Source: Aneurinibacillus terranovensis DSM 18919 (GTDB lineage Bacteria; Bacillota; Bacilli; Aneurinibacillales; Aneurinibacillaceae). Taken from it: a stretch of DNA of 56,657 bases. The position numbers and the translations under genes were made by a program. Location of the stretch: NCBI RefSeq assembly GCF_000430625.1, contig NZ_KE387173.1, positions 133,089 to 189,745 of the forward strand, given 5' to 3'. Below are positions 1-56,657 of this stretch, piece after piece (positions within the stretch are counted from its first letter, which is position 1; each line of letters begins with the position of its first letter). Below the pieces are notes generated by a model. It was given only the letters and a program-made list of their open reading frames with translations. It ran no database searches and was not told the DNA's origin.

Positions 1-108
1 CCGTTGGGTCAGTCCTAACTCTAAGCAGGCCAGTCGTTCCTTGGCACCAGCTTGTACCGCTTCTTGGATCAGTGTAATGGCATGCTGTCGATCTGAGGCA
101 CTGATCAT
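1..108 (-). CDS. IS3-family transposase OrfB, N-terminal part (runs off the window)
   Basis: The first 36 codons of a second transposase frame start at ATG 108-106, whose bases overlap the OrfA stop TGA (107-105) in an ATGA junction. The visible peptide begins MISASDRQHAITLIQEA and continues with an Ala/Gly/Cys-rich helix, as at the start of IS3-type OrfB proteins that precedes the DDE integrase core. The catalytic part lies outside the window, so activity cannot be judged. In this family OrfB is usually made as an OrfAB fusion by frameshifting or by coupling; here the ATGA overlap suggests coupling. Confidence 0.65.
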   Translation of the reverse strand, partial: MISASDRQHAITLIQEAVQAGAKERLACLELGLTQR

Positions 109-602
109 GCGTCCTCTTGGTCCCCCCAAATCGACTGGGCCTTTTTTCGCAGCACGAGTAGGGCTGCTGTCTCCGCTAATGCGGCTTCCTTCCGCTTCAA
201 CTCACGGGTTAGCGTCTTCATTTCCCGCTCTTTATTCCGAAGTTCCTTTTGCAGTTGAGACGCCTGCTGGGCAATCCCGCCATTGGCTTGCATACATGCA
301 TCACGCCAAGCTTCAATCTGCTCGGCAAACAACCCTTTAGCACGACAGTACTCGGACAACTCGATTTCGCTTAACGTAGCGGTCTCCACCACGATAGAAA
401 ACTTATCCCGACTACTCCATCTGTCTGGCTCTAAACCGCCTCCGGGAACAACGAACCCATTGGCTCTGGCCTACTTCTGCCACTTATATAACGTTCCTTC
501 TGACAGGCCACTGTCTCTAGCAATCTGACTTACAGGTTCATTATTTGGGGGTATCATTCGAAGTTGCATTTTCTGCTTTAATTCATCACTGTATCTAGCC
601 AT
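105..602 (-). pseudogene. IS3-family transposase OrfA broken by an in-frame amber codon
   Basis: A reading frame of 166 codons starts at ATG 602 (MARYSDELKQKMQ...) and is open to the TGA at 107-105 except for one TAG at 471-473, codon 44. The N-terminal half has the helix-turn-helix pattern of IS3 OrfA (QIARDSGLSEGTLYKWQK), and the C-terminal half has the leucine-zipper-like charged helix (residues about 100-150). The TAG follows WQK, where related proteins usually have a residue such as Gln, so a single CAG-to-TAG change would explain it. A shorter product could start after the stop but would lack the DNA-binding helix. The element is therefore probably dead in cis. Confidence 0.75.
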
Positions 603-784
603 CGTCCGTCACCTCAACCTCTCTTTTTTTACTATACGTATTCATGAGGGGTACGGACAACTATTGTGACACAGGGGGTGGACAATAGTGTTTCCGTAAT
701 AAATATAAGCGTAAGGAAATGTCTGAACATACAGTAGAACCGTCCCCCTGTATCCGGCATGGTCGTGACAAATAAGGACCGTCT

Positions 785-2296
785 CTATGCGTATGCGTAT
801 GCGTACTGTTTTTTACCCGCTAAGCCAAGCGTCCGCGCTGTTGAAGTATGAATTTCGTGGATAAGCTCTGGGTTTTTCAATAGTGACACGCCATAAGAAG
901 GAATCATTTCTTTTATTTTCGGTTCCCACGCTTTTAGATGTTGCGGGAAGCATTTTTTTATTAACTCAAGCATGACGAAAACGGCGGTAGAAGCACCCGG
1001 AGAAGCGCCTAGCAATGCAGCTATCGAGCCATCAGCGGCACTAATAACTTCCGTACCAAATTGAAGCGTTCCTTTGCCGCCGGCAGCAGTATCTTTGATA
1101 ACTTGCACACGTTGGCCCGCTACCACTATATCCCAATCCTCGCTTTTGGCATTCGGGATAAACTCGCGTAACTCTTCCATGCGTTGTTCTTTCGATAACA
1201 TAACTTGCTGGATCAGGTATTTTGTCAATGGAACGTTTTTTGCTCCTGCTGCCAACATAGTTAAGACATTATCCGGTTTTACGGAACCTAACAAATCAAA
1301 CATTGAACCGGTTTTTAAAAACTTTGGTGAGAAGCCGGCAAACGGTCCAAAGAGCAACGATTTTTTATTGTCGATAAATCTTGTGTCAAGATGCGGAACA
1401 GACATTGGCGGAGCACCAACCTTAGCTTTACCGTATACTTTTGCATGATGCTGCGCTACAACATCCGGATTATTACACACCATAAATAGTCCGCTTACCG
1501 GGAATCCTCCAACATGTTTTCCTTCAGGAATACCGGATTTTTGCAGTAAAGGCAGGCTTCCTCCACCGCCGCCGATAAAGACGAATTTTGCAGTATGGCG
1601 TTCGACGGTACCGCTATCGACATTCCGCACTTTCAATTCCCACGAGCCGTCGCTAGTACGTTTAATATCATCAACATTATGTTTGAATTTTATTTCGACG
1701 TTTTTACTCTTTAAGTGGTCAAACAACATGCGTGTTAAAGCGCCAAAGTTGACATCAGTTCCAGAATCGATTTTTGTTGCCGCTATAGGTTCATTCGATT
1801 TACGGTCTTTCATAATAAGCGGAATCCATTCCATCAGTTTTCGAGGGTCATCGGAAAATTCCATCCCTTGGAACAGGGGATTGTTTGACAGCGCTTCAAA
1901 ACGTTTTTTTAAAAACGTTACATCTTTTTCCCCTTGTACTAAACTCATATGAGGCAATGGCATGATAAAGTCCTGCGGATTACGTATCAGATTGCTGTTT
2001 ACAAGATAAGACCAAAACTGTCTTGAAAGCTGAAACTGTTCATTAATTTTTATAGCTTTGCTAATATCTATGGATCCGTCCGGTTTTTCGACGGTGTAGT
2101 TAAGCTCGCACAGTGCAGAATGCCCCGTTCCCGCATTATTCCATTCGTTAGAGCTTTCCTCTCCTGCGTTTGCGAGCCTCTCAAACACTGTAATTTCCCA
2201 GTCCGGTACTAATTCTTTCAAGAGTGTCCCCAAAGTCGCACTCATGATTCCGGCACCAATTAAGATAACGTCTGTTCTAGTTTGTCTGTTACTCAT
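785..2296 (-). CDS. mqo: malate:quinone oxidoreductase
   Basis: The 503-residue product is a membrane-associated FAD enzyme that oxidises L-malate to oxaloacetate and passes electrons to the quinone pool, bypassing NAD-linked malate dehydrogenase. Residues 8-28 carry the FAD-binding glycine motif (LIGAGIMS), followed by the Mqo-typical [20 protein letters not shown] segment near 47-66, and the length matches the family. The ATG is preceded by AAGGA at a good distance. About 40-60 bases upstream, TAGGCGCT occurs twice (2336-2343 and 2350-2357), which could be a regulator site. The last codons read through a (TATGCG)3 microsatellite, giving the odd C-terminal tail AYAYA. It stands alone between two insertion sequences. 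Confidence 0.95.
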
Positions 2297-2523
2297 TTTT
2301 ACCGTCCTTATACCCTAAGATTTGCAGAAAGGATGTAGGCGCTCCTGCTTAGGCGCTACAGCAAGCCAGGCGCGACCTAATCACACACCTTTTCTGGATC
2401 AATGATAACCCTACCATAGTGTATCACTATTATTTATAGATTAAAAATATTTTTTACTATATTATATGATAGTTATAAGTTATTTAAAATCTGGTAAATT
2501 TCGGCGGCGACATACTGTTACAG

Positions 2524-2799
2524 TTAAGAATATTGTTGAAAAGCTTGAGTCAAGAAGCTATAATCTTTATTTTTAATTAAATTTTCAGTAATTATCCTGT
2601 ATAACTGACCAAATTCTTTTCTTAGCCCACTGCGGTTACTAGTTTTTGATATTTTTATATATTCATTTAAAAATTCATAAAAGTTTAATGGTCAATCTTC
2701 AAATAAACTGAATAATCCCATACCTTTTTCAAATATTATTTTTCTTTTATGCACAAAGGACAAATCTTGGTTTTGTATATCTATAAAAAGCAAATTTAG
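2524..2799 (-). pseudogene. degraded coding fragment of unknown family, next to the IS4 element
   Basis: On the minus strand one frame reads as protein-like sequence from about 2799 to a TAA at 2526-2524, broken only by a TGA at 2694-2692. The peptide includes IDIQNQDLSFVHKRKIIFEK before the TGA, and SGLRKEFGQLYRIITENL plus DYSFLTQAFQQY after it. The residue mix is that of a real soluble protein rather than random AT-rich DNA. An in-frame TAA at 2802-2800 and the IS4 end at 2811 cut off anything upstream. I do not recognise the family. It is probably the C-terminal remnant of a gene disrupted by the adjacent insertion sequence. The DNA is clearly more AT-rich than the core genes. Confidence 0.5.
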
Positions 2800-2810
2800 T
2801 TATGTAACTA

Positions 2811-2825
2811 TCTCAACTTTCGCAG
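2811..2825 (+). repeat. left terminal inverted repeat of the IS4-family element
   Basis: TCTCAACTTTCGCAG, an exact reverse complement of 4320-4334. Confidence 0.9.
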
Positions 2826-2990
2826 AGCGATAAGCTATGCAGATCCTTACTATATAAGGCCTAATAGCCATTCAGAAACATAGGTTGACTACATTGTAAA
2901 CTAGATACAACAAAAATAGAAAAACACCACTTTGTTTGGTAAAGTAATTGTGATGAGCAATCACTACCACACAGAAGAGGTGTCCTCTAT

Positions 2991-4332
2991 ATGATAGAAC
3001 ATAAACAACAAAAGAATCAACTCCCTAAAGAAATTCAGCCAGCTTTTACGCAGTTGAAAGTACTACAACACTTGAAAACCGCAGGTTTTAAAAAGCGATT
3101 TGGCTTTTCTTATTCGTATCTATTTCAACTTGTCTTTGTGCTCTTGTTTCACCATAAAAACTGGTTTCGTATGCTGGAAAGTGACCGGGGAGACTCTTTT
3201 CCTGGCAAAGATGCTGTCTATCGATTTTTGAACCAGGCGAGACATCCATGGCGTCGCTTTCTCACTTTGTTAAGCACTTTTACGGTGGAGAAGGTTCGCC
3301 CTTTGACTTCAACCCAACGTGTAACGGCTTTTATTGTCGATGATTCCATGTTTGAACGGAATCGAAGCAAGGCGGTCGAACTGCTTGCGCGGTTCAAGGA
3401 TCATGCGACGGGCTGTTACTACAAGGGGTATCGCATGTTGACGCTAGGTTGGTCCGACGGCCATACCTTCATCCCCTGTGGATTTCTCTTTACTCAGTTC
3501 CCTCAAGTCACAAATCAATGGCATTACCGAAGGGATCGATAAGCGAACATCCGGCTACAAACGGCGAGAGGAGGCCTTACGACCCGCTCCAGAATTGATC
3601 CCTGAGATGCTTGATCGTGCCATGAAAGCAGGCATGACTGCTTCCCACGTACTCATGGACAGTTGGTTTACGCATGCCCCCCTCGTGAAGGAAGTCGTCG
3701 AAAGAGGACTCCATGTCATCGGCATGGTCAAAGCGGACAATAAACGTTACCAGGTAGGGATCAAAAGTCTTTCGTTACAGGAGCTCTACTACGCGGCAAC
3801 GCCGATTAAAGGGAAAACGAAAGGGTTCCTCCGTTCCATCCGTACTACATTAGCAGGGGTCCCGATTACGATGGTGTTTGTCCGCCATCGTTCAAAGAAA
3901 AAAGAATGGCTGGCTATTTTGTGCACAGATCTTTCCTTAACGGAAGAAGAAATCATTCAAACCTACGGTATCCGTTGGGATATTGAGGTTTTCTTTAAGT
4001 GCACAAAATCCTTGCTTCGTCTACAAAAGGAGTTTCAGGGGCGTTCTTACGACCTGCTCATTAGTCATACAACGATTGTATTTTCCCGCTACATTCTACT
4101 GGCCTGGCAGCATCGTCAAAGTACGGATCAGCGTTCGTTGGGCGGTTTATTTCTTGCGCTTTGCGATGAAGTTTGCGAACTGGATTGGGCGATTGCGTTA
4201 CATCACACTGATATTGCGAGAAAGTCAAATAAGAAAATCGCGAAATTAATTCAAAGTCAACTCCAGCAATGGATTTCTGGTTTACCTAGCTACATCAAGG
4301 CTTATTTGCCGAATGTAAGCTGCGAAAGTTGA
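2991..4332 (+). pseudogene. IS4-family transposase, frameshifted
   Basis: Two overlapping frames together make one IS4-type DDE transposase. The first (from ATG 2991, after an AGAGGTG-type ribosome site) contains the first catalytic region (FIVDDSMFERNRSKA) and ends at 3542. The second (readable from about 3478) contains the second Asp (HVLMDSWF) and the IS4-hallmark YREK motif in YGIRWDIEVFFKCTK, with the E of the DDE triad. Continuity is restored by skipping one T in the ATTT run at 3482-3485 (IPCG/FSLLSS). No obvious slippery heptamer is present, so I read this as a 1-bp insertion inactivating the gene, not as programmed frameshifting. Confidence 0.85.
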
Positions 4333-4334
4333 GA
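4320..4334 (-). repeat. right terminal inverted repeat of the IS4-family element
   Basis: CTGCGAAAGTTGAGA, the exact complement of the left end. It contains the transposase stop codon. Confidence 0.9.
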
Positions 4335-4440
4335 CATTTAGAATTAAAAAAATTTGGATATTATTTTAGTCAGTCTTGTTCAATAAACGCTTCGGGTTAC
4401 TTTAAGAACATTTCTTCACAATCTAAAGCAATCATTTCTT

Positions 4441-4989
4441 TTACTCCAAATTCCTATCTAATAACGCCCCTGTTTGTTCTGCTATGACACGAGCCGGCAA
4501 AGGCATACCATTTTTAAACCACCATTCCACTGCACCTACGATCGCTGAGCCAAAAAATTGAAGAATCACATCTTCATTAAAACCGCCATTTTTTCCTTTT
4601 GTTACATCCACTTCAGCTTTATACTCTTCGATGATCAAATCAAGAAACCGACTACGAAAATAAGGAGCCCCCTTACTTGCCAACATTGTTGAAAAGAATA
4701 AATAATGACGTTCAAAATATTCGAACCATACGTAATTTCCTTCTTGAAACGTCATTTCAGAAGCTGATCGGCAAAGTTCTCGGAGATTGTTTATATGTTC
4801 TTCAATCATCTTATCCAGCAGATCATATTTATCCGTGTAATGAAGATAGATGGTTCCTCGATTAACATTTGCTCTGTCTGCAATATCCTGAATCGTAATG
4901 TCGTCAAAATTTTTTTCAGACATCAGTTCAGTTACGGCATTTTTTATCGCTTCTTGGCTTTTGGCTATTCTTCGATCTACTTTAGACAA
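4441..4989 (-). CDS. TetR/AcrR-family transcriptional regulator
   Basis: The product is a ligand-responsive repressor of about 182 residues. The N-terminal helix-turn-helix is clear (ITIQDIADRANVNRGTIYLH), followed by a helical ligand-binding domain ending in EWWFKNGMPLPARVIAEQ. I choose the TTG at 4989 because GGTGAG sits six bases upstream; an in-frame ATG at 5031 has no good ribosome site and lies against the operator. The gene is divergent from the CMD-SDR-cupin genes, and the spacer holds a 22-bp palindrome, so this protein most likely represses both itself and that operon. The inducing ligand is unknown. Confidence 0.9.
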   Translation of the reverse strand: MSKVDRRIAKSQEAIKNAVTELMSEKNFDDITIQDIADRANVNRGTIYLHYTDKYDLLDKMIEEHINNLRELCRSASEMTFQEGNYVWFEYFERHYLFFSTMLASKGAPYFRSRFLDLIIEEYKAEVDVTKGKNGGFNEDVILQFFGSAIVGAVEWWFKNGMPLPARVIAEQTGALLDRNLE

Positions 4990-5034
4990 TTGAATCTCAC
5001 CAATCTTTCTATAGATAATCAACAATTTCAATTG

Positions 5035-5056
5035 ATTTGTTGAATAGTCAACAAAT
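5035..5056. promoter_or_regulatory. 22-bp palindromic operator in the tetR/CMD divergent spacer
   Basis: Perfect 9-base arms ATTTGTTGA and TCAACAAAT are separated by ATAG. The palindrome overlaps the region just upstream of the tetR ribosome site and precedes the promoter of the divergent operon. A second, weaker TTGA-TAAA-TCAA dyad lies at 5113-5124, just after the expected transcription start of the rightward operon. Both fit binding by the adjacent TetR-family dimer. Confidence 0.75.
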
Positions 5057-5072
5057 TGCGTTCATTTAACCA

Positions 5073-5100
5073 TTGAAAGCATCCTGTTTCTTTTTATAAT
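5073..5100 (+). promoter_or_regulatory. sigma-A type promoter of the CMD-SDR operon
   Basis: TTGAAA (5073-5078), 16 bases, TATAAT (5095-5100). Transcription would start near 5107, immediately before the TTGATAAATCAA dyad and about 45 bases before the first gene. Confidence 0.7.
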
Positions 5101-5152
5101 TATAAACAGGTGTTGATAAATCAATCAATATTCATTTTTTGGAGGTGAACGT

Positions 5153-5908
5153 ATGAACCGTGTTGAAAAGAGCAAGGAAAAATACAAACAGCTATTCGGC
5201 GATGGAGTACCTGCCGCATACGCTACCGACCCTGATTTTCAGGACATCCTGAGCCGTTTCATTTTTGGGGAAGTATTTTATCAAGGTAATCTGGACGATA
5301 AGCAACGTGAGTTGATTACTCTGGTCGTGCTTACTACCACCCAGACGTTGCCTCAACTTAAAGCACACGTTGGTGCGGCACTGAATGTTGGTCTAACACC
5401 TGTAGAAATCAAAGAAGCTGTTTACCAGTGTGCTCCATACATTGGATTCCCAAAAACGTTAAGTGCAATCAATGAAGTCAACGATGTTTTCAAAACAAAG
5501 AATATCCCTTTACCGATTGAAAGTCAGAAGACTGTAGATGAAGATAGTCGTTTTCAAAAAGGTCTTGCAACTCAAGTAGAGATTTTTGGAGATGTGATTA
5601 AAAAAATGCAGGAGAGTGCTCCATCAAATCAAAAGCATATACAGGATTATCTTTCCTCTTTTTGTTTTGGAGACTTCTACACCCGTTCCGGTCTCGATTT
5701 AAAGACAAGGGAGTTGCTGACACTCTGTATCGTGAGTAGCCTGGGCGGTGCTGAAGGGCAAGTGAAGGCACATGTGCAAGGTAACAAAAATGTGGGCAAT
5801 GACAAGGAAACATTGATCACCGCCATCACCCACTGCCTCCCATATATGGGCTTTCCGAGAACACTGAACGCATTAGCTTGCATTAATGAAATTTTTCCTG
5901 AAAATTAA
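5153..5908 (+). CDS. carboxymuconolactone decarboxylase family protein with two CMD domains
   Basis: This 251-residue protein has two tandem CMD repeats, about residues 30-115 and 160-245. Each has the family pattern of a helix rich in ...RELITLVVL..., a QLKAHV/QVKAHV histidine segment, and a C-terminal ...YIGFPKTL.../...YMGFPRTL... helix. The CxxC of the AhpD branch is absent, so a peroxidase role is unlikely. The start has a strong GGAGGTGA site. It is first in a probable operon with a short-chain dehydrogenase six to eighteen bases downstream, and both are under the divergent TetR regulator. The substrate is unknown; detoxification or oxidation of an aromatic or carbonyl compound is a guess from the neighbours. 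Confidence 0.85.
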   Translation: MNRVEKSKEKYKQLFGDGVPAAYATDPDFQDILSRFIFGEVFYQGNLDDKQRELITLVVLTTTQTLPQLKAHVGAALNVGLTPVEIKEAVYQCAPYIGFPKTLSAINEVNDVFKTKNIPLPIESQKTVDEDSRFQKGLATQVEIFGDVIKKMQESAPSNQKHIQDYLSSFCFGDFYTRSGLDLKTRELLTLCIVSSLGGAEGQVKAHVQGNKNVGNDKETLITAITHCLPYMGFPRTLNALACINEIFPEN

Positions 5909-5926
5909 GAAAGGGTGTTATTTATT

Positions 5927-6670
5927 ATGTCAAATATTCAAGATAAAGTTGTTGTGATCATGGGTGCATCAAGCGGGATTGGTGAGGCAACGACCAAGAA
6001 ATTGGCACAAGAAGGAGCAAAATTGGTCATTGCGGCACGTCGTGAAGACCGCTTGAAATCGCTTGTGGAATCATTACCAAATGCAGAATTTTCATATGCT
6101 GTTGCAGATGTAAGGAATAAAGAGGAAGTTCAAGCTGTAGTAGATTTGGCAATTGAAAAATATGGTCGTGTAGATGTACTTTACAACAACGCCGGAGTCA
6201 TGCCGACTGCTGCACTATCTGAAAAACGCTTTGATGAATGGAGACTTATGCTGGACATCAATATCATGGGGGTTTTGAATGGGATCGCTTCGGTTTTACC
6301 CATCATGAAAAAACAACAATCCGGTCATATTATTGCGACCGACTCCATTGCAGGGCATGTAGTATATCCCGGTTCTGCAGTTTACTGCGGCACAAAATTT
6401 GCTGTTCGAGCGATCATGGAGGGACTCCGTCAAGAAGAAAGAGAAAATAATATTCGTTCAACGATTATTTCCCCAGGATTAGTGGATACTGAACTTTATA
6501 CAACGGTTAACGATCCAGTCAATCGTGAATGGTTAAAGAATAACGCAAAAATACCAGGTGTTGGATTGAATCCAAGCGATGTTGCCGATGCGGTGGCATA
6601 TGCCATTAGCACGCCTGAAACGGTTGCGATAAGCGAAATCATGATTCGTCCAACAAAACAAGTGATTTAA
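5927..6670 (+). CDS. classical short-chain dehydrogenase/reductase (SDR)
   Basis: This 247-residue NAD(P)-dependent oxidoreductase has the Rossmann motif GASSGIG at residues 13-19, NNAG at 87-90, and the catalytic set Ser140, Tyr153 and Lys157 (YCGTK). Arg residues after the second strand (AARRED) favour NADP(H). I prefer ATG 5927 over the in-frame GTG at 5915 because the AAGGG ribosome site directly abuts the GTG. It closely follows the CMD gene and ends at a hairpin terminator, so the two form an operon. Substrate specificity cannot be read from sequence; related proteins act on alcohols or on aldehydes and ketones. Confidence 0.9.
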
Positions 6671-6711
6671 TAGCCGTAACTAAAAATGACATGATTTTTC
6701 GCCCAACAGTA

Positions 6712-6745
6712 GCCCTGATGTCATGCTACATTAGGGCGTTTCTTT
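6712..6745 (+). terminator. rho-independent terminator after the SDR gene
   Basis: Stem GCCCTGATGT / ACATTAGGGC with a six-base loop (6712-6737), followed by a T-rich GTTTCTTTA. One mismatch interrupts the stem. Confidence 0.75.
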
Positions 6746-6807
6746 ACAAGGATTTCATTTGGCAACTTCGAGAATTGAATTAAGCCAAAAGAAAGTGGGA
6801 ATCAAAT

Positions 6808-7203
6808 ATGAAAAATGAACAATTAGCAAATAGCACAATTTTTCCGTTAGGACAAAAAGTTGAAGCCAATTTTACCGGGGATGCTTACTTACACACGGTG
6901 TTTACGGATCCAACACCTCTTAACGCATCAATCGGGAATGTTACCTTTGCTCCGGGGGCTCGCAATCACTGGCACTCTCATAAAGTTGGACAAGTTTTGT
7001 TAGTTACAGGTGGTGAGGGCTGGTATCAGGATGAAGGAAAACCGGCTCAATTGCTCAAAACGGGAGATGTGGTAAATATTCCGCCAAACGTGAAACATTG
7101 GCATGGTGCGACAAAAGACAGTTGGTTTGTACACTTAGCCATTACACCCGGACAAACGGATTGGTTTGAACCTGTCAATGATGACTGGTACGACAATCTT
7201 TAA
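6808..7203 (+). CDS. cupin-domain protein
   Basis: This 131-residue single-domain cupin has a conserved metal-binding set: His54, His56 and His58 with Gln62 in the first motif (NHWHSHKVGQ), and His97/His99 in the second (PPNVKHWHG). Proteins of this type frequently accompany CMD proteins and short-chain dehydrogenases and may act as small dioxygenases, isomerases or binding proteins. It lies 137 bases after the SDR gene and beyond a terminator, so it may have its own promoter or depend on readthrough. It ends just before a strong terminator that separates it from the convergent mer operon. Confidence 0.85.
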   Translation: MKNEQLANSTIFPLGQKVEANFTGDAYLHTVFTDPTPLNASIGNVTFAPGARNHWHSHKVGQVLLVTGGEGWYQDEGKPAQLLKTGDVVNIPPNVKHWHGATKDSWFVHLAITPGQTDWFEPVNDDWYDNL

Positions 7204-7210
7204 AGTGAAC

Positions 7211-7240
7211 GCATCGAACCCATTGGTTCGATGCTTTTTT
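7211..7240 (+). terminator. rho-independent terminator after the cupin gene
   Basis: Perfect 10-bp stem GCATCGAACC / GGTTCGATGC with loop CATT, followed by six T. It sits between the convergent cupin and merA genes. The T-run is only on the plus strand, so it chiefly ends the cupin transcript. Confidence 0.92.
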
Positions 7241-7276
7241 ACTGTTCGGGTCAACTCCGCTTATTACACATCCGTC

Positions 7277-8917
7277 TTATCCTGCACAGCAGGATAGTTT
7301 TGATACATCTTTATTAAAAGTTAACGCCGCCAATTTCAACCCTTCCGCCATGGTCAAATACGGTGCAAAACTTTCTCTTATATCTTCAATGGTTAATCCG
7401 AATTTCACTGCCAATGTGCCTGCGTAAATAACATCACCTGCATTTTCAGCAACCACATGAACCCCTAAAACTTTCAAGGTGCGGGCATCCGCAACCAGTT
7501 TGAAAATACCGGTGGTTTCCCGATTTACGATGGCTCTTGGCACAGCACTTAACGGAAGAACCGATGTTATTACCTCCAACCCTTTTTCTTTTGCCTGTGT
7601 TTCGGTAAGACCTACGGTTGCAATCGAAGGATTTGTAAATGTGACACCCGGAACGGATTCGAGGTTTGCCTTTCGGTTAGCTCCTCCGACGGCGTTATCT
7701 GCCGCAATCCCGCCTTCATAAGCGGCGACATAAACAAATTGCGGACCTAATGTAACATCTCCTGCGGCATACACCCTTGGATTGCTTGTACACAAATACT
7801 CGTCAACGACAACTTCACCACGAGAACCCACCTGAATGCCCGCCGCTTCCAGATGGAGAGCTTCGGTATTTGGTTTTCGCCCCGTTGCAATAAGTAATTC
7901 ATCGGCTTCAATCACTTTATGTTTTCCATTTACCGTTACATAAACTTGTTTGATGTCCCCATGTTGTTCAATGCGTTCGTATGTTGCCCCGGTCACCAGG
8001 TTGATCCCTTGTTCGTTTAATGCTTGCTTGACTACATCTGCAATTTCGGGATCATATTTGCGTAAAAAGGTATCTCCTCGTTGTAAAATGGTCACTTCCG
8101 TTCCCAAGTTGTTAAAAAGGTTTCCTAACTCCAGTCCGATAAAACCTGCACCAATCACGACAAGACGCTTCGGAAGCCTCTTTCGTTCAAGCAATGTGGT
8201 GCTTGTTACATAGTCGACATCCTTTAACCCTGGGATATCCGGAATGTCAGGTGAAGCTCCCGTAGCAATCAAAAAGCGTTTTGCGGTCAGTTGGCGACCA
8301 CCGACCTCTACTGTTTTCTCATCGATAAACTTTGCCTCGCCACGGATCAACTCAAAACCATAGTCCTCAATGAGATCTACATATTTTTGCTCACGAAGTT
8401 GGCTAACAAGTTCATTTTTGTACTTGATCAACGAAGCCAAATCCACATCACCAGCGGATGTATGTAATCCGATAAACGGATTTGTTTTCGCCAGATGATG
8501 AATCTCTCCCGCCCGCAAAAGGGTTTTCGATGGGACACAGCCAATATTGACACAGGTTCCGCCAACGGTTCCACGTTCAATCATGGCGACTTTTGCACCA
8601 TATTCGACCGCTTTAATCGCAGAAGCAAAAGCCGCCCCTCCCGACCCAATGATCAGGTAATCGTATTCGCCTTCATCGCCTAAAACCACTTTTTGTAGCG
8701 GTTGGATCTCTTGTACTTCTCCAGGCTGATACTTTGCTTCACGAATCGCTTCTTGTGCTTTTGTTACGTCAACGTCATCCGGAAGTTCGAATGTTGCCTC
8801 CCCATGCCGGTAACTTGCGTTGATATGGACGGCTCCTATATTCCTTAATGCCGTGGCAATATGTTCTTCGCATCCCGTACACGTCATGCCTTGAACGATT
8901 AGTCGATACCTTTTCAA
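7277..8917 (-). CDS. merA: mercury(II) reductase
   Basis: This 546-residue flavoprotein reduces Hg(II) to volatile Hg(0) with NADPH. One N-terminal heavy-metal-associated domain carries GMTCTGC (Cys13, Cys16). The FAD motif follows ([10 protein letters not shown]), then the redox-active [12 protein letters not shown] (Cys122, Cys127), an NAD(P) motif ([12 protein letters not shown]) and the C-terminal vicinal pair Cys543-Cys544, which hands Hg to the active site. All residues diagnostic for MerA rather than lipoamide dehydrogenase are present. It is the last gene of merR-merE-merA, 13 bases after merE, and is expected to be induced by Hg(II) through MerR. Confidence 0.97.
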
Positions 8918-8930
8918 GCGAAGTCCCCCT

Positions 8931-9173
8931 TCATGATTCTTTCCCCTTTACATCACAACAATGGTCGGTTTGTTCCCGAAACATTTTTCTCCATCCCATA
9001 TACAGAGATAAAGCAAATAACATAGCCAAAATGACAAAAGTAGCCGTTTGAAACTGTGCGATATATGAACCAATTGCTGTTCCTGCCAACAATGGAATCA
9101 GTAAAACCAAATGACAAGGACAGGTTACCAAAGCAACAAGAAACCAGCCAACACCTTTCATTGTCTCTTTCAT
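8931..9173 (-). CDS. merE: MerE-like mercury transport membrane protein
   Basis: This small inner-membrane protein of about 80 residues has two hydrophobic helices. The first contains the signature [16 protein letters not shown], whose CPC pair and following His resemble the metal-handling motif of MerE of Tn501-type operons. A charged C-terminus ends in CC plus lysines. I start at ATG 9173 (MKETMKGVG) because AGAGGTG lies just upstream; a longer frame to 9215 would overlap merR. It probably moves Hg(II), or organomercury, into the cytoplasm for MerA. No merT, merP or merB is present, so this is the only candidate importer in the operon. Confidence 0.85.
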
Positions 9174-9181
9174 CATCACCT

Positions 9182-9580
9182 CTATTTTTCCATTAACGTT
9201 TCGATGATAGGACATTCAAACATCTCTTTGTTTTCAGGACACTTTTCCTTTAAGCTAATGAGCATTCGTTCAATTTTTTTGAGATCGTCAATTTTACTTT
9301 GAATCTCCCGAAGTTTTAAATCAGTGAAATCGTACATATCCTTGCATTTGACTTCATCCCGATCTACAACACCCAACAACTTATCAATTTCTTGAAGTGT
9401 AAACCCCAAGTCTTGCATCCGTTTAATAAAACCGATCCGTTGCACCATATTCTCTGGATACATACGGTATCCAGAATCAGTACGAGTCGGTTCGGGAATC
9501 AACCCCAACCTTTCGTAATAACGAATGGTTTCTTTATTGACATTGCATTCTTTCGCCAATTGACTAATTCGATACATCAT
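9182..9580 (-). CDS. merR: mercury-responsive MerR regulator
   Basis: This 132-residue activator-repressor has a MerR winged helix-turn-helix (KETIRYYERLGLIPEP) and a long dimerisation helix. The three Hg-binding cysteines are at 79, 114 and 123, matching the positions known in the Bacillus RC607 protein. I start at ATG 9580 (MMYRIS), seven bases after GGGTGA; a longer frame to 9631 would read through the promoter. As in Gram-positive mer operons, merR is the first gene and is co-transcribed with merE and merA from one promoter that it controls. Confidence 0.95.
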   Translation of the reverse strand: MMYRISQLAKECNVNKETIRYYERLGLIPEPTRTDSGYRMYPENMVQRIGFIKRMQDLGFTLQEIDKLLGVVDRDEVKCKDMYDFTDLKLREIQSKIDDLKKIERMLISLKEKCPENKEMFECPIIETLMEK

Positions 9581-9599
9581 GTGGTGATCACCCATTCTC

Positions 9600-9631
9600 A
9601 TTATAAACCCTGTACCATAGTACATGGTCAA
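9600..9631 (-). promoter_or_regulatory. mer promoter and MerR operator
   Basis: On the minus strand TTGACC (9631-9626) and TATAAT (9605-9600) are separated by 20 bases, the over-long spacer typical of MerR-activated promoters. Inside it (9607-9628) is a 22-base dyad whose core is TGTAC-TATG-GTACA and whose outer ACC/GGT bases also pair, with one mismatched pair between. MerR would sit on the spacer and untwist it when Hg(II) binds. Confidence 0.92.
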
Positions 9632-10620
9632 TCATTAGCTTATATACTTTCATCCGAAAAATTTAACCACATGATAAATTAAGGCAACAAATCACTATAT
9701 ACCTATCCCCTTTTCCCAATGCCATTCATTTATCAAATATCGCAGAATCAACTTTTGAAATCCCTACTATGTGCATTGCAAAAAAAGTCTGCCTAAAACC
9801 GCCCCATTCCCACGATCTCTCTCACGCCTTGTCCCACATGGCTTCTCCGCTCTCTACACCTTATCCACTTTCTCGCTCTAAATAAGTAAAGTGTGCCTAA
9901 GAATCAGGGGACAACCAGGAGCAGAACGGGGAAAATCGGGGGAAAAAATCGGGAAAAAGCTTGATATGGCGGGATTTATAAGGGCTTAGTGTATTAGCAA
10001 AATTAAATCGTTCCCTGCCTTCTCTTCCCCCACACCCCTCCATCCCTTGTCCCTGCATTCTCTGATTTTTCCATTTTTTGTCGCCAAATAGAATCCTTCC
10101 CTGTATCCCCCCTCCCTTACCCCTGTTTTACCCTACTCCCTGCTTTTTTAGGAAAATAAAGTTGTTCCCTGGAAGGCAGGAAAACAGGGGCGAGGGTTAA
10201 GGGGATTCGGGTCCATTTTCATGCTTTTTCTCCCGCTATTCTCAATCTTTTCCTCCCATTTCCCTTCCCCTTGACCCCCTCTACATCCCTGCTGTATCGG
10301 GCTTTCGCCCCCATTCCCTTACTCCTTAATCCTGCATTTACCCCTGCTTTTTCTCCCGCTTTAAAATAAAAGACACGAGCAAAATTCAGGATTTTAACCC
10401 GATTTTCACTCGTGTTCAGGGAACAGTTTTATTTACCCAGGGAAGGATTATATTTTACTGGAGTACATTTATTTTTGACGGATACATAAAAGGGTAAAGG
10501 GGGAAGGGATATAGGGGGAACCTCCACCCGTTCTCTTTTTTGTAGAAAACCCACTACAGATTGTTTCCCACATTATTTGTTAAACTTATGATTAGGTATC
10601 AAATCACAGGACATTTGAGG
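9632..10620. other. non-coding region of about 990 bp with pyrimidine-rich tracts and extensive inverted repeats
   Basis: No convincing gene is visible between the mer promoter and the ATPase. From about 10010 to 10360 the plus strand is strongly pyrimidine-rich, with recurrent CCCTG, CCCGC and CCCCT words. From about 9905 to 9985 it is purine-rich with GGGGAAAATCGGGGG-like words. Complementary segments are numerous, for example CGGGAAAAAGC (9950-9960) against GCTTTTTCTCCCG near 10224 and 10348, and ACACGAG/CTCGTGT around 10372-10415. A structured RNA, an untranslated regulatory region or a non-autonomous mobile element are all possible. No known RNA family is recognised. Confidence 0.7.
10092..10449. 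repeat. nested inverted-repeat element A
   Basis: The outer arms are AATCCTTCCCTG (10092-10103) and its perfect complement at 10438-10449. The inner arms are AAATAAAGTTGTTCCCTG (10154-10171) and the complement of AAATAAAACTGTTCCCTG (10417-10434), 16 of 18 matching. Further stems inside are CCCCTGTTTT (10120-10129) with AAAACAGGGG (10181-10190), and GGGTTAAGGGG (10194-10204) with CCCCTTGACCC (10267-10277). No coding potential and no clear target duplication are seen. The arms resemble those of the element at 13939-14112. Confidence 0.65.
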
Positions 10621-10628
10621 GATTCGTC

Positions 10629-11387
10629 ATGAAGAAGCTCAATGAAAACCAATATATAAGAAGTATCGTGCTGAAACGAGACAGTATTCCTTCCTTCAAT
10701 ACATTTCCGTTTCATCTACCGAGTATAAGGACTTTAGATGAACTTTCCTTTCATCCGAATGTAACATTTTTTGTTGGAGAAAACGGGATGGGAAAATCAA
10801 CGTTGTTGGAAGCTATTGCTGTTGCTATTGGATTTAATCCAGAAGGAGGTTCATTTAATTTTAACTTTTCCACCTACGATTCGCATTCATCTTTAGACAA
10901 ATATCTTAGGCTGGTAAAAGGAATCAAAAAACCCAAAGACGGTTTTTTTCTTCGTGCAGAAACGTTTTACAATGTAGCCACAAACATCGAAGAATTAGAC
11001 CGTGAACCAGTTCCCGCACTAAGAATCATTGATTCATTCGGTGGCACCTCTCTGCATCAGCAATCCCACGGTGAGTCGTTCTGGGCGACCTTTACAAATC
11101 GTTTTCGAGGGAATGGCATATACATATTGGATGAACCAGAGGCCGCCCTGTCCCCTTTACGGCAACTGTCCATGTTAGCACGAATACATGAATTGGTCTG
11201 TCGAAATTCACAATTTATCATTGCTACCCATTCTCCTATCGTTATGTCGTACCCAAATGCTAAGATTGTAGAGCTTACAGAAGAGGGGATAAAAGAAGTC
11301 TCACTTGAGGAAACGAATCATTACAGTATCATGAAACAATTTTTTGAGGACAAAAACAGTTTGTTACATCATTTGCTTAACGAGTAA
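10629..11387 (+). CDS. AAA-family ATPase (RecF/ABC-type predicted ATPase)
   Basis: This 252-residue stand-alone ATPase has a compact ABC/RecF-like fold. The Walker A motif is GENGMGKS (residues 50-57), a signature-like segment HGESFWATF lies near 148-156, Walker B is IYILDEPEAALSP and the switch His is in IIATHSPIVM. The length and order match small predicted ATPases of the COG3910 type, which lack a coiled-coil arm. GAGGG lies eight bases before the ATG. No partner nuclease or toxin is adjacent, so there is no evidence for a defence cassette. It stands directly after the structured non-coding region. Its substrate is unknown. Confidence 0.85.
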   Translation: MKKLNENQYIRSIVLKRDSIPSFNTFPFHLPSIRTLDELSFHPNVTFFVGENGMGKSTLLEAIAVAIGFNPEGGSFNFNFSTYDSHSSLDKYLRLVKGIKKPKDGFFLRAETFYNVATNIEELDREPVPALRIIDSFGGTSLHQQSHGESFWATFTNRFRGNGIYILDEPEAALSPLRQLSMLARIHELVCRNSQFIIATHSPIVMSYPNAKIVELTEEGIKEVSLEETNHYSIMKQFFEDKNSLLHHLLNE

Positions 11388-11485
11388 AAGAATATAATAT
11401 GCTTATAAAAAGCCGAAAGGTATCACTGTGGGAAAACGTATAACATAATCAATTGTACGAGGTGGTTATATTGTTCTTTTTCTTT

Positions 11486-11698
11486 TCACCTCTGGTCATC
11501 CCGCTCTGCCTGTAGATGTCTATAAGACCTTGGGGGATTTTTACAGGCTGAGCACAGAGTGTTTACATCGTCAACACGGAATAAAAATTTGATAATAGAA
11601 CAATAAAAACAGCTTCCTTTATTTGGAAAATTGATTTGCGTGGTATTTACCTCTCGGTTCCCGTTCCTTATATAAAACGTACAATTACTTAAGCTCAA
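11486..11698 (-). CDS. possible small protein with paired cysteine motifs, unrecognised
   Basis: A 70-residue frame with a TTG start overlaps the end of the VOC gene by 14 bases. It contains two CxxC pairs (CFYC near residue 30 and CSAC near residue 49), arranged like a small zinc ribbon, and a basic tail. No clear ribosome site precedes it, so translation would depend on coupling to the upstream VOC gene. It may be chance; the spaced cysteines are the only argument for it. Confidence 0.3.
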   Translation of the reverse strand: MSLSNCTFYIRNGNREVNTTQINFPNKGSCFYCSIIKFLFRVDDVNTLCSACKNPPRSYRHLQAERDDQR

Positions 11699-12038
11699 TC
11701 AAGTAAAGGGGATTACCTTCAGGGTCAATGAAGTGCGCGAGCCGAGTCGCATTTTCTTCCATAAAATGCAGGAAATCAACACCACGAGATTTCAGTGTTT
11801 CAACTGCTGACTCTAATTCTTGTACTTCAAATCCAATAGAAATTCTCTCTGATTTTCCCACTTGAGAACCTTGTTCTCCTGCAGGACGTAGTAGCCAAAT
11901 TGTTAATCCAGGTGCTTCGACCTGAGCTAAATGCCCTTCAACTTGGTGAGTCAACTTTAATCCAAGGGTTTCAACGTAAAATTGTACTGCTTTTTTAAAA
12001 TCAACTACCATGACACTCACATTACCACTCTTGAACAT
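11685..12038 (-). CDS. VOC-superfamily (glyoxalase/bleomycin-resistance-like) protein
   Basis: This 117-residue protein has the paired beta-alpha-beta-beta-beta modules of the vicinal oxygen chelate fold: FKSGNVSVMVVDFKKAVQFYVETLGL at the start and ERISIGFEVQELESAVETLKSRGVDF ... FIDPEGNPLYLIELK at the end. The terminal Glu in LIELK is a typical metal ligand. Members are glyoxalases, dioxygenases or drug-binding resistance proteins; the specific role cannot be read here. It appears to be monocistronic, with a ribosome site of the GGGAGG type. Confidence 0.88.
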   Translation of the reverse strand: MFKSGNVSVMVVDFKKAVQFYVETLGLKLTHQVEGHLAQVEAPGLTIWLLRPAGEQGSQVGKSERISIGFEVQELESAVETLKSRGVDFLHFMEENATRLAHFIDPEGNPLYLIELK

Positions 12039-12223
12039 TGTATATTTCCTCCCTTTTCCAACCTCAAAAGATTTCGTTGAAATAAATTGATTGTTCTCAC
12101 TTACTTATTTTAAATTTTTCTACGTAAAAAACACATCCCATTGTTTTATTTGTACATTAAAATGGCAGGGGGAAGTATACCTCCTACCATTCGCTAAGAA
12201 AAAATTACGTAATTGTGTCATTC

Positions 12224-12673
12224 TTAATGGAACTCAACATCAATTCGTTTCTTGGTATCTGCTTTTAATTTCGGCATATGAATTTCCAAAACGCCATTTT
12301 TGTAAGTTGCTTTCACCCCTTCGGAATTGACTCGGCTTGGCAAGGCAACCGAACGTTGAAAACGACCACAGAAGCGTTCTTGCCGATGCATATGTTCTTC
12401 CTTTATTTCGTTTGTCCGATTTATGCTTCCGCTAATCGTCAGCATATTGTTATCAACGTCAATATTCACATCTTCCTTCTTTTCTAACCCTGGAATGTCA
12501 CACGTTGCTACGATTTCTGTTTCCGTTTCATGAATATCTATACTGGGATTTCCAAAATGATTTCCGAGGGTTGAGCGAAATGCAGAAAAAGGAAAATCCG
12601 TAGGGAAGAAACGGTCAATCTCCCTTCTCATATTTTCAAGATGACGAAAGGGTTCATAAGGAATAAGAGACAT
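12224..12673 (-). CDS. small heat-shock protein, Hsp20/alpha-crystallin family
   Basis: This 149-residue ATP-independent chaperone holds unfolding proteins. The alpha-crystallin domain covers about residues 42-140 (PSIDIHETETEIVATCDIPGL ... GVLEIHMPK), including the conserved A-x-x-x-N-G-V-L-x-I-type strand (ATYKNGVLEIHMPK). The N-terminal arm MSLIPYEPFRHLENMRREID is typical of Bacillus HSP18-type proteins. A GGGAGG site precedes the ATG. I saw no CIRCE inverted repeat upstream, so HrcA control is not supported. Confidence 0.95.
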   Translation of the reverse strand: MSLIPYEPFRHLENMRREIDRFFPTDFPFSAFRSTLGNHFGNPSIDIHETETEIVATCDIPGLEKKEDVNIDVDNNMLTISGSINRTNEIKEEHMHRQERFCGRFQRSVALPSRVNSEGVKATYKNGVLEIHMPKLKADTKKRIDVEFH

Positions 12674-12854
12674 AGAAAAATACCTCCCATATGGTTTTTA
12701 CAAAGGATATACTGCCCAAATCATAATGAATCATTCAACTATTGACCCTTAAAGAGCAAAACGTTATTTCTTGTACCGTACTTACCTCCTTGTCTGACTC
12801 CTTTTTTCAAGGTGAACATTGTCATGTTTGATTTGTTCAATTAAATTCTCCAAC

Positions 12855-13106
12855 CTATTTTTCAGCATCCATAAGTAACTGCCGTAAGTCATTTCTGGAT
12901 TGTTCAGGTAACAATTGTACTAAGTGTTTCAATCCCATACTGTGAATGAGACAAATCGTAAGACGGTCTCTTTCGATTCCATCTTTAAAGAAGGGGATTC
13001 CATCCCACAGCTCCCATTTGTGCTCTTCTGACGTGTGTTCATCCCATATCTTAGCGTTTAAGGGTTGAGGTTCTCGTACAGGTATAAGAGGACTTTTCAT
13101 TAGCAT
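12855..13106 (-). CDS. small hypothetical protein
   Basis: An 83-residue protein starts at ATG 13106 with AAGGAG nine bases upstream; the longer TTG frame to 13127 would place the ribosome site inside the gene. It is acidic and Trp-rich in the middle (KWELWDGIPFFKDGIERDR), with a predicted helical C-terminus. The word DGIERD recurs as DGIERE in the next gene upstream, hinting at a common origin. It is the last of three small minus-strand genes (13595-12855). I do not recognise the family. Confidence 0.65.
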   Translation of the reverse strand: MLMKSPLIPVREPQPLNAKIWDEHTSEEHKWELWDGIPFFKDGIERDRLTICLIHSMGLKHLVQLLPEQSRNDLRQLLMDAEK

Positions 13107-13169
13107 GTTACTACACTCCTTTTTCAATCAGTAACTCTCATTTTGCTAATCTCATTTTCCGCTTTTTCG

Positions 13170-13388
13170 CTACCGTTCCATTAAATACTCTGAAACTTCA
13201 TTCAGTTTTGCAAAAAATGCTTCTTCCCTTTCGATTCCATCCACTATCAACTCAAATACTTTGTATTGATTCGGTAATATTCGTAGCCACTCTGATATTT
13301 CAACTTGAAAAATGTCCATGTCGGATGCTATTTCATCATGCATTATTTTTTGAACTATGCCATTTTCTACTTCAACCGAGGGATTCAC
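13170..13388 (-). CDS. small hypothetical protein
   Basis: A 72-residue acidic, mostly helical protein starts at GTG 13388 and is preceded by a very good AAGGAGGAG site. The segment FELIVDGIEREEAFF shares the DGIER word with the neighbouring 83-residue protein. It has no membrane segment and no cysteine pair. It lies 63 bases upstream of that gene and 81 bases downstream of a 41-residue membrane peptide, so the three may be one transcript. Function unknown. Confidence 0.65.
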   Translation of the reverse strand: MNPSVEVENGIVQKIMHDEIASDMDIFQVEISEWLRILPNQYKVFELIVDGIEREEAFFAKLNEVSEYLMER

Positions 13389-13469
13389 TTTTTACTCCTC
13401 CTTAGGACTCTTCGCTTTCCTATACAGTTCTACACAATTTGCAAAGAAGAACAACCGTACCCTTATCCA

Positions 13470-13595
13470 TTACATCAACATAAGTTTAAGGTAATAGCCT
13501 GCAACAAGAGCCATTACAATCATAAGAAAGTCCCCAATAAATTCAATCAAGGAGTTTATTAGAAAATTTTTGTCGCAAATTTTATTCAGTAACAT
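13470..13595 (-). CDS. 41-residue single-pass membrane peptide
   Basis: ATG 13595 is preceded by AAAGGAG at eight bases, one of the best ribosome sites in the region. The peptide begins MLLNKICDKNFLINSLIEF and is followed by a hydrophobic helix (FLMIVMALVAGYYLKLM), with lysines on the amino side. It ends at TAA 13472-13470. It is the first of three small minus-strand genes. A toxin-like or membrane-anchor role is conceivable, but no antitoxin RNA or family match is recognised. Confidence 0.55.
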   Translation of the reverse strand: MLLNKICDKNFLINSLIEFIGDFLMIVMALVAGYYLKLMLM

Positions 13596-13640
13596 GTTCT
13601 CCGCTCCTTTCTATACAGTTAGAAAACAAACACAATGAAA

Positions 13641-13666
13641 AACGCCCAGTCCTATGACTGAGCGTT
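13641..13666 (-). terminator. rho-independent terminator reading leftward
   Basis: Stem AACGC-CAGT / ACTG-GCGTT (13641-13665) around a six-base loop with one internal mismatch. On the minus strand it is followed by TTTTTC. It would stop transcripts coming from rlmCD or from the non-coding block to the right and insulate the small genes. Confidence 0.7.
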
Positions 13667-13819
13667 AATTTATATAATATGGACTTTTGTTGGGAATCCT
13701 CAATACCTGCATTTTTTCCCCGTCCTTACTTCATTTACGTTTGTTCCTTATTATACGTTTATGATACCCGCATTGAAACTGGATATCAATACTTGTTTTC
13801 CCCTATCCCCTTACCCCTA

Positions 13820-13860
13820 AAAAAACAGAAACAAAACACAAAAATTTGTTTCTGTTTTTT
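13820..13860. terminator. strong hairpin, probable bidirectional terminator
   Basis: Perfect 16-bp stem AAAAAACAGAAACAAA / TTTGTTTCTGTTTTTT with a nine-base loop. Runs of A before and T after the GC-containing part give a U-tract in either direction. It lies about 290 bases downstream of rlmCD. Confidence 0.75.
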
Positions 13861-13938
13861 CACTGCTACTATGTTACGGCATAATAATCTCCTGCAATTT
13901 CTCCCCCCTCCAACCCGCATTCCACCGTTCGCTGTGAC

Positions 13939-14112
13939 AATAAAGTCCTGCACAAATCCCGCATTTTCTCGATTTTCCACTCACGTTTTTTTTGCAAAAC
14001 ATTATTTGTATACAAAAAAAGTCCTGAAAGAAAAACTGGGTCAAGGCTTGATACAAAAGGATTTCCCCTTTTTTTATCCCGCTTTGAATCCCGCTTTTTT
14101 CAGGACTTTATT
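13939..14112. repeat. inverted-repeat element B
   Basis: AATAAAGTCCTG (13939-13950) is perfectly complementary to CAGGACTTTATT (14101-14112). A second direct copy of the arm, AAAGTCCTGAAA (14018-14029), is also perfectly complementary to TTTCAGGACTTT (14098-14109), so the right arm can pair with either left arm. The interior has three ATCCCGC words. The arm resembles that of element A (AATAAAG followed by CCTG). Confidence 0.6.
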
Positions 14113-14148
14113 ATTCCGATTTCAGGGGTTTATTGTACTTGCAAGAGT

Positions 14149-15570
14149 TTATTGTTTCTTCACAATACTTCTCACTATCAACGCACAGCACTCCACATGC
14201 ACCGTATGAGGGAACATATCCACCGGCTGAACCTGCACCGTCCTATACCCGCCATCCTCCAGCATCCGCAAATCCCTCGCCAAGGTCGCAGGGTTGCACG
14301 ATACATACACCACACGTTCCGGTTTCATCTCTACAATCGTTCGCAGCAATGCCTCATCGCATCCTTTGCGCGGGGGATCAACGACGATCACATCCGCCCT
14401 GTTTCCTTCTTCATACCAGCGGGGGATGACGACTTCGGCTTCCCCTACCTCAAACGTTACGTTCTTCATTCCATTCAACCGGGCGTTCCGCTTTGCATCC
14501 TCTATCGCATCCGGCACGATTTCCACGCCGAATACATGCTTGGCTTTCTGCGCGAGAAACAAAGAAATCGTCCCGATTCCGCAGTAAGCATCAATCACAT
14601 TCTCGCTGCCGCTTAAAGCCGCGTATTCGAGCGCCTTGCTGTACAGCCGCTCCGTTTGCACCGGGTTTACCTGGTAGAAGGAGCGGGCGGATATGGCGAA
14701 TTTTACGCTGCCGATTGTGTCGTAGATATACTCCTGACCCCACAGCACGCGCGTGGTGTCGCCGAAAATCACATTCGTCCGCTTCGTATTGACGTTTTGG
14801 ACGATGCTTTTCAGGCCGGGGATTTCCTGTACAAGCTCTTCCACCAGCGCATCTTTATGCGGCAGCCTGTCCCCGTTCGTGACAAGCACGAGCATAAGTT
14901 CACCCGTCGCAAAGCCTACTTTCGTTACCACATGGCGCAGCACGCCCCGGTGCGTTCCTTCAAAGTAAGCGGGGATTCCGTATTTACTCGCAATCCTTTT
15001 CACCTGCTGAACGAGCCTATCGTTGTGCTCGTGCTGGATCAGGCAGCTTTCCATATCGATGATTTCGTGCGTGCGCTGGGCATAGAACCCGCCAATCAGG
15101 CCGCCTTCCTCTTCACCAATCGGCACCTGGGCCTTGTTCCGGTAGCGCCACGGATTTTCCATCCCGATCGTCGGATGTACGGGTACGCCCTCGATTTTTC
15201 CAATCCGCCTGAGGTTATCCTCCACCAGCTTCCGCTTAAATTCAAGCTGTGCCGCATAATCAAAATGCTGCAGGGTACACCCGCCGCACCGTTTATAGAT
15301 CGGACAGGGCGGTTCCTGCCGGGCCGGGCTTTGATCTATAATGTCAAGCAGCCGGGCATAGCCGTACTGCTTTTTTAGCTTTGTCATAGACACTGCGACC
15401 CGCTCGCCGGGAAGCACACCGGGGATAAAAATCGTGTAGCCTTCGTACCGCCCAACGCCGTTCCCCTCATGCGACAGGTCCTCAATCGTGAGTTCAATTC
15501 GTTGATTTTTCTCGACCGGCAAATCATATACCGGGATTGACGTGCGTTTCTTTTGTTGTTTGTGGGCCAA
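14149..15570 (-). CDS. rlmCD: 23S rRNA (uracil-C5)-methyltransferase, RlmCD type
   Basis: This 473-residue SAM-dependent enzyme forms m5U in 23S rRNA; the Bacillus orthologue YefA/RlmCD modifies both U747 and U1939. It has an N-terminal TRAM domain (about 22-80), 4Fe-4S ligands Cys89, Cys95, Cys98 and Cys176, a SAM-binding [14 protein letters not shown] segment, and the catalytic Cys425 in [13 protein letters not shown]. The start is TTG 15570, with GGTGA six bases upstream. It follows dgkB, as yefA does in B. subtilis, about 140 bases away. Confidence 0.93.
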
Positions 15571-15706
15571 ACTTGTTCACCTGAAATCTGTAGAGATTTT
15601 TTAACGGATGTGATTTACGAATTTAATCAATATGTTTTAATCAATGTTTTTTAAACGAATGTAAGAACGTAGCGTGGAGCAACTAAGCCCCCCTTACCGG
15701 TTCAAC

Positions 15707-16585
15707 TCACCGTATCAACTGAATATGCCCCGGCAGAGCCGTAAACGTACACGGGAGCATGCCCCCGAGTTCACCGTCAAGGTTTAGTTTAACCTCTTTT
15801 GGCGAGGTTGCTTTAAAACTCTTCGTCTGAAAATACATGACAGCCGGGTCTTTGATATGTTCCCCTTTAATGGCCATGGTGGCAATCCGGATGAAATCAG
15901 CGAGAGATATTTTCTTCAGGATTAAGACATCAAACAGCCCGTCATCGAGCTTGGCATTCGGGGCCATTCTGACCATGCCACCGACCGAATTGCTGTTGGC
16001 GATGAGAAACAGCATGATTTCTTCGTCAATGATATGGTCATCCGTTTCAATCCGGATGGGCATCGGAGAGAGGAACGGGAGCTTCTCCATTCCCTTCATA
16101 TAATACGCAAGCTGGCCGAGCACCGTTTTCAGCTTGCTCGGCACCTCGTACGTAAGGGTCGTGAGTGCGCCACCCCCGGCGATGTTAATAAAATAGCGAT
16201 CGTTCATTTTTCCGATATCAACAGGGTATGGTTTTCCCTTGGCAATCACCTCAACCGCCTTCATTATGGAGCGGGGCAGTCCGATCGCCCGGGCGAAGTC
16301 ATTCGTTGTGCCGGCAGGGATAATGCCAAGTGCCGGACGATAGCTCTGTTCGGCAAGGCCATTGACCACCTCATAGATGGTTCCGTCCCCACCTGCCGCG
16401 ATCACTAAATCAAACCGGCTATCAACTGCTCTGCGGGCTGCCCTTGTTGCGTCCCCATCGCTTTTCGTCGCATGGCATGAGGTTTCATATCCGGCCATTT
16501 CCAGCTTGTTCAGGATATCGGGTATTCTTTTGCGGACTTCTTCCCGCCCGGCGGACGGGTTATATATTAAACGCGCGCGTTTCAT
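15707..16585 (-). CDS. dgkB: diacylglycerol kinase
   Basis: This soluble lipid kinase of about 292 residues recycles diacylglycerol from lipoteichoic acid synthesis into phosphatidic acid. The catalytic GGDGT lies at residues 65-69, preceded by the IYNPSAGRE nucleotide loop and followed by GIIPAGTTNDFARA, all diagnostic of the DAGK family. Four Met/Arg codons precede the chosen ATG 16585. AGGGA spacing favours this start, but 16597 or 16594 are possible. The order gat genes - dgkB - rlmCD is conserved with B. subtilis, though here glc and chelatase genes are inserted between gatB and dgkB. Confidence 0.93.
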   Translation of the reverse strand: MKRARLIYNPSAGREEVRKRIPDILNKLEMAGYETSCHATKSDGDATRAARRAVDSRFDLVIAAGGDGTIYEVVNGLAEQSYRPALGIIPAGTTNDFARAIGLPRSIMKAVEVIAKGKPYPVDIGKMNDRYFINIAGGGALTTLTYEVPSKLKTVLGQLAYYMKGMEKLPFLSPMPIRIETDDHIIDEEIMLFLIANSNSVGGMVRMAPNAKLDDGLFDVLILKKISLADFIRIATMAIKGEHIKDPAVMYFQTKSFKATSPKEVKLNLDGELGGMLPCTFTALPGHIQLIR

Positions 16586-16647
16586 ACGCATCATCATCCC
16601 TATGAAAAATTTAACTATTTGTTCATTATTTATCCTATCACAATAAA

Positions 16648-16676
16648 ACTCCTACCACAAAACCAATGGCAGGAGT
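16648..16676 (-). terminator. rho-independent terminator of the glcD-glcF operon
   Basis: Arms ACTCCT and AGGAGT (16648-16653, 16671-16676) with an inner CCA/TGG pair. On the minus strand TTTTATTG follows. It lies about 145 bases after glcF, past a stretch with short tandem copies of CTTTTACCTTA. Confidence 0.7.
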
Positions 16677-16821
16677 CTTATCTTTTTATTATATGCGTTT
16701 ACAACTGCTTTGTGAACCGCAGGAATCCACAAAATAGTAGTACCGTACTTTCATCCGTCTTTTACCTTTCTCTCCCTTGCTCTCCCTTGCTTTTACCTTA
16801 CTTTTACCTTACTTTTATCAC

Positions 16822-18357
16822 TTACAGCGCACGGTCCAGCAAATCCATAATATGAACCGCTTCCATACGGTCTTTCATCCCCGCCCGGATAATCCCCTGC
16901 TTCATCTGCAGCAGGCAGCCGGGGTTGGAGGTGACGATGACGACGGCCTTGGTTTTCTTCACATCCTCCATCTTGCCGTCAAGGATTTTCATTGACATAT
17001 CAAAATTGGTGATGTTGTAAATGCCAGCCGAGCCGCAGCAGCTGTCGGCATTGGCCAATTCAATATAGTCCACGCCGGGAATGCTGCGGATGAGCTGGCG
17101 CGGCTGGTTGCGAATCCCCTGGCCGTGCGCGAGGTGGCACGAATCCTGGTACGTCACGCGCAGCGGCAGTTCTTTGCTGAATTCGAGCGGCGGAAGTTCC
17201 GCCAGCAGTTCATTCGCATCCCGCATCTTGGCGACGAACGCCATCGCGCGCTCTTTCCACTCCGGCTCATCGTGGAACCAGTGGTGGTACTCCTTGAGCG
17301 CAGCGCCGCATCCACCGGCGTTGTTCACGATAAAGTCCACCCCGGCTTTTTCAAACGCCTCAATATTGCGCTTGGCGAGCTCAACCGCACCGCTTTTTTC
17401 TCCGGAGTGCGCATGCAGCGCTCCGCAGCAGGCCTGATTTTCCACAAACACAACTTCACAGCCGGCTTTGACGAGAACGCGCGCCGTCGCCTGATTCGTC
17501 TCGTAAAACATGACATCCATAATACAGCCGGTAAACAACCCAATTTTTAGCGGCCGGGTTGCGGTTTCCGTCTCCGTTTTTTCGGAGGTCATTATTTCCT
17601 GTTCCACTTTTTCCGGCTTCATCACCGGCTGGCGCTTCTTCCTCTCGGCGGGCGAGGCTATTTTTTCCACCGCCTGCTGCATTTCCGCCATCGGACGGGG
17701 GAGCATGTTAATGAGGCCGGTCTTGTTTGCCAGCGTCTGCAGGCCGGCTGTCTGAGCTGCCCAGAGCGCGGCGCCGAGCTTTTCGACCCGTTTCGGGTGC
17801 GGAAACACCTTGTTAAAGATAATATCCCGGATAAAAGGAGATGTCTTCTGCTTCTTCTTATTCGTTTCCACGACCTCACGCGCGGTCTCCACGAGGCTGC
17901 CGTACGGCACACCCGCCGGGCACGCCGTCTCACAGGCGCGGCAGCCAAGGCAAAGGTACATATTGCTCTCAAACTCGTTATCGATGTCGAGATCCTGCTG
18001 GGCAACCCCCTTCATCAGGGCAATTCGCCCACGGGGGCTGGCATATTCTTTCCCCGTCTGCCGGTAGGTCGGGCAGGCAGGCAAACAGAACCCGCACTGC
18101 ATACAGTTCATCATTTCGTCCATATCAAACTTGGCCAGCAGGCTCATGTTCGTCGTCGCGCATGCCGGCTGCTGTTCTGCTTGTTTTGTTTGTTTTATTT
18201 GCTTTTTTGGTTCAATTCTGTCTACTGATTCTATGCGATCTACTTGTTCTATTCGTTCCATTCCTTCTGTTTGTTCTATCCGCTCCGTTCGTTCTTTTCG
18301 CTCCGTAAATTCTATTCCCTCAGGCATGGTTGTGTTCGTGTTGGCATCCGCACGCAT
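16822..18357 (-). CDS. glcF: glycolate oxidase iron-sulfur subunit with unusual repetitive N-terminus
   Basis: This 511-residue Fe-S subunit passes electrons from GlcD to the respiratory chain. The canonical protein starts near Met71, with two ferredoxin-like clusters (Cys85, 88, 91, 95 in CMQCGFCLPACP, and CLGCRACETACP) and two C-terminal CCG domains (ACCGALHAHSG, DSCCGSAGIYN). In front lies a 70-residue extension built from a degenerate six-residue repeat (ERIEQV-DRIESV-DRIEPK-KQIKQT-KQAEQQ). It is highly charged and likely helical, and I know of no counterpart in the family. The ATG at 18357 overlaps glcD by 38 bases and has a modest GAAGGGTGG upstream. Met71 has no visible ribosome site, so the extension may be translated. 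Confidence 0.88.
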   Translation of the reverse strand: MRADANTNTTMPEGIEFTERKERTERIEQTEGMERIEQVDRIESVDRIEPKKQIKQTKQAEQQPACATTNMSLLAKFDMDEMMNCMQCGFCLPACPTYRQTGKEYASPRGRIALMKGVAQQDLDIDNEFESNMYLCLGCRACETACPAGVPYGSLVETAREVVETNKKKQKTSPFIRDIIFNKVFPHPKRVEKLGAALWAAQTAGLQTLANKTGLINMLPRPMAEMQQAVEKIASPAERKKRQPVMKPEKVEQEIMTSEKTETETATRPLKIGLFTGCIMDVMFYETNQATARVLVKAGCEVVFVENQACCGALHAHSGEKSGAVELAKRNIEAFEKAGVDFIVNNAGGCGAALKEYHHWFHDEPEWKERAMAFVAKMRDANELLAELPPLEFSKELPLRVTYQDSCHLAHGQGIRNQPRQLIRSIPGVDYIELANADSCCGSAGIYNITNFDMSMKILDGKMEDVKKTKAVVIVTSNPGCLLQMKQGIIRAGMKDRMEAVHIMDLLDRAL

Positions 18358-19765
18358 TCGTCTTCACTACCACCCTTCGTCGGTCGCTTTTCGCAAAAAT
18401 TTTTCCCGGATTCATTATGCCGTGGGGGTCAAACGCTTCTTTAATTCGCTTCATCAGCTCAATGCCTGACGCTCCGACTTTTAACTCAAGAAACCCGGCT
18501 TTGGCCATGCCGACCCCGTGTTCCCCCGTGATCGTTCCGCCGAGTGCGATCGCGCTATGAAAAATTTCTTCAAACGCCTGCTCCACCCGGTGGATTTCTT
18601 CCTGATCCCGCTCGTCCGTCAGGCACGTCGGGTGCAGGTTGCCGTCCCCCGCATGCCCGAATGTGCAGATATGCACGCTGTATTTCTTCGCAATCCGGTT
18701 TACCTGTTCGACCATCTCCGCCAGGCGGGCCCGCGGCACTGTTGCATCTTCGAGAATCGTCGTCGGTTTCACCCGCGCCAGCGCCGAGAGGGCTGCCCGC
18801 CGCGCCGCCATAAGGCTCGCGCCTTCTTCCGCGGTCTGCGCCGTCCGTACATCAATCGCCCCTTCTGCGCGGCAAATTTCAGCGATTCTTTCGATATCCT
18901 GTTCCACCTGCAACTGCGTCCCGTCCTGCTCAATGATGAGCATTGCCTGCACATCAAGCGGCAGCCCGATTTTCGCGAAATCCTCGACAACGATCATCGT
19001 CGCCTGGTCCAGGAATTCCATCGTGGCCGGGATAATTTTTTCCGTGATCACTCGCTGCACCGTGCGCGCCGCATCTGTCAGATCGTTGTAATACGCGACC
19101 AGCGTTTGCTTCGCCGGCGGCAGTGGCAGAAGTTTGGCGGTAATCTCTGTCACGACGGCCAACGTTCCCTCGGAGCCGACGAGCAATTTTGTCACATCAT
19201 AGCCTGCCACGTCTTTCGCATTTTTCCCTCCGACGCGAATCACTTCCCCTGTCGGCAGCACGGCCTTCAGACCCATAATATAATCTTTTGTCACTCCGTA
19301 TTTTAAGCCGCGCATGCCGCCGGCACATTCAGCGACATTCCCCCCCATCGTGGAAATGCGCATACTTCCCGGATCGGGCGGATAAAAAAGACCCATCGAT
19401 TCAACCGCTTTATGCAGATCGGCGGTTATCATTCCCGGTCCGAACGTCGCCGTCAGGTTCTCCTGGTCGATTTCACGCAATTGATTCAAGCGAGTCGTCA
19501 GCAGAACAATTCCGCCGTCCACAGGAACCGTCCCTCCGCTCAGGTTCGTTCCGGAGCCGCGCGAGGTAATCGGAATCCGGTATTCATTGGCTACTTTTAA
19601 AATAGCCGCAATCTCCTCCACTGACGACGGCATTACCACCGCATCGGGCATCGACTGGTACAGCGGGGTTGCGTCGTATGAATACGCATACAATTCATTC
19701 GGTGTATCGAGAAACCAGCCATCTCCGACAATCGCCCGCAGCTGGCCTTTTATTTCCTTATCCAT
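18320..19765 (-). CDS. glcD: glycolate oxidase FAD-linked subunit
   Basis: This 481-residue FAD enzyme of the FAD_binding_4/FAD-oxidase_C type oxidises glycolate (or a related 2-hydroxy acid such as D-lactate) to the 2-oxo acid. The FAD region includes AVVMPSSVEEIAAILKVA and SRGSGTNLSGG; the C-terminal domain has TFGHAGDGNLHP and GEHGVGMAK. It heads the glcD-glcF operon and is divergent from a GntR regulator. The last residues are Cys/His-rich (ACGCQHEHNHA), in the region that overlaps glcF. A D-lactate dehydrogenase function is the main alternative. Confidence 0.92.
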   Translation of the reverse strand: MDKEIKGQLRAIVGDGWFLDTPNELYAYSYDATPLYQSMPDAVVMPSSVEEIAAILKVANEYRIPITSRGSGTNLSGGTVPVDGGIVLLTTRLNQLREIDQENLTATFGPGMITADLHKAVESMGLFYPPDPGSMRISTMGGNVAECAGGMRGLKYGVTKDYIMGLKAVLPTGEVIRVGGKNAKDVAGYDVTKLLVGSEGTLAVVTEITAKLLPLPPAKQTLVAYYNDLTDAARTVQRVITEKIIPATMEFLDQATMIVVEDFAKIGLPLDVQAMLIIEQDGTQLQVEQDIERIAEICRAEGAIDVRTAQTAEEGASLMAARRAALSALARVKPTTILEDATVPRARLAEMVEQVNRIAKKYSVHICTFGHAGDGNLHPTCLTDERDQEEIHRVEQAFEEIFHSAIALGGTITGEHGVGMAKAGFLELKVGASGIELMKRIKEAFDPHGIMNPGKIFAKSDRRRVVVKTNACGCQHEHNHA

Positions 19766-19901
19766 AAAAATGGAAACCCTCCTCGTATTTATTCAGCAGG
19801 TCATCAGATGAATTTATCCTCACTCTATCATATAATCGGAAAATTGTGTAGAGTAAAGGGAGGAAAAAATAAATTATCGGATTCATTAGAAAGGGTTTCT
19901 C

Positions 19902-20597
19902 TTGGACATGAGTTTACTCAAAAAAAGTTATCAAGTTGTAGCGGAAGATTTAGAAAAAATGATTCATGAAGGCGTTCTAAAGCCTGGAATGAAAATCGCC
20001 ACCATCGACCGGCTGGCAGAGCAGTACGGGGTTGGAAAATCGACAATTCGTGAGGCGCTAAGCCAACTAAAAGCGCGCGGCCTGGTGGAATCCCGGCAGG
20101 GGGAAGGGACGTACGTACAGAAAAGTGCGCAGTTTGCGCTCACATCGATGCATCCGCTCATCATCGGCAACCGGGAAGAACTTACGTATTTGCTGCAGGT
20201 GCGCAAAATTATTGAGACCGGTTGTGCGGAACTGGCTGCACAGCAGCGTGACTCATCGGACCTGGAGAAACTGGAGGACATTTTAAAGAAGATGTCGGTT
20301 TCGCTCGAAAATGAGGAGATCAGCCGGATTTACGATATTCATTTTCATATGGGGATCGCGGCCGCAACAAAAAACCCTTTCCTGATCAGTATGATGGAAG
20401 GGATTTCGGAAGCGATGAACCATACGATTCGCGATACGCGCAATTTGTGGCTGTACAGCAAGGATGAGTCAGCTACCCGCCTGTATCAGGAACATTATGA
20501 GATTTACGCTGCGATTAAAGAGCGGGACGCTGCGAAGGCGAAACGGCTGATTACCAAGCATTTGCTGCGGGTGGAGCATGCGCTGGCGGATAGTTAA
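19902..20597 (+). CDS. GntR-family (FadR/FCD subfamily) regulator of the glc operon
   Basis: This 231-residue regulator has an N-terminal winged helix (MIHEGVLKPGMKIATIDRLAEQYGVGKSTIREALSQLKARGLVESRQGEGTYV) and a C-terminal all-helical FCD ligand domain (about 85-225) with the metal-site residues in DIHFHMGIA and H in the final helices. The TTG at 19902 has GAAAGGG seven bases upstream; ATG 19908 is the alternative. It is divergent from glcD, with a 136-base spacer that contains a TATAAT. The position suggests glycolate- or lactate-responsive control, like GlcC or LldR. Confidence 0.88.
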   Translation: MDMSLLKKSYQVVAEDLEKMIHEGVLKPGMKIATIDRLAEQYGVGKSTIREALSQLKARGLVESRQGEGTYVQKSAQFALTSMHPLIIGNREELTYLLQVRKIIETGCAELAAQQRDSSDLEKLEDILKKMSVSLENEEISRIYDIHFHMGIAAATKNPFLISMMEGISEAMNHTIRDTRNLWLYSKDESATRLYQEHYEIYAAIKERDAAKAKRLITKHLLRVEHALADS

Positions 20598-20670
20598 CGG
20601 TGAGGGGTACCTGAAATTTGTACGTAAAAGTTTAGCTCATAGCTGCACTTGAACAGTTAAACGTCAAACG

Positions 20671-20740
20671 TTGTATCTGGCAATTACTTGCTCGATCCAT
20701 CAGGCTTGTACCTGGCAACCACTTGCTCGATCCACCTGGC
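20671..20740. repeat. 35-bp imperfect tandem duplication at the 3' end of the chelatase gene
   Basis: The segment starting TTGTA at 20671 recurs at 20706 with a few substitutions (TGGCAATTACTTGCTCGATC against TGGCAACCACTTGCTCGATC). Because 35 is not a multiple of three, the duplication moves the stop codon of the overlapping gene. Confidence 0.85.
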
Positions 20741-21442
20741 GACTTTTTCATCGGGCAGATAGGTGCTTCCATCGTATTGGTGTGGAATGCCGGCGAGTTT
20801 CTGCGGAATAAGACGTTCCGTAAAATAGCCTCCACTTAAAAAAAGCGGGAGAACAATGAGGCGGTTTTTCCGCGCGACCGCTTCCGCCCGCTGCCGGATC
20901 GTATCCGGGTGAATCATCCCATACGTGGCGCCCTTAAAGCCAAGCTCCCGCCGCAAAGAAGCGGTCATCCTCCCAACAACAGCCTCCCATGTTTCCCGGT
21001 ATCCGGGCAGCTCGCTCCCATGAGCGGCGACCATGAGTACTTCCTCCTCTGGCCTGGTGGATAGCCTGCTAATCCGCTCTTTAAGAATCTCAAGGATAAG
21101 CGGGTGATCATCCATTGGCTCCGCCCACGTCACGCGTGCCCGAAGCGGCAGCGGCTCTAAATCCGTTTCAAACGAAGGCCTGGGGCTCACGCCCAGCGCG
21201 TACCTGATTTCAGCTAAATGGGTGCTTCCGCTGCAGACAAAAAGCGGGACCGCGATGATTTCTTCGACACCCTTCTCTTCCAGGTGCCGGATGCCGTCAT
21301 AGATGGCCTTTCCCTCCACTAACTCCAGATAGACTGCCTCTAGCGGGAGCCCGGTGTTTACCTGTCCAATCACATGTTCAATCCCGTCTACCCAGCCCTG
21401 TTTACGTGAGCCATGGCTGATGACAAGCACCCCTTGTTTCAT
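20684..21442 (-). CDS. sirohydrochlorin chelatase-like protein, CbiX family
   Basis: This protein of about 252 residues has two CbiX/SirB modules, each opening with the metal-binding histidine segment (VLVISHGSR near residue 8 and VLMVAAHGSE in the second half). Such proteins insert Fe or Co into sirohydrochlorin for siroheme or cobalamin; no other tetrapyrrole gene is adjacent. I start at ATG 21442 (MKQGVLV), although AAGGAGG is 14 bases away. The frame to 21493 overlaps the upstream gene. The C-terminus (WIEQVVARYKPDGSSK) arises from a 35-bp duplication; the second copy reads WIEQVIARYNV-stop in another frame, probably the ancestral end. Confidence 0.85.
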   Translation of the reverse strand: MKQGVLVISHGSRKQGWVDGIEHVIGQVNTGLPLEAVYLELVEGKAIYDGIRHLEEKGVEEIIAVPLFVCSGSTHLAEIRYALGVSPRPSFETDLEPLPLRARVTWAEPMDDHPLILEILKERISRLSTRPEEEVLMVAAHGSELPGYRETWEAVVGRMTASLRRELGFKGATYGMIHPDTIRQRAEAVARKNRLIVLPLFLSGGYFTERLIPQKLAGIPHQYDGSTYLPDEKVARWIEQVVARYKPDGSSK

Positions 21443-21474
21443 GATAATTCGTGGTTCCTCCTTTTGTGAAAGGC

Positions 21475-21939
21475 CTACGAAAGGCCTAACCATCTTTTCC
21501 AGAAAGGAAGGCGGGCTTTCTGCTCCAGCCTTTCGATGCGTGCGGTTAAATCTTGTTCCTTTTTTTCAAAAGAAAGACGGTAGCGATTCAATTCGTCAAT
21601 CACATCCGCCATTTCCTCCATGATCATCTGCACCTGTTCAAACACAGCGGAGACAGACGCGAGCAGCGACTTTTGCTGTTCCAGTATGTCTTTCTGACTT
21701 TCTTTTCTGCTGGATTTGTTTAATGCTTCTTCAATCTCAAGTACATTTAAGTCCTTTTTAAAGGCCTGATTAATAAAGCGGAAAATCTCAACCGATGCGG
21801 CATAGTAACGTCTGGACGAACCCTGCCCTACAAAAGGAATATATTTCTCAAATTTATTGCGGTAAAACCGGATCGTGCTTTCTTCCAAACCGAGCTGTTT
21901 AGAAATATCGGAAATCGTCAGCCATTCGCCTGTCTGCAT
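21475..21939 (-). CDS. MerR-like helix-turn-helix protein with coiled coil
   Basis: A 154-residue protein starts at ATG 21939 behind AAGGAGG. The first 70 residues form a MerR-type DNA-binding domain (WLTISDISKQLGLEESTIRFYRNKFEKYIP). Residues about 85-145 are a long coiled coil, with a basic Trp-containing tip (FWKRWLGLS). The architecture recalls chromosome-binding proteins such as RacA as much as classical MerR sensors; no ligand cysteines are present. It is 32 bases upstream of the chelatase gene and may be co-transcribed with it. Confidence 0.75.
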   Translation of the reverse strand: MQTGEWLTISDISKQLGLEESTIRFYRNKFEKYIPFVGQGSSRRYYAASVEIFRFINQAFKKDLNVLEIEEALNKSSRKESQKDILEQQKSLLASVSAVFEQVQMIMEEMADVIDELNRYRLSFEKKEQDLTARIERLEQKARLPFWKRWLGLS

Positions 21940-22038
21940 CCTCCTTGCCTCCTTTATATCCGAATCGCATGCGTCCAACGTTGAGGGTTTGCCTGCCTGC
22001 TGTGTATTCGAAAAATTGAAAAAGTCTATATATCATAA

Positions 22039-22071
22039 AAGCCGATTTGCTATGACAAAACAAATCGGCTT
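22039..22071 (-). terminator. rho-independent terminator of gatCAB
   Basis: Perfect 11-bp stem AAGCCGATTTG / CAAATCGGCTT with an 11-base loop. TTTTATG follows on the minus strand. It is 50 bases after the gatB stop. Confidence 0.88.
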
Positions 22072-22120
22072 CTCAGCATTTCTTTTACAACCGTTACAAT
22101 TGGTACATCCTTTTCGCCGA

Positions 22121-23554
22121 TTACAGCTGGGCAAGCTTATCTTTAAGCAGCTGATTGACAAGCCCCGGGTTCGCTTTCCCTTTGGTGGCTTTCATAATTT
22201 GACCGACGAGGAAGCCAAGGGCGCGATCTTTCCCCGCTTTGAAATCGGCAACCGATTGCGGGTTCGCATCCACAATTTCGTCAACGATTTTCTTAAGTTC
22301 GCCCTCATCGCTAATCTGCACAAGGCCTTTTTCTTCAACGATTTTCTCCGGTGACTTCCCGGTTTCAATCATTTCCTTAAAGACTGTTTTTGCGATTTTG
22401 CTGCTGATCGTGCCTTTATCGATCAGCTTGATCATCTCGCCAAGACCTTCCGGCGTCATTTTGATCTCTTTAATCTCCAACTGGTTAGCGTTGAGGTAAG
22501 CCATTAATTCACCCATGATCCAATTGGAAACAGCTTTGGCATCGGCGCCCGTTTTTACCGCGGCATCGAAGAAATCGGAAACGTCTTTAGACATGGTGAT
22601 CACACCGGCATCATAGTCAGGCAGCCCATATTCGGAAACGTAGCGGGCTTTCCGTGCATCCGGCAGTTCCGGGATCGTACTGCGAATCTCGTCGACCCAT
22701 TCGCGGCTGATTTTCAGCCTGACCAGGTCCGGATCCGGGAAATAACGGTAGTCATGCGCTTCTTCTTTACCGCGCATCGATACCGTCTTGCTGTTGGCAT
22801 CATCCCAGCGCCGCGTTTCCTGTACGACTTCCCCGCCGCCGCGCAAAATTTCCGCCTGGCGGTATTCTTCATATTCAAGCCCCCGCTGTACGTTGCGGAA
22901 AGAGTTCATGTTTTTCAGCTCGGCACGTGTCCCGAATTTCTCCTGTCCTGCCGGGCGCAAACTAATGTTGGCATCACAGCGCAGCGAGCCTTCTTCCATT
23001 TTTACATCGGATACTTCGCAGTACTGTAAAATCGCTTTAAGCTTTTCCAGGTACGCGCGCGCTTCCTCAGGCGAGCGAAGGTCCGGTTCGGATACAATCT
23101 CAATCAGCGGCGTTCCCACACGGTTGAAGTCAACGAGGGAAGCATAACCGCTCTCCGCGTGAATCAGCTTGCCGGCGTCTTCTTCCAAGTGGAGGCGGGT
23201 AATCCCGATCCGCTTTGTTTTTCCATTGACTTCGATTTCAATCCAGCCGTTCTCGCCGATTGGCTGGTCGTACTGTGAAATCTGATAGGCTTTCGGCAGA
23301 TCCGGATAGAAATAGTTTTTCCGGTCGAATTTGCTCTCATGGGCAATTTCGCAGTTTAATGCGAGAGCCGCTTTCATGGCATATTCAACGGCCTTTTTAT
23401 TCAGCACCGGCAGTACGCCTGGGTGACCGAGACAGATCGGGCATGTATGTGTATTCGGCGGCGCGCCAAATTCGGTTGAGCAGCCGCAGAAAATTTTACT
23501 TTCGGTAGATAGTTCGGAGTGAACCTCCAGACCGATAACGGTTTCGAATTCCAT
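22121..23554 (-). CDS. gatB: Asp-tRNA(Asn)/Glu-tRNA(Gln) amidotransferase subunit B
   Basis: This 477-residue subunit binds mischarged tRNA and activates the glutamyl or aspartyl group by phosphorylation in the GatCAB amidotransferase. It has the family opening [21 protein letters not shown] with the zinc cysteines (FCGCS and [11 protein letters not shown]), the [17 protein letters not shown] motif, and the C-terminal YqeY-like helical tail ([24 protein letters not shown]). It is 14 bases after gatA and is the last gene of gatC-gatA-gatB. Confidence 0.97.
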
Positions 23555-23568
23555 CGTTTCTTACCCCC

Positions 23569-25029
23569 TTACAGCTTAGGACGAGCCTGGTGATGCTCCG
23601 TATTTTGCTCATACGCATGGGCAACACGAAGGACAGTCGCTTCATCGAAGGCCTTCCCTATGATTTGAAGGCCAACAGGCATCCCGTTGCCTGCAAATCC
23701 GCACGGAACGCTGATAGCCGGAATCCCCGCCAGGTTGACAGGAATGGTACAAATGTCTTCCAAATACATCGTTAACGGGTCATTTACTTTTTCGCCGATT
23801 TTAAAGGCGGTTGTCGGTGTGGTCGGTCCGATAATCACATCGTACTTACTGAATACTTCATCAAAGTCCCGCTTAATCAGCGTGCGAACCTGCTGCGCCT
23901 TTTTGTAGTAGGCATCATAATAGCCGGAACTTAATGCATACGTACCAAGCATGATGCGCCGCTTCACTTCCGGTCCGAGGCCCTGGCTGCGGGTTTCGCG
24001 ATACATTTCAATGAGATTGTCCGCATTGTCGGCGCGCACACCGTAGCGTACCCCATCATACCGGGCAAGGTTTGAAGACGCTTCAGACGGAGCGATCAGG
24101 TAGTACGTTGGCACGGCGTATTCCGTATGGGGCAGCGTAACTTCCTCAACAACCGCGCCAAGCCCTTCCAGCACCTTAAGTGCAGCTGTAACTTTTTCTT
24201 TTACCTCCGCGTCAATGCCTTCGCCCATTAATTCTTTTGGAACGCCAATGCGCAAACCTTTCACATCGCCTGTCAACATGGAAATGTAATCCGGCACGTC
24301 TACATCGGCCGAAGTGGAGTCAAACGGGTCGTGGGCGGCAATCGCCTGCAGCACATACGCGGCGTCCTCCACATTTTTCGTAATCGGCCCGATCTGGTCA
24401 AGCGATGACGCAAACGCCACCAGACCGAAACGCGACACAAGCCCGTATGTCGGCTTCAAGCCAACAACGCCGCAATACGCGGCAGGCTGGCGAATGGACC
24501 CGCCTGTATCCGAACCAAGCGAAAAGTAAACTTCGCCCGCCGCAACGGATGCGGCAGAACCACCGCTGGATCCACCGGGCACGTAGTCAAGGTTCCACGG
24601 ATTATATGTATTAAAAAAGCCGGAGTTTTCGGTTGAGCCGCCCATCGCAAATTCATCCATGTTCATTTTACCTATCATCACGGATTGGGAAGCGTGCAGC
24701 CTGTCCATAACGGACGCGTTGTAAATCGGATTGTAATTGGACAGCAGCTTGCTCGCACAGGTTGTGCGCAGATTCTCCGTGACGATGTTATCCTTAATTC
24801 CCGCGGGCAGGCCAAAAAGCAATCCTTTCTCCTCGCCGCGGGATTGCTGCTCGTCCAATTCTTTGGCCCGCTTCCGGGCATTCTCTTCATCAAGCGTAAT
24901 AAAGGATTTTACCTTCTCATCCACCTGCTTGATTCGCTCAAACGAAGCGTCAACCAGGTCGGTTACAGTAATTTCTCCCTTATCGATATCAGTATGTATA
25001 TCCATTAAACGTTTATCAAATAAAGACAC
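23569..25029 (-). CDS. gatA: Asp-tRNA(Asn)/Glu-tRNA(Gln) amidotransferase subunit A
   Basis: This 486-residue glutaminase subunit has the amidase-signature catalytic triad Lys79, Ser154 and Ser178 ([26 protein letters not shown]). It releases ammonia that travels to GatB. The start is GTG 25029, with AAAGGAGG seven bases upstream. The order gatC-gatA-gatB with short gaps is standard in Firmicutes that lack GlnRS. Confidence 0.97.
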
Positions 25030-25044
25030 GATGTATCCTCCTTT

Positions 25045-25335
25045 CTACTCCATTACCGCCGGCACTTTAAATTGCCCGTCTTCTTCATCCGGCGCATTGC
25101 GCAGGGCAAGCTCGCGATTGACAGACGGGCGTGCCTCGTCCTCGCGCACCACGTTGTACACATCCAGCACATGGCTGGTCGGCGCGATATTCGATGTATC
25201 CAGTTCATTCAGCTTTCCGGCAAATTCGAGAATCGCGTTCAATTGTTCCGTATATTTCACCGCTTCCTCTTCCGTCAGATTCAAGCGGGCAAGCTTCGCT
25301 ACATACTCCACTTCCGTGCGGGAAATTGCACTCAT
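25045..25335 (-). CDS. gatC: Asp-tRNA(Asn)/Glu-tRNA(Gln) amidotransferase subunit C
   Basis: This 96-residue subunit wraps the GatA-GatB interface and stabilises the complex. The family opening ISRTEVEYVAKLARLNLTEEE and the closing loop ...LALRNAPDEEDGQFKVPAVME are intact. An AGGAGGTG site precedes ATG 25335. It is the first gene of the operon. No T-box or other leader structure was seen upstream. Confidence 0.95.
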   Translation of the reverse strand: MSAISRTEVEYVAKLARLNLTEEEAVKYTEQLNAILEFAGKLNELDTSNIAPTSHVLDVYNVVREDEARPSVNRELALRNAPDEEDGQFKVPAVME

Positions 25336-25520
25336 CGTTTTACACCTCCTGTTTCCTTCATCACAGACAGATTTATGTCAATATAAATAACATGATACCA
25401 AAGAAGCAAAGGCCTCGCAACTTGAGGAATCTAAGGTGAACCGCGTCAAATATAAAAATTCTATAGTAAAAACAAACCAACACGTTCAAACTAAACACAT
25501 AACTTATTCCTACATACGGT

Positions 25521-25631
25521 ATGGTGACTGTTTATGAGGATAACACCGTTAACGCTTGGCCTCAAGTAAATACACCTATCGATATTGATGTAGGGCATGG
25601 TGGAATTGACGGAGGAGATAGACATGACTAA
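25521..25631 (+). pseudogene. vestigial N-acetylmuramoyl-L-alanine amidase (Amidase_3) N-terminus
   Basis: A 36-codon frame from ATG 25521 ends at TAA 25629-25631 and contains PIDIDVGHGGIDGGD, close to the first zinc-binding motif of Amidase_3 enzymes such as CwlD (DPGHGGxDGG), with Pro replaced by Val. Nothing of the rest of the amidase is present. The frame overlaps the start of the deacetylase gene by eight bases in a different frame, and its last codons double as the deacetylase ribosome site. It may be a remnant of an upstream amidase gene or a short coupling ORF. Confidence 0.5.
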
Positions 25632-26379
25632 GTTGATTAAACACGCTATTCTAATCGGTCTTTTACTGCACTCTTTTGGGATGAACCAGAAAGTTGCAGA
25701 GGCGGCCATTAAAAACCGGGCATATTGGGAAGCAAAGGGAGATATTATTTGGGAAATAAATACAAAGGATAAAGTGATCGCTCTGACGTTTGACGATGGG
25801 CCTGATCCTCAATACACCCAACAAATACTGGATTTATTAGATAAATATGAGGCGAAAGGGACTTTTTTTGTGATCGGCAGCAAGGCCGAAAGCAATGCTT
25901 CACTTATTAAAGAAATGAAACAAAAAGGGCACGAAATTGCCAATCATACGTACCATCATCCGAATATGCGCACCATTAAGCAATTTACTTTACTAAGAGA
26001 AATCAATGATACTGATAATACTATTCATGCCATTATCGGTACCTATCCCGCTCTCTTCCGCCCACCAGGCGGGACATACAATGATAAAGTAGTCGAAGCC
26101 GCAAAAACCGGAAATCATTTGGTGGTGATGTGGTCATGGACACAGGATACGAAGGACTGGCGAAGTCCCGGTGTTCAAAAAATCGTAGACAAAGTATGTA
26201 AGAACGCTAAACCCGGAAACATTGTCTTGTTTCACGATTCAGGTGGAGATCGATCTCAAACAGTCAAAGCCCTGGAAATCATTTTAGATAAGTTATCGAA
26301 AGAAGGATACCGGTTTGCTACGGTTTCACAGATGATTTCCTTCCAAAACAAAAAGGTCGCTGCCTCTACCGGAAAGTAA
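25624..26379 (+). CDS. secreted polysaccharide deacetylase
   Basis: This NodB-domain carbohydrate esterase of about 251 residues probably removes acetyl groups from peptidoglycan or chitin-like sugars outside the cell. An N-terminal signal (about 1-28, ending near AEAA) is followed by the motifs TFDDGPD (Asp57, Asp58), the zinc pair His108/His112 (NHTYHH), RPPGG and a C-terminal FHDS, so the active site is complete. ATG 25624 has GGAGGAG six bases upstream. The frame extending to 25597 would put the ribosome site inside the gene. An amidase vestige lies immediately upstream. Confidence 0.92.
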   Translation: MTKLIKHAILIGLLLHSFGMNQKVAEAAIKNRAYWEAKGDIIWEINTKDKVIALTFDDGPDPQYTQQILDLLDKYEAKGTFFVIGSKAESNASLIKEMKQKGHEIANHTYHHPNMRTIKQFTLLREINDTDNTIHAIIGTYPALFRPPGGTYNDKVVEAAKTGNHLVVMWSWTQDTKDWRSPGVQKIVDKVCKNAKPGNIVLFHDSGGDRSQTVKALEIILDKLSKEGYRFATVSQMISFQNKKVAASTGK

Positions 26380-26420
26380 CCTTTCCTGTTTCATCATACT
26401 TCGTCATAGCAAAAGCGGCA

Positions 26421-26450
26421 AACGCTGCCCCGATTAGGGGCAGCGTTTTT
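26421..26450 (+). terminator. rho-independent terminator of the deacetylase gene
   Basis: Perfect 11-bp stem AACGCTGCCCC / GGGGCAGCGTT with a five-base loop, followed by TTT. It is 42 bases after the stop codon. Confidence 0.93.
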
Positions 26451-26508
26451 ACATGATTATTACTTGCTTTATTTTTACAGTAAAAATAGTACTAATTGAA
26501 TAACTACG

Positions 26509-26856
26509 TTATACTCCTCTGCCTGTTCTTCCTTGATAATAGTGTACATGTCCATCTGCAACCGAGGTTTCACCATAAAATGCATGTACATGCCCTCCAC
26601 CTGGCAGAGGAATGGCAGGTCCCGTTGTACCCCGGTAAGCATGTACGTGACCATCTGCAAATGTCGTTGTACCTGAATAATAATGAACGTGGTTATCTAT
26701 GCCGCCTGGATTGACAGAAGTATACCCTTCCATAAAGTGCCTGTGTCCACGGGTGATGGTGGTATAGGTCGCATACGGATGTCTGTGCGGAGGCCCCGCT
26801 TTGACCTGCCAATTGATAAACTCAATATCATGCGAATGAGAATGGTTTCCTTCCAT
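26509..26856 (-). CDS. YmaF-family histidine-rich repeat protein
   Basis: This 115-residue protein is rich in His, Gly, Tyr and Thr. It opens with HSHSH and contains four degenerate copies of a unit of the form (D/G)GHVHxYxGxT (NHVHYYSGTTTF, GHVHAYRGTTG, GHVHAFYGETSV, GHVHYYQGRTG), each predicted as a beta strand with an HxH pair. This is the pattern of the Bacillus YmaF family, whose function is unknown; metal binding on a spore or cell surface is plausible from the histidines. No signal peptide is visible. It appears monocistronic. Confidence 0.85.
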   Translation of the reverse strand: MEGNHSHSHDIEFINWQVKAGPPHRHPYATYTTITRGHRHFMEGYTSVNPGGIDNHVHYYSGTTTFADGHVHAYRGTTGPAIPLPGGGHVHAFYGETSVADGHVHYYQGRTGRGV

Positions 26857-26989
26857 ATCGTTCCCTCCATTGCTTTTGTATACAAATTTAATAAATTCAA
26901 CGTGCGTAAAAAAGGAACGGCTAATTCACCTGGTTACTTAACTGTTTAGAAGAAACGGGAAATTTCGACACTAAAACAAGATGTATTTG

Positions 26990-27036
26990 CAAAAAAAAAA
27001 GAACATCAAGCCGCTTCAATGGGCTCGATGTTCTTT
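26990..27036. terminator. strong bidirectional terminator between ymaF-like and ligA
   Basis: GAACATC-AGC / GCT-GATGTTC arms around a loop (27001-27033), flanked by a run of 11 A before and TTTTA after. On the minus strand it gives a long U-tract after ligA. Confidence 0.9.
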
Positions 27037-27125
27037 TATATCTTCAATCCAAATAAACGTTCTGTGCGCTTATATCCTCTATCCATGAAACGTGACTTCC
27101 CGTACGACTTAACCTGCTGGTGTTT

Positions 27126-29150
<2,025 letters not shown>

Positions 29151-29169
29151 TCACGTTCGCTCCTATTCG

Positions 29170-31473
29170 TTAAACTTTCTCAATCGGGGCAAATTTGGCG
29201 AGCAGCTTTTTCACGCCAACCGGGTCAGGAAAAGCAATAGTGAGTTCGAGATCCACCCCATCGCCTTTTGCCATCACGACCGTGCCTTTCCCCCACTTCT
29301 TATGAGCCACTTTCTCGCCCGCTTTCCACTCCTGCGTCAAATCCGCACCCTGTGCCGCCTGCTGCTGTACGGCCGGACGGGAGCCGTAGGCGGATGTTTT
29401 CGCTGCCGAAACAGAAAAACCGGCTCGCCCTGCGGAAAAGGCGGACGCGCCGCCAGCGGACATGTCGGCGGATATCCCGCCTGCTGACATTCCCCGGGAA
29501 CCTGTTCCCCATCTTTCCTCGACTGTTCCTTCTATCTGAATAAGGTGGGGCGGAATTTCCTCGATAAAGCGGGAAGGAGGATTCATTTTCGTCTGGCCGT
29601 ACAGGGTGCGCATTCTCGCCCGGGTTAAAAACAAGTCATGCTCCGCCCGCGTGATTCCTACGTAAGCGAGACGGCGTTCCTCTTCCATTTCAACCTCTTC
29701 AAGAAGCGCCCGCGTATGCGGGAAAATTCCGTCCTCCATGCCGATCAGGAAGACAACGGGAAACTCCAGTCCCTTCGCGCTGTGCAGCGTCATAAGCACA
29801 ACGGCGTTCCCTTTGTCCTCTTCTTCATCGAGCGTATCGATGTCCGCGACAAGCGCGAGGTCAGTCAAAAATGCAACGAGCGATTTATCTTCATTTTTCC
29901 GCTCGAATTCAATCGTAACGGATAAAAATTCATCTAAGTTTTCCAAACGCGAGCGGGCTTCAATCGTGCCTTCTTTGTGCAGTTCCTCTTTATAGCCTGT
30001 CCGGCTGAGCACTTCCTCAGCCAATTCCGTTACGCTCACGAATTCCTGCATCTGTTCGAGGTTGCGAATCAGCGTAGCAAAATCACGCACATACCCGGTT
30101 GTCCGCGCGGGCAATCCGATTTGCTCGACTTCCTGAATCGCCCGGTACATCGAAATCCCCTGCGACGCCGCATATGCCACAATTTTATCCACCGTAGCGG
30201 CGCCAATGCTGCGCTTCGGTACATTAATGATGCGGGTCAGACTCAAATCATCATCCGGATTGGAAATTAATCGCAGGTAAGCGAGCATATCTTTAATCTC
30301 TTTGCGGTCATAGAACTTCGTGCCGCCGACCATCGTGTACGGAATTCCGGACTTCACGAACACTTCCTCCACCACCCGGGATTGGGCGTTCGTGCGGTAG
30401 AGAACGGCAAAATCACGGTATCTCCGGCCTGTGCGGACCGCTTTCTGAATTTCTTCGACAATAAAATACGATTCCTTATGTTCACTGTCCGCCGTATAGA
30501 CGCGAATCTGGGAGCCTTCATCGTTGTCCGTCCAGAGATTTTTTGCCTTCCGATTTATATTATTGGCGATGACATGGTTGGCCGCCTCCAGGATTTTCTT
30601 CGTGGAGCGGTAATTTTGTTCAAGAAGAATCACCTTCGCCGTCGGGTAGTCCTTCTCAAAGTTTAAGATGTTCGTAATGTCGGCCCCGCGCCAGCTGTAA
30701 ATCGACTGGTCCGAGTCCCCTACGACACAGATATTTTCCGAGCCGGCAGCCAGCATCTGGACGAGCAGGTACTGGGCGCGGTTTGTATCCTGGTACTCAT
30801 CCACATGAATATACTTAAATTTCTTTCGGTAGAATTCCAGCACCTCAGGCATCTGCTTGAACAGTTGGATCGTATTCATAATTAAATCGTCAAAATCAAG
30901 CGAGTTGTTGCTTTTAAGCTTTTTCTGGTAATACACATACACATCATAAGCGACCTGCTCGATCGGCCCCATCAGCGCCTGTCCGAACTGCTCCGGGCCT
31001 TTCAGCTCATTTTTTGCACTGCTAATGATGTTGAGGATCATTTTCGGGTCAAACTTTTTCGGGTCGATATTGAGCTCTTTTAACCCCTGCTTCACCACAG
31101 TAAGCTGGTCGCCCGAATCAAGAATGGTGAAGTTGCGACTGTAGCCAATCCGGTCGATATCACGACGCAGAATACGCACACACATCGAGTGAAACGTGGA
31201 TATCCAGATGTCCTCGGCATCCGGACCAACGATGGCTGCCACCCTGTCTTTCATTTCGCGGGCGGCTTTATTTGTGAACGTGAGAGCCAGAATGCTCCAC
31301 GGGGCAACTCTCTTTTCGGTTAGCAAATAGGCAATTCGCTGGGTCAGCACCCGGGTTTTTCCACTTCCGGCGCCGGCAAGAATAAGCAACGGGCCTTCCG
31401 TTGTGAGCACCGCTTCCTTTTGCTGCGGGTTTAAATCTTTTACAACATCGTCTTTATTTAAAAACGTATTCAT
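29170..31473 (-). CDS. pcrA: ATP-dependent DNA helicase PcrA
   Basis: This 767-residue superfamily 1A 3'-5' helicase acts in repair, rolling-circle replication and removal of RecA filaments. Walker A is AGAGSGKT near 34-41; other SF1 motifs include [26 protein letters not shown] and [14 protein letters not shown]. The C-terminal Tudor-like RNA polymerase-binding domain is present ([15 protein letters not shown]). A low-complexity Gly/Ser/Ala linker with [20 protein letters not shown] precedes it. AAAGGAG lies before ATG 31473. It is followed by ligA. Confidence 0.97.
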
Positions 31474-31516
31474 CTCAAGGGCTCCTTTCTAAAAAACATG
31501 GCTGTTGCCTCTGTGC

Positions 31517-31540
31517 CGGTGAGACTATAGTTTCTCACCG
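31517..31540 (-). other. hairpin in the pcrA leader
   Basis: Perfect 8-bp stem CGGTGAGA / TCTCACCG with an eight-base loop lies 45-65 bases upstream of pcrA without a U-tract. It may affect mRNA stability or translation; no known riboswitch pattern is recognised. Confidence 0.4.
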
Positions 31541-31577
31541 CTAGCCGGACTTGCCCTTTACTACACTATTATATAAT

Positions 31578-31604
31578 AAAAAGCGAACAAACGTATGGCT
31601 TTTT
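31578..31604 (-). terminator. probable terminator of pcrB overlapping the pcrA promoter region
   Basis: AAAAAGC / GCTTTTT arms around a 13-base loop. On the minus strand the hairpin is followed by T and then by TATAAT (31573-31568), which may be the -10 box of pcrA. The loop contains CGAACAAACGTATG (31584-31597), which resembles a half-conserved LexA box. Confidence 0.5.
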
Positions 31605-31681
31605 CGCAAAGAAAACTTGGCTAACGCCAAGCCAACGGCACCGGCGATAGCCTTAGTAAAAATCAGCCCATGCTGCTCTTA

Positions 31682-32374
31682 TCAGACCGGGCTTCCCTTA
31701 ACGGCTGCCACTGTCGAGAGGGCGGCAGCCACATCATCATATATGATATTTCCGACGACAATCGTGTCAGCCCATTGGGCCATCTCCGCCGCCTGTTCGG
31801 GTGTAGAAATTCCTCCGCCGTAAAAAATGCGGCTGTTATGTATTACTTTCTGCGCGGCTTTTACTTTCTCCGGGTCGCCGTAGACTCCGCTGTATTCCAT
31901 ATAAAAAATCGGCAGCTTCAGCATCTGATCCGCCAACCTCGCATACGCTTTGACACGATTCTCGGAGAGGTCCGTCTCGCTGCCTGTGAGGCGGGCCGCT
32001 GATGCATCCGGGTTGCCAATCACATACCCTTCGACAAAAACTTCGTCCCAGCGGATAAACGGCCCATACTCTTCCAACCCTTTCACATGCGCACCTAAAA
32101 TCCACTCCGGGTCCCGGGCGTTTAAGACCAACGGGATAAAGTAGGCGTCAAAACCGGTCACGACCGCTTCGATGTTTGACACTTCCAGCGTACAGGGGAC
32201 GGCATACCGGCGAATTCTTCCCAGTAAATCGATGGTATTGTCAAACGTAACATTCATCGTACCGCCAACGATGATAGCATCCGTTCCCGATTCACACACC
32301 GCTTCGAGCGTTGCTTCATCGATTTCTTTAGCCGGGTCGAGTTTAAACACATGACGCCATTTTTGAATCTCCAA
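31682..32374 (-). CDS. pcrB: heptaprenylglyceryl phosphate synthase
   Basis: This TIM-barrel prenyltransferase of about 230 residues joins heptaprenyl diphosphate to sn-glycerol-1-phosphate, making an archaeal-type ether lipid found in Bacillales. Family segments are intact: KWRHVFKLDPAKEID, CESGTDAIIVGGT, FYMEYSGVYGDP and a C-terminal FYGGGIS...ADTIVVGN phosphate site. I choose the TTG at 32374 (LEIQKWRH) because AGAGGAG lies eight bases upstream. An ATG at 32395 would put this site inside the gene, and known proteins start just before W-x-H-V-F-K-L-D-P. Confidence 0.93.
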   Translation of the reverse strand: MEIQKWRHVFKLDPAKEIDEATLEAVCESGTDAIIVGGTMNVTFDNTIDLLGRIRRYAVPCTLEVSNIEAVVTGFDAYFIPLVLNARDPEWILGAHVKGLEEYGPFIRWDEVFVEGYVIGNPDASAARLTGSETDLSENRVKAYARLADQMLKLPIFYMEYSGVYGDPEKVKAAQKVIHNSRIFYGGGISTPEQAAEMAQWADTIVVGNIIYDDVAAALSTVAAVKGSPV

Positions 32375-32450
32375 TATGACTGCTCCTCTCATCATCCTTA
32401 TATCCTGCCTACATTATAAACAAAAATACGAGGGGGATACAAAATGAAAA

Positions 32451-32472
32451 GGAAGCCCCCATGGAAGCTCCC
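32451..32472 (-). terminator. probable terminator after yerC
   Basis: On the minus strand a stem of nine pairs (with G-U pairs) around loop CATG is followed by TTTTCATTTT. It lies between yerC and pcrB and so separates the two transcription units. Confidence 0.6.
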
Positions 32473-32511
32473 TCGTCTGATTTTAGTAAAGCTATTCTTC
32501 TGTCGCTGCCG

Positions 32512-32820
32512 TTATTCCTGCTTTTTTTGTGGTGTATGTACCCGTTCCAGCGCCATGAGGTACCCGCCGTTGCCATAGTTTAAGCAGCGCTTTACCCGGG
32601 AAATGGTCGCCGTGCTGGCGCCTGTTTCTTCTTCTATCTTGCTGTACGTTTGCTTTTCCCGCAGCATACGGGCAACTTCCAGGCGCTGGGCCATTGATTT
32701 CATCTCATTGACCGTACACAGGTCATCGAAAAACAAGTAGCATTCTTCCATTGAACTTAATGACAGCACAGCTTCAAACAACTGCTCCAATTCTTTTCCC
32801 TTAATTTTATCAAGCTGCAT
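32512..32820 (-). CDS. yerC: YerC/YecD family TrpR-like protein
   Basis: This 102-residue all-helical DNA-binding protein of the TrpR superfamily has the helix-turn-helix in REKQTYSKIEEETGASTATISRVKRCLNYG. The closest known group is B. subtilis YerC, of unknown target. GGGGAGGGG lies just before ATG 32820. The position between yerB and pcrB matches B. subtilis. It could autoregulate or sense an amino acid; nothing in the sequence decides this. Confidence 0.92.
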   Translation of the reverse strand: MQLDKIKGKELEQLFEAVLSLSSMEECYLFFDDLCTVNEMKSMAQRLEVARMLREKQTYSKIEEETGASTATISRVKRCLNYGNGGYLMALERVHTPQKKQE

Positions 32821-32953
32821 CAGGTTTGTCCCCTCCCCATAACGCTATAAAGATTCTTTATCCGAGTGATACTTTACAATTTTCACGAACTAAAGTGTTT
32901 CTTCCTTCTATCATAGGGGATAGGTGACATTTTGACAAGGAAATCGTTTTCTT

Positions 32954-34021
32954 TTAGTGGAATAACAGGTGTGCAGTTAACGTTGGCTGATTCGGCACAA
33001 CATTTACCCACGTATGTCCGGGGTAGAGAGGCATTTCCTTGCCACTTCGGTACGCCCGGATTGCCCCATCCCTGCGTTCCCAGGTAATTTTCATCACTTT
33101 GCCGTGCTGGAATAAGTACCCGTCACCCGGTCCGTTGATATCAATTTCCAGCCTTCCTTCACTGTCGATAATTCTGTGCTGTGCCCCTACGACCAGCACG
33201 TTTACCGCCGATAACTGTTTTCCTGTCTCCCGGTCCAAATGCGGTTTGCCCGCTGTCCATCTCATATACAGTTTTTTTTCAGGATCATACACATAGCCTG
33301 CCGTATTTTGCTTGGAGTAGTGGACGGTAATCGTAGATGCAGTCTGTCCCTGCACCTGGTCTGTTTCGTTCATGAACGGAAACGCCGGTGCCGTTCCATC
33401 CAGTTTATATCCCTTTTTTAGAGCGCCTCTGCGCAGTTTTTCAACGCTTGTATATAAGTTGTGCGGCGCTTTACGGGAAGAATCTCGCCAGTATGCCTTG
33501 GGGTACGAATAAATCTCGTCCATATCGGAAGATCTGCCGCCGCTGCGGAGCATACCGAGCGCTTCCACACTCCCGCCCGCGTGGGAAATGATGGCGTCAA
33601 ATCCATTGCTAATATCAACGTTGTACGGGCGCACACTTCGCACAGGTCCCACGACTCTGGGCGCCTCGCTTTGATAGAAGGCCATAAAGCGGGTAATCAA
33701 CCCTTCTTCCAGGAGTTCATACACCATGTCCGCTTTATCCAAGCCCGACTGGGGCCTGGCTTTTGAATGGTTATTGACCATCACAGCAATCACCCGATCG
33801 CTATTTTCACGCGTTTCCGGCAGTCCTGTTAAAGGAGCGGTCAGACCCGAACCGGGGCGGAATCCTTCTGCCATAGATACTCCGGGAGGATCGGCTTCTG
33901 GTGCGGGCTTTGCGGGGCTTTGTATATGGGCGGCCGGAGAAGTGGCCGCGTTATTATTGCAGGCGGTTATGTTGATAACAACGGTAGCTATCAGTAACAT
34001 CATGACGGTTTTTGAACCCAT
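32954..34021 (-). CDS. yerB: YerB-like lipoprotein, DUF3048
   Basis: This 355-residue secreted lipoprotein has a signal helix (MMLLIATVVIN) followed by the lipobox ITAC (Cys near 21) and an Ala/Pro-rich spacer. Two DUF3048 modules follow, with the conserved PLTGL...RVIAVMVNNHSKARPQSGL at the start and a C-terminal ...YPGHTWVNVVP segment. Function is unknown; the fold suggests extracellular ligand or wall binding. It precedes yerC, as in B. subtilis, with a 133-base gap. Confidence 0.9.
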   Translation of the reverse strand: MGSKTVMMLLIATVVINITACNNNAATSPAAHIQSPAKPAPEADPPGVSMAEGFRPGSGLTAPLTGLPETRENSDRVIAVMVNNHSKARPQSGLDKADMVYELLEEGLITRFMAFYQSEAPRVVGPVRSVRPYNVDISNGFDAIISHAGGSVEALGMLRSGGRSSDMDEIYSYPKAYWRDSSRKAPHNLYTSVEKLRRGALKKGYKLDGTAPAFPFMNETDQVQGQTASTITVHYSKQNTAGYVYDPEKKLYMRWTAGKPHLDRETGKQLSAVNVLVVGAQHRIIDSEGRLEIDINGPGDGYLFQHGKVMKITWERRDGAIRAYRSGKEMPLYPGHTWVNVVPNQPTLTAHLLFH

Positions 34022-34131
34022 ATTTTTTCGCCTCTTTTACATACGGTATTTGCGTCCTCCTATCATTCTTGTTAATTATCTCCATTTTAAAAACCTTTAT
34101 CCAATACTATTGTTTATTTGCGAAAAAGTCT

Positions 34132-36036
34132 TCACGTGATTTCCTTAAAACGAAATTCCACAAAGTCGTCCCACATCTCGAGAAATAAATCAATTAACCG
34201 CGGATCAAATTGTGTTCCTTTGCCTTCAAGTAATGTTTCTCTCACCTGTTCCAGAGAGAACGGTTCCTTATAGACCCTTTTCGATAAAAGGGCATCAAAC
34301 ACATCGACAATCGCGACAATTCTCCCTTCCAGCGGAATGTCCTCTCCTTTAAGCCGACTGGGATAGCCCTTTCCATTCCACCATTCGTGATGGGTTTGCG
34401 CAATCCGGGCGGCCATCTGGATAATGGGCAAATCCATGTTGGCTAATATTTGGTAACCGATCTGTGCATGGGTCTGCATGTACTCCCTTTCTTCAGGCGT
34501 TAATTTTCCCGGTTTATTCAAGATCGAATCGGGAATTCCGACTTTTCCGATGTCATGGAACTGAGCGGCTGTACGAATGTTCTTTACAAAACTTTCATCA
34601 CACCCCGCGAGGCGTGCCAGTTCCTCCGACAACATTCCGATCCGGTACACGTGGGCACCGGTGTCGTCATCCCGGAACTCCGCCAGCTGCAGCAACCCGT
34701 CTAGCGTATCAAATATCATCTTTCGCTCCCGTGTTTTATCCTGGATAATTAACAGCGCATGGGATAACCCAAAGATTTCATTCTGTGGGGTATGAAGCGC
34801 TTTGGTCGTATGCTCGGTGCACAGAAACATTGTCGCATGGGTTGATTTGGTTAGAATTGCGCAGTCGGTGCAGGGAAAGTTCCGCTGCCGTATCACCTGG
34901 TAACAGCGTTTGCCAACCAAACTCCGCTCTTCGTCCCCCGCCGCTCCATAAGGGGATTTCTGCATCGATTCATCTACCCACGTAATTCTCCCGAAGTCGG
35001 AAACACTGATTTCACACGCATAAATATCAAGAAATTTAAAATGCTGAAAGGATTGATAAGGTTTAAGAATATCCTGCAGCAGAGAAATCGTGAATTTCAT
35101 CAGTTTTTCAAAGGCAGTTACGAAGCGGTACATTTTTGTATCCGCTTCCGAATTCAGGAAAATGTCCCGCATCGTTTGATTCAGGCATTCCCCTAGTACA
35201 AAATAGAACGGATATTGTACGGTTCCATCCAATACGAGGCGCGACCAGTCGCGAATCACACGATGATACGCTTCTAAATCCATATAAATTTTATCCTGGA
35301 AAAATTGGAGAAGAAAATTAAAAGCAAAGTCCCGGAACTTCGTATAGTCAAAGGAGCCTTTCATTAGGAGAGGAGCACTTTTCTCCGCATGGACGCTAAA
35401 CAGTTCCCAGAAACGTTCAATAATTTTGGAGACCCTGAAAGAAATAAACCCGCTGAATTCATCAATCAGCCGCAAATCTTCATCGGTAAATCCGATCAGA
35501 TGGCGAATTCGATCCATTTCATAACGCAGGGGATGGACCGCGTGTTCCATTTCTACACGATTATACGATTCTAAAACAATTTGCGTATCAAAGGAAAAAA
35601 CAGCTTGCAGCGCGTTAATTAATAGAATCGATTCTTCCGGAATCTCGCGTTCAATGACTTTCGACAGAATCTCTAAATATTTGGCATACGTCGCAATATA
35701 CCACTGTAGTCCTAAGCCGATGGTAAAATGCACTTTCCCTATTAAATAGCGATTCTGAATATAACGGTCATCGATTTTTGCGGCCAGAATTTCTAGTAGG
35801 TACTGCTTTTGAGTCAATTTTAATTGCTCTAATGTACTACGTCGATTAATGATATTCCGCAACTCTTGCACCTGATAAATCTCGTTATATAACGACTCTA
35901 CCACTCGATCCACATAGGGCATCAGAATCGTACTATATTTGTTTAGCAATTGTAATTTTTCTTCATTTACACCGGAATAGTCCAATTGCTGCTGTCTCGC
36001 TTCACTCGTCACATGTATATGAGTATTTTTCTTCAC
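34132..36036 (-). CDS. globin-coupled PAS/HD-GYP signalling protein (probable c-di-GMP phosphodiesterase)
   Basis: A 634-residue protein starts at GTG 36036, behind an ideal AGGAGGTGATC ribosome site (ATG 36057 would swallow it). Residues about 10-125 form a protoglobin-type sensor with the proximal heme His103 in KVHFTIGLGLQWY. Residues about 180-300 look like a second globin-like helical domain in which the heme histidine is not conserved. A PAS-like segment follows (about 330-435) with a CTDC pair, then an HD-GYP domain with the HD pair at 494-495, HH at 549-550 and GYP at 557-559. It probably hydrolyses cyclic di-GMP in response to O2 or another gas. It sits between yerB and livF and is monocistronic. 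Confidence 0.85.
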   Translation of the reverse strand: MKKNTHIHVTSEARQQQLDYSGVNEEKLQLLNKYSTILMPYVDRVVESLYNEIYQVQELRNIINRRSTLEQLKLTQKQYLLEILAAKIDDRYIQNRYLIGKVHFTIGLGLQWYIATYAKYLEILSKVIEREIPEESILLINALQAVFSFDTQIVLESYNRVEMEHAVHPLRYEMDRIRHLIGFTDEDLRLIDEFSGFISFRVSKIIERFWELFSVHAEKSAPLLMKGSFDYTKFRDFAFNFLLQFFQDKIYMDLEAYHRVIRDWSRLVLDGTVQYPFYFVLGECLNQTMRDIFLNSEADTKMYRFVTAFEKLMKFTISLLQDILKPYQSFQHFKFLDIYACEISVSDFGRITWVDESMQKSPYGAAGDEERSLVGKRCYQVIRQRNFPCTDCAILTKSTHATMFLCTEHTTKALHTPQNEIFGLSHALLIIQDKTRERKMIFDTLDGLLQLAEFRDDDTGAHVYRIGMLSEELARLAGCDESFVKNIRTAAQFHDIGKVGIPDSILNKPGKLTPEEREYMQTHAQIGYQILANMDLPIIQMAARIAQTHHEWWNGKGYPSRLKGEDIPLEGRIVAIVDVFDALLSKRVYKEPFSLEQVRETLLEGKGTQFDPRLIDLFLEMWDDFVEFRFKEIT

Positions 36037-36196
36037 AGGATCACCTCCTCTTTTCATATTATCGTAATTTTCTATTTATGTTGATACTTTTTACCTAAAC
36101 ATTACCCAATCTTTTTATTGTTGCTTTATAATAGATAGTCATAAAAAACTATATTATTAGTGTGAAAGTTGATAATTGAAATATAAAAATGCGAAA

Positions 36197-36232
36197 AGCC
36201 TGCTCCCCGTCTATTCAACCGAGAAGCAGGCT
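36197..36232 (-). terminator. rho-independent terminator of the liv operon
   Basis: AGCCTGCT / AGCAGGCT arms with a 20-base loop that itself contains CCCCG/CGAG pairing. TTTTCGCATTTTT follows on the minus strand. It is 35 bases after livF. Confidence 0.8.
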
Positions 36233-36265
36233 CTTTGCCTGTCCAAGGCAGACTTATGCATCTGA

Positions 36266-36973
36266 TTAGTGTCCACCGAGGTATGCCATTTTAATTTGGT
36301 CACTGGCATTTAATTCTTCAGGCGTACCCGAAAGCACCACACGCCCTGTTTCGATGACGTATGCGCGGCTTGCGATGGACAGAGCCATATGGGCATTCTG
36401 TTCCACCAGCAGAATTGTTGTACCGTCTTTGTTAATTTCCTGAATAATTTTAAAAATGGTTTTTACAAGGAGTGGGGCAAGTCCCATCGAAGGTTCATCC
36501 AGCAGCAATAGTTTAGGACGCGCCATGAGCGCCCGCCCCATTGCTAGCATTTGCTGTTCGCCCCCGGACAGCGTGCCGGACAGCTGTTTTCTGCGCTCAA
36601 GCAGCCGCGGGAACAGCTCATAAACTTTTTCAAAATCACTACGGATTCCATCCCCGTCTTTTCTTAAAAATGCACCGAGTTCCAAATTTTCCTCTACCGT
36701 CATATTGGCAAACACCCTTCGCCCTTCGGGAACATGGGAAATTCCCTGTTTGACAATCGTTTGCGCGGGTTTGCCGCCAATCGGGTTCCCCATATAAGAT
36801 ATGGCGCCTTGCTTCGGCTTCAGTAAACCCGAAATCGATTTGAGCAGCGTGCTTTTTCCGGCGCCGTTTGCCCCTATCAGGGTGACAATTTCACCTTGAT
36901 TGACTTCAAGAGATACCCCTTTTAACGCGTGAATATTACCGTAGTAGACATCGATTTGGTCAACGTTAAGCAT
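36266..36973 (-). CDS. livF: branched-chain amino acid ABC transporter ATPase LivF
   Basis: This 235-residue ATPase has Walker A GANGAGKST, signature LSGGEQQML and Walker B LLLLDEPSMGLAP. It has the length and C-terminal ...ALSIASRAYVIETGRVVLSGT typical of LivF. It pairs with LivG to energise uptake through LivH and LivM. Its ATG shares one base with the livG stop (TGATG), so the two are translationally coupled. It is the last gene of livJHMGF. Substrates may also include amides or other amino acids. Confidence 0.93.
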   Translation of the reverse strand: MLNVDQIDVYYGNIHALKGVSLEVNQGEIVTLIGANGAGKSTLLKSISGLLKPKQGAISYMGNPIGGKPAQTIVKQGISHVPEGRRVFANMTVEENLELGAFLRKDGDGIRSDFEKVYELFPRLLERRKQLSGTLSGGEQQMLAMGRALMARPKLLLLDEPSMGLAPLLVKTIFKIIQEINKDGTTILLVEQNAHMALSIASRAYVIETGRVVLSGTPEELNASDQIKMAYLGGH

Positions 36974-37749
36974 CAGGAAACCTCCTCGCCCAGATAGGCT
37001 TCAATGACTTTTGGATTGTTGCGGATTTCTTCCGGTGATCCATGGGCGATCAGCTGGCCGTGATCCAGTACGTAAATGCGTTCACAAATCCCCATTACTA
37101 ATGACATGTCGTGCTCGATTAACAAAATGGTCAGATTGAATTCCTTCCGGACAAATGCAATCAGTTCCATTAATTGATTCGTTTCCTGAGGATTCATCCC
37201 GGCTGCCGGCTCATCGAGCAGGAGCAGATCAGGTCCTGCGGCAAGGGCCCGGGCGATTTCCAGGCGCCGCTGCTGCCCGTATGGAAGATTCTTCGCCTTC
37301 TCGTCTTTAAAGGGATCCAAATTGAAAATTCGCAGAAACTGGAGCGCCTTTTCTTCCATTTCTTTTTCTCCTTTGAAAAAAACAGGCAGGCGGAGGATGG
37401 AACTGAGGACGGAATGTTTAGCCAGCGAATGGTACGCCACCTTCACGTTATCGAGAACCGAAAGCTCCCCAAAGAGCCGGATATTCTGGAAGGTCCGGCT
37501 GATCCCTTTTCTGGTAATCTGATAGGGCGGCAGCCCGTTAAGTTTATCGTTATTAAACATGATGTTGCCCTCGGTAGGTACATAGACACCGGTTAACAGG
37601 TTAAAAAATGTGGTTTTCCCCGCTCCATTCGGACCGATTAAGCCGATAAGTTCTCCCTTGTTAATTTCAACGTTCACCCCGGAAACAGCCTTCAGGCCAC
37701 CGAATTGTATTCCTACCTGATCGACTTTAAGCAGCGGTGTGTTTGCCAT
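36973..37749 (-). CDS. livG: branched-chain amino acid ABC transporter ATPase LivG
   Basis: This ATPase of about 258 residues has Walker A GPNGAGKTT, signature LPYGQQRRLEIARAL, Walker B LLLLDEPAAGMN and the LivG-type C-terminus DHGQLIAHGSPEEIRNNPKVIEAYLGEE. I start at ATG 37749 (MANTPLL), with AAGGAGG upstream; the longer frame to 37770 has no site. It overlaps the end of livM by 23 bases, consistent with coupling. Confidence 0.94.
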   Translation of the reverse strand: MANTPLLKVDQVGIQFGGLKAVSGVNVEINKGELIGLIGPNGAGKTTFFNLLTGVYVPTEGNIMFNNDKLNGLPPYQITRKGISRTFQNIRLFGELSVLDNVKVAYHSLAKHSVLSSILRLPVFFKGEKEMEEKALQFLRIFNLDPFKDEKAKNLPYGQQRRLEIARALAAGPDLLLLDEPAAGMNPQETNQLMELIAFVRKEFNLTILLIEHDMSLVMGICERIYVLDHGQLIAHGSPEEIRNNPKVIEAYLGEEVS

Positions 37750-38689
37750 TCGACTTGCCTCCTTGTGCACCCGGTCGCTTGATAAATAATTGGGTCAGTT
37801 CCTTCGTGCCCATCAACCCTTGAGGGCGGTACAGCATCATCACGATCAAAACCAGACTGTAAATAACCATCCGTGTTTCCGGATAATCCTGCAGGTAGGT
37901 AGAGATGATCGTTAACAGAATCGCGGAAATAACAGAGCCGGACATACTGCCAAGCCCACCCAGTACCACAAATATTAAAATATCAAACGACTTAAGAAAG
38001 CCGAAATTGGTTGGCTGAATAATATAGAAGTTATGAGCGTAAAGCCCCCCGGCAATTCCCGCAAAAAAAGAACCGATAGCAAAGGCCAGAACTTTATATA
38101 ACGTTGTGTTAATCCCCATCGCATCGGCGGCAATCTCATCTTCCCGGATCGAGATGCATGCTCTTCCATGAGTCGAATTCGTAAAGTTGACGATGACGAT
38201 GATCGTAACAAGCATGCAGATAAATACGGAGGTCCAGTCTGTCATATGGGACACCTGCATTCCGCTGGCTCCCCCAACGTAGTCGACATTTAAAAAGACA
38301 ATCCGGATAATTTCCCCAAATCCGAGCGTAGCAATCGCCAAATAGTCACCTTTCAGGCGCAAGCTCGGGATTCCAATTACAAGGCCGGCAAGCGCGGCCA
38401 CAATTCCACCCGCGAGAAGAGCCAAGACAAAAGGAAGCTGAAGTTTCATCGTAAAGATAGCGGAAATATAAGCTCCGACCGCTAAAAACCCGGCGTGTCC
38501 AATGGAGAATTGCCCTGTAATCCCGATGATCAGGTGCAAACTTACCGCCAGAATGATGTTTATTGCCATATAAAACAGGGTATTCACATAAAAAGGATTC
38601 AGAGTAGAAGAAGATATTAAGTATTCCATAATTCCGTAGAAAACGAAAGCCAGGAAAATCGATAGCCAAAAGCCTTTTGTCTTTTTCAT
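37727..38689 (-). CDS. livM: branched-chain amino acid ABC transporter permease LivM
   Basis: This permease of about 320 residues has eight to ten hydrophobic helices and the family loop EDEIAADAMGINTTLYKVLAFAIGSFFAG. A GHAGFLAVGAY segment lies near the N-terminal third. I prefer ATG 38689 (MKKTKGF), with TAGGTGAG upstream, over GTG 38698, which abuts the livH stop. It forms the membrane channel with LivH. Confidence 0.93.
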   Translation of the reverse strand: MKKTKGFWLSIFLAFVFYGIMEYLISSSTLNPFYVNTLFYMAINIILAVSLHLIIGITGQFSIGHAGFLAVGAYISAIFTMKLQLPFVLALLAGGIVAALAGLVIGIPSLRLKGDYLAIATLGFGEIIRIVFLNVDYVGGASGMQVSHMTDWTSVFICMLVTIIVIVNFTNSTHGRACISIREDEIAADAMGINTTLYKVLAFAIGSFFAGIAGGLYAHNFYIIQPTNFGFLKSFDILIFVVLGGLGSMSGSVISAILLTIISTYLQDYPETRMVIYSLVLIVMMLYRPQGLMGTKELTQLFIKRPGAQGGKSNGKHTAA

Positions 38690-38698
38690 CTGGCTCAC

Positions 38699-39577
38699 CT
38701 ACACTTTCTCTTTCATATTTTTTCCGAAGAGGCCGGATGGTTTAAAAACAAGAATTAAAATAAGGACAACAAAGGCGACGCCATCTCTCCACAGCGAATA
38801 GCCGGCAGCACTTACCAGGGATTCAATAACCCCGAGAGCAAGACCTCCAACCATCGCGCCCGGAATAATGCCAATTCCGCCGAGAACAGCTGCTACGAAC
38901 GCTTTTAAGCCCGGGATAATACCCATCAGCGGTTCGATTTTTATATAATAAACGCCAAAGATAACTCCGGCCGCACCTGCCAGCGCCGACCCGATGGCAA
39001 AAGTAGCGGAAATCGTATTATCTACATTGATTCCCATCAAGCGAGCTGCATCCGCATCATATGAAACCGCTCTCATTGCTTTTCCTATTTTCGTACGATG
39101 GACAATAAATTGCAGAATAACCATAAGCGCCAGCGATACTCCTAGAATAAGCAGGGATTGGCTGCTGACCGTAGCGCCAAAAATTTGAAAGTTCCTGGAA
39201 GGAAGCGCGTCTCCGGGATAGGCTTCCGGTTGGGCTCCACGGAGATAAATCGTGCCGTATTCAATAAACAGGGAAACACCGATGGCCGTAATTAACGCGG
39301 CGATTCTTGTGGCGTTGCGCAGGGGCTTGTACGCGATTCGTTCGATTAACACCCCAAAGGCGGCGCAAACGACCATCGCAAGCAGCAGTGCCGGAAAAAA
39401 GCTTAACCCCATGCCGGTAATGGCATAAAACCCAACAAAGGCCCCGACCATAAAAACGTCGCCGTGGGCAAAATTAATTAACTTAATAATTCCGTATACC
39501 ATGGTGTAACCAAGAGCAATTAAAGCGTATATACTTCCCAGTGAGATACCGTTGATAAGCTGCTGTACCAGTTCCAT
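38699..39577 (-). CDS. livH: branched-chain amino acid ABC transporter permease LivH
   Basis: This permease of about 292 residues has the LivH opening LVQQLINGISLGSIYALIALGYTMVYGIIKLINFAHGD and the loop SYDADAARLMGINVDNTIS. ATG 39577 has AGAGGGAG upstream; the frame to 39607 lacks a site. It follows livJ by about 100 bases, with a hairpin in between that may lower expression of the membrane genes relative to the binding protein. Confidence 0.93.
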   Translation of the reverse strand: MELVQQLINGISLGSIYALIALGYTMVYGIIKLINFAHGDVFMVGAFVGFYAITGMGLSFFPALLLAMVVCAAFGVLIERIAYKPLRNATRIAALITAIGVSLFIEYGTIYLRGAQPEAYPGDALPSRNFQIFGATVSSQSLLILGVSLALMVILQFIVHRTKIGKAMRAVSYDADAARLMGINVDNTISATFAIGSALAGAAGVIFGVYYIKIEPLMGIIPGLKAFVAAVLGGIGIIPGAMVGGLALGVIESLVSAAGYSLWRDGVAFVVLILILVFKPSGLFGKNMKEKV

Positions 39578-39640
39578 CGTTCGCACTCCCTCTGTGCCGC
39601 ACTCCACGTTATAATGCGGGAATGTATCTTGATAAATTCG

Positions 39641-39662
39641 GAATGGGGGTTGCCCCCCATTC
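39641..39662 (-). terminator. hairpin between livJ and livH (processing or attenuation site)
   Basis: GAATGGGGG pairs with CCCCCATTC around a very short loop. Only a weak T stretch follows on the minus strand. In binding-protein operons such a hairpin often protects the upstream mRNA and reduces readthrough into the permease genes. Confidence 0.6.
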
Positions 39663-39680
39663 TTTGATAAACACTATGAG

Positions 39681-40886
39681 TTACGGATTCACTTTTGTTT
39701 CGAATTTTTGTTCTCCGTTTTCATACTTAAGGACTGTGGCGGATTTAATCGGGTCGTGGTTTTTGTCAAGCGAGAACGTTCCTGAAACGAGAGATAAATC
39801 TTTCGTCTGAGCCAGGGCATCTTTCACTTTTACAGGGTCCAAACCGCCGGCCCGCTTGATGGCATCCGCGAGGAAATAAACGGAATCGTAGCCCAACGCA
39901 TTAAAGCCGTCCGGTGTTTTTCCGCCGTACTTGGCTTTAAAGTCTGATACGAATTTTTGGATTTTCGGATCCTTATCGCCGGAGGAATAGTGGTTCGTAA
40001 TGTACGTATTGTTAAGCGCGTCTTTACCGGCGAGCTGAACGAGCTTAGGCGAATCCCAGCCGTCTCCACCCATGATCGGTACGGTAATTCCCAATTCACG
40101 GGCCTGTTTTACGATGAGGCCCACTTCTTCATAATAGCCCGGGAGGAAGATAAATTCCGGATTGGCTGCTTTGATACGTGTAAGCGTCGCACGGAAATCG
40201 GTATCCTTTGCAACATACGCTTCTTCATCGACAATCTGGCCGCCGTTTTTCTTGAACTGGTCTTTAAATGCAGAAGCTAATCCTTTTGCATAGTCGCTGG
40301 AACTGTCCGCAAACACAGCCGCTTTTTTCACGTTCAATTTCTTGGCGGCAAAGTTAGCGGCTACGGTTCCCTGGAACGGATCGATAAAGCATGTGCGGAA
40401 CATATATTCATTGACCTTGCCATCCGCTCCCACGGTAATCTTAGGATTCGTTCCGGAAGGGCTGATCACCACGGTCTTATTATCTGTGGCAACCTGAATC
40501 TGTGCAATCGTATTGCCGCTCGTTGCAGAACCGATAATCGCGTTAACTTTATTCTGACTTGTCAGTTTAAGAGCGGCACTGGTCGCTTCAGCGGCATCGG
40601 ATTTGTTATCCACTTTCACAACCTCGAATTTTTTCCCGTCTACGCCGCCTTTGCCGTTAATTTCATCAATGGCTAAATCCACACCCTCGGCAATGGATTG
40701 ACCATAAGAAGCAACGGCACCGGACAATTCAAGGTTTTCCCCTACTTTAATGGTGCTTCCGGCAGAGGCGCTACTTGCTGGCTGGCTATCTGACGAGGCC
40801 CCGGTTTGCTTGGCTCCGCCGCAGCCGGCAAGCACCCCTGTCATAAGAAAAGAAGTAAGTAAAAGACCTGTTATTTTTTTCTTCAC
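39681..40886 (-). CDS. livJ: branched-chain amino acid ABC transporter substrate-binding lipoprotein
   Basis: This 401-residue lipoprotein has a signal peptide ending in the lipobox LAGC (Cys22) and a Ser/Ala linker. A type I periplasmic-binding fold follows (IKVGENLELSGAVASYGQSIAEGVDLAIDEIN; ...VVISPSGTNPKIT...). It binds Leu/Ile/Val or a related compound outside the membrane and delivers it to LivHM. The start is GTG 40886 with AGGGGG upstream. It is the first full gene of the liv operon. Confidence 0.93.
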   Translation of the reverse strand: MKKKITGLLLTSFLMTGVLAGCGGAKQTGASSDSQPASSASAGSTIKVGENLELSGAVASYGQSIAEGVDLAIDEINGKGGVDGKKFEVVKVDNKSDAAEATSAALKLTSQNKVNAIIGSATSGNTIAQIQVATDNKTVVISPSGTNPKITVGADGKVNEYMFRTCFIDPFQGTVAANFAAKKLNVKKAAVFADSSSDYAKGLASAFKDQFKKNGGQIVDEEAYVAKDTDFRATLTRIKAANPEFIFLPGYYEEVGLIVKQARELGITVPIMGGDGWDSPKLVQLAGKDALNNTYITNHYSSGDKDPKIQKFVSDFKAKYGGKTPDGFNALGYDSVYFLADAIKRAGGLDPVKVKDALAQTKDLSLVSGTFSLDKNHDPIKSATVLKYENGEQKFETKVNP

Positions 40887-40904
40887 TTTTTAACCCCCTG
40901 TGCT

Positions 40905-40961
40905 TCAACAATTTTTAAAACAGTAAAAATAATGGTACGACTTTCCTTTATTGTTAAGCAA
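40905..40961 (-). CDS. possible 18-codon leader peptide upstream of livJ
   Basis: A TTG at 40961 is preceded by AGGGGGTGAG at an ideal distance and opens an 18-codon frame ending at TGA 40907-40905, 18 bases before livJ. The peptide LNNKGKSYHYFYCFKNC is rich in Tyr and Phe, not in Leu/Ile/Val. No terminator hairpin lies between it and livJ, so classical attenuation is not supported; coupling is possible. Confidence 0.3.
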   Translation of the reverse strand: MLNNKGKSYHYFYCFKNC

Positions 40962-41161
40962 AACTCACCCCCTATATAGTTGTTTGATTACATAATTTAA
41001 GTAACATTGTGAATAACGGTATTTCTCTGAAAATAATTTTAATGGATTATTCTTTCTGCGTCTAGTCATTCACGTATTTATTTTCAAAACAATTCTATTA
41101 TTATGTTATAAAAAATATATTACTTCTTTACTGTACTACTAAAAAGCGAAAAAGCGATACT

Positions 41162-42925
41162 CTACAAACGCCTCGACGGATATAATACGTCCCCTGTTTT
41201 GACGTCCACGATTCCTTCAGCTGCGAGTCGAATCGACGGGAGATGGAAGGCGGTTAAAAACAGCAGAGAATAAATCGGATCAAGGTGGCGGTATCCCCGT
41301 TCCTCAAGCAATGCAACAAGCTGTTTAGCCTCGCGGATCAGGGTATTCATCGGGTCCATGGACATAAATCCGTTTAGTGGAAGAGGAAGTGAGAACAAGG
41401 TGCATTGATTTTCCGTTAAAACAATCCCGCCCCCCATGTTGATCACCTGATTAACAGTAAAAGCCATTTGTTCGTCATCTTTGCCGATAACGAGAATGTC
41501 TCCCGAAGCGGTATACGTGCTGGCAAGGGCACCGGGCATGTTCGTGAATCCCTTAACAATGCCCTGTGTCACGCGATTTCCCTTTTTATCTATCGCGGCA
41601 ACAAATTGATAATCCGTAAGCTCACGCAAATCGATCTTTCCATTGGCCGCAGGAAGTCTTTCGTCCGATTTTTTTGTGATAACGGCGTTTGGCATGGTGA
41701 TCACCGGAATCTCCTTCCCGGGATCGTCCATAGAAAACCAGTCTGCTGATGCCTCCCAATCAATTGTCAGCGGCTTCATCCCCCATTTTTTCCATTGGCC
41801 ATCAGGAAACGGCTGCAGGATCCGCCCGCTTTCCGCGAGAATTTTACCGTTCACCATCACCCTGACCGGGGTTGGGTTTTCAATGTCTTCCAGGAAAAGA
41901 ATGTCGGCGATTCTACCGGGTGCAATGCCTCCGATTTCATCGTCCAGACCATAATAAACGGCCGGATTCAATGTGGCCAGCCGGTAAGCAATAGCAGGCT
42001 CCAGCCCTTCCCGCATGGCAAGAGACAAAAGGTCATCAACCAGTCCGTTTTCCAGATACGGCGGAGTAGACCCATCGGTCGTCAGCATGATGCGATCCCA
42101 CGCCGTGTGTCCTTTCGCCAGCAATTGAGAAATCAAATCGGGAACGTCCGGCCGAATGGAGGAATGGCGCAAATGGGCATACAAACCAAGCCGCAAACGC
42201 TGTATGACTTCATCCCCGGTTATTGCCTCGTGGCAGGCCGTTACGCCGGCAGCGGCTATCGAGTTTAATGTTTCGAATGAAGCTCCCGGATTGTGTCCTT
42301 CCACCCGCAAGTGAAGCTCTTTGGCCATCCGCATACCTTCCACCTGTACCTCATCCCCGGCTAACAGATTCACCCAGTCCGTCAATTCGCCCGCCTGAAT
42401 GGCACGCGGGTGTTCCATAATTGTGCGAATGCGCTCCACCGTATATTGGTTTACTAAATCAGGATGCCTGGATTGGGCATCAAGCCTGGCCCACCAGAAT
42501 ATTTTGACCGGGAGTTCCATGCTGTAATCAAATAACTCCAGCACATTTTCCAGCGGAAGGTTATTAAAAAACGTAAGATTGTCCATGAGCAAGGTCGTTG
42601 TGCCGCGGGTTAATGCATATTCTCCAAGCGTTTTGACATTATAAAACTGAAAGGGATGCGAGTGAGGCTCTATGTAGCCAGGAACAAGCGTATAATCGTC
42701 CGCTTCGATAATGAAGGTATTCTGATCTATAAGCGGCTCTTTACTTCCTGCGTAAGCGATGCGATCCCGACACAGCGCTACGTGCTGGCGTTGAATTTCC
42801 CCGGTGTAAACGTTTAATACGTTTGCATTTTTAATCCATGTGGTTGCCGGGCGAATACGGCGGGACGTTTCAATCAGGTGAACAAGCCCTTCTTTGGAAA
42901 GCGGGCGAAGCGGTTTCTGTATCAT
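41162..42925 (-). CDS. yerA: YerA-type adenine deaminase-like amidohydrolase
   Basis: This 587-residue amidohydrolase has the adenine deaminase C-terminal domain. The N-terminal metal site includes His88 and His90 (PGYIEPHSHPFQ), where classical Ade enzymes have HVH. Later residues such as MLTTDGSTPPYLENGLVDD and the C-terminal NMGGGIVLTEN also fit the family. B. subtilis YerA is the likely orthologue and sits next to the pur operon in the same way; its activity on adenine is not settled. AAAGGAGG precedes ATG 42925. Confidence 0.9.
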   Translation of the reverse strand: MIQKPLRPLSKEGLVHLIETSRRIRPATTWIKNANVLNVYTGEIQRQHVALCRDRIAYAGSKEPLIDQNTFIIEADDYTLVPGYIEPHSHPFQFYNVKTLGEYALTRGTTTLLMDNLTFFNNLPLENVLELFDYSMELPVKIFWWARLDAQSRHPDLVNQYTVERIRTIMEHPRAIQAGELTDWVNLLAGDEVQVEGMRMAKELHLRVEGHNPGASFETLNSIAAAGVTACHEAITGDEVIQRLRLGLYAHLRHSSIRPDVPDLISQLLAKGHTAWDRIMLTTDGSTPPYLENGLVDDLLSLAMREGLEPAIAYRLATLNPAVYYGLDDEIGGIAPGRIADILFLEDIENPTPVRVMVNGKILAESGRILQPFPDGQWKKWGMKPLTIDWEASADWFSMDDPGKEIPVITMPNAVITKKSDERLPAANGKIDLRELTDYQFVAAIDKKGNRVTQGIVKGFTNMPGALASTYTASGDILVIGKDDEQMAFTVNQVINMGGGIVLTENQCTLFSLPLPLNGFMSMDPMNTLIREAKQLVALLEERGYRHLDPIYSLLFLTAFHLPSIRLAAEGIVDVKTGDVLYPSRRL

Positions 42926-43008
42926 GAGCGACCTCCTTTTTTTTAAATCGTATCATTGTAAAAATATTTTGTCATGTCTAAAAGAGTTCATAAGGAGGCA
43001 GTCAACGA

Positions 43009-43278
43009 ATGAGAAAAAATGTTGGAACCATCGATGCTCTTATACGAATCATGATCGGACTGGCTGGCTTATCCTGGAGCACAGCGTATATGGTACGCCG
43101 TCCCAACCGGAGAACCCCTGTTATCATGTCGCTGATGTTTGGAATGAAAGTGGCGGAAGGAATTGTCCGGTTCTGCCCTATGCTGGCCGCCATGCGCATA
43201 ACTACGATGCAATCGTGTGACGCGGACAAGAGCGGGATGCCGTATCGTATTAAAAAGTATCCGCGCAGTGAGCGGTAA
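43009..43278 (+). CDS. DUF2892 / YgaP-like small membrane protein
   Basis: An 89-residue protein opens with the DUF2892 signature MRKNVGTIDALIRIMIGLAGL, followed by a short loop and a second hydrophobic segment (VIMSLMFGMKVAEGIVRFCPM). Two membrane helices are predicted. A short Cys-containing basic tail follows. TAAGGAGG lies eight bases before ATG 43009. It is divergent from yerA and monocistronic. Function unknown. Confidence 0.85.
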   Translation: MRKNVGTIDALIRIMIGLAGLSWSTAYMVRRPNRRTPVIMSLMFGMKVAEGIVRFCPMLAAMRITTMQSCDADKSGMPYRIKKYPRSER

Positions 43279-43478
43279 GCGAATTGGGGGCCTAAAGGCA
43301 CCTCCAAACGGAAGAGAAGCACTGGGTAGCGGGAAAAAAGCAAAAATAAACTATTCTCGATGCATCTCTCATACTTTTCTCTAACGGTGAATTCCCTTAT
43401 CCGCTTGATCTTGGTTATTTTTCCGTTGATAAAATTTCCCTTACGCTAAGCCGCTGGCGCTTGCTTAGTTACAAGAAA

Positions 43479-43507
43479 CCGGCATGCTCACGCTGTGAGT
43501 ATGCCGG
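43479..43507. other. long hairpin upstream of a small membrane-peptide gene
   Basis: CCGGCAT-CTCAC pairs with GTGAG-ATGCCGG (13 positions with one G-T pair) around loop GCT. It is followed on the plus strand by GTAAAATAGGAGG, the ribosome site of the next gene, not by a U-tract. It could be an mRNA 5' stabiliser or a translation-control hairpin. Confidence 0.5.
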
Positions 43508-43527
43508 GTAAAATAGGAGGAAGTTTA

Positions 43528-43659
43528 ATGGGTCGATTACTTTGGGAAGTGTTTAGTGATCGTTTATACGTTACTTTATCTATTATCGGGGCCGTTGCGG
43601 TTGTCGTTTATATGTGGGTGAAGGTGAACGACAAATCGAAAAGCCGCTATAAGTCGTAA
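43528..43659 (+). CDS. 43-residue small membrane protein
   Basis: ATG 43528 has AGGAGG seven bases upstream, and TAA lies at 43657-43659. The peptide starts MGRLLWEVFSDRLYVTLS, continues with a hydrophobic helix (IIGAVAVVVYMWVKV) and ends in a basic tail (KSKSRYKS). The E-x-x-x-D pair before the helix recalls the short EYxxD-motif membrane proteins of Bacillaceae, a tentative likeness. It converges on purD. Function unknown. Confidence 0.65.
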   Translation: MGRLLWEVFSDRLYVTLSIIGAVAVVVYMWVKVNDKSKSRYKS

Positions 43660-43703
43660 CCAATAGGGAAAGATTACGTGCAAGGTTTATCTGTAAGGCT
43701 TGA

Positions 43704-43736
43704 ATAAAAGCGTTAGCGTTTTAGCATTAACGTTTT
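43704..43736 (-). terminator. probable terminator of the purine operon
   Basis: CGTTA / TAACG arms (43711-43715, 43728-43732) with additional GC and flanking A/T pairs overlap the purD stop. CTTTTATTC follows on the minus strand. Confidence 0.5.
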
Positions 43737-45013
43737 GCCCGACTGGCAGCCTGGCGCAGGGCTTTGTCGCCGATATCCTTGCGGTAGTGAGCGCCTTCGA
43801 AGGAAATGGTCAGGATGGCGTCATACGCTTTATCCTGGGCTTCGTACAGATTTTCTCCAATGGAGGTTACGCCAAGTACCCGTCCGCCGGCTGTTACGAT
43901 TTCCCCGTCTTTTTCAGCTGTTCCTGCATGAAAGACCATCAGTTCTTCCGTATTTTCAGGCAATCCTTTGATCACTTTGCCTTTTGGATAGGAACCCGGA
44001 TAGCCTTGTGAAGCCATGATAACACAAACAGCGGCTTCCTTTTTCCATTCCACTGCGCAATCCGCGAGCCGGCCTTCCAGTACGGCCTGAAAAATATCAG
44101 CCAGGTCACTCTCAAGGCGCGGCAGCACAACCTGTGTTTCCGGATCTCCAAAACGCGCATTATATTCAATCACCTTCGGCCCTTTATCCGTTATGATCAG
44201 TCCCGTATACAGAATCCCGCGAAAAGGACGGCCCTCTTTTACCATGGCACGGGCCGTAGGTTTTATAATCGTCTCAATCGCTTGCTGAATCAGTGCATCA
44301 TCCATATGGGGCACCGGCGAGTACGTTCCCATGCCACCGGTATTGGGCCCTTTGTCGCCGTCAAACACCGGCTTATGATCCTGCGACGGAACCATCGGAA
44401 CGACTGTTTCCCCATCCACAAAGGAGAGAATCGTCATCTCTTCCCCTTCGAGGTATTCTTCGACCACAACCCGGGCACCGGCCTCACCGAATACACCTTC
44501 CAGCATCATCGATTTGAGGGCGTCTTCCGCTTCCTCCAGTGAAAAGGCCACCGTCACACCTTTGCCCGCCGCAAGTCCGTCCGCTTTTATTACGATGGGG
44601 GCTCCCTGCTGTCTCACATAATCCAGCGCCTGTTCATAGTCGGTAAATGAGCGGTATGCACCGGTTGGAATCCCGTACTTCTCCATCAAATCCTTGGCAA
44701 ACGTTTTGCTTCCTTCAATGATCGCGGCAGCCTTTCTCGGCCCGAACACGGCAAGTCCCCGCTCCTCGAAGTCGTCTACAATTCCCTGTAAAAGCGGATC
44801 TTCAGGCCCAATCACCGTCAGGTCGATGCCTTCCCTCTGGACCAGTTCAGCCAGCGCTGCAAAATCATTGACACCAATTGACACACACTCCGCCAGTTTA
44901 GCTATTCCCGGATTTCCCGGGGCACAGTATACTTTTGTAACACGGGGGCTTTGCGCCAGCTTCCACACCAGCGCATGCTCACGCCCGCCACTTCCGACAA
45001 CAAGCAGCTTCAT
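43727..45013 (-). CDS. purD: phosphoribosylamine-glycine ligase
   Basis: This 428-residue ATP-grasp enzyme makes GAR from phosphoribosylamine and glycine (step 2 of purine synthesis). It has the opening VVGSGGREHALVWKLAQSP, ATP-grasp segments (IVIKADGLAAGKGV, RVVVEEYLEGEEMTIL) and YNARFGDPETQVVLPRL. It is the last gene of the pur operon, 17 bases after purH. Confidence 0.97.
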   Translation of the reverse strand: MKLLVVGSGGREHALVWKLAQSPRVTKVYCAPGNPGIAKLAECVSIGVNDFAALAELVQREGIDLTVIGPEDPLLQGIVDDFEERGLAVFGPRKAAAIIEGSKTFAKDLMEKYGIPTGAYRSFTDYEQALDYVRQQGAPIVIKADGLAAGKGVTVAFSLEEAEDALKSMMLEGVFGEAGARVVVEEYLEGEEMTILSFVDGETVVPMVPSQDHKPVFDGDKGPNTGGMGTYSPVPHMDDALIQQAIETIIKPTARAMVKEGRPFRGILYTGLIITDKGPKVIEYNARFGDPETQVVLPRLESDLADIFQAVLEGRLADCAVEWKKEAAVCVIMASQGYPGSYPKGKVIKGLPENTEELMVFHAGTAEKDGEIVTAGGRVLGVTSIGENLYEAQDKAYDAILTISFEGAHYRKDIGDKALRQAASRAKR

Positions 45014-45030
45014 ATTGTGTCCTCCCTCGA

Positions 45031-46572
45031 TTAATGCTTGAAATGACGAACGCCTGTGAACACCATGGCGATGCCGTATTCATTCGCGACTTTAATGGAA
45101 TCCTCATCCCGGATGGAGCCGCCCGGTTGGATAATGGCGGTTACACCGGCCTTTACCGCTTCTTCAAGTGTATCAGGCATCGGGAAGAACGCATCAGAAG
45201 CCATCACGCTTCCTTTTGCCTTGTCCCCTGCCTGTTCAATGGCAATGCGCGCCGAACCCACGCGGTTCATCTGCCCGGCGCCAACGCCAATTGTCATATG
45301 GTCTTTGCATAGAACGATCGCATTAGATTTTACATGCTTCACAATTTTCCAGGCAAAAAGCAGCTGTTTCACTTCTTCGGGCGTTGGCTTCCGGTCGGTC
45401 ACGACTTCAAGGTCGTGTTCGGTTACCTGCTTGGCGTCCTCACTCTGGATGAGCATCCCGCCTTCTACCGTGGCCATTTTCCATTCCACGCTGTCTTTTG
45501 CCTTTACTTCACCGAGTTCAAGCAAACGCAGGTTTTTCTTCGATTGCAGAATTTCGAGCGCTTCGTCCGTAAAATCGGGTGCCATGATAATCTCAAGGAA
45601 AATTTCTTTTAACGCCAGCGCCGTATCCTTATCAATCGTGCGGTTTGCTGCAATAATCCCGCCAAAAATAGAAACAGGGTCGGATTCGTACGCTTTCTGG
45701 AATGCTTCGAAAATCGTCGCCCCGGTGCCTACCCCGCACGGATTCGTATGCTTCACAGCGACGACCGCGGGTTCGGAGAATTCCTTTACGATGCCGAGGG
45801 CCGCATTTCCATCGTTAATATTGTTGTACGATAGTTCTTTTCCGTGCAGTTGTTTCGCGGTTGCAATATTCCCTTTCGGGGCGAGCGGGGCGCGATAGAA
45901 CGCCGCTTCCTGGTGCGGATTTTCCCCGTAGCGGAGGTCCTGGACTTTTTCATACGTCACCGTATACGTTTCCGGCATTTCTTCATCGACCTGTTCGGAC
46001 AAATACTGGGAGATTAACGCGTCATAGGCAGCCGTATGGCGGAACACCTTTGCGGCAAGCTTCCGGTTCGTTTCTTCCCTGATGTTCCCCGATTTTATTT
46101 CTTCAATCACGCGGCCATAGTCGGCCGCATCCACGACAACGGTAACGAAGGCATGGTTCTTGGCCGCAGAACGAAGCATCGTCGGTCCGCCGATATCAAT
46201 ATTTTCAATCGCATCTTCAAACGCAACATTGGGCTTGCTAATTGTTTCTTTAAATGGATAAAGGTTCACTACCACGAGATCGATCGGCGTAATATGATGC
46301 TCCGCCAACTGCTGCTGGTGCTTTTCACTCGTGCGAACGGCGAGAAGCCCGCCGTGGATATTCGGATGCAGCGTTTTAACACGCCCGTCGAGAATTTCCG
46401 GAAACCCGGTGACTTCGGAAATACCGATTACGTTCACGCCGGCTTCTTTTAACAGGGCGGATGTTCCGCCGGTAGAGATGATTTCAACACCGAGTTTTTC
46501 GAGTTCCCTGGCGAATTCAACGACCCCTGTTTTATCCGAAACACTGATTAAAGCACGTTTAATGACACTCAC
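45031..46572 (-). CDS. purH: bifunctional AICAR formyltransferase / IMP cyclohydrolase
   Basis: This 513-residue enzyme catalyses the last two steps to IMP. The N-terminal MGS-like cyclohydrolase domain has [14 protein letters not shown] and HPNIHGGLL. The C-terminal formyltransferase domain carries the catalytic Lys-His of [12 protein letters not shown]. The length is normal. It sits between purN and purD. Confidence 0.97.
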
Positions 46573-46612
46573 GTTTTTTCCACTCCTCCGTTATTTAAGG
46601 CATACTTTGCTT

Positions 46613-47215
46613 CTATATAATTGTAACCTTTCGGCTCTCAATTCGTACGGTACGATTGACAATGGCCTGAATCACCTGCGGCAGAAGGATATGCTCCTCC
46701 TCATGGATGCGTTCGGCTAACGACTGCTCCGTATCATCCTCATGGATAGGAAGCGCACACTGGGCGATAATCGGTCCTGTGTCCATGCCTTCATCGACGA
46801 AATGAACAGTAATGCCCGTTATTTTTACCCCATAGCGAAAAGCCTGTCCGATCGCATCCTTGCCGGCAAAAGACGGTAGCAGCGATGGGTGAATATTAAT
46901 GATTCTCCCTCCGTACGCCTGAAGCAGCGTCTCGCCGATCAGCCGCATATATCCCGCCAGAACAATCAGCTCCACACCGGCCTCACGCAAGCGTGCAAGA
47001 ATTTCTTTTTCAAATTCAGCCTTGTCCGCATACTGCTTCGGCTGAAAGACAAAAGTCGGGACTCCATACGCGTCCGCCCGGTCAATGACATGCGCACCGG
47101 GCTTATCGCAGACAAGCAGCGCAACCTCCGTATCGGTTAGCCAATCTTCCCGAATTGCCTGTAGAATCGCTGCGAAGTTCGAGCCGCTCCCTGAGGCAAA
47201 TACCGCGATCCTCAT
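46613..47215 (-). CDS. purN: phosphoribosylglycinamide formyltransferase
   Basis: This 200-residue folate-dependent enzyme formylates GAR to FGAR. The catalytic Asn, His and Asp lie in [11 protein letters not shown] and EGMDTGPII, with the phosphate loop [11 protein letters not shown] at the start. Its ATG overlaps the purM stop by four bases (ATGA), so it is coupled. No purT was seen in this window. Confidence 0.96.
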
Positions 47216-48255
47216 TCCCAGCTCACCCCGCCAAACTGGACGTCACGGCTTCCGGCGGCAATGCGTCCGATGAGAAACGCTTTTTCTCCGGCTTCTTCCA
47301 CGATCCGGATCGCTTCGATTGCGTCTTCGTTTCGCACAACGGCAATCATGCCGATTCCCATATTAAACGTGCGGAACATATCCTTTTTCGAAACGTTTCC
47401 TTTTTCTTCTACGAGAGAAAATACAGGGGGAACCGGCCATGACCCGTATTCGACGATAGCGGATGTCCCTTCCGGCAGCACGCGCGGAATGTTATCATAA
47501 AAACCGCCGCCCGTGATATGCACAAGCCCCTTGACCTTCAGCGAATCAATCAGTGTAAGGCAGGGCTTCACATAAATCCGGGTAGGAGTCAGCAAGGCTT
47601 CTCCCAGCGTTGTCCCGAGTTCCGCCACTTCATCCTGTAAAGAATACCCGCCTTCTTCCAGCAGCACTTTGCGCACAAGCGAGAATCCGTTGCTGTGGAA
47701 CCCGCTTGATACCATACCGATTAAGACATCACCCGGTTCAATACTTTTCCCATCAATGATGCGGTCTTTATCCACTACCCCGACACTGAAGCCGGCAATA
47801 TCGTATTCCTCATTCTGATACATCCCCGGCATTTCAGCCGTTTCACCGCCGATTAAAGCGCATCCTGACTGCTCGCATCCATCTGCAATTCCTTTGACAA
47901 TCGCTTCAATGCGCTCAGGTACTACTTTTCCACAGGCCAGATAGTCGAGAAAAAACAGGGGCTCGGCTCCCTGCACGACAATATCATTCACGCACATGGC
48001 CACCGCATCAATTCCGATTGTATCATGTTTATCCATGCTAAAAGCGAGTTTCAGCTTCGTCCCGACTCCGTCCGTTCCGGAAACAAGGACGGGATTTTTG
48101 TATTTTTGAATATCGAGCCCGAACAGCGCGCCAAACCCGCCTAAGTCAGTGAGGACTTCCGGGCGAAACGTTCGTTTTACGTGTTTTTTCATTCGTTCTA
48201 CTGCTTCATTCCCCGCGTCAATATCAACACCCGCCTGCTTGTATGCTTCGCTCAT
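47212..48255 (-). CDS. purM: phosphoribosylformylglycinamidine cyclo-ligase
   Basis: This 347-residue enzyme closes the imidazole ring (AIR synthetase). It starts at ATG 48255 ([18 protein letters not shown]), with TGGAGGG upstream. A longer open frame reaching into purF (48468) is ignored because it overlaps about 200 bases of purF in another frame. Motifs include [15 protein letters not shown] and [13 protein letters not shown]. It is 16 bases after purF. Confidence 0.96.
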
Positions 48256-48271
48256 CTGCTCTTCCCTCCAG

Positions 48272-49711
48272 CTATTTATCGGTACAATTTTTCGTATCTT
48301 CATAAATCTCGGTCGGGTAACATCCGTTAAAGCAAGCCAGACAGTGGCCGCGGTTCGGCCCAATGTCCGGGCGCCCGATTGCATCCACCAGCCCTTCCGG
48401 CGAAAGGAAGTACAAAGAGTCCGCCCCAATCGTTTCCCGGATTTCCTCCAGTGATTTTCTCGCGGCAATCAATTCTTCCCTGCTGGACGTATCGATCCCG
48501 TAAAAACAGGGGTTTTTAACCGGCGGCGAACTGATGCGGACATGCACCTCGGTTGCGCCGGCTTCGCGCAGCATGCTGACAATGCGGCCGCTCGTGGTGC
48601 CCCGCACAATCGAATCATCGATCATGACGACGCGCTTCCCTTCTACGACTTTACGCACCGCGCTGAGCTTCATTCGCACGCCGCGCGCCCGCATTTCCTG
48701 CGTTGGCTGAATAAAGGTCCGGCCGACGTAGCGATTTTTCACAAGTCCGAGCTCATAGGGGATACCCGCCGCTTCCGCATATCCGATGGCGGCGGAAATA
48801 CTGGAATCCGGCACACCCGTAACAACGTCCGCTGCCACAGGCGCCTCTTCCTGGAGCTTGCGTCCGAGCTTCTTGCGGGCAAGGTGAACGTTAATACCAT
48901 CTATATCGCTGTCAGGGCGCGCAAAATAAATGTATTCAAACGAGCAAATGGCCCGCTGGGTCTGGCCGGTAAACCGCTCGGAGCGCAGACCCTCTTCATC
49001 GATAATAATCATTTCTCCCGGCTCGACTTCCCGCAGGTACGTCGCCCCCACGGCTTCAAACGCGCACGTCTCGGAAGCAACGACATACCCGTCACCAATC
49101 GTACCTATCGAAAGAGGACGCAGCCCATTCGGATCGAGGGCGGCGATCAGCTTATTCTCCGTCATCATCACAAGGGCATACGCGCCTTTAATCATGCGGA
49201 GCGATTCCCGCACAGCCTGCTCAATGTCATAACCGGAGCGCGCAATCAGGTGAGCCACTACTTCCGTATCACTTGTCGTTTGAAAAATAGACCCCTGACG
49301 TTCCAGCTGGTGGCGAATTTGATCGGCGTTCACGAGGTTGCCGTTGTGCGCAAGCGCGAGATTGCCCTTGCTGTACTTGAAAATAAGCGGCTGGGCGTTT
49401 TCAATTTTGCTTTCGCCTGCCGTCGTATATCGCACATGGCCGATCGCTATCCGGCCATGAATTTTGCTGAGTTCATTGTTATTAAAAGCCTCAGTGACCA
49501 GGCCCATCCCGCGGTGATTCGTGAATCTTTCGCCGTCTGATGCGCAGATTCCCGCGCTTTCCTGCCCACGGTGCTGCAGGGCATGAATCCCGTAATACGT
49601 AATTTGCGGGGCATCGGGGTGATTATACACCCCGAAAACACCGCACTCTTCGTTCAATTTATCCCAGAGATCATCGTGCTCCTGATTCTCTATGATTACG
49701 CCATCAGACAT
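48272..49711 (-). CDS. purF: amidophosphoribosyltransferase
   Basis: This 479-residue first enzyme of the pathway makes phosphoribosylamine from PRPP and glutamine. A 22-residue propeptide is to be removed before the catalytic Cys23 (EECGVFG), as in B. subtilis. The PRPP site [14 protein letters not shown] is present, and cysteines for the Fe-S cluster ([17 protein letters not shown]) mark the oxygen-sensitive Bacillus type. Its start overlaps the purL end by 16 bases. Confidence 0.97.
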
Positions 49712-51924
49712 GCAATCGCATCCTTCCAGGCCGCCTTCAGGTCTGAGAGCGGTGTATTCATAATTTCCCGCCGGTTTATTGTGATCCGGACATCGTTTCC
49801 GCCAACCGTGCCGATTCGTGTACAGACAATGCCGTTCTTTTCCGCAATCTTCCGCACTTCAGCTTCGTGATCAGGCTTTACGCTAAGCAGAATGCGGGAT
49901 TGTGATTCGCTAAACAAGGCCGCATCGGGGCGCAAATCAATATTCCACTCGACTCTTACGCCAAGCCCAGGTTCAGCCGATTCAACGAGGGCGACAGCCA
50001 GCCCGCCTTCCGCCAGATCGTGGGCGGAAGCAACCAGCCCTTTTTGGATAGAAGTCAGAACCGTTTGCTGCAGCCTTTTCTCCACTTCGAGGTCAATAGC
50101 CGGCGGGCGTCCCGCGATGCTCCCGTTCACCATCTTCTGGTATTCGGAACCGCCGAGTTCATCCTTTGTCTCACCGAGCAGAAGGATCACATCGCCTTCG
50201 CTTTTAAAAGATTGAGTTGTAATATGGTCCGTGTCATGTACAAGTCCTACCATGCCGACAACTGGTGTCGGGTAAATTGCTTCTCCAAGCGTTTCATTAT
50301 ATAAACTTACATTCCCTCCGATAACCGGCGTGTCCAAAACGCGGCACGCTTCACTCATCCCGTCGACCGCTTTTTCAAACTGCCAGAAGATTTCCGGTTT
50401 CTCCGGGCTGCCGAAATTGAGGCAGTCTGTAATCGCAAGCGGTTCGGCACCGGAACAGACAACGTTGCGCGCCGCTTCGGCTACGGCAATCGCACCGCCC
50501 GCCTGCGGATCAAGATAAACGTAGCGCCCGTTGCAGTCGATGCTCATCGCCAGCGCTTTGCGGGTGCCGCGGATAGCAACCACCGCCGCGTCCGAACCGG
50601 GTCGTACGGCCGTATCGGTACGAACCATATAATCGTATTGGGAATAGACCCATTCTTTGCTTGCCACCGTCGGAGCCGCAAGCACCGCACGCAGCGCTTC
50701 GCTGTAGTCCGCCGGTTCATCGATTAAAACGGTATCAGCGGACGCGTTTTCCCTGTAATAAGCCGGTTCGGTACTTGGCTTATGGTAGACCGGTGCATCT
50801 TCGGCCAGGCTGTCAACCGGCACTTCCGCCGCGACTTTCCCTTTATGGAGAAGACGAAGTTTTCCGTCGTCCGTTACACGTCCGATGACAACAGAGTGAA
50901 GGCCCCATTTTTCAAATATGGCTTCCACTTCCGGCTCCCGTCCTTTTTTAACGACGACGAGCATCCGCTCCTGTGATTCAGAAAGCATCATTTCATAAGG
51001 GGTCATGCCTTTTTCCCGCTGCGGCACAAGGTCAAGGTCAAGCTCAACCCCGTTGCCCGCTTTACTTGCCATCTCGGCACTGGACGAGGTCAGCCCTGCG
51101 GCGCCCATATCCTGTATCCCGACTACAGCGTCGGTATTAATCAGCTCAAGGCACGCTTCGAGAAGAAGCTTCTCCATAAACGGGTCGCCCACCTGGACGG
51201 CCGGACGCTTCGCTTCCGACGCGTCACTCAGTTCTTCCGAGGCGAATGTCGCCCCGTGGATTCCGTCACGTCCCGTTGCGGCGCCGACATACATCACCGG
51301 GTTCCCGATTCCTTGCGCGACTCCTTTTTGAATTTTATCATGGTCGATTAATCCGACACACATGGCATTGACGAGCGGATTCCCGTCGTAGCAGGGGTCA
51401 AATACAACCTCGCCGCCCACAGTCGGAATTCCCATACAGTTCCCGTATCCCGCGATGCCGGCTACCACATTTTCAAAAAGGTACTTCATGCGCGGCGTCG
51501 TAAGTTCTCCGAAACGCAGCGAGTTTAACATCGCGATTGGGCGGGCGCCCATGGAAAACACATCGCGGATGATACCGCCGACTCCCGTTGCGGCGCCCTG
51601 GTACGGTTCAATGGCAGACGGATGGTTATGGCTTTCGACTTTAAACACAACTGCCTGATTATCACCGATATCAACGATGCCGGCTCCTTCGCCAGGTCCC
51701 TGCAGGACGCGCGGCCCTTTCGTCGGAAAACGACGCAGCACGGGCTTTGAGTTTTTGTAGCTGCAGTGCTCAGACCACATCACGCTAAACAGCCCGGTTT
51801 CCGTATAGTTAGGCTGGCGTCCAAGTATGCGGACAACCTGAGCGAATTCCTCATCCGTCAGTCCCATCTCACGATAAATTTTTTCATCTGCAATCTGCTG
51901 TGGATTAGGCTCTTTGTGCTGCAC
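49696..51924 (-). CDS. purL: phosphoribosylformylglycinamidine synthase subunit II
   Basis: This 742-residue small-type PurL converts FGAR to FGAM using ammonia from PurQ, with PurS as a bridging subunit. It has the opening [22 protein letters not shown], the catalytic-site [11 protein letters not shown], two AIRS-type halves and an ATP-binding [23 protein letters not shown]. Its start overlaps the purQ end by 20 bases. Confidence 0.97.
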
Positions 51925-52597
51925 CGTGTTTCTCCCTCCAGTTGGATAGAATCGAAGTAAACATACGTTTTCCGTCTTCTGAGCCGAGCCACTTATGAAT
52001 CGCCCGCTCCGGATGGGGCATCATGCCAAGTACATTGCCTTCTTTATTAATTATTCCGGCAATTGCGTCAACCGATCCGTTAGGATTGTTTCCTTCATAG
52101 CGAAAAACGATTTGCCGGTTTGCTTTCATTTCAGCCAGAGCAGCCTCATCACAGAAGTAGTTGCCATCCCCGTGCGCGATTGGAATTTGAATCACTTCTC
52201 CCGCTTCATATTCAGAAGTAAAAGCGGTGTCGGCGTTTTCCACGCGAAGCGGGACGATCCCACAGCGGAATTTTAGACTTTGATTGCGGCGCAGCGCTCC
52301 CGGGAGCAAGCGTGCCTCGGTTAACACCTGGAACCCGTTGCAAATCCCCATGATTAGCTTTCCGTCCTGTGCCGCCTTTTTGATGGCTTCCATCACTGGC
52401 GCCATCCCGGCCATCGCACCGGGGCGCAAATAGTCGCCGTACGAGAATCCGCCGGGAAGGAGAATGCAATCATAGGCATCCAGATCCGTCTGCGTATACC
52501 ACACATATTCGACAGGCTGTTCCAGGCAATCTTCTACCGCTTTGTACATATCAATATCGCAGTTCGAACCAGGGAATACGATTACCGCACATTTCAT
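51905..52597 (-). CDS. purQ: phosphoribosylformylglycinamidine synthase subunit I (glutaminase)
   Basis: This 230-residue class I glutamine amidotransferase has the nucleophile Cys in [10 protein letters not shown] and the catalytic His-Glu in MMPHPERA. It supplies ammonia to PurL. It follows purS by three bases. The length and motifs are normal. Confidence 0.97.
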
Positions 52598-52600
52598 TGC

Positions 52601-52849
52601 TTATCCCTCCGTCACTTCAAAACGATAATCTTCGATGACCGTATTGGCGAGAAGTTTTTCACACATTTCTTTCAGGCGTTCCTGCGCTGCCTCAAGGCTT
52701 GGAGCGTTGAGTTCCATTTCCATATACTTCCCGATTCGAGTATCGGAAACTTCATCAAAACCTAGCGAATGAAGGGAACTTTTAACCGCATTCCCCTGTG
52801 GATCAAGGACAGACTCTTTCAACGTAACATAGACAATCGCCTTAAACAT
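52601..52849 (-). CDS. purS: phosphoribosylformylglycinamidine synthase subunit PurS
   Basis: This 82-residue ferredoxin-like subunit docks PurQ on PurL. The opening [21 protein letters not shown] is diagnostic, as is the central [11 protein letters not shown]. Its start lies inside the last bases of purC (8-base overlap). Confidence 0.96.
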
Positions 52850-53561
52850 GGATGTCTCCTCCTAAGCGAGTTAAGATTTCTTTGTAAGCATCCTCTACTG
52901 AACCGAGATCGCGACGGAAACGGTCTTTATCAAGTTTTTCTTTTGTGTCCGCGTCCCAGAAACGGCATGTATCCGGAGAGATTTCATCAGCAAGCAGCAG
53001 CGTTCCATCATCCAGCCGGCCAAATTCCAGTTTAAAATCAACGAGAATCACGCGGCGTTCTTTCATATATTCCACAAGCACGTCATTAACCTGGAGAGCC
53101 ATGCTGCGGAGGGAATTGCGCTCCTCCCCCGTTGCGATGCCAAGCACATCGATGTGTGAGTCGTTAATAAGCGGATCTCCCAGCGCATCATTTTTGTAGT
53201 AAAACTCAACCACCGGGTGGGAAAGGGGCGTTCCTTCTTCCATCCCAAGACGCTTTGCAAGAGACCCGGCGGCGATGTTGCGGACGACGACTTCAAGCGG
53301 TACAATTTCCACCTGGCGCACAAGCTGCTCCGTGGCTGACAATTCTTCAACAAAGTGATTGGCGATGCCTTTCTCTTTCAGCATGCGGAAGAAAATCGAG
53401 GTAATGCGGTTGTTTAATTTCCCTTTTCCCGTGATCTGCGCCCGCTTCTCTCCATTGAACGCCGTGGCATCATCTTTGTATTCCACCCACAAAATACCGG
53501 GCTCATCCGTACGATAAATTCGTTTAGCCTTTCCTTCATACAACATTTCTTGTTTATTCAC
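52842..53561 (-). CDS. purC: SAICAR synthetase
   Basis: This 239-residue enzyme joins CAIR and aspartate. It opens with [20 protein letters not shown] and has the signatures [12 protein letters not shown] and [10 protein letters not shown]...[16 protein letters not shown]. The start is GTG 53561 with GGGAGGAAA upstream. It follows purB by 41 bases. Confidence 0.97.
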
Positions 53562-53602
53562 CTTGATTTCCTCCCCGCTTGTCGGTCGTTCTTTTATTTT
53601 AT

Positions 53603-54898
53603 TTACAAACCAAGACGATCAAAAATCGTATCGACATGCTTTAAATGCCAGCTATAATCAAAGCAATCCGCAATCTCTTCCGGGGTTAACAGTTCCTGTA
53701 CTTTCGGGTCCGCTTCAATAATGCCGCGGAAGGAGCGCTGTTCTTCCCATGCCTGCATCGCACGCGGCTGAACGGTATCATAGGCGGCTTCCCGGCTTAA
53801 TCCTTTGTCGATGAGCTTAAGCAGCACGCGCTGTGAGTAAATCAGGCCAAAGGTGCGGTCCATGTTGCGCTTCATATTTTCCGGGAAAATGGTCAGGTTT
53901 TTTACGATGCTGCCGAACCGGTTCAGCATGTAGTTAATCAACTGGGTGGCATCCGGCAAAATGACGCGTTCTACTGAAGAGTGGGAAATATCCCGTTCAT
54001 GCCACAGCGGTACATTTTCATAAGCCGACAGCATGTGGCCCCGGAGTACGCGGGCAAGGCCGGAAATGTTCTCGCTACCGATCGGGTTGCGTTTATGCGG
54101 CATGGCGGACGAACCCTTCTGACCTTTCGCAAACGCCTCTTCCACTTCCCGAGTTTCACTTTTCTGAAGTCCGCGGATTTCAACAGCAAACTTATCAAGG
54201 GAAGTGGCAATGAGAGCAAGTATGGCCATATATTCCGCATGGCGGTCACGCTGCAGCGTCTGTGTGGAGATAGGCGCAGGCTCAAGTCCCAGCTTTTTGC
54301 ACACATATTCTTCAACGAACGGGTCAATGTTTGCGTATGTTCCAACCGCCCCGGAAATTTTGCCAAAAGCGATGTTTTTCTTCGCATGGCGGAAGCGATC
54401 GAGGTTGCGCTTCATTTCCTCGTACCAGAGCGCCATTTTTAAACCAAACGTCGTCGGTTCCGCATGAACGCCGTGTGTGCGGCCCATCATTACCGTGTAT
54501 TTGTGTTCCTGCGCTTTCGCCTTCAGGATAGCAATAAAGCGTTCAAGGTCTTTTTCAATAATTTCATTCGCCTGCAGCAGCAGATAAGACAGCGCCGTGT
54601 CCACAACGTCCGTGGATGTTAAGCCGTAATGCACCCATTTCTTCTCATCGCCTTCAATCGTTTCCGATACGGCGCGGGTAAAGGCGACTACATCATGGCG
54701 CGTTTCCTGTTCGATTTGATAGATTCGGTCAATCGAAAAACTTGCATTCTCCCACAGTTTTTTTACATCTTCTTTAGGGATGACTCCAAGTTCGGACCAG
54801 GCTTCACAGGCGAGAATTTCGACCTTTAACCATGCATTAAATTTATTCTCTTCGGTCCAGATGGCCGCCATTTCGGGGCGGGTATAGCGTTCAATCAT
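53603..54898 (-). CDS. purB: adenylosuccinate lyase
   Basis: This 431-residue enzyme removes fumarate from SAICAR and from adenylosuccinate. The fumarase-superfamily signature [11 protein letters not shown] contains the catalytic serine loop. Histidines in [15 protein letters not shown] are also conserved. It is 15 bases after purK. Confidence 0.97.
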
Positions 54899-54913
54899 GC
54901 GAATTCCCTCCGT

Positions 54914-56077
54914 CTATTTCCAAATTCCTATTTTATCTATAATTTTTAAAGCGTCGTCAACGGATTCGGCCGCCACGTTCAGGTGGCCCATCTTCCGCTT
55001 CGGTTTGCTCTCTTTTTTTCCATACAAGTGTAGTTTAACCGAGTCCGGGAGATTTGCGACCTGCTCCATCAGCGGGTCAAGGTGTTCTCCCAATATATTG
55101 ACCATCACTACCGGTGTAAGCAGCCGGGTTGAACCTAACGGAAGATTGCATATGGCCCTGACATGCTGTTCAAACTGCGACGTTACACACGCGTCCATTG
55201 TATAATGGCCGGAATTGTGCGGGCGGGGTGCCAGTTCGTTAACGACAAGTTCCTCATTTTTCGTGACGAACATTTCCACTGCAATCAGACCGGTGACATC
55301 GAGTTTATCGGCGATCGTTTCAGCCAAGTCGGCCGCCTTCTCCGCAAGGAAAGAAGAAATCCGCGCCGGAACGATGGAAAGGTGAAGAATATTTTCTTTG
55401 TGAATGTTCTCGGCGGCAGGGAACGTGCGGATTTCACCGGACAGGCTGCGTGCCGCAATAACCGATATTTCTTTGGTAAAAGGAATAAATTGCTCAATGA
55501 TGATTTCTGTCTGAAACTCCTGCAGTGCAATAAAAGCGGTCGCAGCTTCTTCGGCCCTGCGAATCACGCGCTGGCCTTTCCCGTCATACCCCCCCGTCGC
55601 TGTCTTCATCACAGCGGGCAGCCCAAGTTCATCAATGGCCTGCTCTGCTTCTTGTTCGCTCGATATGATGCGAAACGGAGCGACGGGAATTCCATGGGAA
55701 GCAAGGGTCGACTTCTCACGAATCCGGTTTTGCGTCATGCGGAGCAGTTCGCTCCCCTGGGGAACAAACGCCTCTTCCTCCAGCACGGCCGCTACGCGTG
55801 CATCCACGTTCTCAAATTCGTACGTAATCACATCACTGATACGGGCCAGTTCGCGTACGCCGGCTTCATCCGTATACACTGCTGTAATCTGCCGGTCCGA
55901 AACCTGTGCGCTCGGCGCGTCTTCGACCGGGTCCAGAGTAGCGAACCGGTATCCCATCTCCCGGCCGGCTAAGGCAATCATCCGGCCCAACTGACCGCCG
56001 CCGAGAATCCCAATCGTCGCACCTGGTTTTATCACCGTATGTTTTCCTTTGATTTTTTCGTTCATTATATCATTCAT
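54914..56077 (-). CDS. purK: 5-(carboxyamino)imidazole ribonucleotide synthase
   Basis: This 387-residue ATP-grasp enzyme carboxylates AIR to N5-CAIR. It has [37 protein letters not shown] and [15 protein letters not shown] 22-residue N-terminal tail precedes the Rossmann start, slightly longer than usual. Its ATG overlaps the purE stop by four bases (ATGA). Internal starts near residue 5 are possible. Confidence 0.96.
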
Positions 56078-56562
56078 AAGAGCGGGCTCGCCTCCACCAC
56101 TTGACGCTTGATAGTTTCCCGCCTGCGCTCAAAATTTTCACGGATGTCCGGGTGCTTAATCCCGAGAATTTGGGCCGCCAATAATCCGGCGTTAATCGCC
56201 CCCGCTTTACCAATCGCAACGGTTGCGACCGGCACACCTCCAGGCATTTGGACGATGGACAGAAGCGAGTCCAGACCGTTTAAGGCGGCGGACTTAACCG
56301 GCACTCCGATAACGGGAAGTGATGTTTTAGCCGCCACCATCCCTGGCAGATGAGCAGCCCCTCCCGCTCCCGCGACAATCACTTCAAGCCCGCGACCCTG
56401 CGCCGATTCGGCATATTCGAACATAAGATCCGGCGTCCGGTGTGCGGACACAACCTTTTTTTCGTAAGGAACTTCCAGTTCATCGAGAATCGCACACGTC
56501 TCTTTCATCGTTTCCCAGTCGGAGGTGCTTCCCATGATGACCCCTACTAGCGCATTCGCCAT
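56074..56562 (-). CDS. purE: N5-CAIR mutase
   Basis: This 162-residue class I PurE moves the carboxyl group from N5 to C4 of the imidazole. It has the active-site Ser and His segments [11 protein letters not shown] and SAHRTPD, and the [10 protein letters not shown] loop. It is the first gene of purEKBCSQLFMNHD. Its leader runs to the window edge, so the promoter, PurR boxes and any guanine riboswitch lie outside. Confidence 0.97.
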
Positions 56563-56613
56563 CCTGCTTTGTCTCCCTTCGATTTTTCACTACGGTTATT
56601 TATCGCTTACGCT

Positions 56614-56638
56614 GAGAAAAACTCGCGGGCGTTGCCGC
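56614..56638 (-). promoter_or_regulatory. terminator-like hairpin in the purE leader
   Basis: On the minus strand GCGGC-AAC-GCCCGC (a five-pair stem with one bulge) is followed by GAGTTTTT. It ends about 50 bases before purE. In B. subtilis the purE leader has a guanine riboswitch whose terminator occupies this position. The aptamer would be upstream, beyond base 56657, so this call is partial. Confidence 0.4.
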
Positions 56639-56657
56639 TCGTCCTTTTTCTGCAGGG

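Follow-up and report, generated by a model that had tools for sequence, protein, structure and literature searches.

A short open frame overlapping a deacetylase gene start in Aneurinibacillus terranovensis is very probably the remnant of a deleted amidase gene

The stretch analyzed here, 56,657 nucleotides from Aneurinibacillus terranovensis DSM 18919 (the window), carries on its plus strand a 36-codon open frame at 25521-25631, which is translated as MVTVYEDNTVNAWPQVNTPIDIDVGHGGIDGGDRHD followed by a stop. The frame is flanked by gatC (25045-25335, minus strand) and by a full-length polysaccharide deacetylase gene of the CE4 type (25624-26379, plus strand; PF01522, E = 1.9e-40). Its TAA (25629-25631) falls within the first codons of the deacetylase, which begins with the ATG at 25624, and stop and start thereby overlap in ATGACTAA (25624-25631), a sequence found in identical form at 1516-1523 of locus L082 in Aneurinibacillus thermoaerophilus L420-91. 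The closest model for the deacetylase is PdaB (TIGR02764), for which it scores 212.1 bits against a cut-off of 237.4; against PdaA (TIGR02884) it reaches 141 bits where the cut-off is 298. A YmaF-family histidine-rich protein is encoded at 26509-26856, convergent with the deacetylase. Farther away in the window, at 2991-4332, a DDE transposase occupies two overlapping frames (2991-3542 and 3478-4332) and is probably a frameshifted insertion element.

The initial annotation described the small frame as carrying the first zinc motif of Amidase_3 and as overlapping the deacetylase start, and both statements hold. A profile built from the amidases of eight relatives gave the 36-codon frame 28.5 bits, while the runner-up among the 1633 stop-to-stop frames of at least 20 aa that we scored in the window reached 5.7 bits and the maximum over 100 first-order Markov-randomized windows was 12.0 bits. 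When the 36 residues were compared with 61 genomes, the best matches were intact amidases of the same family, the top one being that of genome G003 (74% over 27 aa, E = 4.3e-6; 49% over a longer alignment of 45 aa); identity to the intact amidases of G003, G005 and G007 was 74-80% over 20-27 aa. It could be argued that an intergenic frame simply came to resemble a glycine-rich zinc motif, given that the motif is short and that Pfam returned no match to any family at E <= 1 for the 36 aa, which fall below the curated cut-off for PF01520 membership. We consider a chance resemblance of this kind vanishingly improbable, however, as the score far exceeds anything in the randomized windows, the alignment to the relatives' amidases at the DNA level continues past the zinc motif, and three relatives carry an amidase at exactly this position.

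What remains of the enzyme is little. Compared with Amidase_3 or CwlD-type N-acetylmuramoyl-L-alanine amidases (PF01520, TIGR02883), from which we derive it, the stub has kept only one zinc ligand and some 20-30 residues. Of the zinc ligands and the catalytic glutamate of Amidase_3, the GHGG histidine alone remains, as the stub lacks the LEK, SLHxN and VEMGF-like stretches that come later in the alignment of the relatives. As just one zinc ligand is left, the stub, judged from its sequence, cannot encode an active enzyme. A phage source for the stub was considered and set aside: a search of 50,697 phage records (E <= 10) gave no match for the 36 aa, and the intact G003 amidase matched 19 such records, all at less than 60% identity and none over more than 80% of its length.

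Support for a former amidase gene comes from related genomes. In our family set (the Aneurinibacillus group, 11 genomes including that of the window, G000), three (G003, G005 and G007) have an intact Amidase_3 gene right in front of the orthologous deacetylase gene, the deacetylases being 69, 58 and 58% identical to that of the window. A full amidase gene directly upstream of the deacetylase, for which the initial annotation had suggested looking, is thus present in relatives. Its other suggestion, an amidase-deacetylase fusion, found no counterpart among the three intact pairs, in all of which the genes are separate. Scanning 20 other deacetylase loci with eight amidases (E <= 0.01) revealed amidase sequence at four, comprising the three intact pairs and a 3' remnant in A. 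thermoaerophilus. In six further family genomes the amidase and deacetylase are apart or, for G004, no close deacetylase was found, and a search for deacetylase traces beside six solo-amidase loci gave nothing at E < 0.025. We also saw no adjacent pair in 140 genomes outside the family when the listed positions were read by eye (thresholds E = 1e-25 and 1e-55).

The amidase itself is widespread in the group, as each of the 10 other family genomes has one that matches the G003 amidase (best E <= 1.9e-50). With the stub as query (E <= 0.02), the matches in nine family genomes fell within amidase frames 189-306 aa long and A. thermoaerophilus (G008) gave no match; the 36-codon frame as such was found in none of the 10, so there is no sign of the conservation that the initial annotation had asked about. 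Two of the amidase loci deserve a comment of their own. In G002 (L056, 7850-8640) a frameshift near the C-terminus splits the gene, which reflects either further decay or a sequencing error. In G001, a member of the same genus, the amidase (L051, 7845-8636) sits within a prophage-like block, with a terminase gene upstream of it (4358-5638) and a Mu-like protease gene as its immediate downstream neighbor (8679-9806).

The location of the stub and deacetylase beside gatC was not seen in relatives. Elsewhere in the family, gatC has a neighbor other than this deacetylase in nine of 10 genomes, which speaks for the stub having come along with the deacetylase; in the tenth, G006, the contig ends 312 bases before gatC and the neighbor is not readable. 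A deacetylase tree of 12 rows gave the window's deacetylase no resolved placement. From the distribution of the pair we infer that the paired state is ancestral, and we put it no more strongly than that because the two genes are not adjacent, or the deacetylase was not found, in six of the 11 family genomes.

The remnant in A. thermoaerophilus (L082) is an instructive parallel. Here a 75-aa frame ahead of the deacetylase is an independent amidase remnant, produced by an in-frame internal deletion, that retains the amidase start and about the last 60 residues and from which the zinc motif is gone. Its last residues are 61-77% identical to the amidases of G003, G005, G006, G007 and G010 and 40-58% identical to those of G001, G004 and G009, and the same genome has a full amidase elsewhere (contig C69, with 59% identity to the G003 amidase). 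The two remnants are alike in lying in the same place before the deacetylase, in ending in the same ATGACTAA overlap and in having lost the enzyme. They differ in what was kept, namely the start, the C-terminal part and a strong Shine-Dalgarno sequence (duplex -13.0) in A. thermoaerophilus versus the N-terminal motif in the window. The retained pieces are complementary and the deletions are therefore independent.

Within the window, the lesions can be followed along the alignment to the relatives' amidases. The ATG at 25521, with which the 36-codon frame opens, is not the ancestral start and is without a Shine-Dalgarno sequence (duplex +3.4 kcal/mol). The start that aligns with those of the relatives (ATGAGG...) is at 25534, in another frame, and is preceded by the remnant amidase Shine-Dalgarno sequence GGTGA at 25523-25527 (duplex -8.3 kcal/mol), which likewise precedes the aligned amidase starts of G005, G007 and G009. 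This start now leads through a shortened signal-peptide region (25534-25569) of 11 codons to a TAA at 25567-25569, 54 nt ahead of the deacetylase ATG. From the start to the conserved VNTP there are 32 nt in the window versus 81 nt in G003, G007 and G009, and it is this net loss of 49 nt that broke the frame and makes it stop after 11 codons; the signal-peptide region aligns poorly and the exact lesions there are uncertain. The best-kept piece of the amidase, identified by both alignment and profile, is VNTPIDIDVGHGGIDGG at 25566-25616, which contains the first zinc histidine and is two codons shorter than in six aligned relatives (a 6-nt in-frame gap). At its end the GGAGG at 25611-25615 marks the apparent deletion junction, serving both as the amidase motif's Gly-Gly codons and as the Shine-Dalgarno sequence of the deacetylase (duplex -10.0). 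From the GGA on, the window aligns with the 3' end of the amidase in A. thermoaerophilus (GGA-x-GAT-x-xAT-GAC-TAA), which suggests that the stop of the stub is the amidase's own.

We therefore are confident, with a small margin of doubt, that the tiny frame is what is left of an N-acetylmuramoyl-L-alanine amidase gene (Amidase_3, CwlD-like) that was once paired with the deacetylase and was lost through an internal deletion and other losses; significant homology, an orthologous position and disabling lesions were all found for such a relic. In the scenario that we favor, the amidase and deacetylase would have formed a two-gene unit before the loss. An in-frame internal deletion of approximately 0.57 kb between two short GGAG-like sites would have removed most of the amidase and brought the zinc motif's Gly-Gly codons together with the deacetylase Shine-Dalgarno GGAGG. 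The size is estimated with G003 as a stand-in for the ancestor; there, the matching GGA sites are separated by 567 nt, a multiple of 3. Further losses would have made the signal-peptide region shorter and put it out of frame, and would have cost the motif the two codons ahead of it. The deacetylase would have retained a ribosome site of its own, and its gene is probably still expressed. Of the origin proposed in the initial annotation, a scar of an amidase either lost by deletion ahead of the deacetylase or fused into it, the deletion accords with the intact pairs and with the complementary 3' remnant of A. thermoaerophilus; the fusion is not supported, since the deacetylase retains its own start and a full domain.

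The deletion could in principle be false, an intact amidase having been collapsed during sequencing or assembly, and the genome is indeed a draft of 98 contigs. This strikes us as very improbable, since the window differs from the relatives at two places apart from the junction, in the net 49-nt, frame-breaking shortening of the start and in the 6-nt gap, and since elsewhere in this genome the stub has no other match at E <= 10 and the G003 amidase none at E <= 1e-25, that is, no full copy was found. The four Amidase_3 matches of the genome sit on other contigs; its other single-domain-sized match is a 245-aa frame on contig C13.

The stub is probably without function, but one property counts against a simple relic, as its residual frame runs uninterrupted to the native stop, for which mild selection could be another explanation. 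The initial annotation had raised the possibility that the stub is kept as a translated leader, with the stop/start overlap feeding ribosomes to the deacetylase. The end of the stub at the apparent native amidase stop, within ATGACTAA, would suit such translational coupling, as would the in-frame 75-aa frame of A. thermoaerophilus with its strong Shine-Dalgarno sequence and the same overlap. For the copy in the window, however, coupling is not supported and we regard it as quite improbable. Our reasoning for this is that: (i) the start of the 36-codon frame lacks a Shine-Dalgarno sequence and that frame is absent from the other family genomes; (ii) the ancestral start, which has one, runs into its stop well short of the deacetylase; (iii) the deacetylase owns a ribosome site, and the predicted RNA fold over its start was no better than that of shuffled sequences (z = -0.08 and 0.81), with the like outcome in L082; (iv) two deletions would both be in frame by chance once in nine cases, so that this agreement is suggestive only; and (v) the intact pairs of G003, G005 and G007 are without such an overlap. 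We nevertheless keep coupling in mind because a second lineage independently has the same stop/start overlap. A broader version of the idea is that the paired amidase has been lost repeatedly in the Aneurinibacillus group by in-frame deletions, since only these keep ribosomes running through ATGACTAA into the deacetylase, such that the stubs, though dead as enzymes, would be retained, at least temporarily, as translation feeders. We think this unlikely. Our preferred reading continues to be that of a decayed gene.

As to what the intact pair may do, there is precedent for an amidase and a deacetylase acting together on peptidoglycan: CwlD and PdaA are described as jointly producing muramic-delta-lactam in the spore cortex (PMC10116595). 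The pair described here resembles that pathway in combining a peptidoglycan amidase with a deacetylase, which stand side by side in three relatives. It differs in that the scanned amidases fall under the CwlD cut-off and the scanned deacetylases under those of PdaA and PdaB. Among NCBIfam models, CwlD (TIGR02883) fits the three intact amidases that were scanned best, at 140-149 bits against a cut-off of 221.55, and the intact G003 amidase scores 132.6 bits with PF01520. In two genomes the intact pair follows gerABC-like germination genes on the same strand, at 6623-12017 of L053 (G005), where the call rests on Pfam, and at 6910-12307 of L054 (G007), where it rests on similar ORF starts; the G007 pair in turn precedes a gene for a YhcN/YlaJ-like lipoprotein (78.2 bits where the cut-off is 99.75). 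Given the likeness to CwlD and PdaB, the gerABC-like neighbors and the YhcN/YlaJ-like gene, we infer that a spore-wall role for the amidase-deacetylase pair is likely.

A sporulation promoter upstream of the stub was also considered. Two overlapping sigma-K-like matches are present at 25480-25506 and 25495-25521, and we do not rely on them. The pattern was chosen after looking; it occurs three times in the whole window versus 1.11 expected, a count reached in 5 of 100 shuffles, and in 12 related upstream stretches its strict form occurred in none and a looser form in two.

A literature search found nothing joining Aneurinibacillus, an amidase and a polysaccharide deacetylase. The stub is genuine but, as traces of gene loss go, fairly ordinary, and it illustrates that a motif spotted by eye in a frame of 36 codons can be a recognizable trace of such an event. 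With respect to annotation, it should be called neither an amidase nor a small protein. Following it up brought out an amidase-deacetylase gene pair in Aneurinibacillus relatives that adjoins gerABC-like germination genes in two of them, and that in other lineages has been split or has decayed, with the deacetylase staying.

Follow-up and report, generated by a model that had tools for sequence, protein, structure and literature searches.

Gene structure and genomic surroundings

The window, a stretch of 56,657 nucleotides from Aneurinibacillus terranovensis DSM 18919, carries on its minus strand a gene (34132–36036) for a 634-amino acid protein with the domain order globin-globin-PAS-HD-GYP. 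We aligned this protein with ten full-length homologues, giving a set of 11 sequences on which the conservation counts below are based. Translation is predicted to start at a GTG codon (36036), which follows a ribosome-binding site (AGGAGG, 36044–36049, minus strand) after a 7-nt spacer, as read directly from the DNA. Upstream of this ribosome-binding site there is also an in-frame ATG (36057). A terminator-like hairpin (36209–36192) sits between the tandem-globin gene and an upstream cluster for a branched-chain amino-acid ABC transporter, and downstream are genes that we take, by recognition of their products, to be yerB-, yerC-, pcrB- and pcrA-like. Given the hairpin and the content of the flanking genes, the tandem-globin gene looks like its own transcription unit.

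The first globin is predicted to be of the heme type

Globin 1 spans residues 15–162 (35551–35994, minus strand) and was assigned as a protoglobin from Pfam and from matches in the PDB to HemAT, a stressosome globin and other globin-coupled sensors (GCS). The Pfam Protoglobin family (PF11563) matches the whole protein with an E-value of 3.5e-34 in two stretches, the first of them residues 15–162. Among solved structures, HemAT (1or4) is closest in sequence, aligning with the domain over its length (E 2.2e-14); next come a globin chain from a stressosome (7o0i, E 9.6e-11), the Geobacter sensor globin and AfGcHK. His103 (35728–35730, minus strand) aligns with the histidine of the HemAT motif iasiHlriGL, and Tyr50 (35887–35889, minus strand) with the helix-B tyrosine of the HemAT motif vdafY. 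Neither residue varies across the 11 sequences, and the roles of their HemAT counterparts as proximal heme ligand and distal-pocket residue are known from the literature. An earlier note on this DNA had read the first domain as a protoglobin with a proximal histidine, and the Pfam match and the position of His103 on the HemAT histidine bear this out. Globin 1 is, as judged from its sequence, a heme-type protoglobin with the proximal His and distal Tyr positions present; it would bind heme and place the protein under gas regulation.

The second domain has a predicted globin fold

Globin 2 (35080–35523, minus strand) covers residues 172–319 according to Pfam and residues 168–322 according to its predicted structure, and was assigned from Pfam, a structural model and a fold search. 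When the whole genome was searched with the Protoglobin profile, the domain was returned as a separate match (E 2.5e-4) covering profile positions 3–147 of 158. Protoglobin was also the sole match in a Pfam scan of the isolated domain (E 9.1e-5), with a score of 22.9 bits that lies slightly below the curated cut-off of 25. The isolated domain matches the same family in all 11 orthologous copies, that of the window included.

To avoid circularity, we predicted the structure of globin 2 with AF2 from nine domain-2 rows and no globin-1 rows. The resulting model is all helical, with a mean pLDDT of 76 and a pTM of 0.75 (a single-sequence prediction of the full protein reached a pLDDT of 36 and was not used). 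The best 50 Foldseek matches of the model were nearly all globins, the top one with an E-value of 3.5e-3 and a probability of 1.00; none reached an E-value of 0.001. Structural alignment with VIA-align ranked HemAT first (Z 15.4, rmsd 3.0, 150 residues aligned), with 8h17, AfGcHK and the Geobacter GCS globin close behind and GCS globins leading at Z 14–15. When the domain-2 profile was compared locally with that of heme globins, the match (76 columns, P 4.9e-5) was weaker than the structural one but agreed with it. With a Pfam score under the cut-off and Foldseek E-values above 0.001, the globin call rests on the agreement of several methods, and in the model domain 2 has a globin fold. The earlier note had placed a second globin-like domain after the first and had named a different fold of residues 180–300 as the outcome that would speak against it; the Protoglobin matches in all copies and the close fit of the model to HemAT support the globin. 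Searching PDB sequences with the domain-2 profile found no globin, and the best matches (Vps25 and an anti-phage protein) look like chance.

Globin 2 lacks a heme histidine and is under purifying selection

Where the proximal His would be expected, globin 2 has the motif RDWS (Arg262-Asp263-Trp264-Ser265; 35242–35253, minus strand), which is invariant in all 11 copies. Because a small HMM trained on single globins covered just the first ~40 residues of the domain, we set the histidine register with global hhalign and MAFFT, which fix it to within about one residue: both assign the proximal position to Trp264, and a gap-free reading gives Ser265. The arginine that had earlier been assigned to this position is therefore replaced by one of these two residues. 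The accompanying claim that the second globin lacks the heme histidine holds in every copy: none of the 11 has a His four residues or fewer from the proximal position. Nor is any His or Cys invariant anywhere in domain 2 across the aligned sequences. On the distal side, a MAFFT alignment of both domains puts Phe209 (35410–35412, minus strand) at about the position of globin 1's distal Tyr, in an approximate register. The missing proximal His, the invariant RDWS and the lack of an invariant His or Cys together lead us to the strong inference that globin 2 binds no heme.

In close pairs of homologues, dN/dS ratios are 0.04–0.18 for globin 2 versus 0.05–0.12 for globin 1, values that place globin 2 under purifying selection. 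The identity of the window protein to its homologues is 39% in globin 2 versus 49% in globin 1, so that over long distances globin 2 is the slightly faster-evolving of the two.

A PAS-like domain precedes a complete HD-GYP domain

Residues ~335–437 (34726–35034, minus strand) are PAS-like by weak profile similarity. Their profile matches, weakly, the PAS region that follows HAMP in sensor histidine kinases and the PAS region of a GGDEF-EAL protein, a comparison that draws on two proteins and the matched stretch of a third. In the matched proteins the same region matches Pfam PAS_4/PAS_9 and has a similar C-Y...Cys motif; the proteins of the tandem-globin family themselves have no Pfam PAS match. 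The 11-sequence alignment contains an invariant triad of cysteines, Cys378 (34903–34905, minus strand) and the Cys389-x-x-Cys392 pair (CTDC; 34861–34872, minus strand). The CTDC pair that the earlier note described in this PAS-like segment is real (C389 and C392), and it grows to three cysteines with C378. The motif may form a metal or thiol-redox site. The C-Y...PCxxC motif of the domain recurs, with the cysteines conserved, in the PAS regions of Cache-HAMP-PAS-type histidine kinases of other bacilli (L078–L083), where we found no function for them.

The HD-GYP phosphodiesterase domain (residues 451–614; 34195–34686, minus strand) matches Pfam HD_5 (E 4.5e-35) and aligns over 184 residues with PmGH from Persephonella marina (4mcw, E 3.5e-48). 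The residue alignment shows that H494 and D495, K498, H523, H549 and H550, G557-Y558-P559, D578 and R587xxK590 are all kept. The position of the third-metal ligand of PmGH, Glu185, is taken by Asp458, an Asp in all 11 sequences, which could alter metal content and rate relative to PmGH. The motifs agree with the earlier description of an intact HD-GYP domain: the active site is complete at the level of sequence, and we predict that it hydrolyzes c-di-GMP. The same genome has a second HD-GYP gene (C5:190730-191287) on the same strand, ~1 kb past the end of the window and ~22 kb from the tandem-globin gene. It lies in a 390-aa frame, and its catalytic domain is 46% identical to that of the tandem-globin protein.

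Distribution and gene neighbors of the tandem-globin proteins

A query with the sensor part against 299 genomes of the class recovered two full-length relatives besides the window, one from the same order (43%) and one from another family (45%). A contig search added eight more full-length homologues from Anoxybacillus, Thermolongibacillus and a Bacillales MAG. The domain-2 profile was found in 11 of the 41 genomes of one bacillar family (Anoxybacillus and Thermolongibacillus), with full matches in frames of 632–709 aa. In the window's order, 15 genomes yielded two full matches, another genus of the order included; of 398 genomes sampled from the phylum, the window's was the only one to match. 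The other genome of the genus lacks the gene, as do all remaining sampled genomes of the family, and searches of viral contigs and plasmids turned up no tandem relative. The architecture is thus conserved yet scattered in its occurrence, a pattern that gene loss or transfer would explain. We also considered 16 other loci with long protoglobin ORFs as candidate tandem globins. Their second matches fall in what reads as the signaling coiled coil of an MCP, so none of them looks like another tandem globin.

The neighbors of the homologues are often c-di-GMP or chemotaxis genes. In the Anoxybacillus copies (L037, L065, L066 and L067), a GGDEF-EAL gene lies ~17 nt upstream of the tandem-globin gene, and the one at L065 carries a MASE3 membrane sensor. 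The two genes apparently form one operon, which would set a c-di-GMP-making/breaking enzyme beside a predicted O2-sensing phosphodiesterase. At two further loci (L069 and L072) the upstream gene encodes an HD-GYP protein. In the Bacillales MAG, a gene for a HemAT-like protoglobin-MCP (L070:359-1843, minus strand) is divergent to the tandem-globin gene.

A probable double-globin sensor for a predicted c-di-GMP phosphodiesterase

The closest functional precedent is the GCS-HD-GYP protein of Vibrio fluvialis, a dimeric heme protein whose O2 form hydrolyzes c-di-GMP and whose CO and NO forms do not (PMC10882959). Its description suggests that the signal exits the globin via the H-helix and the dimer bundle, and states that no full-length structure of a globin-coupled sensor was known at the time (PMC10882959). 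By analogy with this single-globin enzyme, globin 1 would sense O2 and pass the signal via globin 2 and then the PAS-like segment on to HD-GYP. The protein is probably a cytosolic globin-coupled c-di-GMP phosphodiesterase with a double-globin sensor, in which heme-free globin 2 serves as relay or dimer partner. Its activity would most likely be regulated by O2 or redox state, the heme-free globin relaying the signal or pairing with globin 1. Globin 1 would bind heme through His103 and sense O2 (or redox state or NO). The signal would leave through the H-helix of globin 1 into globin 2, a fixed structural relay or dimer partner, and travel on to the PAS-like domain with its Cys triad and to the HD-GYP domain, where hydrolysis of c-di-GMP would rise or fall with the heme state. 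As to the sign of the response, the V. fluvialis enzyme, with its single globin, is O2-activated, and the tandem-globin protein may be so as well.

Globin-to-output signal transfer is an open question in the field. A chain with one heme and one heme-free globin would separate the roles of the dimer halves and reveal how sensing of the gas and relay of the signal can be uncoupled. For bacilli, the protein is also a candidate c-di-GMP phosphodiesterase under O2 control.

In globin-coupled sensors, two identical globins pair and transmit the signal through a bundle of G and H helices. The chain could therefore be a one-heme pseudo-dimer in which globin 2 replaces the second protomer, yielding an asymmetric sensor with the heme-free half as reference or as reader of a second ligand; we regard this arrangement as possible, if rather unlikely. 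We give about the same low credence to globin 2 as an independent second sensor, whose heme-free pocket would bind another ligand or a partner protein, letting the enzyme combine O2 with a further input; a role of this kind has been proposed for the non-heme globin domains of RsbR stressosome proteins. The purifying selection on the domain and its invariant motifs, among them QFFQ and RDWS, are consistent with such a role, as are the RsbR proteins with non-heme globin domains, which are presumed stress sensors. However, globin 2 has no known ligand, does not match the N-terminal family of RsbR in the Pfam scan, and is the faster-evolving of the two globins (39% versus 49% identity).

Regulation might also come through protein contact or local binding of c-di-GMP, with the enzyme working as a trigger-type phosphodiesterase and the globins serving no gas sensing in vivo. 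Phosphodiesterases of this type are on record (PMC5052742), but the invariance of His103 and Tyr50 in the 11 sequences and the complete HD-GYP active site make this improbable here. It is more doubtful still that globin 2 holds heme or another tetrapyrrole via a different ligand. Its fold is predicted to be intact and some proteins hold heme by residues other than His, yet domain 2 has no invariant His or Cys, and an invariant Trp or Ser occupies its proximal site. Least probable of all, and hardly credible, is that domain 2 is not a globin and corresponds instead to the helical middle domain of globin-coupled diguanylate cyclases such as DosC and BpeGReg. That domain also consists of helices and separates the globin from the output, and it is essential in the cyclases (PMC5549716), but Protoglobin matches domain 2 in 11 of 11 copies and the best structural matches are globins, led by GCS globins at Z 14–15. 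The middle domain of DosC (4zvc) was not among the fold matches listed, which says nothing either way.

Comparison with known globin-based sensors

We found no description of tandem globins on a globin-coupled sensor in the open-access literature, which is weak evidence of novelty. The globin pair appears undescribed and would extend the known family of globin-based gas sensors, not constitute a new kind of system. Like the window protein, the GCS-HD-GYP proteins of V. fluvialis and V. furnissii have an N-terminal protoglobin with a distal Tyr and a proximal His and a C-terminal HD-GYP domain with an Rxx(R/K) motif, but their single globin (1–166) sits directly on the HD-GYP domain (169–366), without a PAS-like domain (PMC10882959). 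HemAT of B. subtilis resembles both globins, aligning with globin 1 over its length (E 2.2e-14) and giving the best fit to the model of globin 2. HemAT, AfGcHK, DosC and BpeGReg have MCP, kinase or GGDEF outputs, whereas the window protein joins an HD-GYP output to two tandem globins, the second without a heme His.

Stressosome proteins of the RsbR type exist in heme (Vibrio RsbR) and non-heme globin versions, and globin 1 matches a stressosome globin chain (7o0i, E 9.6e-11). Each RsbR chain combines a single globin with a STAS domain; the window chain, in contrast, carries both kinds of globin plus an HD-GYP enzyme. The comparison with RsbR drawn in the earlier note stands as an idea. Neither the Pfam scan nor the fold matches listed paired domain 2 with the N-terminal family or structure of RsbR, an absence that proves nothing. 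For the output domain the nearest relative in our comparisons is PmGH, nearly all of whose metal and substrate residues are kept. The two proteins differ in Glu185 versus Asp458 and in their sensor regions, that of PmGH being a GAF domain.
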